Positions 1 to 40,767 of a DNA stretch of 40,767 bases are shown in pieces. The DNA is taken from positions 1 through 40,767 of the IMG/VR virus record IMGVR_UViG_3300027973_000094. One strand, given 5' to 3'. Origin of the DNA: a virus. Position numbers and translations under genes: made by a program. The notes beneath the pieces were generated by a model. That model had not been told where the DNA came from, searched no databases, and saw nothing but the letters and a program-made list of their open reading frames with translations. Numbering within the stretch: position 1 is the stretch's first letter; every line of letters starts with the position of its first letter.

Positions 1-1
1 C

Positions 2-1909
2 GGCGCTGAGTCGTTCCCTCTGGCGTGGTCTGCTGACCATCTGACGGCTATCGCCAAGATCGAGGCTGCGGTGCTGCGTGGCGAGTTGTTCGCTTTCGCC
101 ATGCCTCGTGGCTCTGGCAAGTCAACGCTGTCGATCTGGGCGTGCCTCTGGGCTTGCCTGTACGGGCACCGCTCGTTCGTGATGCTGGTCGGCTCCGACC
201 AAGCGATAGCGTGCCAGATGCTCGACACGCTGAAGAGTCACCTAGAGCAGAACGACCTTCTTGCCGAGGACTTCCCGGCGGCGTGCTATCCGGTACGTGC
301 GTTGGAGGGCATCACGGCTCGGGTGCGTGGTCAGACGTGCGAAAGCGAGCCTACGCACATGGGATGGACGGCGGACAAGGTGACAATGCCGTGGATCGGC
401 AATGCTGCGTCTGCTGGTGCCGCTGTGCGAGTCGCTGGCATCACTGGGCGTATCCGTGGCGTCAGTCACACTCGACCGGACGGAAAGACGATACGTCCTG
501 ACCTGTGCCTCATAGATGACCCGCAAACGGATGAGAGCAGTGCGTCGCCTTCTCAGGTGGCAACCCGTGAGCGCATCCTCGCCGGTGCCATCCTCGGGCT
601 ATCCGGTCCCGGCAAGAAGATCGCCGGCTTGGCGACGATCACGGTCATCCGTCCTGACGACCTGGCTGACCGGCTGCTCGACAGGATGCGTCATCCATCG
701 TGGCAGGGCGAACGCACCAAGCTTGTCTACGAGTGGCCGACCGCGGATGAGTTGTGGGGACAGTATGCCGAGATGCGGCGAGAGGGCCAGCGTAGCGGTG
801 AAGGCACCGCAGCTGCTGATGCGTTCTATGCCAGCCAGCAGGCGACGATGGATGCCGGCTCTCGAGTTGCGTGGCCCGAGCGGAAACACGACGACGAACT
901 CACGGCGATACAGCACGCATGGAATCTGCGGATTGACCGTGGTGAGTCAGCGTTCATGGCTGAATACCAGAACGCACCGCTGGCGGATGACATCGCCAGC
1001 GACAAGCTAGACAAGCGGTCGCTCGCCGCCAGGGCGTTGACGCTGCCGCGTGGCGTCGTGCCGCTGTCGCACCAGACACTCACGGCGTTCATCGACGTTC
1101 AGCAGAATCTTCTGTACTGGCTTGTCTGTTCGTGGGGCGAGTCCTTCGGCGGTCACATCGTGGCCTACGGCACATACCCAGACCAGACAAGCACGTTCTT
1201 TGAAGCCAAGAACGCCAAGAAGACTCTTGCCATCGCAGCCAAGGGCGCGGCGTTTGAAGGTGCGTTGTCGTCTGGCCTTGAACAATTGTCGCAAATCCTG
1301 CTTGGCAAGGAATGGCTGCGTGAAGACTCCGTGCCGATGCGTGTCCGTCAGGTGTGCATCGACGAGAACTGGCAACAGTCCACCGAGGTCGTGCGGACGT
1401 TCTGCCGGCGGTCTGTGTTTGCCGCAAGTCTGCTGCCGACTCGTGGCAAAGGCATCGGTGCCTCGGGCGGCTCGCTCACAGAGAAGAAGGGGCGCGGCGA
1501 AAAGTTAGGGCTGAACTGGGTCATTCGGCAGACTGCCACCAACCAGCGCTATGGCACGTATGACACAAACTACTGGAAGACATTCAGCGCGGCTCGGTTA
1601 CGGCTGACGCTTGGCGATCCCGAGGCAATCACGCTTCACGCTGGCGAGCACGACATGCTCTGCGAGCACCTTACAAGCGAGTTCCCGGTTAGGACTGAGG
1701 CGAGGGGCAGGGTCGTAGACGAATGGAAGCTGGACAGCCGGCGAGAGAATCACTGGTGGGACTGCTTGGTTGGCTCTGCGGTGGCGGCGTCGATCGCGGG
1801 TGTGCATCCAACGGCGACAGAGGCGGGAGGACGGCAGCGGAAGAAGGTAACAATCCCGAGCAACGAGAGTGGCAGGAAAGTCATCCAGCTGAAGAGGCTC
1901 GGGAAATGA
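2..1909 (+). CDS. Terminase large subunit, 5' end outside the window
   Basis: This is the DNA-packaging motor ATPase and nuclease that fills the prohead. The reading frame is open to the left edge, so the true start lies upstream; GTG at 71 is only the first possible start inside the window. A Walker A motif (PRGSGKST) is encoded at about 101-127 and a Walker B-like segment (LCLIDDP) near 500-525. A C-terminal nuclease-like half contains TAFIDVQ near 1085 and HWWDCL near 1750. The arrangement resembles lambda gpA-type terminases. It overlaps the next gene by 4 bases (ATGA). No small terminase gene is visible; it may lie left of the window. The family call is confident, the subfamily less so. 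Confidence 0.9.
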   Translation, partial: GAESFPLAWSADHLTAIAKIEAAVLRGELFAFAMPRGSGKSTLSIWACLWACLYGHRSFVMLVGSDQAIACQMLDTLKSHLEQNDLLAEDFPAACYPVRALEGITARVRGQTCESEPTHMGWTADKVTMPWIGNAASAGAAVRVAGITGRIRGVSHTRPDGKTIRPDLCLIDDPQTDESSASPSQVATRERILAGAILGLSGPGKKIAGLATITVIRPDDLADRLLDRMRHPSWQGERTKLVYEWPTADELWGQYAEMRREGQRSGEGTAAADAFYASQQATMDAGSRVAWPERKHDDELTAIQHAWNLRIDRGESAFMAEYQNAPLADDIASDKLDKRSLAARALTLPRGVVPLSHQTLTAFIDVQQNLLYWLVCSWGESFGGHIVAYGTYPDQTSTFFEAKNAKKTLAIAAKGAAFEGALSSGLEQLSQILLGKEWLREDSVPMRVRQVCIDENWQQSTEVVRTFCRRSVFAASLLPTRGKGIGASGGSLTEKKGRGEKLGLNWVIRQTATNQRYGTYDTNYWKTFSAARLRLTLGDPEAITLHAGEHDMLCEHLTSEFPVRTEARGRVVDEWKLDSRRENHWWDCLVGSAVAASIAGVHPTATEAGGRQRKKVTIPSNESGRKVIQLKRLGK

Positions 1910-2316
1910 TCAACGTCGTCAGCGTCGATGGACTTGAGCCTCGTGACTTGTTCGCCATCCGCTCGCGGCTGACGAAGCCTGACAGCGAGTTCAACCGGGA
2001 AGTCTCTGGCGTTCTTGAGGGCGAGTCGTCCAGCTGCACGCCGATTGCCGTCTGCCACATCGACGGTGCTCTTGTCGGCTGGGCCTGCTCGCACATCTGG
2101 CGAGATACGACGACGCTGGAAATGTTTGTCGATCCTCGGCACCGGGTCTCGTGCGTCGCATTGGCACTGTCTGCGTCTCTGGTCATTCACGGGACGATTG
2201 ACCGCAACAAGTCGCTGGCGGTGTTCGCTCCTGCCACTGCGGCGATTGCCAGAAAGCTTGGCGTTCTCAATGTTGTTGAGTACGAGCGGTCAGGTGCGGA
2301 TTGGGTCAAAGTCTGA
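1906..2316 (+). CDS. GNAT-like acetyltransferase fold protein
   Basis: The protein has 136 residues and starts at ATG 1906, which overlaps the terminase stop and has GAGG 8 bases upstream. The middle (VGWACSHIW, then LEMFVDPRHR near residue 75) looks like the central strands and acetyl-CoA-binding turn of the GNAT fold. The end (a segment like LAVFAPATAAIARKLGV) fits the helix after strand 5. GNAT enzymes transfer acyl groups to amines. Small GNAT-like proteins do occur in phage packaging modules, where their targets are generally unknown. Whether this one is catalytic cannot be told from the sequence, and the glycine-rich loop is poorly formed. It sits between terminase and portal, so it is probably co-expressed with head genes. 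Confidence 0.5.
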   Translation: MINVVSVDGLEPRDLFAIRSRLTKPDSEFNREVSGVLEGESSSCTPIAVCHIDGALVGWACSHIWRDTTTLEMFVDPRHRVSCVALALSASLVIHGTIDRNKSLAVFAPATAAIARKLGVLNVVEYERSGADWVKV

Positions 2317-2323
2317 CGGCATA

Positions 2324-2342
2324 CCCGGTCTGACTTAGCCGC
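2324..2342 (+). promoter_or_regulatory. Recurrent intergenic box CCGGTCTGACTTAGCCGC, candidate promoter element
   Basis: This box lies between the GNAT-like gene and the gpW-like gene. Close relatives occur at 14658, 25826 and, in rearranged order, at 7915-7928, all in gaps at the head of gene blocks. I see no standard sigma-70 -10 box at normal spacing, so its role is inferred from position and recurrence only. Confidence 0.3.
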
Positions 2343-2365
2343 TTTCTGCCGTAGCGTCACGCTCT

Positions 2366-2569
2366 ATGAGCGACGAACTGCGCGACAAGATTGGCGAAGT
2401 GGCATCCGGCCCGAAGCGTGTCCGCACGGACGCAGGCGAGGTCGAGTCGCAGGACGTCGCCTCAATGATTGAGGCGGACAAGTACCTCGCCGCAAAGGCT
2501 GCGAGCACCGGCAGCAACACGCGGCGTGGTCTGCGGTTCAACAAGCTTATTCCGCCGGGGACGATCTAA
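2366..2569 (+). CDS. Small gpW-like head protein preceding portal
   Basis: This 67-residue charged protein starts at ATG 2366 and ends 1 base before the portal start. In lambdoid gene order the small head-completion protein gpW lies between terminase and portal, and many phages with lambda-type portals have a 60-80 residue protein here ending in a basic, proline-containing tail. This one ends RFNKLIPPGTI. gpW closes the filled head and makes the site for the tail adaptor. The match rests on size, position and tail character; I see no decisive motif. Confidence 0.55.
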   Translation: MSDELRDKIGEVASGPKRVRTDAGEVESQDVASMIEADKYLAAKAASTGSNTRRGLRFNKLIPPGTI

Positions 2570-2570
2570 C

Positions 2571-4019
2571 GTGGGCATGCTTGGCAACCTGTTTTCGCGT
2601 GGGAACAGGCCGCAGCCTGCGGCGGTGCCAGTGCGTGTCCGTGCGAAGTTTGACGCCGCCGAGCGTGGCGACGATTACCGCCACTGGTCAGCCGCTGACG
2701 CATTCGCAGCTGATACCGCACTGTCGCCAGAGAAGCGACGGACAATGCGGAATCGGGCTCGCTACGAGAGACAGAACAACTCATACCTCGCTGGCATGTC
2801 GGCCACGCTCGCCAATGATTTGGTCGGCACAGGCCCACGGCTCCAGCTGCAATTCGGCGACGACGATAGCGCTCGGATGGTTGAGCGTGCCTTCTTTGAC
2901 TGGTCGTGGCAGATCGACCTTGCGTCGAAGCTGCGGACGATGCGTGAGGCTCTGGTCGTGGACGGCGAGGCGTTCGCCATGATGATTACCAATCCACGGA
3001 TGCCGGGCGTGCAGCTTGACATTCGGCTCGTTGAAGCCGAGATGGTAAGCGAGCCGGTCAATCCAGTGAGCCCCAGCGTTTCGCCTGATGGGTCAACGGT
3101 TGACGGGCTGGAGTTTGACGCTGTCGGCAACGTCGTTGCATATCGGGTGCTGAACTACCACCCAGGCGCAAACTTCCGCATCAACGCTCTTGAGTACCAG
3201 CGCGTACCAGCAGCGCAGATGGTGCATTGGTTCCGACCGCTGCGGCCTGGTCAGCACCGTGGCATGCCCGAGGTGACGCCGGCGCTCAAGCTCTTCGCGC
3301 AACTGCGGCGATACACCGAAGCGGTATGTGCTGCTGCCGAGACTGCCGCCGACTTCGCTGGCTTCCTTCGCACGAACTCGCCAGCCGCAGAGGTGGACGA
3401 AGTCGAGGCATTCGCCGAGATGGCGATTGAGAAGCGGACGATGGTCACGCTGCCAGACGGTTGGACGTTTGAGCAGTTGAAGGCAGAGCAGCCGACATCG
3501 ACTTACGCGATGTTCAAGCGAGAACTCATCCAAGAAATTGGGCGTTGTCTCGGGCTTCCATTCAACGTGTCTGCGCTGGACTCGTCGTCATACAACTACG
3601 CATCCGGTCGCATGGACCATCAGGTCTATTCGACAACGCAGAAGATCATGCGTGACGATCTTGAGCGCAAGATGCTCGACCGTCTGCTTGAGGCGTGGGT
3701 CAATGAAGCCACGCTCGCTGGCTACGTGCCGCAAGGAGTCCCGCCTTTCTCCGAGTGGGATTGGTCTTGGCAGTGGGACGGCAAAGAGCACGTTGACCCT
3801 GCCAAGGAAGCCAACGCTGCCGAGACAAGGCTCAGAAATCACACGACCACGCTGGCGGCAGAGTACGCCAAGCAGGGCAAGCAATGGGATGTCGAGTTGA
3901 GGCAGCGTGCCGCCGAGGTGGCGCTGATGGATGAGCTTGGCTTGTTTGTCGATTTTACGCCTGAAGTGAACTACGGCGGAACTATGGACGAGAACGGCAA
4001 CCCGGATAACAACGCATGA
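2571..4019 (+). CDS. Portal protein, lambda gpB type
   Basis: The portal forms the dodecameric ring at the head vertex through which DNA enters and leaves, and to which terminase and tail dock. The 482-residue product has segments typical of the lambda portal family: an N-terminal RARYERQNNSYLAGM stretch followed by LANDLVGTGPRLQ, then a DGEAFAMMITN strand and a long helix with LKLFAQLRRYTEA. GTG at 2571 is preferred because GGGG lies 10 bases upstream and the previous stop is 1 base away. ATG at 2577 is an alternative two codons later. An upstream extension to 2469 would overlap the previous gene and is rejected. The stop overlaps the next ATG by 4 bases. Confidence 0.92.
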   Translation: MGMLGNLFSRGNRPQPAAVPVRVRAKFDAAERGDDYRHWSAADAFAADTALSPEKRRTMRNRARYERQNNSYLAGMSATLANDLVGTGPRLQLQFGDDDSARMVERAFFDWSWQIDLASKLRTMREALVVDGEAFAMMITNPRMPGVQLDIRLVEAEMVSEPVNPVSPSVSPDGSTVDGLEFDAVGNVVAYRVLNYHPGANFRINALEYQRVPAAQMVHWFRPLRPGQHRGMPEVTPALKLFAQLRRYTEAVCAAAETAADFAGFLRTNSPAAEVDEVEAFAEMAIEKRTMVTLPDGWTFEQLKAEQPTSTYAMFKRELIQEIGRCLGLPFNVSALDSSSYNYASGRMDHQVYSTTQKIMRDDLERKMLDRLLEAWVNEATLAGYVPQGVPPFSEWDWSWQWDGKEHVDPAKEANAAETRLRNHTTTLAAEYAKQGKQWDVELRQRAAEVALMDELGLFVDFTPEVNYGGTMDENGNPDNNA

Positions 4020-5833
4020 ACGCAATCAAGCTTGATTCTGGCGTCGAGTTCCTGCAAGCCGCCGAAGGCGAATCGGCACCGGATGGCAAGAAGTTCCGCA
4101 TCGTCGCTTATACCGGCGCTCAGATTCGTCAGGGCTGGAGCCGTGAGCCGGTCGTGATTGACATGGCTGGCATGCAGCTGCCGGCGACTGTGCCGGTTGT
4201 GCTCGGGCATGACTACACGCTCGGCAGCATCCTCGGGCAGGGTCGCCCGTTCTTCGAGGCTGGGCAGTTGATCGTTGAGGGCGAGATTCTCGCCCAGAAT
4301 CCCAACGCCGAGCAAGTCGCTGCACTCGCTGCCGCTGGCTACCAGTTCCAAGCAAGTGTCGGCGCTGACGTGCGTCGGCACCAAAAGATCGACGCTGAAG
4401 GCGTCACTCAAGTCAACGGAGCCGCCCATGTTGGGCCGGTTCGTATCGTCAAAGCCTCTGCTCTGCGAGAGGTTTCGTTTGTAACCCTTGGCGCTGATTC
4501 GCAGACCAGCGTCGCCATCGCGGCTGAAGCCGACGAGGAGTTTTCTATGGCGGACCACGCCACCCAGACGCCCACCGAAGAGCCCGTTGTGGCTGCGGTG
4601 GAAGCCACGGCGAGTGTCGCCGTGGAAGCCAAGCCCGAAGTCGATCACGCCGAAGTGATTGCTTCTCTCACCAAGAAAGTCGAACAGATGGAAAAGCTGA
4701 TCGCGACCCGCGACGAGCGTCCCTCGGCTCCTGCCGTCCACATGGCACAGCCGACCGCTCGCACGCCCGAAGTCATCGAGGCAGCGTTCGCCCTCCAGGG
4801 CAACCTGCCGAACGTCGAGAAGCAGTACGACGCCAAGACCCTCGAGGCCGCTGCAAAGATTCAGCGGACGACCAGCCTTGGCGAAGTGCTCCTCTCGGCT
4901 GCCGAGGAAGGTGGCTACACAGGGCCTCGCCGGGTGTCTGCTGCGACGCTGCGTCCGATCCTCGCTGCGGCGTGGGCGACCCACAGCATCAGCGGCATCC
5001 TGTCGAGCACCGTCAACAAGTTCCTCCTCGCCGGCTTCAACGGCGTTGAGTCCTCGTGGCGGTCAATCTCGTCTGTTCGCAGCGTCAACGACTTCAAGAC
5101 CGTGACGAGCTACCGGCTCAACGGCGGCATGAAGTTCCAGAAGGTTCCCAACGGCGGCGAGATCAAGAACGCCGGTCTCAGCGATGAGAGCCGGACGATC
5201 TCGGCAGAGACCTACGGCATCATGACGAGCGTCACTCGCACTGACCTCATCAACGATGACCTCGGTGCCCTGACCGCTGCCCCGCAGCGGATCGGTCGTG
5301 GTGGTGCTCTCGCTCTGAACGATCTGTTCTGGGCGGCGTTCCAGGACGACTCCAGCTTCTTCACCACGGCTCGTGGCAACAAGAAGACGACTGCCGGTGC
5401 TCTCTCGCTCGCGAACCTCAAGGCTATCGCCACGATGTTCCGCAAGCTGAAAGACCCGGACGGCAACCCGGTTGCTGTTGAGCCTCGGGTTCTGCTCGTT
5501 CCGGCTGACATCGAGTTGGCTGCTGCCGAGATCATGGGCTCCTCGCTCCTGATCAGTGGCAACACGACTGCGGCTCCTAACGTGAACGTGCTTGCCGGGC
5601 GGTATCAGGTCGTTTCGACCAGCTACCTGTCCAGCGCCGAGGACTACTACCTCCTCGCCTCGCCGGCTGATCTGCCGGTGATGGAAGTGGCGTTCTTGAA
5701 CGGCGTTCAGTCGCCCATCGTTGAGACGGCGGAAGCCGACTTCTCGACGCTCGGCGTGCAGATGCGTGGCTACTTCGACGTTGGCGTTGCCAAGGCCGAG
5801 TACCTCGCCGGCATCAAGGCCGACGTGTCGTGA
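4016..5833 (+). CDS. Fused prohead protease, scaffold and major capsid protein
   Basis: The protein has 605 residues. Residues 1 to about 175 resemble the HK97/S78-type prohead protease: VVLGHDYT gives His65, QASVGAD gives Ser114, and LREVSFVTLGAD closes the fold. Residues about 178-250 are acidic with a short coiled coil (IASLTKKVEQMEKLIA), as expected of a scaffold or delta domain. Residues about 250-605 look like an HK97-fold capsid protein. After assembly the protease would remove the scaffold and itself. An in-frame ATG at 4547 (Met178) has GAGGAG 6 bases upstream and could produce a scaffold-capsid polypeptide of 428 residues without protease. Start ATG 4016 overlaps the portal stop. 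Confidence 0.85.
   Translation: MNAIKLDSGVEFLQAAEGESAPDGKKFRIVAYTGAQIRQGWSREPVVIDMAGMQLPATVPVVLGHDYTLGSILGQGRPFFEAGQLIVEGEILAQNPNAEQVAALAAAGYQFQASVGADVRRHQKIDAEGVTQVNGAAHVGPVRIVKASALREVSFVTLGADSQTSVAIAAEADEEFSMADHATQTPTEEPVVAAVEATASVAVEAKPEVDHAEVIASLTKKVEQMEKLIATRDERPSAPAVHMAQPTARTPEVIEAAFALQGNLPNVEKQYDAKTLEAAAKIQRTTSLGEVLLSAAEEGGYTGPRRVSAATLRPILAAAWATHSISGILSSTVNKFLLAGFNGVESSWRSISSVRSVNDFKTVTSYRLNGGMKFQKVPNGGEIKNAGLSDESRTISAETYGIMTSVTRTDLINDDLGALTAAPQRIGRGGALALNDLFWAAFQDDSSFFTTARGNKKTTAGALSLANLKAIATMFRKLKDPDGNPVAVEPRVLLVPADIELAAAEIMGSSLLISGNTTAAPNVNVLAGRYQVVSTSYLSSAEDYYLLASPADLPVMEVAFLNGVQSPIVETAEADFSTLGVQMRGYFDVGVAKAEYLAGIKADVS
4535..4549 (+). promoter_or_regulatory. Internal ribosome binding site and start inside protease-capsid gene
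   Basis: GAGGAG at 4535-4540 is followed 6 bases later by ATG at 4547, in frame with the fusion and exactly at the protease-scaffold boundary. In lambda an internal start inside the protease gene C makes the scaffold Nu3. Here an analogous start would make the scaffold-capsid part in excess over protease. Two Glu codons in a row can produce GAGGAG by chance, so this is a good but unproven site. Confidence 0.5.
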
Positions 5834-5851
5834 TCTGAAGACAAACCGTGA

Positions 5852-5883
5852 CCGCCGGGCGGGAGCCCAAGCCCGCCCGGCGG
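5852..5883 (+). terminator. Perfect 12-bp GC hairpin after the capsid gene
   Basis: CCGCCGGGCGGG at 5852-5863 pairs perfectly with CCCGCCCGGCGG at 5872-5883 across an 8-base loop. There is no U-tract, so it may be a partial terminator, a pause, or an mRNA end-stabilising or processing structure rather than a full terminator. Confidence 0.5.
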
Positions 5884-5927
5884 CATGATTCCCAACCAAA
5901 CCCATACCAAGGAAAGTAGGTGATCTC

Positions 5928-6251
5928 ATGGCTGATTATGTTCAGGGCGACTGCCTGTTGGACTACACGCCGTCTTCCGCAGTTGCGGCTGGCGACGTTG
6001 TCGTGCTTGGCGATCTCGTGACCGTTGCTCCTCGGGCTATCGCTGCCAACGCACTCGGTGCCGTGGCAATTGAGGGCGTGTTCACGCTGCCGAAGGCTTC
6101 CGGTGCGATCTCGCAGGGCGTGATCGTTTACTGGGATTCCACCAACAGCAACATCACCACGACTGCCGGCAGCAACAAGCGGGCTGGCAAGGCTGCGTAC
6201 GCTCAAGCGAGCGGCGACACGACCGTCAAGGTGTTGCTCAACCAGGGCTGA
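5928..6251 (+). CDS. Capsid decoration (cement) protein, DUF2190-like
   Basis: This 107-residue, beta-rich protein starts MADYVQGDCLLDYTP and has alternating hydrophobic strands, a central VAIEGVFTLPKA and a final TTVKVLLNQ. These are typical of DUF2190 proteins, which sit on or next to the capsid in many siphophages and are treated as cement or decoration proteins. Gene order (directly after capsid) agrees. A GGAAAG/TAGGTG-like ribosome site precedes ATG 5928. The gene is enclosed by two GC-rich hairpins (5852-5883 and 6274-6314), which suggests its message level is set separately from its neighbours. Confidence 0.75.
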   Translation: MADYVQGDCLLDYTPSSAVAAGDVVVLGDLVTVAPRAIAANALGAVAIEGVFTLPKASGAISQGVIVYWDSTNSNITTTAGSNKRAGKAAYAQASGDTTVKVLLNQG

Positions 6252-6273
6252 TCCTGTCCCGTCCCATTGCAAG

Positions 6274-6314
6274 CCGCCGGCCAGCGCGTTTCATCCTTTC
6301 CGCCTGGCCGGCGG
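6274..6314 (+). terminator. GC-rich hairpin after decoration gene
   Basis: CCGCCGGCCAG at 6274-6284 pairs with CTGGCCGGCGG at 6304-6314, giving an 11-bp stem and a 19-base loop, followed by TCTTGT. It resembles a weak intrinsic terminator or attenuator between the decoration gene and the head-tail adaptor gene. Confidence 0.5.
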
Positions 6315-6334
6315 TCTTGTAGTTCGAGGTGCCT

Positions 6335-7024
6335 ATGTCCGACCTACTCGCCAGCGGTGCGTCTTGGCTCGCAGGCCAGTTGTCGGCGAGTGCGTCGCGG
6401 TCTGTCCGCTACGCTCGAGGTGCGGACTACGGCACTGTCAGCGCCACAATCGGCACAAGTCGCTTTGAGTCGCAGGGCACCAGCGGCGTGATTGAGCAGT
6501 GGGAAAGCCGTGACTTCGTTATCAAGGCTGGCACGCTGCCCTTTGGCGAGCCGCTGCGGCATGACAAAATCATTGACACGATCAACGGCGTGGACATCAC
6601 ATACGAGGTGACGAGCCCGCGTGGCGTCCCAGTGTTTCACTACGGCGACGCATTCCGTCAGACGGTGCGAGTTCACACGATTGCCACTGCCGAGGCAGCA
6701 CAGGTCGCTTCGACGCTCAGGCGTCGCTTCTGGGGCTCGTTTGCTGCCACGACCATCACTGACGCCCAGATCGTCGCAAGCCTCGCTAATGACCTCGCAG
6801 GCACTCGGGCACAGTCGAGGACGATCACAGCACAGACTGCGTATATCTACGTCGTTCTGCCGACGAGTTTTGGCGTACCGACGTTTTCTGTCAGCGGATT
6901 GACGTCGTCCGCATGGGAGACGACGCAGCGGACGATCACGTTCGCTGGGCAGACGGCGTTGTCCTACGGCATCCATCGCTCGACGTATCCGATCACGGGA
7001 ACCGTCAATCTGGTGGTCACATGA
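6335..7024 (+). CDS. Head-tail adaptor with fused fibre-like C-terminal domain
   Basis: The product has 229 residues. ATG 6335 is chosen because GAGG lies 5 bases upstream; GTG 6329 would bury it. Residues 1 to about 115 ([16 protein letters not shown], later [10 protein letters not shown] and a final VRVHTI) look like small head-tail joining proteins found after capsid genes. Residues about 125-229 (RFWGSF at the start, TDAQIVASL, then a [14 protein letters not shown] strand and a [10 protein letters not shown]-like end) resemble a small beta domain usually found in phage tail fibres or tip proteins. A neck protein carrying such a domain could display it as a collar or whisker. The first assignment is moderately secure; the second is from family memory. 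Confidence 0.6.
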
Positions 7025-7917
7025 CGCAGATTCGAGGCACAAACGTACTCGCGCCGGTCGTGCCGTTTGACACGACTGACGCTCACGCCTCGCACGAGGC
7101 ACGCTACGGCAAGGGTGGCTACCGAAGCGTTGCCGACGTCGCAGAGAGAGACGCGATCCCGCAGCTGCGGCGTGAAGCCGGGATGCTGGTGCTGACGCTG
7201 AGTGACGGCAAGTTCTGGAAGCTTGCTGTCGATCTTGCAGCGTGGTCTGAGATTAGCCTTGCTGGTCCGCAGGGACCGCAGGGTGTGGCTGGCGCGGCTG
7301 GTCCTCAAGGACCGGCGGGTGTAGCCGGTGCGCGAGGCGACACGGGAGCCACTGGTGCGACAGGACCGCAAGGCCCGCAGGGCGTTGCTGGCGTGCAAGG
7401 GCCAGCTGGTCCAACTGGGGCAACGGGTGCTGCCGGTACGAAAGGCGACATTGGATTGACTGGGCCGCAAGGGGCACCGGGCGTGGCTGGTGCTACTGGC
7501 TCTACAGGTCCGCAGGGACCGCAAGGCCCAGCAGGCGTAAAGGGAGACACCGGCGCAGCAGGGGCGAAAGGCGATGCCGGTGCGACCGGCCCGCAGGGCG
7601 TGCCTGGTGCTGCTGGTGCTCAAGGGCCAGCAGGACCGCAAGGCGACACAGGTCCGCAGGGACCGGCAGGCGTTGCTGGCGCCGTTGGTCCGCAAGGACC
7701 GCAAGGAGTTGCAGGAGCAACAGGTGCTACTGGTCCTGCTGGATCAACAGGGGCAAAGGGCGACACGGGGCTGACAGGCCCGCAAGGACCGACCGGCGCG
7801 GCTGGCCCTCAAGGACCACAGGGACTGACTGGTGCTACTGGTCCGCAGGGACCACAAGGTGCGACCGGTCCTGCTGGCGTCCTTGACGACGCGACGATTG
7901 ACGGCGGCGCGTACTGA
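7021..7917 (+). CDS. Collagen-like fibre protein
   Basis: The protein has 298 residues. An N-terminal attachment part of about 80 residues ([18 protein letters not shown], ending [15 protein letters not shown]) is followed by about 200 residues of uninterrupted Gly-X-Y triplets such as [12 protein letters not shown] and GAKGD. It closes with [13 protein letters not shown], a tail seen in phage fibre subunits. Gly-X-Y runs form collagen triple helices, and in phages they make rigid trimeric spacers in fibres. ATG 7021 overlaps the previous stop by 4 bases; a longer version from 6913 would overlap the adaptor gene. The repeats make the DNA itself repetitive (CCGCAGGGACC-like units), so repeat number could vary between isolates. 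Confidence 0.85.
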
Positions 7918-7928
7918 CTTAGCCGGTC
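7915..7928 (+). promoter_or_regulatory. Intergenic box TGACTTAGCCGGTC
   Basis: The stretch directly after the collagen gene shares TGACTTAGCCG with the box at 2331-2341 and CCGGTC with the boxes at 14658 and 25826. It lies 50 bases before the next gene. Its function is unknown; it is listed as one copy of a recurrent intergenic motif. Confidence 0.25.
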
Positions 7929-7977
7929 TGAAAATCAGCAGCAGGCGTGACAATGCCAGCCAAGAGGAAACCACGAA

Positions 7978-8346
7978 ATGCCGACTTTTGAACAGCTGCC
8001 GGGCGATTTAACGGTCACGTTCGTGGTTGGCGACGAGCTCAACTTCACGCTCGGACTCGGCACCAGCGTGACGGGCTATTCGTTCACGGCAGGCGTCTAC
8101 GTCGTCAGCACCAACGGCTTTTTCGGTGGTGGCGGCGGCACGATCAACGCTGTCGGTGCGACTGCAATCACGCCTACGATCACTGTCGTGAACGCTTCTG
8201 CTGGCACGCTGGCATGGGGCGTGACTGAGGAACAGACCGCCACGCTGTCGCCTGCAATCAAGTATCGGCATTTCGTCCGCTGGGTGGCTCCCGGTGGCAT
8301 CACTCGCACCATCGTCAGCGGTGACTTCGTACCAAAGGCGCCGTGA
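7978..8346 (+). CDS. Baseplate/fibre connector-like beta protein
   Basis: This 122-residue protein is built of beta strands with a glycine-rich turn (FFGGGGGTI) and a C-terminal segment RHFVRWVAPGGITRTIVSGDF. That end resembles the N-terminal domain of baseplate upper proteins (BppU-type), which dock receptor-binding fibres to the tail. The match is by pattern only. It lies within a run of fibre genes and overlaps the next one at its stop. A GAGGAAA ribosome site (in AAGAGGAAACC) lies about 10 bases before ATG 7978. Confidence 0.45.
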   Translation: MPTFEQLPGDLTVTFVVGDELNFTLGLGTSVTGYSFTAGVYVVSTNGFFGGGGGTINAVGATAITPTITVVNASAGTLAWGVTEEQTATLSPAIKYRHFVRWVAPGGITRTIVSGDFVPKAP

Positions 8347-10508
8347 TGGACATCTCAGTAAACGTCACGAACGCTGGTGCAGCGAACGTCGCCGTGTCCA
8401 ACGGCTCGACCGTTAGCGCCACTGTCGGCAATGGTGGCGTGGTCAACGTCGCTCTCGGCACGATCTCGCCCGGCAACGCGACAGTCGTCAGTGGCACGCT
8501 GACAATCAACTCGACGCAGACTCTCGCTGCGGGCTCATCTGCCTACGCAAAAAACGTCGGCACGGCCTACGCTGCGAGCATTGACCTCGGCATCCCGGCT
8601 GGGCCGGCGACGCTGGTAAGCGTTGGAAATACCACGACTCTCACCGCGGGCAGCAACGCCACTGTGACGAGCAACGTGAGCGGCAGCAATCTGACGCTGG
8701 CTTTTGGCATTCCTCGAGGCGCCAACGGCATCAACGGCGTCACGCCGAGTTTCGCCATCGGCAATGTGGTGACGGGTGCAGCAGGCTCGTCTGCGTCAGT
8801 GACGGCCACGACGACGAACAGTGGCGCGAACGTGACGCTAGACCTCACTATCCCGCGTGGCGATCCAGGCACCAGCGGTAGCAACGGGGCGAACGGCACA
8901 TCGATCACGCTCTCGGACGGCACGCCTGCGAACCTCGGAACGGCGTCGGCTGGCAGCAGCAGCTTGGCGGCCAGGGCAGACCATACGCACAACCTGCAAA
9001 CTACCTTCGCCTACGCGAACCTGTCGGGCACGCCTGCCAACTTTCCCACAAACACGACGCTGGTCTCTGGGCTGTCGTCTGGCTACTCGGCCGCCAACCA
9101 CGCACACAACTACGTCACCTCGCTGAACAACCTGACGGGCGGACTGACGCTGGCGGCTGGCAGCAACGTCACGCTGACGGCGAACGGCTCGACGCTGACG
9201 CTGTCGAGCGTGGGCGGGCTGGGTGCGAACGACGCTGTAGACGGTGGCGATTACGTCGGGCAGATTGTCAACGGCCTCACGTTCGGATCGCAGCCACAGA
9301 GTGCTACGTCTGGCGTGTCTCTGATTAGCTGGACATCGCAAAACGCGCCAGCAAACGTGACGCTAACAGGCGTGTCGTACCAGAACGGAATATGGTTTGC
9401 GCTCGCCAATGGAAACATCGCCACATCCACAAATCTATCATCGTGGACTACTGCTACGCTTCCCGGCGGGCATGAGCCACGCGAACTGGCCTATAAGTCG
9501 TCTGGAAACTACGTTGTCGTTGGCAAGGGCAGATCGACCGGCGCAGATGACTCGCCGCTCATTGCTTACAGCACAAATGGTTCTGTGTGGCAATCGGCAA
9601 CTGCGTCTGCCCCCATCTACGCAGACTTTACTAGCGTTGCCGTTGGATATGGCTTGTATGTGGCAGTCATGCGGTATCACGGATTAATGACTGCTGGCAA
9701 TGGCACGCCAATCGTGTCTTATTTCCATACGTCAAGCGACGGTGTGTCGTGGACCGAGAGGCAGTATTCCTCTGCCCTTGGATACCGCGGCCCAGTGACA
9801 GACATTGCGTTTGGAAACGGCCTCTTCGTTTCAACGCTTCTCAACGGATACACGCTTTCAGGCAGTACGTATACGACAACGCTGACCACGTACATGACAT
9901 CAAGCGACGGCATAAATTGGTCCAACCGGACGCTTCCAGCATCGGGCCAATATGTCAGCGTTGCGTATGGCTCCGGCGTTTTTGTGCTTCTTCCAGAATC
10001 TGGCAACACCGTCTACACGTCTGCCGATGGAATCAGCTGGACGGCCCGGTCGCTGCCAGTGTCTGGGTCGTGGTCGCGTGTCCGAAGATGCGGTTCTTTC
10101 TTTGTTGTCACGTCTTCAAGTGCCTCAACGGTAGTGCTTGTCAGCAGCAACGGGACAAGTTGGTCGCAGGGCACGCTTCCATCCTCTTCGGCGATGCTGT
10201 CGTCTGCCGGTGATGGAACAACGCTGCTGGTGGCGGGCACTTCGACGATGGCGAGGTCGGCTCTATCGCAAGGCACGGCAACTTTCACAGCGTATGCATC
10301 GATTGCTAGCGGTGCGTCTGTGTCTTACCAGTGGCAGCGGTCGTTTGACGCAGGCACAACGTGGACTGACATCACTGGTGCCACGTCATCCACGCTCTCG
10401 CTCACTGGTCTGACGACTGCTGACTCTGGCACTCGATACCGTGCCGCAGCGTCGGCCACTGGTGCGACGACCGTATACAGCCAATCCGCAACGCTCACAG
10501 TCTCTTGA
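8346..10508 (+). CDS. Large tail fibre with beta-propeller and Ig-like domains
   Basis: The protein has 720 residues. Residues 1-190 are repetitive beta strands (GSNATVTSN-like units separated by IPRG/IPAG turns). Residues about 200-270 carry two His-x-His motifs (DHTHN, NHAHN), like the metal-binding motifs of trimeric phage fibres. Residues about 330-640 contain at least six repeats of the form AYGxGxFV...TSxDGxxW, as in beta-propellers. The C-terminal 80 residues (YQWQRSFDAGTTWTDI to the end) are an Ig-like domain. It is probably a receptor-contact fibre. ATG 8346 is preferred over GTG 8343 because AAAGG is then 7 bases upstream. G+C dips in the propeller part, which suggests domain exchange. 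Confidence 0.8.
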   Translation: MDISVNVTNAGAANVAVSNGSTVSATVGNGGVVNVALGTISPGNATVVSGTLTINSTQTLAAGSSAYAKNVGTAYAASIDLGIPAGPATLVSVGNTTTLTAGSNATVTSNVSGSNLTLAFGIPRGANGINGVTPSFAIGNVVTGAAGSSASVTATTTNSGANVTLDLTIPRGDPGTSGSNGANGTSITLSDGTPANLGTASAGSSSLAARADHTHNLQTTFAYANLSGTPANFPTNTTLVSGLSSGYSAANHAHNYVTSLNNLTGGLTLAAGSNVTLTANGSTLTLSSVGGLGANDAVDGGDYVGQIVNGLTFGSQPQSATSGVSLISWTSQNAPANVTLTGVSYQNGIWFALANGNIATSTNLSSWTTATLPGGHEPRELAYKSSGNYVVVGKGRSTGADDSPLIAYSTNGSVWQSATASAPIYADFTSVAVGYGLYVAVMRYHGLMTAGNGTPIVSYFHTSSDGVSWTERQYSSALGYRGPVTDIAFGNGLFVSTLLNGYTLSGSTYTTTLTTYMTSSDGINWSNRTLPASGQYVSVAYGSGVFVLLPESGNTVYTSADGISWTARSLPVSGSWSRVRRCGSFFVVTSSSASTVVLVSSNGTSWSQGTLPSSSAMLSSAGDGTTLLVAGTSTMARSALSQGTATFTAYASIASGASVSYQWQRSFDAGTTWTDITGATSSTLSLTGLTTADSGTRYRAAASATGATTVYSQSATLTVS

Positions 10509-10519
10509 GGTGAAACATT
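10507..10519 (+). promoter_or_regulatory. Ribosome binding site with probable AUU start codon
   Basis: GAGG at 10507-10510 overlaps the previous stop codon, and ATT follows at 10517 after 6 bases. No ATG, GTG or TTG is available in frame upstream of the conserved start of the next protein. See that gene for the argument that ATT is the initiator. Confidence 0.5.
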
Positions 10520-11785
10520 CCAAACAAGATAACCCCCAAGCGTTCGTGGACAGCCAACGCCGTACCCACAACCAGCGATTTGGTTGCCAACGAAATAGCT
10601 TTCAATTTCCAAGACAACAAGCTGTTCACGCGCAACCCGACCACCGGCAACATCGTCAGCGTGACGCTTGGCGGCGGTGGCGGTGGCGGCTCCGCAAGCA
10701 TCGTTGAGGCGACGACAGTGGCCGGTTTTCCCGCGACGGGCAGCGCAGGAACCATCTACCACGCGACTAATGCTCGACGCCTTTATTTCTGGGACTCGTC
10801 AGGCGTGTACGTCGAAGCAGGAACTTCTGGCGGCGGCGGCAGCAGCAGCGCCGCAATCTCATGGTCATCCGTTCCATCGTCCGCAACGGCAACGGGAACT
10901 GCCGGCCAGATAGCTTATGACGGGTCGTATTTCTATCTCGCGTCTGCAACCAACACATGGGTTCGTGCGGCAGTATCAACCTGGGTGCCATTTGCACCAA
11001 CCGCCATCACCGGCCTGCAACTCTGGCTGGACGCGAGCGACGCATCAACGCTGTACGACGCCACTACCGGCGGCTCGCTCGTCTCCGCCAACGGCGCGGT
11101 TGCTAGGTGGGAAGACAAGTCTGGCAACTCGCGCCACGCCACGCAGTCAACTTCTGGATACAGGCCATTGCGAAAGACGGCGCAGCAAAACGGGCTCGCC
11201 GCGCTGGAGTTTTCTGCGAGCAGCAATCAGCGAATTGCCGTCTCTGGCAGTGCGGCATCGCTTAACTTCCTGCACGCCAGCGCGTACACGATTTTCTGCG
11301 TCGTGCGTGCTGGCCTAGCTGCATCGCCCAATGTCCTGAATCCAATTGTCTCGACGATCAGTACGTTTTCTGGGCTCCCCGGAATGGCGATTTACCACGA
11401 CGACCGCTCAAGTATTCCCCGCTCAAGCAGGATCGGGCACAGCGTGCTGAACAGCAGCGACGGCATCTTAGGCTGGACGAGCGCTGACAATTTCTTTCCA
11501 GCAAATGCCTTTGGTGTTTTGACGATGACCGGCGACATGACGAGCGCAACTGCCAGTGTGAGGGCAACCGCTTACAACACCGCAGGCGTCAGCGCATCCG
11601 CTCCATCAACGTCAGGCTCCGCGTCTGTCGCATCGTCGCAGTCGGATTTCACAATCGGTGCGTTGTCGGAACAGTTCTGGCTCACGGGACAAGTTGCTGA
11701 AATTGTCGTCTACAACTCGGCGCTATCTAGCACAGACAGGAACTCCGTTTGTGCATACCTCACGTCGAAATGGGCTGTTTCGTGA
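10517..11785 (+). CDS. Tail fibre with LamG-like domain, probable AUU start
   Basis: The product is 422 residues if translation starts at ATT 10517. From there the frame reads IPNKITPKRSWTANAVP and then DLVANEIAFNFQDNKLFTR. This matches the usual beginning of phage fibre proteins (KRS, then a VP motif, then EIAxN, then DxxLFxR), in which KRS stands about 8 residues after the initiator. The in-frame TTG at 10580 would delete that segment. A poly-Gly hinge is followed by ISWSSVPSSATATGTAGQI, another common fibre module. From about residue 155 a LamG/concanavalin-like domain begins (GLQLWLDASDASTLY, WEDKSGNSRHA), likely to bind a glycan. There is a stop in frame at 10511. Confidence 0.7.
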   Translation: MPNKITPKRSWTANAVPTTSDLVANEIAFNFQDNKLFTRNPTTGNIVSVTLGGGGGGGSASIVEATTVAGFPATGSAGTIYHATNARRLYFWDSSGVYVEAGTSGGGGSSSAAISWSSVPSSATATGTAGQIAYDGSYFYLASATNTWVRAAVSTWVPFAPTAITGLQLWLDASDASTLYDATTGGSLVSANGAVARWEDKSGNSRHATQSTSGYRPLRKTAQQNGLAALEFSASSNQRIAVSGSAASLNFLHASAYTIFCVVRAGLAASPNVLNPIVSTISTFSGLPGMAIYHDDRSSIPRSSRIGHSVLNSSDGILGWTSADNFFPANAFGVLTMTGDMTSATASVRATAYNTAGVSASAPSTSGSASVASSQSDFTIGALSEQFWLTGQVAEIVVYNSALSSTDRNSVCAYLTSKWAVS

Positions 11786-11830
11786 GCGACAACGAAACAC
11801 TCACTGGCGCGAACTACTAAGGACTCACTT

Positions 11831-12133
11831 ATGCCATTCTCATTCCCAGCATCGCCCAGCGTGGGCCAGACATCGACGCAGAACTCGCGGCAGTATGTCT
11901 ACGTTGGCAATAACGCTTGGGAGCTGGTGGCACCAACTGCCATTGTCAGTAGCGTTGCCGGTCGCACTGGCGCTGTGACGCTCACGGCGGCAGACGTTTC
12001 GGGCGTGGCTGCGTCATCTGCCACCGGCATCACTGGCGCGACGGCGATCACCAACATCGTATCAATGACGCAGTCGTCGTATGACGCTCTCGGATCGAAG
12101 TCATCCACAACTCTCTACATCATCAACGGGTGA
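11831..12133 (+). CDS. Small fibre/tip subunit
   Basis: The 100-residue protein starts MPFSFPASPSVGQTST and has YVYVGNNAWELV followed by VAGRTGAVTLTAADVSGV, a module I recognise from many phage fibres and tip attachment proteins. It ends MTQSSYDALGSKSSTTLYII, a motif usually found at fibre C-termini. It may be a separate polypeptide in a fibre made of several gene products, or the remnant of a longer fibre gene split between its neighbours. It is spaced 45 bases from the gene before and 3 bases from the one after. Confidence 0.6.
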   Translation: MPFSFPASPSVGQTSTQNSRQYVYVGNNAWELVAPTAIVSSVAGRTGAVTLTAADVSGVAASSATGITGATAITNIVSMTQSSYDALGSKSSTTLYIING

Positions 12134-12136
12134 GTA

Positions 12137-12850
12137 GTGGCGATTAATCTCGGCACAGCAACACCATCGGCGTACAAGCTCGGCTCCGCGAGCGTGTCAA
12201 AGGTTTATCTTGGCACGTCACAAGTGTGGCCGGTTGCGGCGTCGTTTTCACCGATGGCGGTGCTGCTCACGAGCGGAACTAGCTACACGGTGCCATCCGG
12301 CGCAACGAGCATGAAGGCATGGGCCGTGGGCGGTGGTGGCTATGGATATGGCGGCGGTGGCGGTGGGACGGCATACAAGACGTGGACAGTAACAGGCGGA
12401 TCGTCTGTTGCTTACGCTGTTGCGCCTGCTGGCACAACCGGAGGAGTGGCGAGGCAGGCAAGCACAACGGTGACTTATGGCGGAGCGACTATTAGCGGGC
12501 AGAGTGGTCGCACAACAGGCACCGGAACGACTTGGTACGGCACCTACTCTGGTGGTGACGGAGGCGCAAATGGCGGCGAGGGGCAGCAGTATGGTGAGCG
12601 CGGCGGCCCTGTCGGAGGCAATGGCACTGTCGCCTCATGCGGTCGCAGGCAAATGATTGACGTATCGGGACTTAAGGCAGCAGTTAGTCTGGCTGGTGGG
12701 AAAACCGTAGAGGACTGCGGCGCGACTGCGGCGTTTGGTTCGGGCGCATCAGGAAAGTTTGACACAACAAAAGCGTCAGGATACGGCGGCGGCGGCGGCA
12801 CAAGCAGCAGGTCCGGCGGGTCCGGCGCCGTGGTTCTCTATTTCACATAG
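12137..12850 (+). CDS. Glycine-rich fibre tip (receptor-binding type)
   Basis: The protein has 237 residues and starts at GTG 12137, 3 bases after the previous stop. The N-terminal 35 residues (INLGTATPSAYKLGSASVSKVYLGTSQVW) are an attachment-type motif. The rest begins with YTVPSGATSMKAWAVGGGG and carries several poly-Gly patches, finishing with SGGSGAVVLYFT. This pattern fits glycine-rich receptor-binding domains at fibre tips, where polyglycine helices pack into a sandwich and variable loops contact the host. The GGCGGTGGCGG repeats would favour recombination and loop variation. Confidence 0.7.
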   Translation: MAINLGTATPSAYKLGSASVSKVYLGTSQVWPVAASFSPMAVLLTSGTSYTVPSGATSMKAWAVGGGGYGYGGGGGGTAYKTWTVTGGSSVAYAVAPAGTTGGVARQASTTVTYGGATISGQSGRTTGTGTTWYGTYSGGDGGANGGEGQQYGERGGPVGGNGTVASCGRRQMIDVSGLKAAVSLAGGKTVEDCGATAAFGSGASGKFDTTKASGYGGGGGTSSRSGGSGAVVLYFT

Positions 12851-12857
12851 GTTCGTT

Positions 12858-13340
12858 ATGGGCGAAGTCTTGCGATCTCCTGTTACTGGTAATGCGGTAT
12901 TGCTGACGCCGCGTAGCGGCAGTCACTCGCTGGCATCGGCTGCGATCACGGCGTGGTATCCAAACACTGTCGTACCAGACGGGCAGCATCCGGCGGGCTC
13001 GCTTCCGCCTGAGTCGTGGAACGGCGAGTCGGGCTTTGGACTTATTGTCCGAAACCCAGTCGAGCGTTTTAGATCAATGGTCGCACATCGGCCGTGGCGG
13101 ACGCTTGAGGAGCATCTAGACGCCCCTGCTTATGGCAGGCTTCCGAAAGGGACGTTTGCACGCTACTTCCGCTTTGAAGATCAGCTAAACGAAGCCGCCG
13201 AGTGGCTGGGACTGCCGACTCCGCTGCCGCAAGAGGACGCGACCAACGAGGCCGACAAGCCAATGCTAACGGCAGAGCAGGAGGCCCGCGTGCGGGGCAT
13301 TTACGCTGAAGATATCGCACTGTGGGAGTCGTTGCAGTGA
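12858..13340 (+). CDS. Miniature sulfotransferase-like protein
   Basis: The 160-residue product starts at ATG 12858; a longer frame to 12735 would overlap the fibre tip. Two sulfotransferase signatures are visible. The first is a 5'-phosphosulfate loop, LLTPRSGSHSL (residues 15-25), placed at the N-terminus as in the PAPS-binding P-loop. The second is the 3'-phosphate motif VRNPVERFRSM (residues 64-74), with Arg65 and Ser73. The end (FRFEDQLNEAAEWLGL) matches the late helix of the family. Such enzymes move sulfate from PAPS to sugar or protein hydroxyls. At 160 residues it is much shorter than the usual 250-300, so it is either a compact enzyme or has lost part of the acceptor site. It lies directly after the receptor-binding genes. 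Confidence 0.65.
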   Translation: MGEVLRSPVTGNAVLLTPRSGSHSLASAAITAWYPNTVVPDGQHPAGSLPPESWNGESGFGLIVRNPVERFRSMVAHRPWRTLEEHLDAPAYGRLPKGTFARYFRFEDQLNEAAEWLGLPTPLPQEDATNEADKPMLTAEQEARVRGIYAEDIALWESLQ

Positions 13341-13495
13341 CTGACAACGAAACCATCACCGTCGCCCTGGCCTACGCAGCTCTTGCGCTGGTAGGCCCGT
13401 TTGTTCTCACGCGACTTGTGAGGTGGGCGGAAAGCAGCGAAGCGCAGAGTCTGGCTGTGGAAATCGGGACGGCAATTGAGGGGGTGGTGAGATGA
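13337..13495 (+). CDS. Small single-span membrane protein
   Basis: The frame from GTG 13337 to TGA 13493-13495 encodes 52 residues. It overlaps the sulfotransferase stop and the next ATG by 4 bases each (GTGA, ATGA), which is the coupling pattern used all through this region. Residues 7-27 (ITVALAYAALALVGPFVLTRL) form one membrane span, followed by a charged amphipathic tail. I do not recognise a family. A small tail-region membrane protein could be a holin-like or superinfection protein, but nothing in the sequence decides this. Confidence 0.6.
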   Translation: MTDNETITVALAYAALALVGPFVLTRLVRWAESSEAQSLAVEIGTAIEGVVR

Positions 13496-13953
13496 GCAGC
13501 GTCCTGCGAGGCATCGCCGACAGCCTAGCAATTGGTTTGCAGTCCGTGACGTGGGACATCACGTCCACCGTTGTTGAGCGTAAGAACTGGGCGAACATCG
13601 ACGTAGACGCTATGAGCGTTCCTCGAGTGTTTGTTGTTCCAGGCAACGCAGACGTGTCGCGTCTTAGCCGTCAGATTATGCAAGTCGATTACACCGTGAC
13701 GATATTCGTTGGTCGGCACGTCACGACGGACGCTGAAGTTGACGGAATGCTTGACCTCGCCGACAGCGTCATGCTCCAGGTGCGTGCTCATTCGTTCGGG
13801 CAGACAGTGACGTGGCCGGCTGGCGTGACGAGTCCGCAGACGGTCGCCATCGACTTGAATCCCGACGACGCACTGACAGAGCGGAACGTCTGGCGGGCAG
13901 TGATTACGGCGACGTATCGGGTGTTTGAGAGCAACGTGCTGCCGACTGTTTAG
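13492..13953 (+). CDS. Tail terminator/completion protein
   Basis: This 153-residue protein has the size, position and strand pattern of tail terminator or minor tail proteins: an N-terminal helix (LADSLAIGLQS-like), a VERKNWANIDVDAM strand pair, an SRQIMQVDYTVTIFVG strand and a C-terminal WRAVITATYRVFE strand. Such proteins cap the tail tube and join it to the head. It precedes a second neck/tail completion gene and the tube genes, the standard siphophage order. Confidence 0.6.
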   Translation: MSSVLRGIADSLAIGLQSVTWDITSTVVERKNWANIDVDAMSVPRVFVVPGNADVSRLSRQIMQVDYTVTIFVGRHVTTDAEVDGMLDLADSVMLQVRAHSFGQTVTWPAGVTSPQTVAIDLNPDDALTERNVWRAVITATYRVFESNVLPTV

Positions 13954-13962
13954 GAGGCCGGC

Positions 13963-14646
13963 ATGTCCATCGTTGCAATTGACCCGTCGTTCTTCCCGGC
14001 ACCGTTTCGATTTCGTGTAGGGACGAAGTTCAAGTGGGACTTGCCAAAGGTCAAGAAGATGCTTGGTGATGCGAACGCGCGTTCGCTCAAGAAGGCTGGG
14101 CGAGTTGTGTTCAATGTCGCTCGCAATAAAGGCAGCGTCATTAGCCGCAGAACACCGAGGCCGAAGACAGACATACGGTACAAGATAGGCGAGCGGCAGG
14201 GATACGAGCTGTACGCCGTGATCGACAAGGTGCCAAAGTCCGACATTGTGACCAGCTGGAAGACGAGCCGATTCCCTGACGGCTTCCTCTGGAAAAGCAT
14301 CATGTATGACTACAGCACAACCAGCAAAACGGCGATTATTGGCCCTGGTGACACCCGAGGCTACAAGGTGGCTTCGCTCCAGGCGTACGGCGGCACGGCG
14401 AAATACTGGTTTCAGCCATTTGCCAGAAAGGGTCAGTCCAAGTACAGCCGCAAGGTGTACGGTCGTCTGACGAACTCGCAGCCAATGGCAGGCGGCAGGA
14501 ACGGCGTTCCGCAGATGGGCGTCTTCTCGTTCACGCGGCAGCTGCGTGGCAGAGAGTACATGGAGCGAGCCACGAAGATCGCCTTGGCGTCTGGCAAGAT
14601 TCCAGAGCAGTGGCGCAACGCACTTCGCTACGGCGGCGGAATCTAG
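13963..14646 (+). CDS. Neck/minor tail protein
   Basis: This 227-residue basic protein starts MSIVAIDPSFFPAPFRF; a GGAGG ribosome site lies at about 13951-13955. It contains helices rich in Lys and Arg (VKKMLGDANARSLKKAGRVVF) and later WKSIMYDYSTTSKTAIIGPG and LQAYGGTAKYW, which resemble the HK97 gp10-like tail completion family, where G-P near a strand turn is common. Its place between the tail terminator and the tube genes supports a head-tail joining role. I do not recognise a closer family. Confidence 0.5.
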   Translation: MSIVAIDPSFFPAPFRFRVGTKFKWDLPKVKKMLGDANARSLKKAGRVVFNVARNKGSVISRRTPRPKTDIRYKIGERQGYELYAVIDKVPKSDIVTSWKTSRFPDGFLWKSIMYDYSTTSKTAIIGPGDTRGYKVASLQAYGGTAKYWFQPFARKGQSKYSRKVYGRLTNSQPMAGGRNGVPQMGVFSFTRQLRGREYMERATKIALASGKIPEQWRNALRYGGGI

Positions 14647-14657
14647 CCACGGCACAC

Positions 14658-14674
14658 CCGGTCTAGTTTCCGCC
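14658..14674 (+). promoter_or_regulatory. Recurrent intergenic box CCGGTCTAGTTTCCGCC before tail-tube genes
   Basis: This is the clearest copy of the box also seen at 2324 and 25826. CATACCGTGAG follows at about 14683, and the same 11 bases recur before the gene at 39705. It stands 60-80 bases before the first tail-tube gene. A late promoter is possible; I cannot fit it to a known sigma factor. Confidence 0.3.
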
Positions 14675-14735
14675 CTGCTGCCCATACCGTGAGCAAACCA
14701 GCCGCACCGCTGGCACTCTCACACAAGGGCAAGCC

Positions 14736-15068
14736 ATGCCTACTACCACAACCACCGCCAGCGTCGCTCTCGGTAAGGACGTCACGATTGGTGGCGTCAA
14801 CAACGTCAGAACATGCACGGTTTCAAGCTCTGCAAGCGATGTTGATGTCACCAAGCTTGGCGACACTTCGCGCAAGTTCAAGAAGACTCTGATTGAGCAG
14901 ACCATTGAGCTTGAGTGCGTTGATGCTCCAGGCGTCAGTGCAGGCGGGTCGTTCACAATCTCTGGCACTTCGACAGGAAACGCCACGTTCATCTGTACCA
15001 ATGTTTCCAAAAGCGCTCCGATTGATGGCATTGTGACATACACGGTTTCTGGATCTCGCTCTGCCTAG
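14736..15068 (+). CDS. Tail tube protein paralogue 1
   Basis: The 110-residue beta protein starts MPTTTTTASVALGKDVTIGG. The pattern SVALGKDVTI, then TVSSSASDVDVTKLGDTSR, then an IELECVDAP strand and a closing VTYTVSGS fits the small tail-tube fold in which an aspartate- and glycine-bearing loop follows strand 2. It is the first of three adjacent genes with the same layout. One or more of them should form the hexameric rings of the tail tube. Confidence 0.6.
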   Translation: MPTTTTTASVALGKDVTIGGVNNVRTCTVSSSASDVDVTKLGDTSRKFKKTLIEQTIELECVDAPGVSAGGSFTISGTSTGNATFICTNVSKSAPIDGIVTYTVSGSRSA

Positions 15069-15117
15069 GCTACGGCCAAGGCCACCTAATCACACTCACG
15101 CATAGGAACAATCACAA

Positions 15118-15417
15118 ATGGCTGTCACTCTTGGAAGAAGCGGCGAAACTCCTCCAGTCGGCACAAACATCATTTCGGCTACATACACCGAAGAGTGCGA
15201 TACGATTGACATCACAAATCGCAGCAACTCAGGTGGCAAAAAGATCAGCAGCGCTGGTTTTGTCACGAAGACGTGGGAAATTGAGTGCCACGACGCGACC
15301 GGCCTGCAAGCGAGCCTTGACGGCACTGCGTCAGGATTCAGTGTTACAAGCATCACGGAGAACATCAGCGTTGATGGGGCAATAACGTTTAGCGTGACAT
15401 TGAAAGAGATGGCCTGA
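15118..15417 (+). CDS. Tail tube protein paralogue 2
   Basis: This 99-residue protein shares the plan of its neighbours: MAVTLGRSG at the start, ECDTIDITNRSNSGGKK in the loop, TWEIECHDATGL in the middle strand and an INITFSVTLKE-type end (GAITFSVTLKE). The loop differs most. Its stop overlaps the next ATG by one base (TGATG), so translation of copies 2 and 3 is coupled. Confidence 0.55.
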   Translation: MAVTLGRSGETPPVGTNIISATYTEECDTIDITNRSNSGGKKISSAGFVTKTWEIECHDATGLQASLDGTASGFSVTSITENISVDGAITFSVTLKEMA

Positions 15418-15779
15418 TGGCGATCACGCTTGGTAAGGACTGCACCATCAGCCTTGATGACGGAACCATCGCAAGCGCTCGCAGCGTGACGCTAACAGAG
15501 TCAGCACGCACCATCGACGTCAACCCGTTCGGGAGCCGCTACGCAGCAATCTACAGCACAGGGTACGAATGCACGGTGAACGTTGAGTTCAACGACGCTA
15601 CCGACCTGGGCTCGGCGTTTACCAAGATGCACACAGGCGGAACTTTTGAAGTTAGGGGCGGCGCTGGTGGGTTTTCATTTTTTGCAGTGCTGACAGGGAT
15701 AAGCGAGACGGAATCAATTGATGGAGTGGCGACGTTCACGCTGGAAGGAAAAATGACCGACACGAGTCTAAAGAGGTAG
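15417..15779 (+). CDS. Tail tube protein paralogue 3
   Basis: The 120-residue protein begins MAITLGKDCTISLDDG and contains RTIDVNPFGSRYA and a CTVNVEFND strand; a final GVATFTLEGKM mirrors the other two copies. The DVNPFG loop is the form most like classical tube proteins, so this copy is the best candidate for the main tube subunit, with the others as initiator, terminator or alternating subunits. It is followed after 5 bases by the tail assembly chaperone gene, again standard order. Confidence 0.6.
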   Translation: MAITLGKDCTISLDDGTIASARSVTLTESARTIDVNPFGSRYAAIYSTGYECTVNVEFNDATDLGSAFTKMHTGGTFEVRGGAGGFSFFAVLTGISETESIDGVATFTLEGKMTDTSLKR

Positions 15780-15784
15780 CAGGC

Positions 15785-16342
15785 ATGCGTGAGTTTCGTG
15801 ATGACCAAGGCAGGCCATGGCAAGTGGCGTTGACCGTCGCTTCTGCCCTGCGTGTCCGCGACAACGTCACAGTTGACGTCGTGGACGAGCAGACAGGCGA
15901 GAGGAAGCCTGTGCCGTTTGACTTGGTGGACGCTGCGAACATCTCGCAGACTTTCCAAGTGCTGCGAAGCCAGTACGCTAAGATTGGCGAAATCCTCTAT
16001 GCGTTGCTGACCAAGCAAGTTGAGACCAAGGGACTGTCGCGGGAAGACTTCCTTGACGGTTTGCGTGGCGATTCGCTGGACGCTGCAACGAAAGCGCTTG
16101 AGCAGGAACTTGTCGATTTTTTCCCGCAGCGCCTCCGCAAGATGATCTCGTTGCTCGCTCAGAAAATGGACGAGGTCGCAAACGAGATGTTGGGTCGAGC
16201 GGAGGCGGGACTAGAGAAGGCGACGGTCGAGAGTCTGGCCGGAGCGTCTGGGACGCCATCTGGGAAGCCGCAGGAATCCTCGGAGTCCATCCAGGCGAGT
16301 GGACCGTCAGACAACTCTTCGCCGCTCGTGACAGCCGCCTAG
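15785..16342 (+). CDS. Tail assembly chaperone, short form (gpG-like)
   Basis: This 185-residue protein begins MREFRDDQGRPWQVAL, with a VPFDLVDAANISQTF segment, helices, and a low-complexity end (SGTPSGKPQESSESIQ). Size and place, immediately before the tape measure gene, are those of the lambda gpG-like chaperone, which coats the tape measure protein and recruits tube subunits. A slippery heptamer at 16117-16123 allows a minority of ribosomes to shift into the second part listed separately. The C-terminal tail after residue 150 lacks structure and is read over the coding region of the -1 frame. Confidence 0.75.
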   Translation: MREFRDDQGRPWQVALTVASALRVRDNVTVDVVDEQTGERKPVPFDLVDAANISQTFQVLRSQYAKIGEILYALLTKQVETKGLSREDFLDGLRGDSLDAATKALEQELVDFFPQRLRKMISLLAQKMDEVANEMLGRAEAGLEKATVESLAGASGTPSGKPQESSESIQASGPSDNSSPLVTAA

Positions 16343-16524
16343 AGCATCAGTGGTGGCATACCGCCAACCTGTTAGCGCAGGCAGCAAATATAAACAGGGA
16401 CAAGCACTCGGCGAGAGTAGACCCGCGAAAGCTCAACCCATACGCCAAGCAGCCCAAGCCACGGCAAGCCACGCCGGAAGACCTGGCTAGGCTGTTCGGC
16501 AAGGACTGGCAGAAACACGTATGA
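15785..16524 (+). CDS. Tail assembly chaperone, frameshifted long form (gpGT-like)
   Basis: A -1 shift at T TTT TTC (16117-16123) joins the first 113 residues of the short form to 133 residues read from 16123 to the TGA at 16522-16524. The -1 frame is open from 16102 and encodes a clear protein domain, SVWDAIWEAAGILGVHPGEW, then TVRQLFAARDSR and HQWWHTANLLAQAANINRD. This is the pattern of the T part of phage chaperones. It contains no ATG, GTG or TTG codon, so it cannot be made on its own. The stop overlaps the tape measure ATG at 16521. A slip site further downstream cannot be ruled out. Confidence 0.75.
16117..16123 (+). promoter_or_regulatory. Slippery heptamer T TTT TTC for -1 frameshift
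   Basis: In the chaperone frame the codons read GAT TTT TTC, giving the canonical X XXY YYZ heptamer T_TTT_TTC. It lies 15 bases inside the open -1 frame, whose preceding stop is at 16099-16101. No other canonical heptamer was found in the shared open region. Confidence 0.6.
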
Positions 16525-19241
16525 GTTCCGCAGCAGTCAAAGCCGGCGGCGTGTTTGTCGAGATCGGTGCCGATCCGACAAAGTTCTTTGCGGCCCTCAA
16601 GGGTGTCAACAAGAACATCGGGTCAATCGGCAAGGCGATGACGTCTGCCGGCACGAAGATGGCAGCTTTGGGGGCTGGCGTCGTCGGCCCGATCTTCGCC
16701 TCTGCGGCAGCGTTCGCAAATGTTGGCAGTGCGCTCTTTGACATGAGCAAGCGGACGGGCGTTGCGACCGAGTCGCTGTCAGTGTTGCAGTTTGCGGCCG
16801 AGCAGACAGGCACCGACATGGGTGGCGTTGAGATTGCCGTAAAGAAGATGCAGAAGGCAATCTTCGCCGCCGGCAGCGGCAGCAAGGAAGCTGCGGAAGC
16901 TCTTGCGATGGTGGGTCTGTCTGCTGGCGACCTAGAGGGGCTGTCTGCCGATCAGCAGATGGGAAAGATTGCAGATGGTCTGATGGCAATCGAAGACCCT
17001 GGTGCAAGGGCTGCGATTGCCATGAAACTATTCGGCAAGTCTGGCACGGCGGTCCTGCCGATGCTTGAGGGCGGGTCTGCTGGCATGGCTGCATTTGCTG
17101 ATGAAGCAAAGCGGCTCGGCCTGATTATGGACTCCGAGACGGCTGCGAAGGCTGACTCGCTGGGTGACGCAATTGACGCCGTGAAGTCTTCGATGAGGAT
17201 GGCGTTCATCCAAGTCGGCTCAGCAGTGGCACCAATCCTGACGCAGCTGGCTCAGGGGCTTGCCATCGTTGCAGCCAACGTCGGGAAGTTCATTAGCGAG
17301 AATCAGGCGTTTGTAGTGTCCGTGCTCAAGGGCGGTGCTGCACTTGTGGTGGTTGGCGGCGGCGTGACTGTGCTTGGGCGCTCTATAACTCTCGCCTCTA
17401 CGTCGTTCGGCACTCTCGGCAAGGCAGCATCTCTGGCTGTGTCGCCACTGACAATGCTGATCGGCAGCGCCAGCGGCGTCGCCAAGAGCTTTTCCCTAGT
17501 GGCGATGCCTGCCACGCTTAAGCTCGCAAACACCGTTGGCTCGTCAATGTTGGCGGCGTCTGGTTCTGTGACATCGTTTGCCGCCACGGCTGGCAGTGCG
17601 ATGGCTGCATTTGCCACGTCATCCGCTACGGCGCTGGCAGGATTCGCTGCATCAAGTGCAGCCGGGTTTGTTCGGATGAGCGGTGCAGCATCCGCATCCG
17701 CTCAAGCGATGTTCCCGGTGTTCTTCACGGGATTCAATCGCGGCATCGCTGCCGGCGCTGGCTTTTTCTCGGCTACTCTTCGAGGTCTCAACGGCGTCGT
17801 GATGGCGTCAAGTGCTCTGCGTAGTGCAATGTTCGCTGTGTCTGGTTCCGGCATGGCTCGCTTTGTCAGCGACATCGTCGGCGGCCTGACGCTGACGTAT
17901 AAGTCTTTTGTCTGGTGGGCTACTGGTGCGTCAGCACGGATGGCACAATACGCCGCCAATCTCACGGGTGCTGTGGGCAAGACGATTGCATCGACGGCTG
18001 CGATGTCTGCGGCGTGGCTTGGCACGGCTGCTCGTGGCGTGGCTACGTTCGTCGGCTCTGCCGTGGCTGGCATCGGCACCTATCTCGGTGCCGCTGCTAT
18101 GGCTGTGGCTGGCTCTGTGGCGTCTGCCGCTGCGGTGGCAGCTGCGTGGCTCGCACCGCTCGCACCACTGCTGCTCTTGTCTGCTGCTGCTGTAGGCGTC
18201 GGCGTCGCCGTCAAACAATTCGGCCCGCAGATCGCCGGTGCCTTCTCTGGTCTGGCTGGCTACGTGACCGAGGCTGGCGGTGCTATCGCTGGCGGCTTTT
18301 CAACTGCCGTATCTGACGGCATCGCCGTCCTCGGCGACCTCGCCACAACTGCCACGACCACCTTCAACGGAATCTATGAATCCGTTGCTGCCGGCGACTT
18401 GTCCGGTGCGATGGACGTCCTCTGGGCGGGGTTGCTCGCCGGCTGGCTGCGTGGCGTTGAGGCGTTGATGTCGTACGTTGATCCCATGACGTCCATGATG
18501 CAGAACACTTTCACGTACCTGTCTGCCACAGTCCTTGAAATCTGGGACGGAATGCTGAATCGAATGGCGGCAGGATGGGACGTGATGGAGTCAAATGTTC
18601 GTAAGGGCTGGAACTTCTTGAATGCAGCGTTCCAGGGCGCAGACCAAACCGCACTGAATGACGTCGCTATTGATAAAGAGATGAGGCAGCGAGCATCTGC
18701 ACGCGGGAAAGCTGTGCCACTGGATTACGCTGGTGCTGCTGACTCAGTCGCCGCTGGCCGTGAGGCGGCAAACGGCCAGCGAGCCGCTGACCGTCGTGCT
18801 GCCACTGTCGCAGCTGAAAGAGCGCTGTCGTCAATGGTTAGCGGCAAGTCTGCGACTCGAGCCAAGAACTCGCAAGCAGACGATCTCTTGGCGTCCATCA
18901 AGGGCGCCACGTCAGTTGACCAGCTGGCTGGCGTCGGCGGTCTAGGTGATCAGTTCACGACAATGCGTGACCTCGGGAGGCTTACGAGCGAGCAGGAAAC
19001 GATGCTGTCTGACGCTCTGGATAAGGCTGCGGAGGGTCTCACCGCAACGGCGACTGGCGGAGCAAAGGGGGCAGGCGATCAATCTGCCACCAGCAAGGCC
19101 GAAGTCGCTGGCACCTTCTCCAGCGTCAACCTCGGCGGCATGGGTTTCGGATCGTCGCTCGCTGAACGCACGGCGAAGGCCGCGGAGGAGACTGCTAAGA
19201 ACACACGCAATCTCTCCGGCGACGGAAGGGTGGCAGCGTAA
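16521..19241 (+). CDS. Tape measure protein
   Basis: The 906-residue protein sets tail length and is ejected with the DNA. The N-terminus (VFVEIGADPTKFFAALKGVNK, then GSIGKAMTSAGTKMAALGAG) is the standard tape measure beginning, followed by FGKSGTAVLPMLEGG and a long alanine-rich, helix-forming middle with several hydrophobic stretches (residues about 270-600). A charged C-terminal part follows. At about 1.5 angstrom per residue the tail would be about 130-140 nm long. ATG 16521 overlaps the chaperone long-form stop by 4 bases; its own stop overlaps the next start by one base. Confidence 0.92.
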   Translation: MSSAAVKAGGVFVEIGADPTKFFAALKGVNKNIGSIGKAMTSAGTKMAALGAGVVGPIFASAAAFANVGSALFDMSKRTGVATESLSVLQFAAEQTGTDMGGVEIAVKKMQKAIFAAGSGSKEAAEALAMVGLSAGDLEGLSADQQMGKIADGLMAIEDPGARAAIAMKLFGKSGTAVLPMLEGGSAGMAAFADEAKRLGLIMDSETAAKADSLGDAIDAVKSSMRMAFIQVGSAVAPILTQLAQGLAIVAANVGKFISENQAFVVSVLKGGAALVVVGGGVTVLGRSITLASTSFGTLGKAASLAVSPLTMLIGSASGVAKSFSLVAMPATLKLANTVGSSMLAASGSVTSFAATAGSAMAAFATSSATALAGFAASSAAGFVRMSGAASASAQAMFPVFFTGFNRGIAAGAGFFSATLRGLNGVVMASSALRSAMFAVSGSGMARFVSDIVGGLTLTYKSFVWWATGASARMAQYAANLTGAVGKTIASTAAMSAAWLGTAARGVATFVGSAVAGIGTYLGAAAMAVAGSVASAAAVAAAWLAPLAPLLLLSAAAVGVGVAVKQFGPQIAGAFSGLAGYVTEAGGAIAGGFSTAVSDGIAVLGDLATTATTTFNGIYESVAAGDLSGAMDVLWAGLLAGWLRGVEALMSYVDPMTSMMQNTFTYLSATVLEIWDGMLNRMAAGWDVMESNVRKGWNFLNAAFQGADQTALNDVAIDKEMRQRASARGKAVPLDYAGAADSVAAGREAANGQRAADRRAATVAAERALSSMVSGKSATRAKNSQADDLLASIKGATSVDQLAGVGGLGDQFTTMRDLGRLTSEQETMLSDALDKAAEGLTATATGGAKGAGDQSATSKAEVAGTFSSVNLGGMGFGSSLAERTAKAAEETAKNTRNLSGDGRVAA

Positions 19242-20146
19242 TGGCAGACCTTGTTTGGGTAGAAGACGGCGACTCGCGTCAAGCCACGATTGTGCGTCGT
19301 GGCAAGAAGGCGACGTCGTCGTACGTGAAGTCATACAAGATTTTCGGCACTGCCGACGACACGGTGCTGCACAACGCCGTCAACGCCGAAATCAGCAACA
19401 ACGGAAGATACTGGCAGTACCCTGGTTCCACCGGCATGCAGCTGATGGCAGAGTCCTACTCTGTCTCGTTCCTCGGCGACAATGCGTGGCAAGTCACGAT
19501 TCAGTATGAGAAGACCGGTGCCGAGACGGAAGAGACTGAACCGCTGAAGCGCTCGAGGTCGTTTGACACGACCGGCGGGACTCAGCACATCACGCAGGCT
19601 GCTCAAGGCGACCTATTCAGCGTCAAGGGGAACACTGTCACTACATCAAGCCCAGAGCGGCGATTTCCTCCTAGTGCGCCGGTGATGAGCGGTGCAATCG
19701 GTGTTGATTCAAATGGAGTCAACGGCGTCGATATTGTGGCGCCACAGCTTCAATGGCAAGAGCAGTACGACGTTCCCAACAAGTACGTGACGAGTACATA
19801 CATACGTGGTCTTGCCGGAATTACTGGCACTGTCAACAACGCTGCCTTCCGTGGCTTTGCTGCTGGCGAGGTTCTCTTTCTCGGCTGCTCTGGCAATCAA
19901 GAATGGGACGACCAGAAAGGCAAAGGCCCGTGGTCGCTGACGTATCGATTTGCGGCATCGCAGAACGTGACCAACAAGACGATCGGCAACATTTCTGGAA
20001 TCGACAAAAAAGGGCACGAGTATTTGTGGGTGAGATACGAGGACTCAGTCTCTGGAACTGATCTCATCAAGAAGCCAAAGGCGGTTTATGTGGATAAGGT
20101 CTACATGGACGGCGATTTCTCCGAGCTTGGAATAGGAACAGGCTGA
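19241..20146 (+). CDS. Distal tail-type structural protein
   Basis: This 301-residue protein directly follows the tape measure, the place of the distal tail protein. It has a first beta-rich half (VWVEDGDSRQATIVRRGKK, then YSVSFLGDNAWQVTIQYEK) and a second half with QLQWQEQYDVPNKYVTSTY and a C-terminal KGHEYLWVRYEDSVSG and PKAVYVDKVYMDGDFS. I associate this end with conserved phage tail proteins but cannot name the family. Start ATG 19241 overlaps the tape measure stop (TAATG). Confidence 0.55.
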   Translation: MADLVWVEDGDSRQATIVRRGKKATSSYVKSYKIFGTADDTVLHNAVNAEISNNGRYWQYPGSTGMQLMAESYSVSFLGDNAWQVTIQYEKTGAETEETEPLKRSRSFDTTGGTQHITQAAQGDLFSVKGNTVTTSSPERRFPPSAPVMSGAIGVDSNGVNGVDIVAPQLQWQEQYDVPNKYVTSTYIRGLAGITGTVNNAAFRGFAAGEVLFLGCSGNQEWDDQKGKGPWSLTYRFAASQNVTNKTIGNISGIDKKGHEYLWVRYEDSVSGTDLIKKPKAVYVDKVYMDGDFSELGIGTG

Positions 20147-20793
20147 TGCCACGCCCAGACGGACGCATCGAACAGGGCCAGCCGCTGCGCGGTGCTATCT
20201 CGGCAAGGGCGTGGAATCGGGCGCAGGACGCAGCTGACCTTGTGCTTGGGGCACATGCGGGCGTGACGGCTGGTGCCGCGCAGCCATTCTCAAACAGGCT
20301 TGTTGCGACTGTCCAGGTGCAGATTCCATACAACTTCACAAACGGAATGCCGCCTGGGATGGCCGTGTCAATCAATGGCTCGCAAAGCGAAATTAAGGGT
20401 CAGACCACAGGAACCTCCTACTCAGGTATTCTTGCAGTTGAGTATTTGCGTGGTGGGCTGACATACATCGGCAGCTATGACTCAAGCGCTAACGACACGC
20501 TTGGAATAACCATCGATGGAAGCTCCGCCGATGCGTTGTCTCTTGTGTGCGTGCCTGTTGTGATTTCAGGTCTGGCTGTTGTCAGGGTGAGGAAGTTTGA
20601 CGGCTCGCATAAGTTTGCAGTCCGCCCTATCCGACGAATCTCTGAGGCTGGCGTACAGCAACATTTTGGCATCCTTGATTCGCATCCATGCGCGTGCGAG
20701 TCAAGTGTCAAGGTTGTGTCGTATGCAGGCAATGCAACGACGTTCACGGACTCAACGAACGCGCCTATCGTCTGGGCTATTGTGATCGTATGA
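20146..20793 (+). CDS. Tail-associated structural protein
   Basis: The 215-residue protein starts MPRPDGRIEQGQPLRGAISA and then RAWNRAQDAADLVLG, a helix typical of small virion proteins that precede large tip proteins. The rest is beta-rich with a CACESS patch near the end. The start overlaps the preceding stop by one base. No family is recognised; a virion role is inferred from location. Confidence 0.45.
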   Translation: MPRPDGRIEQGQPLRGAISARAWNRAQDAADLVLGAHAGVTAGAAQPFSNRLVATVQVQIPYNFTNGMPPGMAVSINGSQSEIKGQTTGTSYSGILAVEYLRGGLTYIGSYDSSANDTLGITIDGSSADALSLVCVPVVISGLAVVRVRKFDGSHKFAVRPIRRISEAGVQQHFGILDSHPCACESSVKVVSYAGNATTFTDSTNAPIVWAIVIV

Positions 20794-23570
20794 CGTGCCA
20801 GCAATCGTTCTATCGACTGCCGATCTTGCGGCCAATTGGAACGCAGGACACGGAACGTGCCTCTTGGGAATCGCCGATTAGCGCCGACATTCAGCCTTGG
20901 TGGCTGTCGCATCCGTCCTTTCAACCTCCTGATAGCAGCAGATACAAGAGTGACCTGTGGAGCGTTGGTTGGGATGGCGGGCCAACATCTGCAAGCGTTG
21001 TTTTCCGGAAAGGGTATGGCGGCTACACGTTCACAAGCGACGCTCAGCCTCGTGATCCAGATGCTTACTGCCCGTGCAACGCAAACTGCCTGACGACGCT
21101 GGTAATTGCGCGAAGAGCAACCGAAGTGCAAGCCCCACAAACGCGCGCGGTTGATGAGGCAGCCGACGGCGTCGTGACGGTAAAGGCGTTTTTCTACAAC
21201 AAGGATAACCCAACGCAGAGGTTAGACGGCATTTTCTTGCGAATGAAAACTTTAGTTGTTCCATTCCTCGTAAAAGCAATATCTGACAGCATCCCAAGCT
21301 ATTTCAGCGAAGACAGGACTAGCCAGCTGGGGTTGTTTTCTCAAGGCGTTGATTCGCATTCATTCTTCGTGCGAGGCAAGCCGTCTGCGATCATGTCGTA
21401 CTCAGACGATTCAAGTCTCTATAACCATCGCGCATCAATGCAATACTTGGGGAGCAATCCTTCGCCCCTCAAAACAGGGCTAACTCGAGGAAGAATCTAC
21501 CATCAAGCCCTACACACTTTTGAGTTTGGCAGAATTACTGGCGGATCGCTTAATGTGCAAGAGACGCAATGCCAAGTTGATTGCGCTAATCGATATTTGA
21601 CGCTTGGCATGGATCGCGACTCCGCTTTTGCGTGCGTTGGATCAAAGCCAGTGAATGACGTTGGTTTGTATCAAGGCTATGGAGACTACTACGGACCATA
21701 CAGAGATATGTGGAACGGGTTCATACCACGAGTGTTTTTCAGTCCCATAGCCATCAATACAAATGAGTACGCGGATGATCGGTATCGTCAGCCGGTAGAT
21801 TGCCTTGACAGGCATCCTCTGAGATTTGAAATTGAAGTCACGCAATCATCAAAAACCCTTTTGCTTGACTCAGACTCTCGATCTGGCCCGCCTGTAGATA
21901 TTCTGCTTCCTAGTTTGACTGCCATACCGTTTGAAGGCAGAGAAGTTCACGACATACGCGCTAGGGTAGCAACCAGCACGCAAGCATCTAGATCAGCATC
22001 GCTTGCGGCGCATGAGCAATATTGCTTTTTTACAGCGATGACTTTTGCGGCGCAATGGAAAGCCGCAGAGGTTTCGTATTGGCCTGCAGCGCAGCCAAAG
22101 ACGGACATAGCCTTGCCAATTGGTTCTACTGCGTGCAACAACGGAATCAATGCGTTAATGACTGTATCGCTGACGCATGACGCGGCTGAGAAAGCACTTT
22201 CCGAAAACAAAACGGTCGCTGCCGTTGCTGCATTGAGGGAGACGTTGCGGAACCAACAAGGCACTGTTCCTCGATGGCCGGACGCTGTTCCTCTAGGCAG
22301 ACAAGTTGCTGGCTTGCCATCATTGCCAGCCAACTTTGACTCAATGTTTGATGAGTACGGCAGGTCAAAATACAACTGGTATTTAGGCGACACAGAAGTC
22401 ACTTCGTTTAGTGGTAAAAAGCTCGGTCATTTCGGTGATCTGAGCGTACAGCTAAAGCAACAAACGTCAGACGGAACGCCAACTCCTTCCCAGTGGAGTG
22501 GAGTTATCACGTCAAATGCAAGAACGCCAGCAGCAACTACAGGGGCTGACCCGCAAACTTACACCACCACATTTTCGCTTTACACAAGTGACGTGTTGTG
22601 GCCCGAGTGGAATCAAAAGCTGTACGTAGCCGACCCGCTTGTGTACGACTGGAACATATTGTGGTCACTTTCAGACATTGACAGCACAGAATTTGGTTCA
22701 GATGGTGTTGTCAGGCCATACAAGCCGTTTAACAACAGAAACGCAATCAGAAGTTTTGTTACTGACGAAGTCGTTCTAGGTTTTAGGATCGGCGAAGACT
22801 TCACGCGGTATCACTTTGTCGATGAGCATGAGGCTACCAAGCAAAGCGATGCTGATCTCAAAGGAATACCTCCTGGGCCAGATATAAAAGGCAAGCCATT
22901 CACGCAGCGTTGGACGGAGGCAAAGGCCAAGTTTAAGCAGGACGTTGTCGATTTGTGGACGAAGTGTGCGAACTTCAGTGAGTCAGTGCAGGTGACGATG
23001 TACTCGGAACTGCGATCACTTGAGGCTCGCGCTCAATTTGTTCACAACTCAGCGAGTTACAACGCCACGTCGCCTCTGCGTGCAACTGGCGAAACAGTCC
23101 CAGCGCCTTACCCTGAATGGAATCTCCAGCATTGGTTTGGCCGCAGCGGCACATCCGTTTATGGTTCAAGTGAAAACGGAGTCGCGACCGCAGACGATCC
23201 GATGCTGCGGATTGGTTTGCTTGGCAACGTATGCGACGTGACAGAGGTTGACGTGTACGCAGCTGATGTCTCGTTTGGTGAGCCTACCGAAGTGCTGGTC
23301 GAAGGAGAGTTATGGAGAAATTACGAAGGGCTCAGGAAAACTCCGCATACCCGCAAATATTCGGTTCCATGCACTGTCACATTTTTTACGACCAAGAAAA
23401 CGCCAACAAAAGTCATCAAAATCTATCGCGCAATCGGCGACCCTCAGTTGAACCTGAGCGAATTCAAGATTTCCTCCGACACAGGCGAGTTGTACCAGTG
23501 GTTGCCGTCAATTGATCGAGGCAACAAGGCGAGGCATGGGATCACTTCGTATTCCGCTTCGTGGGTTTGA
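20790..23570 (+). CDS. Large tail tip/host-recognition protein candidate
   Basis: The 926-residue product is counted from ATG 20790, which overlaps the previous stop by 4 bases. An in-frame ATG at 20688 would add 34 residues with a striking series of cysteines (CQGCVVCRQC), but would overlap the upstream gene by 105 bases. The protein is rich in aromatic residues and beta strands and has no simple repeats or membrane segment. Its position after the distal tail genes and its size suggest a tip or adsorption protein. The gene is visibly lower in G+C, with more A- and T-ending codons than its neighbours, which points to separate ancestry. I do not recognise a fold. Confidence 0.5.
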   Translation: MTCQQSFYRLPILRPIGTQDTERASWESPISADIQPWWLSHPSFQPPDSSRYKSDLWSVGWDGGPTSASVVFRKGYGGYTFTSDAQPRDPDAYCPCNANCLTTLVIARRATEVQAPQTRAVDEAADGVVTVKAFFYNKDNPTQRLDGIFLRMKTLVVPFLVKAISDSIPSYFSEDRTSQLGLFSQGVDSHSFFVRGKPSAIMSYSDDSSLYNHRASMQYLGSNPSPLKTGLTRGRIYHQALHTFEFGRITGGSLNVQETQCQVDCANRYLTLGMDRDSAFACVGSKPVNDVGLYQGYGDYYGPYRDMWNGFIPRVFFSPIAINTNEYADDRYRQPVDCLDRHPLRFEIEVTQSSKTLLLDSDSRSGPPVDILLPSLTAIPFEGREVHDIRARVATSTQASRSASLAAHEQYCFFTAMTFAAQWKAAEVSYWPAAQPKTDIALPIGSTACNNGINALMTVSLTHDAAEKALSENKTVAAVAALRETLRNQQGTVPRWPDAVPLGRQVAGLPSLPANFDSMFDEYGRSKYNWYLGDTEVTSFSGKKLGHFGDLSVQLKQQTSDGTPTPSQWSGVITSNARTPAATTGADPQTYTTTFSLYTSDVLWPEWNQKLYVADPLVYDWNILWSLSDIDSTEFGSDGVVRPYKPFNNRNAIRSFVTDEVVLGFRIGEDFTRYHFVDEHEATKQSDADLKGIPPGPDIKGKPFTQRWTEAKAKFKQDVVDLWTKCANFSESVQVTMYSELRSLEARAQFVHNSASYNATSPLRATGETVPAPYPEWNLQHWFGRSGTSVYGSSENGVATADDPMLRIGLLGNVCDVTEVDVYAADVSFGEPTEVLVEGELWRNYEGLRKTPHTRKYSVPCTVTFFTTKKTPTKVIKIYRAIGDPQLNLSEFKISSDTGELYQWLPSIDRGNKARHGITSYSASWV

Positions 23571-23588
23571 TCTCGCCTCGCCATCCGC

Positions 23589-23616
23589 TTGACACGCCTG
23601 CCACCCTAGTGGCATG
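23589..23616 (+). promoter_or_regulatory. TTGACA box 25 bases before ATG
   Basis: TTGACA at 23589-23594 starts exactly 25 bases before ATG 23614. The same spacing is seen for TTGACG at 29026 before ATG 29051, and a related box occurs at 39639. No sigma-70 -10 box exists at 16-18 bases, so if this is a promoter it is an unusual one. Confidence 0.3.
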
Positions 23617-23808
23617 GGACGCACCAAGCCATCAGCAAAGCCAGCAGCGGTGATCCTGCCGCCCGACCTCGACGACGACGATGAGCACGCCGGCGGCGGC
23701 ATCCCCGACGACGACGGGTGGATACACCTTGAAGGGAAGGAGCCCAAGCGTGAAGACGAAAAGTCGAAGCGGCGGCCTGCTCGAGGACGTGCGAAAGGCA
23801 GTAAGTGA
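23614..23808 (+). CDS. Small acidic/basic protein
   Basis: This 64-residue protein has a central acidic block (PPDLDDDDEHAGGG, IPDDDG) and a basic tail (KSKRRPARGRAKGSK). It overlaps the next gene, which starts at 23750, by 59 bases in another frame. The charge pattern suggests a nucleic-acid or DNA-mimic-like role, but no family is recognised. Low complexity means the reading frame is less certain than most. Confidence 0.4.
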   Translation: MGRTKPSAKPAAVILPPDLDDDDEHAGGGIPDDDGWIHLEGKEPKREDEKSKRRPARGRAKGSK

Positions 23809-24013
23809 CGCCCGGCACGGGCCTGCGACTTGGTACGAGCGGCTGGCACACGAGCACCGTGCAGAACTGGACGCCATCAAAGCAGAGTGGACGGCTGGCG
23901 AACTCGGCAGCCGCAAGAAGACCGTGGCAAGAGCACTAGCCGAGAATATGCGTGTCCGTGGCATCTCTGACGTTGGCATGCAGGGAGTAATTGCATGGCT
24001 CGAAAAAGCTTGA
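23750..24013 (+). CDS. Small helical phage protein, possibly DNA-binding
   Basis: GTG 23750 is chosen because GGGAAGGAG ends 7 bases upstream, giving 87 residues. An in-frame ATG at 23681 would add a low-complexity stretch. The protein is helical and contains ATWYERLAHEHRAELDAIKAEW and KKTVARALAENMRVRGISDV, a pattern reminiscent of small helix-turn-helix proteins. It could be a small regulator; a distant small-terminase role was considered, but nothing confirms it. It overlaps the metallophosphoesterase start by 19 bases. Confidence 0.5.
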   Translation: MKTKSRSGGLLEDVRKAVSDARHGPATWYERLAHEHRAELDAIKAEWTAGELGSRKKTVARALAENMRVRGISDVGMQGVIAWLEKA

Positions 24014-25182
24014 GAGACGATGTCGCTCGAGATGTTGCCAAGGATCAGGTGTCAAAGGCTGCTGCCGCCAACCCTGACGCTGAACAGGTGACGCAGTCGC
24101 GGTCTGGCGACGTGCTTGAGGCACGCTCAACGTCCAAGCGAATCAAGACAGTCGAGGACTTGCTGCGGCACATTGAGGCGGACATGAGCCGCTTTGAGAT
24201 TGCAGCGAGCGAGGCGACGAAGTGGGAATGCGGCGACGGCGACGGTTCATCGATTGAACTGCACCGTGTGTTCGTCAGGCTCAAGCCAAAGGGTGGGCCG
24301 ACGACACGCGAGGTGGTGCAGGCGATGATTGACGCCGCCCGCAAGGACATCCGAAAGCCTTTGACCAAGTCTGTCAAAGCACCAAAACGTGACGCACCGT
24401 GGCAAGTTGTAGTTGTTGCCGATCCGCACTTCGGGAAATACGCATGGGGCAAGACGACCGGCGGCGATGACTACGACCTTGACATCGCCGCCAGCCTGGT
24501 GGGCGACACTGGCACGCAGCTGCTGGCTACCGGCGACACGCACAAGCCAGCGAGACGCACGATTGCCTTCGTTGGCGACCTCTTCCATTACGACCGACCG
24601 GACGGAAGTACCACAAGTGGTACACCGCTGGAGCGTGACGGGCGGCTTCAGAAGATGATTGCAGTCGGATGCGACACGCTTTTGTCTCTTGTGCGGCAGT
24701 CCGCCGAGACGGTGCCTACTGACGTGGTGATCGTTAATGGCAACCACGACGAGGTGCTGTCGTGGACGTTCCAGCGAATCATGCAGGAGCGCTTTCGCGG
24801 GTCTAAGTCTGTGTCTGTCAAGGCAGATTTCACAGGGCGGCAGTACCTGACGCACGGGCGGAATCTGTTGGGCTTTGTTCACGGACATCGAGCAAAGAAG
24901 AAGCTGCCGCAGATCATGGCGTTGGAAGCGTCACGCCAGTGGAGCGAGTGCCCATACCGCGAGTGGCACACAGGGCACTTTCACTCGCAGGCTGCTGAAT
25001 GGCAGCGACCAATTGAGACGCTTGACGGCGTCATCGTCAGGACGGCGCCGGCACTTTGCCCGCCAGACGATTGGCACAGCGTCAACGGATTCATCGGCTC
25101 TCGGCAAGCAATGGAGACCTTTCTGTACGACCCTGCTGGCGGGCTTTCCTCAATGCACGTTGCAGGAGTGCTGACTAGTTGA
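23995..25182 (+). CDS. Calcineurin-like metallophosphoesterase
   Basis: The protein has 395 residues; ATG 23995 has GGGAG 7 bases upstream. All metallophosphoesterase motifs are present in order: VVADPHFGK (Asp143, His145), FVGDLFHYD (Gly194, Asp195, His198), VNGNHDEV (Asn250, His251, Asp252), FVHGHR (His296, His298) and HTGHFHS (His328, His330). These bind two metal ions and hydrolyse phosphate esters. About 130 N-terminal residues of charged helix form a separate domain. Such proteins are frequent in phages, where they may act on nucleic acid ends or nucleotides; the substrate here is unknown. Confidence 0.88.
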   Translation: MARKSLRDDVARDVAKDQVSKAAAANPDAEQVTQSRSGDVLEARSTSKRIKTVEDLLRHIEADMSRFEIAASEATKWECGDGDGSSIELHRVFVRLKPKGGPTTREVVQAMIDAARKDIRKPLTKSVKAPKRDAPWQVVVVADPHFGKYAWGKTTGGDDYDLDIAASLVGDTGTQLLATGDTHKPARRTIAFVGDLFHYDRPDGSTTSGTPLERDGRLQKMIAVGCDTLLSLVRQSAETVPTDVVIVNGNHDEVLSWTFQRIMQERFRGSKSVSVKADFTGRQYLTHGRNLLGFVHGHRAKKKLPQIMALEASRQWSECPYREWHTGHFHSQAAEWQRPIETLDGVIVRTAPALCPPDDWHSVNGFIGSRQAMETFLYDPAGGLSSMHVAGVLTS

Positions 25183-25255
25183 CGCATGGGCTACGACTTG
25201 AGTGACGACATCACTCGCCGCAGACGTGGCACGACTTCTAATTGGAAGGAAAAAG

Positions 25256-25834
25256 ATGCAAGGATTTATTACGGATTTGCAGGACACCAACGCACAACTC
25301 CGAGCAGCCGTAGAGACCCGCCTAGCCGGTGGCTGCTGCGACGGTGGCAAGTGCCAGCCGGCGGACGACGCACCCGAGCGGTGGCGTGTGGCAGCACAAG
25401 CCAGCGCCGAGAAGTACCACGCCGAGCGAGCCGAGCCCGATGAGCAGATCCCGGTTGATTGGATTCTGCAAGGACAGAAGGAAATGGACGCAGCACCGGA
25501 CGACATCCGCTGGACGGGTGACAGCATCCTTGCCAAGGATCACGACGACGTCAGTCCTGCCGAGAGATTGCTGATGGATGCCATTGACGTCGTGCGTGAC
25601 CGACGACCGAAGTACGGCGGGCCGAAGCACCACTTCCGTCGCACCATCGGGATGATCAACGCCGCTTTCGCCGACGTGCTGAAGCGTCCGCTGACTGAAA
25701 GCGATTGGGCAATATTCATGACGTTCGACAAGGTGGCACGATTCCTCGGGCCAAACAAGACGGCAGACGGGCCAATCGATCTTGCTGGCTACGCAGCCTG
25801 CCTCGCCGAGTGCGAGTCGGCAGAGCCGGTCTAG
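25256..25834 (+). CDS. DUF6378-like protein
   Basis: The 192-residue product starts at ATG 25256, where GGAAGGA lies about 8 bases upstream; earlier in-frame starts (25202) lack a site. The N-terminal half has a CCDGGKC cluster and a charged helix. The C-terminal half (LLMDAIDVVRDRRPKYGGPK, then HFRRTIGMINAAFADVLKR and WAIFMTFDKVARFLG) matches, from memory, the DUF6378 phage family, a small all-helical domain distantly like MazG-type helical proteins. The activity is not established. Confidence 0.6.
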   Translation: MQGFITDLQDTNAQLRAAVETRLAGGCCDGGKCQPADDAPERWRVAAQASAEKYHAERAEPDEQIPVDWILQGQKEMDAAPDDIRWTGDSILAKDHDDVSPAERLLMDAIDVVRDRRPKYGGPKHHFRRTIGMINAAFADVLKRPLTESDWAIFMTFDKVARFLGPNKTADGPIDLAGYAACLAECESAEPV

Positions 25835-25842
25835 TTTGCCGC
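25826..25842 (+). promoter_or_regulatory. Recurrent intergenic box CCGGTCTAGTTTGCCGC
   Basis: This is the third close copy of the box at 2324 and 14658. It overlaps the end of the DUF6378-like gene and stands 39 bases before the ATG of the lysis-like gene block. CCTAGT at about 25851 resembles the CCTAGT at about 23605 before another gene. Confidence 0.3.
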
Positions 25843-25864
25843 CCGCCCCGCCTAGTCTGACGGG

Positions 25865-26227
25865 ATGGCAGCAGACCATCCATCCGCCGTCGCCGGGCTC
25901 GACGCACAAGTCATGTCGTTCCTGTCGGACGCCCGGCGCACGGCGGCTGACGGTCTGACGTGGCAAGAGTTCGGACGGTTGATGGTCTCTCTGCTGCGTC
26001 TCGCCGTGGAGACGCTTGACCGAGTCAAGACGCTTTCCGGTCCAGAGAAGAAGGCTATTGCCATTGCTGCCGTCGCTGCACTCTTCGACACGACGGCGGG
26101 CAGCTGCGTGCCGCTGATGGCATATCCAGCGTGGGCAATTCTTCGCCCAGCACTTCGTGCGTTTGTGCTCGCTCTAGCGAGCGGTGCCGTGGAATCCATG
26201 ATCCCTATGGTGAGGTCGTCAACGTGA
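25865..26227 (+). CDS. Small hydrophobic protein, possible holin
   Basis: The 120-residue protein is soluble-looking at first (LTWQEFGRLMVSLLRLAVE, then LSGPEKKAIAIAAVAALFD) and strongly hydrophobic from about residue 65 (VPLMAYPAWAILRPALRAF, VLALASGAVESM). The segment GPEKKAIAIAAVAALFD followed by a hydrophobic end is like some phage holin-family or lysis-block proteins. It opens a set of membrane genes followed by a membrane-anchored protease, so a lysis role is plausible. It overlaps the next GTG by 4 bases. Confidence 0.45.
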   Translation: MAADHPSAVAGLDAQVMSFLSDARRTAADGLTWQEFGRLMVSLLRLAVETLDRVKTLSGPEKKAIAIAAVAALFDTTAGSCVPLMAYPAWAILRPALRAFVLALASGAVESMIPMVRSST

Positions 26228-26781
26228 TCACAGCGTTACTTGTGGCTTTCGCCGTCTATGTCCTTGCCGGTCAACAGATCACCGAGAAGGCGAAGGCGTT
26301 CATCGCTACGGCAAAGATGCCGACGATTGACGGCAAGCACGTCGCCGCACTCGCCCTGGTCGTGGCTGCTGCGATTGCGTTCATGCCCGGCCGCTCGAGT
26401 AGCCCGACGCCGCAGCCCGTTCCAGTGCCGCCTGATGCGTTCAGCCTGAGAGGCAAGTTCATCGGCCCGACCGCTGCCGAGGATGCTGCGACGATGTCGG
26501 CTCTGTGCGGCGAGCTCGCTGAGTGCATCGAGTACGACGGCAAGCACGACCAGCGACTCAAGACCGGCGTTGCGTTCGACGACCTGCGGATTGCCGCCCG
26601 AGAGATGCGTTGCAAGGGCGAGAGCATAGGTGCTCGCCAGCCGCAAGTGCGAGACGCCGTACACAAGTTTCTAGACGATTCTGTTGGTTCGTCTGGCGGT
26701 CCAGTGACGCCCGAGAGCCGGGCGGCTTGGGTGGCTGCACTACGTGACCTGTCGAGGGCTGCTGCCGATGTCACGCGCTAA
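26224..26781 (+). CDS. Membrane protein with soluble C-terminal domain
   Basis: The 185-residue product starts at GTG 26224. There is one span at residues 2-14 (ITALLVAFAVYVLAG) and a second at about 38-56 (AALALVVAAAIAFMPG), then a proline-rich linker and a helical domain with three cysteines. The two spans with a short loop are holin-like, while the long tail is not. It overlaps both neighbours by a few bases. No family is recognised. Confidence 0.5.
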   Translation: MITALLVAFAVYVLAGQQITEKAKAFIATAKMPTIDGKHVAALALVVAAAIAFMPGRSSSPTPQPVPVPPDAFSLRGKFIGPTAAEDAATMSALCGELAECIEYDGKHDQRLKTGVAFDDLRIAAREMRCKGESIGARQPQVRDAVHKFLDDSVGSSGGPVTPESRAAWVAALRDLSRAAADVTR

Positions 26782-27844
26782 CCGTTGGTCTGTCGGTGCT
26801 GTCACGTTCGTCATTGTGATGGCGATCCTCGGCGTGCTCGTTGAGCGTGCCACCAAGAGAGTCGCCGCACGGATTGATGGGCAGTTCGGATACGTGCCCG
26901 ATCCTGTCGGGACGCGACAGTTTCTTGCTACCCTCGGTGACGAGAAGTATTTCTTTCAGGCTGGTGCCGAGGCAATGGAGCAGGCCAAAGGCATTGACGT
27001 CTTTTTGTATCGCCAACTGGATGCCGCACATCGAGCACGCTACGGCAAGCCGTTCGTCGTCGGCAGGCAACTCATCGGTGATTGCGTCAGCTGGGGCGCG
27101 ATGCACGCTGTCGCCGTCTCGGAGGCTGTGTCGTGGTCGCTTGGCAAACTGCCTGAGCCGCCACTGATGCCAGCAACAGAAGCGTTGTACGGTGGAGCCA
27201 GGGTAGAAGCCCGCAATAAGCCTGGCGACGGTGCCCAGCCCTACGGCGGATTTTCAGACGGTGCGACCGGCTTCGGTGCTGCCAAGTTCCTGCGTGAGTT
27301 TGGAGTCGTCTATCGCCAGAAGTATCCGTCTGCGGATCTCACTGAGTATTCGGGCGAGCGTGCCCGCCAGTGGGGAGCCTACGGCTGCGGTGGTCAGGGT
27401 GACGCGGGCCGATTGGATGCCGAGGCAAAGAAGCATCCGCTGCGGCATGTGGTCGCCGTTCGCTCTTGGGCTGAACTTGCGGCAGCGTTGGAGTCAGGAT
27501 ATCCCGTGACGCTGGCGAGCTCGCAGGGCTTCACTTCGACACGCAGTAAGGAGGGCATCTGCGAGGCTTCTGGGACATGGCAACATCAGATGTGTGCCAT
27601 AGGAATCCGCCACAAAAAGAACGGGGCACCGGATGACTTGTGCCTCGTGCTCAATAGCTGGGGACCGAATTGGTGCGGACCGAAAGAAAGCAAGTTCCCG
27701 AGCGACCAGCCTGACGGATCGTTCTGGGCACGCCGCAGCGTCATTGAAGGGATGCTTGAAGACGCATGGGCCATAGGCGACACGGCGGGCTTCAAATACC
27801 GAGACATTCACCACGGAAATTGGCTCTCGCCTTCACCAAACTAG
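26768..27844 (+). CDS. Membrane-anchored papain-like cysteine protease
   Basis: The 358-residue product starts at ATG 26768, overlapping the previous gene by 14 bases. Residues 7-26 form a membrane span or uncleaved signal (WSVGAVTFVIVMAILGVLV). The papain-type triad is visible: GDCVSWGAMHA gives Cys106, WQHQMCAIGI gives His273 and LVLNSWGPNW gives Asn296 in the classic NSWG context. The enzyme should act outside the inner membrane. In a set of small membrane genes it could serve in lysis by cutting envelope proteins or peptide crosslinks, or in virion entry. No muramidase or amidase gene is seen in the window. Confidence 0.75.
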   Translation: MSRANRWSVGAVTFVIVMAILGVLVERATKRVAARIDGQFGYVPDPVGTRQFLATLGDEKYFFQAGAEAMEQAKGIDVFLYRQLDAAHRARYGKPFVVGRQLIGDCVSWGAMHAVAVSEAVSWSLGKLPEPPLMPATEALYGGARVEARNKPGDGAQPYGGFSDGATGFGAAKFLREFGVVYRQKYPSADLTEYSGERARQWGAYGCGGQGDAGRLDAEAKKHPLRHVVAVRSWAELAAALESGYPVTLASSQGFTSTRSKEGICEASGTWQHQMCAIGIRHKKNGAPDDLCLVLNSWGPNWCGPKESKFPSDQPDGSFWARRSVIEGMLEDAWAIGDTAGFKYRDIHHGNWLSPSPN

Positions 27845-27853
27845 GAGACACGC

Positions 27854-28081
27854 ATGGGACTGCTTCTGTGGATTGCATTCGGTGCCGTCGTCGGCGGCAT
27901 CGCCAAGTGGTTGATGCCCGGTCGCTGCCCTCAAGGCTGGGTGCCCACCATCGGACTCGGCATCATCGGCTCTCTCGCTGGTGGTCTGCCGTTCGGGGAC
28001 GCTCCCGCCGGGCTCATCGGCAGCGTGATCGGTGCCTGCGTTGTGATGTTTTTCTACTCGATCTGGAGCGTTGACCGATGA
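27854..28081 (+). CDS. GlsB/YeaQ/YmgE-type small membrane protein
   Basis: The 75-residue protein has three hydrophobic spans. LLWIAFGAVVGGIAKWLMPG, then a WVPTIGLGIIGSLAGG segment and a GSVIGACVVMFFYS end, are the family hallmarks of this bacterial small membrane protein (historically named transglycosylase-associated). In a phage lysis cassette a protein with three short spans could work as a holin. ATG 27854 follows GGAG at 27844-27847. Confidence 0.75.
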   Translation: MGLLLWIAFGAVVGGIAKWLMPGRCPQGWVPTIGLGIIGSLAGGLPFGDAPAGLIGSVIGACVVMFFYSIWSVDR

Positions 28082-28338
28082 CACGACGAGAAATCCAATC
28101 CGCTCTGGTCGTCGGCCTGGTCGCCGTGGCTCTGACTTGGTGGGCCGCCACCAGCGACTACAGCCCGGTTAAGCCAGAACCGCAGCGTCCCGTCCTGCGG
28201 CTTATCCAGCGGCTCGCCCGCCTCGGACTCTGGGCAATGATGTTCGCCGAGCAGCCGCCATCCGAGCAGGCGTACGTCGTCCACGCTCGCGTAGACGCCG
28301 ATGGGAACCGAGTCCTCAACCACGGGCAAGGGTGGTAA
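28078..28338 (+). CDS. Small single-span membrane protein
   Basis: This 86-residue protein has one span at residues 7-24 (QSALVVGLVAVALTWWAAT), then a proline-rich stretch and an amphipathic segment with LARLGLWAMMFAEQPPSE. The start overlaps the previous stop by 4 bases. It may be a lysis accessory (antiholin or spanin-like) protein by context only. Confidence 0.5.
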   Translation: MTRREIQSALVVGLVAVALTWWAATSDYSPVKPEPQRPVLRLIQRLARLGLWAMMFAEQPPSEQAYVVHARVDADGNRVLNHGQGW

Positions 28339-28340
28339 TC

Positions 28341-28649
28341 ATGTGGCAGTACATCCTCTCGGTGCTTGCGGCCCTGTCCGCTGACCCTGCCCAGATCGAC
28401 CGTGAGGCACCTAGAGCCTCGGCGGCGGTCTCGGCAGCGTATGCCACCACGGCGACTGAGAAGGCGCCAGAGCCCTTGCCAGAGCCTCCTAGGCCCAGCT
28501 GCTGTACCGAGTGCGGCGGCAAGGGATACATCACCCACGGCGACGGGCACCGGACTGCTTGCCCGTGCCCATCGTCCTGCAAGTGCAAAACCCCGCCCGG
28601 CGCGTCGCTCACGCCTGTTTCATCTGCTCTGCCTGCGGGCGGGAGGTGA
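28341..28649 (+). CDS. Exported-looking cysteine-rich small protein
   Basis: The 102-residue product starts at ATG 28341. A short hydrophobic N-terminus (MWQYILSVLAALSA) could be a signal peptide. An Ala/Pro-rich linker follows, then a cluster CCTECGGKGYITHGDG and ACPCPSSCKCK with at least eight cysteines. CxxCGGKG resembles one half of a DnaJ-type zinc finger. A spanin-like or metal-binding envelope protein is possible. It is spaced 2 bases after the previous stop. Confidence 0.45.
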   Translation: MWQYILSVLAALSADPAQIDREAPRASAAVSAAYATTATEKAPEPLPEPPRPSCCTECGGKGYITHGDGHRTACPCPSSCKCKTPPGASLTPVSSALPAGGR

Positions 28650-28651
28650 CG

Positions 28652-29029
28652 GTGGGCGACGCGCCGGCTGGGATGCTGGCGCACTTGCGTGGCCGGCTGC
28701 GAGCAGAGATCGGACCTCAAGCCGTCAAGGCTGGCAGGGCGTTCGATGAGTTCGTAGACGCCATCTGCCGCTGCTGGAACGCAGAGCATTGGACGAAGCT
28801 GGCGAGGACTCAGCCAGAATCGCAGATGCTTGCCGTGATGGACGCCAAGGTGCTCATCGCCAAGGTTGGCGAGGACGTCGAAGCCATGTGGGGATCGTCG
28901 CCGGAACTGCGAACGCTCTACGCTGACGTCGGGCACCAGGCTGTCGAGGTGTTTGCTCGCCTCTGGTTTGAGTCAATGGCGAACCGTACGTGGATGCGTC
29001 AGGCATGCAAGGAAGCCCGACGAACTTGA
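28652..29029 (+). CDS. Helical phage protein of unknown function
   Basis: GTG 28652 is chosen because GGGAGG ends 5 bases upstream and the preceding gene stops at 28649, giving 125 residues. The frame is open to 28511, but that part would overlap the cysteine-rich gene. The protein is helical (AHLRGRLRAEIGPQAVKAGR, then FDEFVDAICRCWNAEHW, and a VFARLWFESMANRTWMRQA end). No family is recognised. Confidence 0.5.
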   Translation: MGDAPAGMLAHLRGRLRAEIGPQAVKAGRAFDEFVDAICRCWNAEHWTKLARTQPESQMLAVMDAKVLIAKVGEDVEAMWGSSPELRTLYADVGHQAVEVFARLWFESMANRTWMRQACKEARRT

Positions 29030-29053
29030 CGTCTGTGCAACACTCACCGCATG
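29026..29053 (+). promoter_or_regulatory. TTGACG box 25 bases before ATG
   Basis: TTGACG at 29026-29031 starts 25 bases before ATG 29051, the same arrangement as at 23589, and both end GCATGG at a 17-base spacing. It overlaps the stop of the preceding gene. It could be a promoter for the last rightward gene of this block. Confidence 0.3.
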
Positions 29054-29440
29054 GGCGAGGTACAGCGTTCATTCATGACCGACGATGATTTGCCGCCAGC
29101 AAAAGGCAAGCGACGCCGCATGCCCGAGAGGTTGACGCCACCCATGCGGAAGTTCCTGACGAAGCTGGCGAGGATCGGTGCTCGGGTCACTTGGTGCATC
29201 GAGTTGCTTTACGATCCCAGCAAGGGAGGGCAGGGCGAGTTGTCAGACAGAGCCAGGGCGGGAGACCATACGCTCGTCCTCGACACTGTCCGCGAGGTGG
29301 AATATCGAGCGTCGCAGCTGGCCGAGGACATAGAAATATTCATGACGCCACCGGAAAAGCTGCCTTCTGAACCGGGCAAGCCAGCCAGGGTGGAAGCGAT
29401 GGCGAGACGGCAGGCGGCGAAGCTGCACATCTTTGACTGA
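29051..29440 (+). CDS. Small basic phage protein of unknown function
   Basis: The 129-residue protein may start at ATG 29051 or at ATG 29075 (MTDDDLPPAKGKRRR); neither has a strong ribosome site. A basic stretch (KGKRRRMPERLTPPMRKFL) is followed by a helical part with EVEYRASQLAEDIEIF and a basic end. It is the last rightward gene before the leftward integrase group. No family is recognised. Confidence 0.5.
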   Translation: MGEVQRSFMTDDDLPPAKGKRRRMPERLTPPMRKFLTKLARIGARVTWCIELLYDPSKGGQGELSDRARAGDHTLVLDTVREVEYRASQLAEDIEIFMTPPEKLPSEPGKPARVEAMARRQAAKLHIFD

Positions 29441-29525
29441 TCGTATCGGCAAACGTACACATTTTGTGGTTTTTGCAACACGTTTGGGGCAAGTGTCGCT
29501 ACACGTAACATGACGGTTCGTGCGA
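29441..29525. other. Convergent intergenic gap, no clear element
   Basis: These 85 bases separate convergent genes. They contain an AT-richer patch (ATTTTGTGGTTTTTGC) and no good hairpin. This would be one place to look for attP, but I see no core-type repeat. Confidence 0.3.
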
Positions 29526-29801
29526 CTAGGTGTGCAGTCGCTCCATCAGCTTGCGGAGCGCGACAACGCCGGGATCGTCTTTGCCTAAGTGGTCGTCTGC
29601 CCAATCTGCGACGATCTCAATCGCCGTCCGATTTTCGTCGGTGAGCGTGGGTGCCCGGTTCCACTTCACTCGCTCCTCGATCATGGCGGAAGCCAACTCA
29701 TACGCCCGTGTAGCGAGAGTGGTGTCTCCGAGGTCGCCAAGCGATTGGTCCGCCAGCAGCCCCGTCAACGCCGCAGCGGCGAACGTGTCGCGGTCAGTCA
29801 T
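29526..29801 (-). CDS. Small helical phage protein
   Basis: This leftward 91-residue protein begins MTDRDTFAAAALTGLLADQS and continues TRAYELASAMIEERVKW, a pattern I associate with small phage proteins of unknown function. It overlaps the end of the gene upstream of it (29794-30003) by 8 bases, so the two are translated together in the integrase-side operon. Confidence 0.6.
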   Translation of the reverse strand: MTDRDTFAAAALTGLLADQSLGDLGDTTLATRAYELASAMIEERVKWNRAPTLTDENRTAIEIVADWADDHLGKDDPGVVALRKLMERLHT

Positions 29802-30003
29802 CTAGCAGCCCCGGCCTTTCTCTGAGCATCTCGCGAATCCCCTCGAGGTGCCGTCGCGTCTCCTCGCTTGGTTCGCCGTGCTTGAGGATGCTGCGGCAGT
29901 GCTGATCGACCGCCCAGATCGCCGACTTGGCGTCGCGCCCCTGCATGGCAGCGTCGAACTCGGCCTGTTCGTCTGGCAATCGGAAGCGGAGGATGGCGTG
30001 CAT
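29794..30003 (-). CDS. Small phage protein downstream of integrase
   Basis: Leftward, 69 residues from the ATG at 30003 (MHAILRFRLPDEQAEFDAAM). An earlier in-frame start at 30051 would include poorly structured sequence. The middle (AKSAIWAVDQHCRSILKHG) is typical of short phage proteins seen near integrase or small regulators. A TTGACGCTTGCGC stretch lies 48 bases upstream (30051 downward on this strand). No function is known. Confidence 0.6.
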   Translation of the reverse strand: MHAILRFRLPDEQAEFDAAMQGRDAKSAIWAVDQHCRSILKHGEPSEETRRHLEGIREMLRERPGLLDD

Positions 30004-30114
30004 TTTCGTGTTTCGCGAATGTGGAACGCCCGATTGTGGCGCAAGCGTCAAATGTTAGGGAATGTCGGCTCAAATGCTTTAGGGGCAGACGTTTCGTCAC
30101 ATTGACAGAGTTGG

Positions 30115-31029
30115 TCAAGGATTTGGGTCTTCGTTCCTTGCGTCCAAATCCAGCTTCGGCAGGTAGTCCAGCGCCCTTTTCGCCTGCGTGATTCTCGGGT
30201 CTAGGTAGTGCTGCCGCGTCATTTCCGGCGATGCGTGCCCGAGGTGCTCTGTAGCGTCACCGCCGCCAAGTGCCACGTAGCTGGCCGACGACTTCCGCAG
30301 CCTGTGAAAGCCCGTGCCACGCACACCAGCCCGCCGGCACAGCAGCCTCAGGCTGGGCCAAAGCGAGTGGTACGCTCGATCCCAACGCCACACCAGAGCC
30401 TCGGGCGGGCCTGCCTGCATCCGCATCATGTCAGCCAAGTCTGGCGTGATGGCTCGCTGGATGTCGGTGCAGCGTCCCTTTCGCGTCTCGGCTCTAAACA
30501 GGAGCGTCTGCCCGTCTAGGTCAACATCCTGCCAACGAATCTCAAGCAGTGGAGAAATACGTTCGCCGCTGCACCAAGCAGCGTAAATAATCGTGCTCCA
30601 CCACCAAGCGGCTGGCTTGCCGTCAATGTGCCCTATCCGCTGCTTCGCCAGCCGGATGAGCCGCGAGACCTCATCGACTGTGTACGCCTGCGGAGCGTGG
30701 CGAATCTTCCGCATCCGTGGCAGGGATAGGAACTCAACGTCTGTGCCGTCTGAACGCTTCAGACGCTTCTTACCGGCCCAGTTAGCCAAAGCTGTCAGTT
30801 GGGACTTGTCCTTGGCTACCGAGGCGGCAGAGGGCTTGCCACGCTTCCGTGGAGTGGCTGCACGCCAGCGGAGGAATCCGGCGACGACCAAGTCGTCGAT
30901 GTCGTCAATCGTCGGCTCGTGCTTGAGGAACTCGGCAAAGCGGTCAAGCGTGTGCCCGTAGAGCACCACCGTTCTGTCAGTCAGGTTTTGAAGAATCGCG
31001 TATCGGTTCAGCACATCTCTCAGCGTCAT
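30115..31029 (-). CDS. int: Tyrosine site-specific integrase
   Basis: The 304-residue product is counted from the ATG at 31029, which has AGAAGGA about 9 bases upstream; in-frame ATGs at 31059 and 31086 lie at or before the -10 box and are rejected. An N-terminal SAM-like core-binding domain (VLYGHTLDRFAEFLKHEPT) is followed by the catalytic domain: Arg157 (CSGERISPLLE), Lys184, His242-x-x-Arg245 (GFHRLRKSSASY), His265 (EHLGHASPEM) and Tyr275 (RQHYLDPR). The enzyme integrates the phage into, and with a helper excises it from, the host chromosome. It is transcribed away from the excisionase-like gene. Confidence 0.93.
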   Translation of the reverse strand: MTLRDVLNRYAILQNLTDRTVVLYGHTLDRFAEFLKHEPTIDDIDDLVVAGFLRWRAATPRKRGKPSAASVAKDKSQLTALANWAGKKRLKRSDGTDVEFLSLPRMRKIRHAPQAYTVDEVSRLIRLAKQRIGHIDGKPAAWWWSTIIYAAWCSGERISPLLEIRWQDVDLDGQTLLFRAETRKGRCTDIQRAITPDLADMMRMQAGPPEALVWRWDRAYHSLWPSLRLLCRRAGVRGTGFHRLRKSSASYVALGGGDATEHLGHASPEMTRQHYLDPRITQAKRALDYLPKLDLDARNEDPNP

Positions 31030-31058
31030 TGTTGTCGTCCTTCTCGTGTAGAAGGGCA

Positions 31059-31086
31059 TAGTATACAGCGGTGTACAGGTGTACAA
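31059..31086 (-). promoter_or_regulatory. Integrase promoter with TGTAC repeats
   Basis: On the minus strand, TTGTAC (31086-31081) and TATACT (31065-31060) are 15 bases apart, about 30 bases before the integrase ATG. The plus strand reads GTATAC, GTGTAC and GTGTAC at 31061, 31071 and 31079, so a three-fold GTRTAC repeat covers the promoter and may be a protein-binding site. The 15-base spacer is shorter than ideal. Confidence 0.55.
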
Positions 31087-31117
31087 GGGGGGTAGTCCCG
31101 CCCTCTCCGCTAAACAT

Positions 31118-31150
31118 CCGCCCGGTAGCCATCCTAAAGCTGCCGGGCGG
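31118..31150. other. Strong hairpin between divergent integrase and excisionase-like genes
   Basis: CCGCCCGG at 31118-31125 pairs with CCGGGCGG at 31143-31150, extended inward by a T-G wobble and AGC/GCT, with a 9-base loop. It has no U-tract on either strand. It could insulate the two promoters, end antisense transcripts, or be part of the attachment region. Confidence 0.45.
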
Positions 31151-31203
31151 GCCGGGCAACGAGCGGGACGGGAATCGGTGAGGACTGGAAATCTTGCGTT
31201 AGT

Positions 31204-31231
31204 TTGACCAACTATCGGTTGGTGGTAGTAT
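31204..31231 (+). promoter_or_regulatory. Promoter of excisionase-like gene with operator in spacer (O1)
   Basis: TTGACC (31204-31209) and TAGTAT (31226-31231) are 16 bases apart. The spacer holds CCAACTATCGGTTGG (31208-31222), an inverted repeat related to the operators at 31574 and 32088. Transcription would start near ATG 31239, so the message would be almost leaderless. Confidence 0.65.
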
Positions 31232-31238
31232 CTGAGGA

Positions 31239-31517
31239 ATGGTCAGCATGTCTCACAACATCGACGGCATCGAGTACCTCACGATTGCGGAGGCCGTTGA
31301 CTACATGGGCTGCACCGATGGCTGGGTGCGGATTCTGCTGCGAACCAAGAAACTTCGCGGCAAGCAAATCGGGCAGCGGCTCTGGCTCGTTACCCGAGAG
31401 AGTGCGTCTGAAATGCGTGACAACCTCACGACTAGGGCGAAGGGGAAAAAGCACCTCGCCAAGCGGCCTGCTGCATCTAGGCAAAAGCCCAAGAAAGCAG
31501 TTCGGCGCAAGAAGTAG
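31239..31517 (+). CDS. Excisionase-like helix-turn-helix protein
   Basis: The product is 92 residues from ATG 31239 or 89 from ATG 31248; the second has GAGGA 9 bases upstream, the first would be read from a leaderless transcript. Residues about 12-60 (YLTIAEAVDYMGCTDGWVRI, then LLRTKKLRGKQIGQRLWLV) are a MerR/HTH_17-type winged helix as found in excisionases and small regulators. The tail is very basic. Divergent from integrase, it is the natural excisionase candidate. It may also bind the operators that cover its own and two further promoters. Confidence 0.7.
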   Translation: MVSMSHNIDGIEYLTIAEAVDYMGCTDGWVRILLRTKKLRGKQIGQRLWLVTRESASEMRDNLTTRAKGKKHLAKRPAASRQKPKKAVRRKK

Positions 31518-31564
31518 CGTTTCTCTCGGGAAAAAAGCACCTGCAAAAATCTTTTCTAACGCAC

Positions 31565-31592
31565 TTGCAGCCTAACTACCGATAGCTATACT
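31565..31592 (+). promoter_or_regulatory. Promoter with operator in spacer (O2)
   Basis: TTGCAG (31565-31570) and TATACT (31587-31592) are 16 bases apart; the spacer contains AACTACCGATAGC (31574-31586), 12 bases of which (AACTACCGATAG) are identical to the operator at 32088. ATG 31599 lies 6 bases after the -10 box. Confidence 0.65.
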
Positions 31593-31598
31593 GTGGGC

Positions 31599-31625
31599 AT
31601 GCGAGCGAATGAGACTCGCGGATGA
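31599..31625 (+). CDS. Possible 8-residue leader peptide
   Basis: A short frame MRANETRG begins at ATG 31599, which would be at the very 5' end of the transcript from the promoter at 31565-31592. It ends 18 bases before the start of the following gene. It may be a regulatory leader peptide or chance; no ribosome site precedes it. Confidence 0.25.
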   Translation: MRANETRG

Positions 31626-31643
31626 CGAACCGGAGACGAAACG

Positions 31644-31865
31644 ATGAAGACCAAGGGCAACACGACCGGCATCAACAGGCAAGAAATGTCCCGCCGCGCC
31701 GAATCAATACGGTTCGCGTTGCAAAAACTCTCAAGCACTCTTGATGGCTTGATGGACGACGTTGGCGGCGAAGAAGGACTGCCGGACGCTTACGAAACCC
31801 TGCACGATGTTCAGTCCGACATTGACCGTTGTTGTGACAGCCTGCTCAATCGGTTTGCGCTGTAG
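31644..31865 (+). CDS. Small acidic helical protein in lysogeny-control region
   Basis: The 73-residue product starts at ATG 31644 with GGAG about 8 bases upstream. It is helical (RRAESIRFALQKLSSTLDGL, then LHDVQSDIDRCCDSLLNRF). It is expressed from the operator-controlled promoter at 31565. No family is recognised; small acidic proteins at this place in temperate phages are often anti-repressors or establishment factors, but that is only context. Confidence 0.55.
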   Translation: MKTKGNTTGINRQEMSRRAESIRFALQKLSSTLDGLMDDVGGEEGLPDAYETLHDVQSDIDRCCDSLLNRFAL

Positions 31866-31882
31866 CGATCCACAGCCACCAC

Positions 31883-31908
31883 GCCCGCTGGCAATCTCGC
31901 CAGCGGGC
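31883..31908 (+). terminator. Perfect 10-bp hairpin after small gene
   Basis: GCCCGCTGGC (31883-31892) pairs perfectly with GCCAGCGGGC (31899-31908) around a 6-base loop. The downstream sequence TCAAGGATTCTT lacks a full U-run. A partial terminator is likely. Confidence 0.5.
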
Positions 31909-31941
31909 TCAAGGATTCTTCCGGCCACGGAGGGCCACGCG

Positions 31942-32085
31942 ATGCGACGCCACATAGACCGACTCATTCAAGCGTTGGTCTTCATCCGCCTCGGGCAGCA
32001 GCTCGGCACTGATTCGGATCTCGCTCAGTCGGTCGCTCACAGCATTGACTTTGTGGTTTCAACGCTCTCCCGATTTCTCTCTTGA
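31942..32085 (+). CDS. Very small protein, 47 residues
   Basis: ATG 31942 has GGAGGG 7 bases upstream, a stronger site than most genes here. It encodes 47 residues with an amphipathic helical pattern (RRHIDRLIQALVFIRLGQQL). It ends inside the next promoter. It could be a small regulator or membrane-active peptide; no family is recognised. Confidence 0.45.
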   Translation: MRRHIDRLIQALVFIRLGQQLGTDSDLAQSVAHSIDFVVSTLSRFLS

Positions 32086-32109
32086 CGAACTACCGATAGT
32101 TATTAGCCT
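32082..32109 (+). promoter_or_regulatory. Promoter with operator in spacer (O3)
   Basis: TTGACG (32082-32087) and TAGCCT (32104-32109) are 16 bases apart, with AACTACCGATAGTT (32088-32101) filling the spacer; its AACTA/TAGTT arms are perfectly inverted. A weaker copy, ACCTACCGCTATC, follows at 32110-32122. About 130 bases of leader precede the next gene. Confidence 0.6.
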
Positions 32110-32238
32110 ACCTACCGCTATCAGAACAACGCAGCCACTACTGCACACGGTTTCTAGTCCCCGCATTTTGTTCACCAGCCAGTTGACTCACCTGAACAGC
32201 CGTATATCTTTGCCCTCAACACGAAGGAGATGACCGAC

Positions 32239-32451
32239 ATGGACGCACATCACGCTGAGTACGCAGGAGCAATCGCAGGAATGGCTGAAACATACGGACG
32301 AAAGCAAGTAGTCGCCGTTGGCGATTTTGTCTCGGGCTTGACCGCAGAGCGACGTTGGAGCGGTCACGTACAGGCAGTCGAAGGCGACCGCATGGTTGTG
32401 GACGTTGACGGTGCTTGGCTATCGGTCAGCACGCAGGACATCACGCACTAG
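32239..32451 (+). CDS. Small protein with SH3-like beta pattern
   Basis: ATG 32239 is chosen because AAGGAG (32224-32229) is 9 bases upstream; ATG 32230 directly abuts that site. The 70-residue protein has a short helix and then beta strands (VVAVGDFVSGLTAERRW, HVQAVEGDRMVVDVDGAWL) like a small SH3-type barrel. It is expressed from the O3 promoter and precedes the recombination genes. Its function is unknown. Confidence 0.55.
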   Translation: MDAHHAEYAGAIAGMAETYGRKQVVAVGDFVSGLTAERRWSGHVQAVEGDRMVVDVDGAWLSVSTQDITH

Positions 32452-32462
32452 ACGCACAGGAA

Positions 32463-32566
32463 CGCTCGCCAGCAGGACGCAGCGAGCGGAAAGGAGTGGC
32501 GACGGAGTCGCCAGCAGCAAGGACGCACCAACCACCCGCCGAGCAGGACGCAGAGCGGGCATTTTT
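32463..32566 (+). other. Three consecutive RNA hairpins before the RecT-like gene, the last terminator-like
   Basis: Hairpin 1 is CGCTCGC/GCGAGCG (32463-32469, 32482-32488) with loop CAGCAGGACGCA. Hairpin 2 is TGGCGAC/GTCGCCA (32497-32513). Hairpin 3 is CCCGC/GCGGG (32535-32539, 32555-32559), its loop also containing AGCAGGACGCA, followed by CATTTTT. Two hairpins with different stems share the same 11-base loop. The last may be a terminator or attenuator. Confidence 0.45.
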
Positions 32567-32586
32567 CACACGAAAGGACACGAAGG

Positions 32587-33417
32587 ATGAGCACGGAAAT
32601 CAGCACGCACACGCAGCCGCGAGGGCTTGCGTTGCAGTCGGTCACGGACGCCATGAAGTTCAGCGAGACGGTAGCCAATTCGGACTTTGCCCCCAAGGAT
32701 TTTCGGGGCAAGCCAGCCAGTTGCATGCTGGCGATCCAGTGCGGTGCAGAGATCGGGCTGGCCCCGCTTCAGTCGTTGCAGAGCATCGCCGTCGTGAACG
32801 GCAGGCCCAGCGTCTACGGTGACGCCGCCCTGGCTGTCTGCAAGGCCAGCAACGTCTGTGAGTACGTCACCGAGAGCATTGACGGAGACGGTGAGCAGAT
32901 GGTCGCCACATGCACGGCGAAGCGTCGAGGCTACCCGCAGCCGACCGTGGTCAAGTTCTCGGTTGCAGATGCCAAGAAGGCGAGTCTGTGGGGCAAGAGC
33001 GGCCCGTGGAGCCAGTATCCACGCCGCATGCTCCAGATGCGGGCGAGGGGCTTTGCCCTGCGTGACGCCTTCCCTGACGTTCTCAAGGGGCTTGTGACCG
33101 CAGAGGAAGCCCAAGACTACCCGCAGCCTGTTGTGGCGTCAGAACCCGTCGTGGTGCGTCCCAAGTTTGACGACCGGCCCGCTGGTGGCGTCATCAAGCT
33201 GAAGGCTTCGCCTTCCGAGCCGCAGGAGTTCTCAGCCGTTGAGAAGGCAAGGCTCGCCGTAAGTCGTGCCGCAACGCTTGAGAGGTGCGATGCGCTGCGA
33301 AAGACGACGACAGAGCGGCTTGCTGACGGCACGTTCACCCAGGCCGAGCACGACGAGATCGTGGGCCTGCTGGTCACAAAGGCGGAGATGCTGATTGGAA
33401 GCGAGGTGCCCGCATGA
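32587..33417 (+). CDS. RecT-like single-strand annealing protein
   Basis: The 276-residue protein has the RecT family hallmarks: MKFSETVANSDFAPKDFRGK, IQCGAEIGLAPLQSLQSIAV, then VNGRPSVYGDAALAV, and WSQYPRRMLQMRARGFALRD with FPDVLKGL. RecT binds single-stranded DNA and anneals complementary strands for phage recombination and repair. ATG 32587 has AAGGA 8 bases upstream. No RecE-type exonuclease gene is seen beside it; the next gene is a 78-residue unknown. Its stop overlaps the next ATG by 4 bases. Confidence 0.88.
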   Translation: MSTEISTHTQPRGLALQSVTDAMKFSETVANSDFAPKDFRGKPASCMLAIQCGAEIGLAPLQSLQSIAVVNGRPSVYGDAALAVCKASNVCEYVTESIDGDGEQMVATCTAKRRGYPQPTVVKFSVADAKKASLWGKSGPWSQYPRRMLQMRARGFALRDAFPDVLKGLVTAEEAQDYPQPVVASEPVVVRPKFDDRPAGGVIKLKASPSEPQEFSAVEKARLAVSRAATLERCDALRKTTTERLADGTFTQAEHDEIVGLLVTKAEMLIGSEVPA

Positions 33418-33650
33418 GCACGTTTCGCAAGGACTTTGAGACCGTCGAGGAAATGAGGGCGCGGCTTGCACGCGAAGACCAGGCCGAGCCGCTCACGGTG
33501 GAGACGGATCTCGGAAAGGTGCTGGACGACCCAATGATTCCACCGCTTGTGATTAAGCCTGGAAGGATGAACGCGAGCCTCGCCTACAAGCGCGGTCGTG
33601 AGGACGAATACATTGACCGGATGCGCAGCAAATACGGCGGCGAATGGTGA
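33414..33650 (+). CDS. Small protein after RecT-like gene
   Basis: This 78-residue charged protein (MSTFRKDFETVEEMRARLAR; later IPPLVIKPGRMNASLAYKRG) is translationally coupled to the RecT-like gene by a 4-base overlap. It has no recognised domain. About 160 bases without a convincing gene follow. Confidence 0.55.
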   Translation: MSTFRKDFETVEEMRARLAREDQAEPLTVETDLGKVLDDPMIPPLVIKPGRMNASLAYKRGREDEYIDRMRSKYGGEW

Positions 33651-33813
33651 ATTTGCGACCGGCACGCCATTGCCGTAGCGGCTACGCATCGGAGCCGCAT
33701 TGGCCGCCAGTTGAGCACTCAAGAGGCGTTGTATCAGTGCAGTGGAGGCCGGTTCTCCGACAGGTATCTCCACCGTCAGCGGCACGAAACGCCGCCAATA
33801 CAAGGAGGTTGGC

Positions 33814-34320
33814 ATGCAAGAAAAACACGCTTTGAGGTACGCCACGCGGGACGAGTTGCTGCGCAGCTTTGGCTTTCGATCCTACAAGCAGTACCTCAAG
33901 TCGGATGAGTGGTCACAGATTCGTGGCGAAGTGTTTGCAGAGTACAGCGAGTGCATTTGCTGCGAACACAAAGCGCAGGTTGTGCATCACGTCCGCTACG
34001 ACTCGGCAACGCTGCTTGGCGTACATCGACTGCACTTGGCTCCGTTATGCCACAAGTGTCACGAAGCCATTGAGATCCAAGACGACGGCGATAAGGGCTC
34101 AATGGCTCGCGCGAATACGTTGATGTTTGAGATGGCGCGACGTAAAGACGCGAAGCAAACGTGGCTACAGCGGTTTTACAAAGAACGAAAGCCGTGGAAG
34201 AGCAAGTCTGGCATTGACGCCGGTGCAAAAAGATCTGCGTGGCGACGCAAGCAGGAAGAAAAGACAGAGCCTCCGCGTGATTACTCGGGCGTGTTCTGGA
34301 TTAAGGCAAGGAGGCGTTGA
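33814..34320 (+). CDS. HNH-type nuclease
   Basis: ATG 33814 has AAGGAGG 5 bases upstream; an upstream in-frame extension to 33742 is not supported. The 168-residue protein has SECICCEHK (zinc cysteines 47 and 50), VVHHVRYDS (His58-His59) and LAPLCHKCHEAIE (Cys79, Cys82, His83), the layout of a zinc-bound HNH (beta-beta-alpha metal) nuclease. It lies between recombination and replication genes, so a role in DNA processing or as a homing-type nuclease is possible. Confidence 0.75.
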   Translation: MQEKHALRYATRDELLRSFGFRSYKQYLKSDEWSQIRGEVFAEYSECICCEHKAQVVHHVRYDSATLLGVHRLHLAPLCHKCHEAIEIQDDGDKGSMARANTLMFEMARRKDAKQTWLQRFYKERKPWKSKSGIDAGAKRSAWRRKQEEKTEPPRDYSGVFWIKARRR

Positions 34321-34322
34321 GC

Positions 34323-34643
34323 ATGACCCGCCCCCACTACATCACGCCCGACATTGAGGACACGCTGCCGCTATTTCGCCGCACCGATCCGGTGACGAGC
34401 AAGGCCGCAGCCGCCAGCATCAAGACGTTCCAGGGCGAGCACCACGCGGCGATCCTTGAGGCGCTTTCGCACGGGCCGGCTGGGGCAAGCGGCATCGCTG
34501 CTCGATGCGGGCTGCTCGGGCATCAAGTCAATAAGCGACTCGGAGAACTTGCAAGGGCTGGCAGGATCGTGGAGACGGGCAGGACGGTTAAGAGTGCGAG
34601 CGGCAGGGGCGAAAGGGAATGGAAAGGAATCCAAAATGGCTAA
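34323..34643 (+). CDS. Winged-helix DNA-binding protein
   Basis: The 106-residue product starts at ATG 34323. Its DTLPLFRRTDPVTSKAAAAS start is shared by a common phage regulator type, and the rest (ILEALSHGPAGASGIAARCG, HQVNKRLGELARAGRIVET) is a clear winged helix. It overlaps the replication gene start by 8 bases. It probably controls the replication block or helps at the origin. Confidence 0.65.
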   Translation: MTRPHYITPDIEDTLPLFRRTDPVTSKAAAASIKTFQGEHHAAILEALSHGPAGASGIAARCGLLGHQVNKRLGELARAGRIVETGRTVKSASGRGEREWKGIQNG

Positions 34644-35418
34644 GTCACCGGGATTCTGGTTCTTCACTGGCGATTGGATGAAAGACCCAGAGCTAAGATT
34701 TTGCTCGCTTTTTGCTCGAGGTTTGCTTGTCGATTTGCTTTGCATCTTGTTTGAAGCAAACGAGCAGGGATACGCAAGCAACCCAGACGGCACGCCTCGT
34801 ACAAACGAGCAGATTGCTGACGCCGTCGCTGGCGGATCTCGGGAACAAAAGCTGTCCGCTTTGGCTGAACTTGAGCGAAGTGGCGTTCTTTCCCGCGATT
34901 CTCGCGGTGTTTTGTACAGCCGACGCATTTCTAGGCTGGCTGAACTCAGCGCCGCCCGCAAGCAAAGCGGAAGCAAAGGGGGTAGCAAAACTCAAGCAAA
35001 ACCAAAGCAAACGACCAAGCAAAACAGGGGGGTTTCGGTTTCTGTTTCGGATTCTGTTTCGGATTCGTTCTTAGAAGAAACACACACACTACACAGCGCC
35101 GGCGACGGCTTTCGCCAACCGGGATGGGCGGCAGACGAGTGGGATCGCTTTGCAGCCGTCTGGAACGCCACAGAACGGGCGACGCCGTGGACGTCGCTAA
35201 TGGCACCCTCGTCGTGGGTAGACCTCGCAGCGGCTCCAGGATGGCTCGACAGGGCACATGAGGCGCTGGCCCGTCTGCCTCGCTGCCAGTGGTTCGGCGA
35301 TCCGGTCGCTGTCACCAGATTCTTTGAATACGTGGACCGGATTTTGGCCGGCGAGTTCGACCACGCCAAGCAGGACGTCAGGCGGAAGGTACGGCAACCA
35401 ACGGGAGGGAACCTGTGA
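34636..35418 (+). CDS. Replication initiator-like protein with origin candidate inside its gene
   Basis: The 260-residue product starts at ATG 34636 with GGAAAGGA 7 bases upstream. Residues 1-100 (FWFFTGDWMKDPELRFCSLF, then NEQIADAVAGGSREQKLSAL and a GVLYSRRI end) form a winged helix as in phage replisome organisers. Residues about 105-145 are low-complexity Lys/Gln/Ser (KGGSKTQAKPKQTTKQN, VSVSVSDSVSDS), and here the DNA carries phased AAGCAAA repeats and a 12-bp tandem repeat. Residues 150-260 form a second helical domain with WLDRAHEALARLPRCQWFG. As in lambda O, the origin seems to lie in the linker of the initiator gene. Confidence 0.7.
   Translation: MAKSPGFWFFTGDWMKDPELRFCSLFARGLLVDLLCILFEANEQGYASNPDGTPRTNEQIADAVAGGSREQKLSALAELERSGVLSRDSRGVLYSRRISRLAELSAARKQSGSKGGSKTQAKPKQTTKQNRGVSVSVSDSVSDSFLEETHTLHSAGDGFRQPGWAADEWDRFAAVWNATERATPWTSLMAPSSWVDLAAAPGWLDRAHEALARLPRCQWFGDPVAVTRFFEYVDRILAGEFDHAKQDVRRKVRQPTGGNL
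34699..34739 (+). repeat. Four phased TTTGCT repeats (iteron cluster A)
   Basis: TTTGCT starts at 34700, 34711, 34722 and 34734, spacings of 11, 11 and 12 bases, about one helical turn each. It is the reverse complement of the AGCAAA repeats of cluster B, so the two clusters face each other. Confidence 0.6.
34961..35023 (+). repeat. Six phased AGCAAA repeats (iteron cluster B)
   Basis: AGCAAA starts at 34961, 34972, 34984, 34995, 35006 and 35018, spacings of 11, 12, 11, 11 and 12 bases; five of the six are preceded by A. The non-triplet spacing shows that this is not simply codon repetition. Such phased sites are typical of initiator binding. Confidence 0.65.
35033..35068 (+). repeat. Three 12-bp tandem repeats, candidate unwinding element
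   Basis: TTTCGGTTTCTG, TTTCGGATTCTG and TTTCGGATTCGT follow one another directly at 35033, 35045 and 35057, 10 bases after iteron cluster B. They are T-rich on one strand and AT-richer than the surroundings, like the short repeats that melt first in bacterial and phage origins. Confidence 0.55.
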
Positions 35419-35924
35419 GAACTTGGGAGCAGAACAAGACGAGCATCAACCAACTCTGGCCGACGTGTTCGTTCACCGACGAGGAGAAGCGTCTGTGGGG
35501 CGATGACCTTGGAAGCCTTGACCAAGACGTGCTGTACGACGCGATCCGCAACGTGAAGCGAAGCCGCGACACGCAGTGGCCGCAACTGAAGTGGATGCTT
35601 GATGCGTACCGTGAGCTTTCGCACGCCAAGCGGCAGGCGAAGACACACAGCAAGGCACCAGAGCCTCGCGTTGGAGTCAACGTCAACGAGGACGAGAACA
35701 GCCGCCTGGCTGACGACTTCATTGCGTACATCGATTCGGCGGCACCGGCTGACTACCAAGACATCCACGACCGCGTGCTTGACAAGCTTTTGAAGATGCA
35801 CAGCCGCACAGCGTTGCGGATCATCGCTTACGCCAAGAAGCGACTGCTCGGCGAAGGACCGAAATTCGGACGAGTGGACGACAACGGCGACATCACGCCA
35901 TTCGGATTTGGAGGTGCATCATGA
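35415..35924 (+). CDS. Putative helicase loader-like replication protein
   Basis: The 169-residue product starts at GTG 35415, 6 bases after GGGAGG. The N-terminal half (INQLWPTCSFTDEEKRLWGD, DVLYDAIRNVKRSRDTQWPQ, LKWMLDAYRELS) resembles the helical domain of small phage loader proteins (G39P-like) that act next to the initiator. The second half is acidic and then helical. The gene follows the initiator directly with a 4-base overlap. Homology is suggested by pattern and position only. Confidence 0.5.
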   Translation: MRTWEQNKTSINQLWPTCSFTDEEKRLWGDDLGSLDQDVLYDAIRNVKRSRDTQWPQLKWMLDAYRELSHAKRQAKTHSKAPEPRVGVNVNEDENSRLADDFIAYIDSAAPADYQDIHDRVLDKLLKMHSRTALRIIAYAKKRLLGEGPKFGRVDDNGDITPFGFGGAS

Positions 35925-36157
35925 CCACAGCAACAGAACGCCAGCCCCTCACGCCACGCCAGCAGGACGTCCTCAACTGGATTTCCGGCTACATCGACGT
36001 CCACGGGTACAGCCCGACCATTCGTCAGATCGGCCACGCATTTGAGTGGACGACCAACGGCGTCATGTGCCACTTGCGGCCCATGCGGCGTAAGGGCTGG
36101 ATTACGTGGCAGGACGGCGAGGCTCGCACCATCCGCGTGATCGGCGGTGACGCATGA
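35921..36157 (+). CDS. LexA-type N-terminal winged-helix protein
   Basis: The 78-residue protein (LTPRQQDVLNWISGYIDVHG, then YSPTIRQIGHAFEWTTNGVM and CHLRPMRRKGWITW) matches the DNA-binding domain of LexA but lacks the self-cleaving peptidase. It could bind SOS-like operators without being cleavable. Start ATG 35921 overlaps the previous stop. Confidence 0.75.
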   Translation: MTTATERQPLTPRQQDVLNWISGYIDVHGYSPTIRQIGHAFEWTTNGVMCHLRPMRRKGWITWQDGEARTIRVIGGDA

Positions 36158-36341
36158 AACCCGAGTGGCACTACCTTCCGCCACCGCTCGATGTCGTCCA
36201 GGCGTTGATGCAGCGTGCGTGGGACGACGACATCAGCGACGACGACCGGATTCTGCTCGAGACGGCTGCGAAGACGCTGGAAGTCACGCTTGACCGTTGC
36301 ATCAGGCTGGCAAGCGTGATTGAGCGCACGGAGGTGGGGCT

Positions 36342-36345
<4 letters not shown>
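36154..36345 (+). CDS. Small helical protein before methyltransferase
   Basis: This 63-residue acidic helical protein (PPLDVVQALMQRAWDDDISD, ILLETAAKTLEVTLDRCIRL) overlaps both the LexA-type gene and the methyltransferase start by 4 bases. No family is recognised. Confidence 0.55.
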
Positions 36346-37405
<1,060 letters not shown>

Positions 37406-37409
<4 letters not shown>

Positions 37410-37675
37410 CCACCGAAAACCTCGCCATGTTGGCCGTTGGACAAATCATCGCTGCGGGAATGTTTTCCCTCGGCGTGTTGGTTGGAAGTTCTCTACGAAA
37501 GGAATCAAAGGATGACAATGACGAAGGAACGAAAGAAGAAAGCGAGTGGCATAAGCCTCGCGGCGTCGGAATTGAAGGCGGCGCTTTCAGCCGTAGGCCA
37601 AGCGGTGCCAACACGGTCGCCAAGGCCGATCTACCAATCCGTGCTCCTATCGGGCGCGGTTCTGTCTGGGAGTGA
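37406..37675 (+). CDS. Small membrane-anchored protein overlapping the sliding clamp gene
   Basis: ATG 37406 overlaps the methyltransferase stop. Residues 5-28 (NLAMLAVGQIIAAGMFSLGV) form one membrane span, then a charged tail (KESKDDNDEGTKEESEWHK). The frame continues to 37675, 164 bases into the clamp gene in another frame, so the last 50 residues are double-coded if used. The membrane part looks genuine; the tail is uncertain. No family is recognised. Confidence 0.4.
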
Positions 37676-38630
37676 TGGAGATATTCGTATCGACGTCACG
37701 TTGGAAAACACGCCCCCCGGTATCAGCTTGCTGCTGCCGAAGGACAGGCTTTCCGCCATCCTTGGCAGTTTCACTGGCGACGAGATCACGATCACGCCTG
37801 ACGAGTCGTCGTGCCTAATCAAGGCCGGCAGAGGCGAATGGACGCTGCCAACCGAGGACGCTGGCGAGTATCCGGCGTGGAACGTGGACGGTGCGAAGCC
37901 CGTCACGCGGCTTCCTGTTGACCAGTTCTGCCGTGCGGTCAAAGGCGTGGTTTTCGCCGTGGACGACGAGTCCAGCCGCTACGCTCTCGGTGCGGTGCTT
38001 GTGGAAGTTAAGGGCGAGGTTGTCACATTTGTTGCCACAGACGGTCGAAGGCTCTCCTGCGTGAACTGCGAGCACGACCTTGCGGTTGACGACTCGCAGA
38101 CGCTTGTGCCTGCACGGGCGATGGCAATCATCGCACGTCTTGCAGCTGGGTGCAGTGACGCCAGCGTGCAGCTTGAGGCAACGAAAAACGAGATCGTCGC
38201 CACGGTTGGTAACGCTACCGTCACTGCTCGTCTTCTGGACGGTCGTTACCCTCGGTGGCGTGACACGCTGCCGGATCGTGACGCCAAGGCCACGACGGTC
38301 AGCCGTGCGGATCTGCTGGCTGCTACTCGAGCGGCTGCCATCGTCACCAGCGAGGAAAGCAAGGGTGTGCAGTTCGTGTTTTCCGGCGATGGCATCTGGC
38401 TGCACGGGCAGAGCGCCGAGAAGGGCGAAAGCAGCGTTACCTGTGACGTCGTGGAAGCCGGCGACAAGGCGACGGTGAAGCTGGACCCACTGTTCGTGCA
38501 GCAGTGGCTCGGCGGCATCGACAGCGAGGCAGAGCCGGAAGTCGAAGTCGAAGCCGTGGACGCACAATCTGCCGTCATCCTGCGATGCGGCGACAACACT
38601 GGCGTGATCATGCCACTGGCGGTGGACTGA
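37512..38630 (+). CDS. dnaN: DNA polymerase III beta-like sliding clamp
   Basis: The 372-residue product is close to bacterial DnaN in length. ATG 37512 has AAAGGA 8 bases upstream; an in-frame start at 37437 is less likely. Three similar domains are visible: a first with FTGDEITITPDESSCLIKAG, a second with YALGAVLVEVKGEVVTFVAT followed by DGRRLS, and a third closing with a GVIMPL end (residues 364-369), which corresponds to the usual DnaN C-terminal MPMRL-like end. The clamp tethers polymerase to DNA. No phage DNA polymerase gene is seen, so it probably recruits the host polymerase III or phage repair enzymes. Confidence 0.88.
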   Translation: MTMTKERKKKASGISLAASELKAALSAVGQAVPTRSPRPIYQSVLLSGAVLSGSDGDIRIDVTLENTPPGISLLLPKDRLSAILGSFTGDEITITPDESSCLIKAGRGEWTLPTEDAGEYPAWNVDGAKPVTRLPVDQFCRAVKGVVFAVDDESSRYALGAVLVEVKGEVVTFVATDGRRLSCVNCEHDLAVDDSQTLVPARAMAIIARLAAGCSDASVQLEATKNEIVATVGNATVTARLLDGRYPRWRDTLPDRDAKATTVSRADLLAATRAAAIVTSEESKGVQFVFSGDGIWLHGQSAEKGESSVTCDVVEAGDKATVKLDPLFVQQWLGGIDSEAEPEVEVEAVDAQSAVILRCGDNTGVIMPLAVD

Positions 38631-38631
38631 C

Positions 38632-38946
38632 ATGCCGCAAGGACGCGAAGTGCGATACTGCGCGGCCACACTGCATCGGCTGTGGGCGCGCGGCGACTCT
38701 TACCAAGAGATCGCCGCCGCCCTCGGCTGTTCGCAGTCTTACGTGCATCGTTTGAAGACGCGGCACAAGCTGCCGAATCGCCAGAAGCCAAATCGCGAAA
38801 TCTTTGACGATGACCCGACGCCAGAACAGATCGCAGAGCGTGCGGCTGAGTGCCGAGCACGGCGAGTGCAGCCAGAGCCCAAAGGCGAGCGCGTCAGCGT
38901 GCCTCGGTACTCGTGGGACGGATTTCGATTTACTGGGCTAACCTAG
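38632..38946 (+). CDS. Helix-turn-helix protein
   Basis: The 104-residue protein has a clear HTH (GDSYQEIAAALGCSQSYVHR, then LKTRHKLPNRQKP), like those of GcrA-type regulators and sigma factor region 4. The rest is charged and basic. It starts 1 base after the clamp stop. It is probably a transcription regulator for late or replication genes. Confidence 0.65.
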   Translation: MPQGREVRYCAATLHRLWARGDSYQEIAAALGCSQSYVHRLKTRHKLPNRQKPNREIFDDDPTPEQIAERAAECRARRVQPEPKGERVSVPRYSWDGFRFTGLT

Positions 38947-38950
38947 CCGC

Positions 38951-39634
38951 ATGCGAAAAGAGAAAAAGGTGCGGCGGCAAAAACGGCCCCCCCCCGTGGC
39001 ACATCCTGGCGAAGGCTATACGCCACGCACGAAGACGCAGGAAGCCGCCTTGGACGTCATCCGGCGGAACTCCATCACGTTCATTCTCGGTCCGGCTGGC
39101 ACCGGGAAAACTCATTTGGCGAGCGGCTACGCGGTGCAGCAGCTGCTGGCCGGCACAGTCGAGCACATCGTGATCACCAGACCGAGCGTGGCGACTGAGC
39201 AACTTGGTTATCTGCCTGGAAGCGCCGAGGAAAAGGTTGGTCCGTACCTCATCCCTTTTTTCGATGCGATTGAGCGGATTGCCGGTCGCAAGGGTCACAC
39301 GAAGGACAGGGAAAGAGTCGGTGCGGCGGTGAAAATAGCCCCCCTCGCTTATCTGCGTGGCAGGACGTTTCGCAACAGCGTCATCATCCTTGACGAGGCG
39401 CAGAACACCACGTTCAGCCAGTTGAAGTTGTTCCTGACACGCATCGGCGAAGGTTCCAAGGTGATCGTCACTGGCGACGCTGACCAAAGCGATTTGCCAC
39501 GCAGCGAGCGACGCCTGATTGACGTCATGCAGCGCCTTGCGGCGATCAAAGGCGTTGGCGTCGTTGAGTTCGCAGCCAGCGACATCGTGCGGCATCCAAT
39601 CATTGAGAACGTGCTCAAAGAGTTGGAACGCTAA
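38951..39634 (+). CDS. phoH: PhoH-like ATPase
   Basis: The 227-residue protein has Walker A ILGPAGTGKTHLA (46-57) and Walker B VIILDEAQN (144-152), then a KVIVTGDADQSDLP sensor segment and an ITRPSVATEQLGYLPGS stretch, all typical of PhoH. PhoH-like ATPases are common in phages from aquatic settings; the function is uncertain, with RNA helicase or ribonuclease-linked roles proposed. A run of nine C near 38987-38995 encodes PPP and could be misread in sequencing. Confidence 0.92.
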   Translation: MRKEKKVRRQKRPPPVAHPGEGYTPRTKTQEAALDVIRRNSITFILGPAGTGKTHLASGYAVQQLLAGTVEHIVITRPSVATEQLGYLPGSAEEKVGPYLIPFFDAIERIAGRKGHTKDRERVGAAVKIAPLAYLRGRTFRNSVIILDEAQNTTFSQLKLFLTRIGEGSKVIVTGDADQSDLPRSERRLIDVMQRLAAIKGVGVVEFAASDIVRHPIIENVLKELER

Positions 39635-39638
39635 TCGC

Positions 39639-39682
39639 TTGACGCTTCGCATACCGTGAGGTCATCGGACGCAGGAGCGTCC
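39639..39682 (+). promoter_or_regulatory. TTGACG box and hairpin before exported protein gene
   Basis: TTGACG at 39639 is followed by CATACCGTGAG, an 11-base stretch also found near 14683. GGACGC/GCGTCC (39667-39672, 39677-39682) then forms a small hairpin with loop AGGA before the ribosome site AAGGAG at 39691. Confidence 0.35.
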
Positions 39683-39704
39683 AGGCCACGAAGGAGCGAA
39701 GCAT

Positions 39705-40013
39705 ATGCAAAGGATTGTGTTGGCGATTGCGTTTTTGATGGGCACCCCGCCCGGTATTTCGATGGCGACTGATGTCATCGTCCACGCCAGGCGGGTGAAC
39801 ATTTCTTCGGCGCAGGATCACGCACTGGTGCTCGCCAGACGTGGCACTCTGGTTCACAGCCACTGCAACCAGACGGAAGGGATCGGAATGGGATCGACTC
39901 CTGAGGCGGCCCGTCGCAACTGCTGTTTCTTTGGCCGCAAGGTCATCCTTGACGAAGGAGTGGCGTACTCGCCGACCGCTCGCAAGTGGTTCGCCGTTAT
40001 TCGCTATCGGTAA
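39705..40013 (+). CDS. Small exported protein
   Basis: This 102-residue protein has a signal peptide (MQRIVLAIAFLMGTPPGISM-A, likely cut after Ala21). The mature part (HSHCNQTEGIGMGSTPEAAR, then RNCCFFGRKVILDEGV, then KWFAVIRYR) has three cysteines and a compact pattern. I associate this type with short secreted proteins of aquatic bacteria and their phages. It could be a periplasmic exclusion or fitness (moron) protein. AAGGAG lies 8 bases before the ATG. Confidence 0.6.
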   Translation: MQRIVLAIAFLMGTPPGISMATDVIVHARRVNISSAQDHALVLARRGTLVHSHCNQTEGIGMGSTPEAARRNCCFFGRKVILDEGVAYSPTARKWFAVIRYR

Positions 40014-40019
40014 GAGCAC

Positions 40020-40229
40020 ATGACTCAAGAACTCATACGCATGGAGTTTCTTGGCGGCCCGCTGGACGGCGCTATTCGGCCCGTCCCGGCGGGCGTCGAG
40101 GCATTGCCGCTTGCCGATGGTCTTGTGATTCATCTCTACACAATCGACGAGATTTACACGGGACACGGCGTGCGTCAGGTCATGAAGCACACGAAGATTC
40201 TGAACGTCGGAAGTGAGCGACGGAAATGA
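40020..40229 (+). CDS. Small phage protein (FLGGPLDG type)
   Basis: The 69-residue protein has MEFLGGPLDGAIRPVP near the start, a motif shared by many small phage proteins of unknown function, and a beta-rich remainder (LVIHLYTIDEIYTG). Its stop overlaps the next ATG by 4 bases. Confidence 0.6.
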   Translation: MTQELIRMEFLGGPLDGAIRPVPAGVEALPLADGLVIHLYTIDEIYTGHGVRQVMKHTKILNVGSERRK

Positions 40230-40636
40230 AGGCAATCACGTTCAGCGTCGCAGGCGATCCAGTGCCGCAACCTCGAGCACGGATCACAACTCGCGGCAAG
40301 TTCGCTCATGCGTACACGCCGAAGAAACATCCGATAAACGATTACCGAAATGCAATATCGCAAAATGCGATAGAAGCGATGGGCGACGCAGAGCCGACGA
40401 CAGAGCCGGTAAGCGTTGTCATTGACGCTGTGTTCGCACGACCGAAGTCACACATGACGAAGCGTGGCGTGAAGGCGACAGCGCCGAAGCTTCCACGACC
40501 TGACTGCGACAACATTGCAAAGGGCGTGCTTGATGCACTGGCGTTGATCGTATGGCTTGATGACACGCTGGTGCAGCGACTTGTGGTGGAGAAGAGCTAT
40601 GGCGATGAAGCGAGGACGACGGTGAGGGTGCAGTAA
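40226..40636 (+). CDS. rusA: RusA-type Holliday junction resolvase
   Basis: The 136-residue protein shows the RusA signature: GDPVPQPRARITTRGKFAH near the start, PKLPRPDCDNIAKGVLDALA with catalytic-type aspartates, and VWLDDTLVQRLVVEKSY. RusA cuts four-way DNA junctions, resolving recombination and replication intermediates before packaging. It is the last gene in the window. Confidence 0.9.
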   Translation: MKAITFSVAGDPVPQPRARITTRGKFAHAYTPKKHPINDYRNAISQNAIEAMGDAEPTTEPVSVVIDAVFARPKSHMTKRGVKATAPKLPRPDCDNIAKGVLDALALIVWLDDTLVQRLVVEKSYGDEARTTVRVQ

Positions 40637-40644
40637 CGAAAAGA

Positions 40645-40708
40645 CCTAGAAAACAAGCACAAAACGCGCATCACGCGCAGAAATGCCTATAAAACAAGCA
40701 CAAAACGC
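40645..40708 (+). repeat. Direct repeat AAAACAAGCACAAAACGC, two copies
   Basis: The 18 bases occur at 40650-40667 and 40691-40708, each preceded by CCTA and one further base, 41 bases apart, in the non-coding end of the window after rusA. They could be protein-binding sites near the packaging site or another operator pair. Confidence 0.7.
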
Positions 40709-40740
40709 ACATGCCAAACTGGCTGTTGCAAAATGCTACA

Positions 40741-40767
40741 CCCCCCCCCCCCCCCCCCCCCCCCCCC
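40741..40767. other. Terminal poly-C run, probable artefact
   Basis: The last 27 bases are all C. Two-colour sequencers give false G runs when signal is lost, which appear as C runs on the other strand, and assemblies often stop there. Confidence 0.8.

Follow-up and report, generated by a model that had tools for sequence, protein, structure and literature searches.

An in-frame start site conserved at the protease/linker boundary of phage protease-capsid fusion genes and its predicted capsid precursor

The window, a 40.8-kb virus record, carries a tailed-phage head module in which a prohead protease and a major capsid protein share one open reading frame (ORF). We regard it as probable that this ORF is a nested gene, which would encode (i) a 605 aa protease-linker-capsid protein; and (ii) an independently started 428 aa linker-capsid protein serving as the bulk shell subunit. 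At the boundary between protease and linker, a putative start site was found to be conserved at the nucleotide level, and this conservation extends across fusions with two different protease folds. From these comparisons we infer the use of the internal start by ribosomes, the ratio of the two products, their co-assembly and their cleavage.

The fusion ORF is uninterrupted for 605 codons, and its annotated start at 4016 overlaps the stop codon of the portal gene as ATGA. The features of the head module are as follows:

71-1909: terminase
2469-4019: lambda-type portal
4016..5833, + strand: prohead protease, scaffold-like linker and major capsid protein fusion (605 aa, ATG start)
4016..4546, + strand: assemblin-fold (U35/S78-type) protease domain, residues 1-177
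4535..4540, + strand: GAGGAG, putative Shine-Dalgarno (SD) sequence of the internal start, read from the sequence (AGGAG/AGGA conserved in relatives)
4541-4546, + strand: spacer TTTTCT, read from the sequence
4547..4549, + strand: internal in-frame ATG (Met178), conserved in close relatives and clusters
4547..5833, + strand: predicted short product of linker, coiled helix and capsid (428 aa, same frame and stop)
4646..4714, + strand: linker helix predicted by AlphaFold2, residues 211-233, putatively a scaffold (delta-like)
4766..5833, + strand: HK97-fold major capsid domain, Mu gpT-like (PF25209; JBD30 and Mu capsids), with moderate model confidence
5928..6251, + strand: head decoration protein, downstream of the fusion gene (phrog_122, 5.9e-24; PF09956)

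Profile searches matched the fusion ORF to NF045541 (E 1.8e-72), Pfam PF25209 (8e-39, over cut-off) and phrog_4523 (1.5e-63). The NF045541 score of 244.9 bits was below the curated cut-off of 525, and the window protein is thus a relative of this family and not a curated member. The capsid domain exceeded the curated cut-offs of both PF25209 (134.9 bits vs 27) and PF10124 (36.9 vs 20.1). HMM matches to the protease part were weak (TIGR01543, E 2e-4); AlphaFold2 modelled the protease fold with confidence over roughly residues 22-170, with its last strand at 165-168, and this model was aligned with T4 gp21 (5jbl; Z 10.5, rmsd 2.7, 125 residues) and with herpesvirus proteases (Z 7-9). Three residues, His65, Ser114 and Glu152, were invariant among 41 diverse relatives, His65 and Ser114 being the presumed catalytic residues, as in the family. 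An N-terminal prohead protease and a C-terminal HK97-type capsid were therefore found in one open frame with no stop codon between linker and capsid, bearing out the reading of this ORF in the earlier note as a fusion, with the protease now assigned to the assemblin fold (U35-type). All intact close relatives found were likewise single fused ORFs, and among named bacterial genomes the closest that encode a homologue were planctomycete MAGs, at about 41% identity. With regard to Met178, the protease fold was predicted to end near residue 170 and to be followed by a disordered linker (residues 174-210), which places this methionine directly past the protease, as had been proposed. The site had also been termed a scaffold boundary; its position at the end of the protease stands, but protease/linker boundary is the better description, as the helix that resembles a scaffold starts near residue 211, downstream of Met178, and would thus be retained by the short product.

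Several features were observed elsewhere in the window. A collagen-like Gly-X-Y protein (PF01391; 6913-7917, + strand) is encoded between the head and tail genes, and a tyrosine integrase (PF00589; 30115-31086, - strand) suggests that the phage is temperate. A DNA polymerase sliding clamp, DnaN (PF02767, phrog_947), is encoded at 37437-38630 (+ strand), with RecT (32587-33417), RusA (40226-40636) and PhoH (38951-39634) nearby. Two overlapping frames, 36342-37409 and 36412-37401 (+ strand), both matched DNA methyltransferases (phrog_363, 1.8e-84; phrog_1008, 1.4e-25) and resemble Paenibacillus phage genes annotated 'DNA cytosine methyltransferase (x2)'. The third-position GC was lower in this overlap (0.55) than in the portal gene (0.69) or the fusion gene (0.76), and by its sequence the arrangement looks like dual coding. 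A perfect (AC)14.5 dinucleotide repeat at 36510-36538 lies within both frames; a change in its length would shift the methyltransferase frame, making phase variation possible. The contig ends in 27 consecutive C (40741-40767), probably a sequencing or assembly artefact.

The GAGGAG hexamer that the earlier note had placed 6 bases upstream of Met178 was confirmed, and the range it gave for this site, 4535-4560, was right. When the whole ORF was scanned for in-frame start codons with an SD core 4-9 nt upstream, only TTG4268 and ATG4547 were detected. The calculated anti-SD duplex energy was -8.4 kcal/mol at 4547 vs -3.3 at the annotated start 4016. By predicted RNA structure, the region around 4547 was not more open than that around 4016, and RNA accessibility was dropped as a discriminator since it did not separate the two starts.

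Conservation of the site was examined in 64 distinct close relatives. The internal ATG was kept in all 64, preceded by AGGAG in 61 and by AGGA in 63, such that the GAGGAG-ATG arrangement, whose absence in relatives had been named as the refuting outcome, was found to be present. The hexamer was GAGGAG in 55 relatives, CAGGAG in 6, GAGGAA in 2 and GAAGAA in 1; the CAGGAG form exchanges Glu for Gln and leaves AGGAG unchanged. The spacer was six bases long in all 64, while its bases and amino acids varied. As evidence of selection on nucleotides, the conservation of Glu codons within the window's own clade proved weak, with the GAG codon conserved in 8 of 25 conserved Glu columns, which is not unusual; this test was replaced by cross-clade tests of codon phase and codon pairs.

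The site was next considered across 80%-identity clusters. The pattern of the first viral scan had included the boundary peptide, for which it could have selected, and its conservation count was biased; the search was therefore redone with capsid-only profiles and patterns near the capsid C-terminus, and the conclusion held. A cluster was scored as positive when an in-frame ATG or GTG with AGGA, GGAG or GAGG 4-9 nt upstream was located just after the protease. By this measure, 39 of 42 clusters carried an in-frame start with an SD, against 4.6 expected by codon shuffle, while the same zone gave 4 and 0 in the other two frames. One of the three remaining clusters (L218) has CAGGGGGACAAGACC ahead of an ATG. 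Even in relatives at 58-64% capsid identity, where the linker was unalignable, an SD-preceded start was found 19-31 residues past the protease motif. As judged by these cluster tests, the boundary start is more frequent than chance.

The set was enlarged by two further scans and by a scan of one bacterial phylum. Of 294 planctomycete-phylum genomes, 58 had a match to a protease-capsid fusion, and several of these carried three or four copies, indicating that such prophages are common there. The layout seen in the window was also found in cultured phages, including Paracoccus Psul1 (Met223), Rhodobacter RcKemmy (Met215), Stenotrophomonas S1 (Met207), Pseudomonas F10 (Met220), LPPA33 (Met213) and Hafnia yong2 (Met176); the protease of the cultured fusion phages is assemblin-like in some and ClpP-like in others. 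When clusters were assigned to protease types by sequence and the stretch from 160 to 50 residues ahead of the capsid core was analysed, an in-frame site was present in (i) 41 of 42 window- or planctomycete-type clusters (16.4 expected); (ii) 36 of 46 other assemblin-type clusters (13.5 expected); and (iii) 50 of 63 ClpP-type clusters (16.3 expected), the last rising to 61 of 63 (20.0 expected) with a spacer of up to 11 nt. A control zone located within the capsid gave 0-7 in-frame hits (0, 6 and 5 by set). In every group, a profile free of protease motifs peaked sharply, and in frame only, at 76-125 residues upstream of the capsid core. In Faecalibacterium phage FP_Epona the protease and capsid are separate genes, with the capsid start behind TATAGGAGGT at the equivalent boundary, which speaks for the internal start; against it, the boundary ATG is accompanied by a weak SD-like stretch only in Shewanella phage 1/44 and Vibrio phage 1.050. 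Two candidates for natural splits were set aside, one (L372) on account of an N-run and the other (L254, a ClpP-type fusion, region 2410-2700) because a short tandem duplication, whether real or an assembly error, shifts the frame within the protease; in the latter the internal capsid start is intact. Taken across both types, we lean toward the broader proposal that fusions with two unrelated protease folds, in several bacterial phyla, have independently kept the ribosome start of the capsid, with the protease as a minor capsid-tethered subunit whose dosage would be set by the two starts.

The boundary could be conserved for its peptide instead. Prohead proteases do cut capsid precursors, and by AlphaFold2 the boundary lies within a flexible linker, such that only the full-length fusion might be made, the protease would remove itself after assembly and E-E-x-x-M would be a peptide cleavage site. 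The peptide itself was found to be variable: of the clusters whose core is GGAG, 37 in number, no two shared the preceding pentapeptide; 29 had the core in codon phase 2 (K/Q/E-E) and 8 had it in phase 0 (G-E or G-D), and in 6 the start codon was GTG instead of ATG. In addition, AG-GAG codons were used for 24 of the 26 [KQE]E dipeptides at the site, compared with 82 of 175 at other positions of these ORFs (p 9e-6). Together, the two codon phases, the varied pentapeptides, the GTG starts and the codon bias argue strongly against a conserved cleavage site as the reason for conservation, which by these sequence comparisons acts on nucleotides; an account by cleavage of the full-length protein alone is accordingly quite improbable, although cleavage at the boundary may occur in addition to the internal start. 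Still less credible is a disused relic of a once separate capsid gene. Such an origin is compatible with FP_Epona, where the two parts are encoded separately and an SD stands at the boundary, but a relic would decay, whereas the signal lasts across about 40% identity and two unrelated protease folds.

On the preferred reading, that of a nested gene with two starts, initiation at 4016 would yield the 605 aa protease-linker-capsid protein, and independent initiation at Met178 (4547) from its own SD would yield the 428 aa linker-capsid protein. The short form would be the bulk shell subunit and the long form a minor chimeric subunit, whose capsid domain would carry the protease into the prohead, where the protease would later cut off itself and the linker. 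The product ratio is the weakest step of this mechanism because many relatives have a good SD at the upstream start as well. In many distant relatives the upstream SD equals or exceeds the internal SD in strength, and a stronger internal SD, which holds in the window, was rejected as a general rule; SD strength by itself thus does not imply an excess of capsid. That the capsid would be made in excess of the protease form, as the earlier note had suggested, is therefore put forward as a prediction. This ratio also bears on the possibility that the internal start is used but yields something other than the main shell subunit, for example a minor regulator of assembly or a subunit for nucleation. 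The good upstream SD of many relatives leaves room for such a product; against it, the short form comprises the entire capsid and linker, minus the protease only, and most shell subunits need no protease. We consider this role unlikely.

Fusions of protease and capsid are already known (PMC8508860, PMC6536676, PMC8601537; NCBIfam models). Those of the NF045541/NF045540 models (for example Pseudomonas MD8 and F10, Stenotrophomonas S1, the Rhodobacter RcC cluster and Paracoccus phages) have the same protease-linker-Mu gpT-like capsid order and, as in the window, the gene lies between those of the portal and the decoration protein. The descriptions found of these fusions are of one gene product, whereas our reading of the window is of two; the MD8 text does not mention an internal start (PMC8508860). 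No description of an internal start in protease-capsid fusions was found in the open-access literature, the coverage of which was incomplete, and this result is not proof of novelty. If our reading is correct, a single-product database annotation would miss the main capsid precursor. A protease-capsid fusion poses a stoichiometry problem, as hundreds of capsid subunits and few proteases are needed, which the conserved internal start would solve. That the same device recurs in fusions with proteases of two unrelated folds suggests that the assembly of proheads is generally constrained by the dosage of protease.

Comparable arrangements are found in other viruses. In HK97 the protease gp4 adjoins the capsid protein gp5, which has an N-terminal scaffold (delta) domain (PMC8508860); these are separate genes, whereas those of the window are fused, and the short product of the window would correspond to the gp5 layout. 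The herpesvirus protease shares the assemblin fold with that of the window. In UL26/UL26.5 the protease is fused to an assembly protein, the latter also being made alone in excess; the protein made alone comes from a second transcript, and a scaffold is the fusion partner, whereas in the window the partner is the capsid. The likeness drawn in the earlier note was to lambda C/Nu3, which phage Mu I/Z resemble as nested genes, and as an analogy of how the gene would work it is apt. As in lambda, the window has a protease and a predicted shorter, protease-free product in one frame with a common stop and an internal start after the protease, a likeness at the sequence level; in lambda, however, the internal start yields a separate scaffold and another gene encodes the capsid, whereas the nested product of the window would include the capsid. 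The lambda nu3 start, with GGAG 15 nt upstream, farther than in the window, was tried as a positive control and falls outside the SD criterion, which indicates that the criterion is conservative. The window may thus extend the nested-gene logic of lambda C/Nu3 from the scaffold to the capsid.
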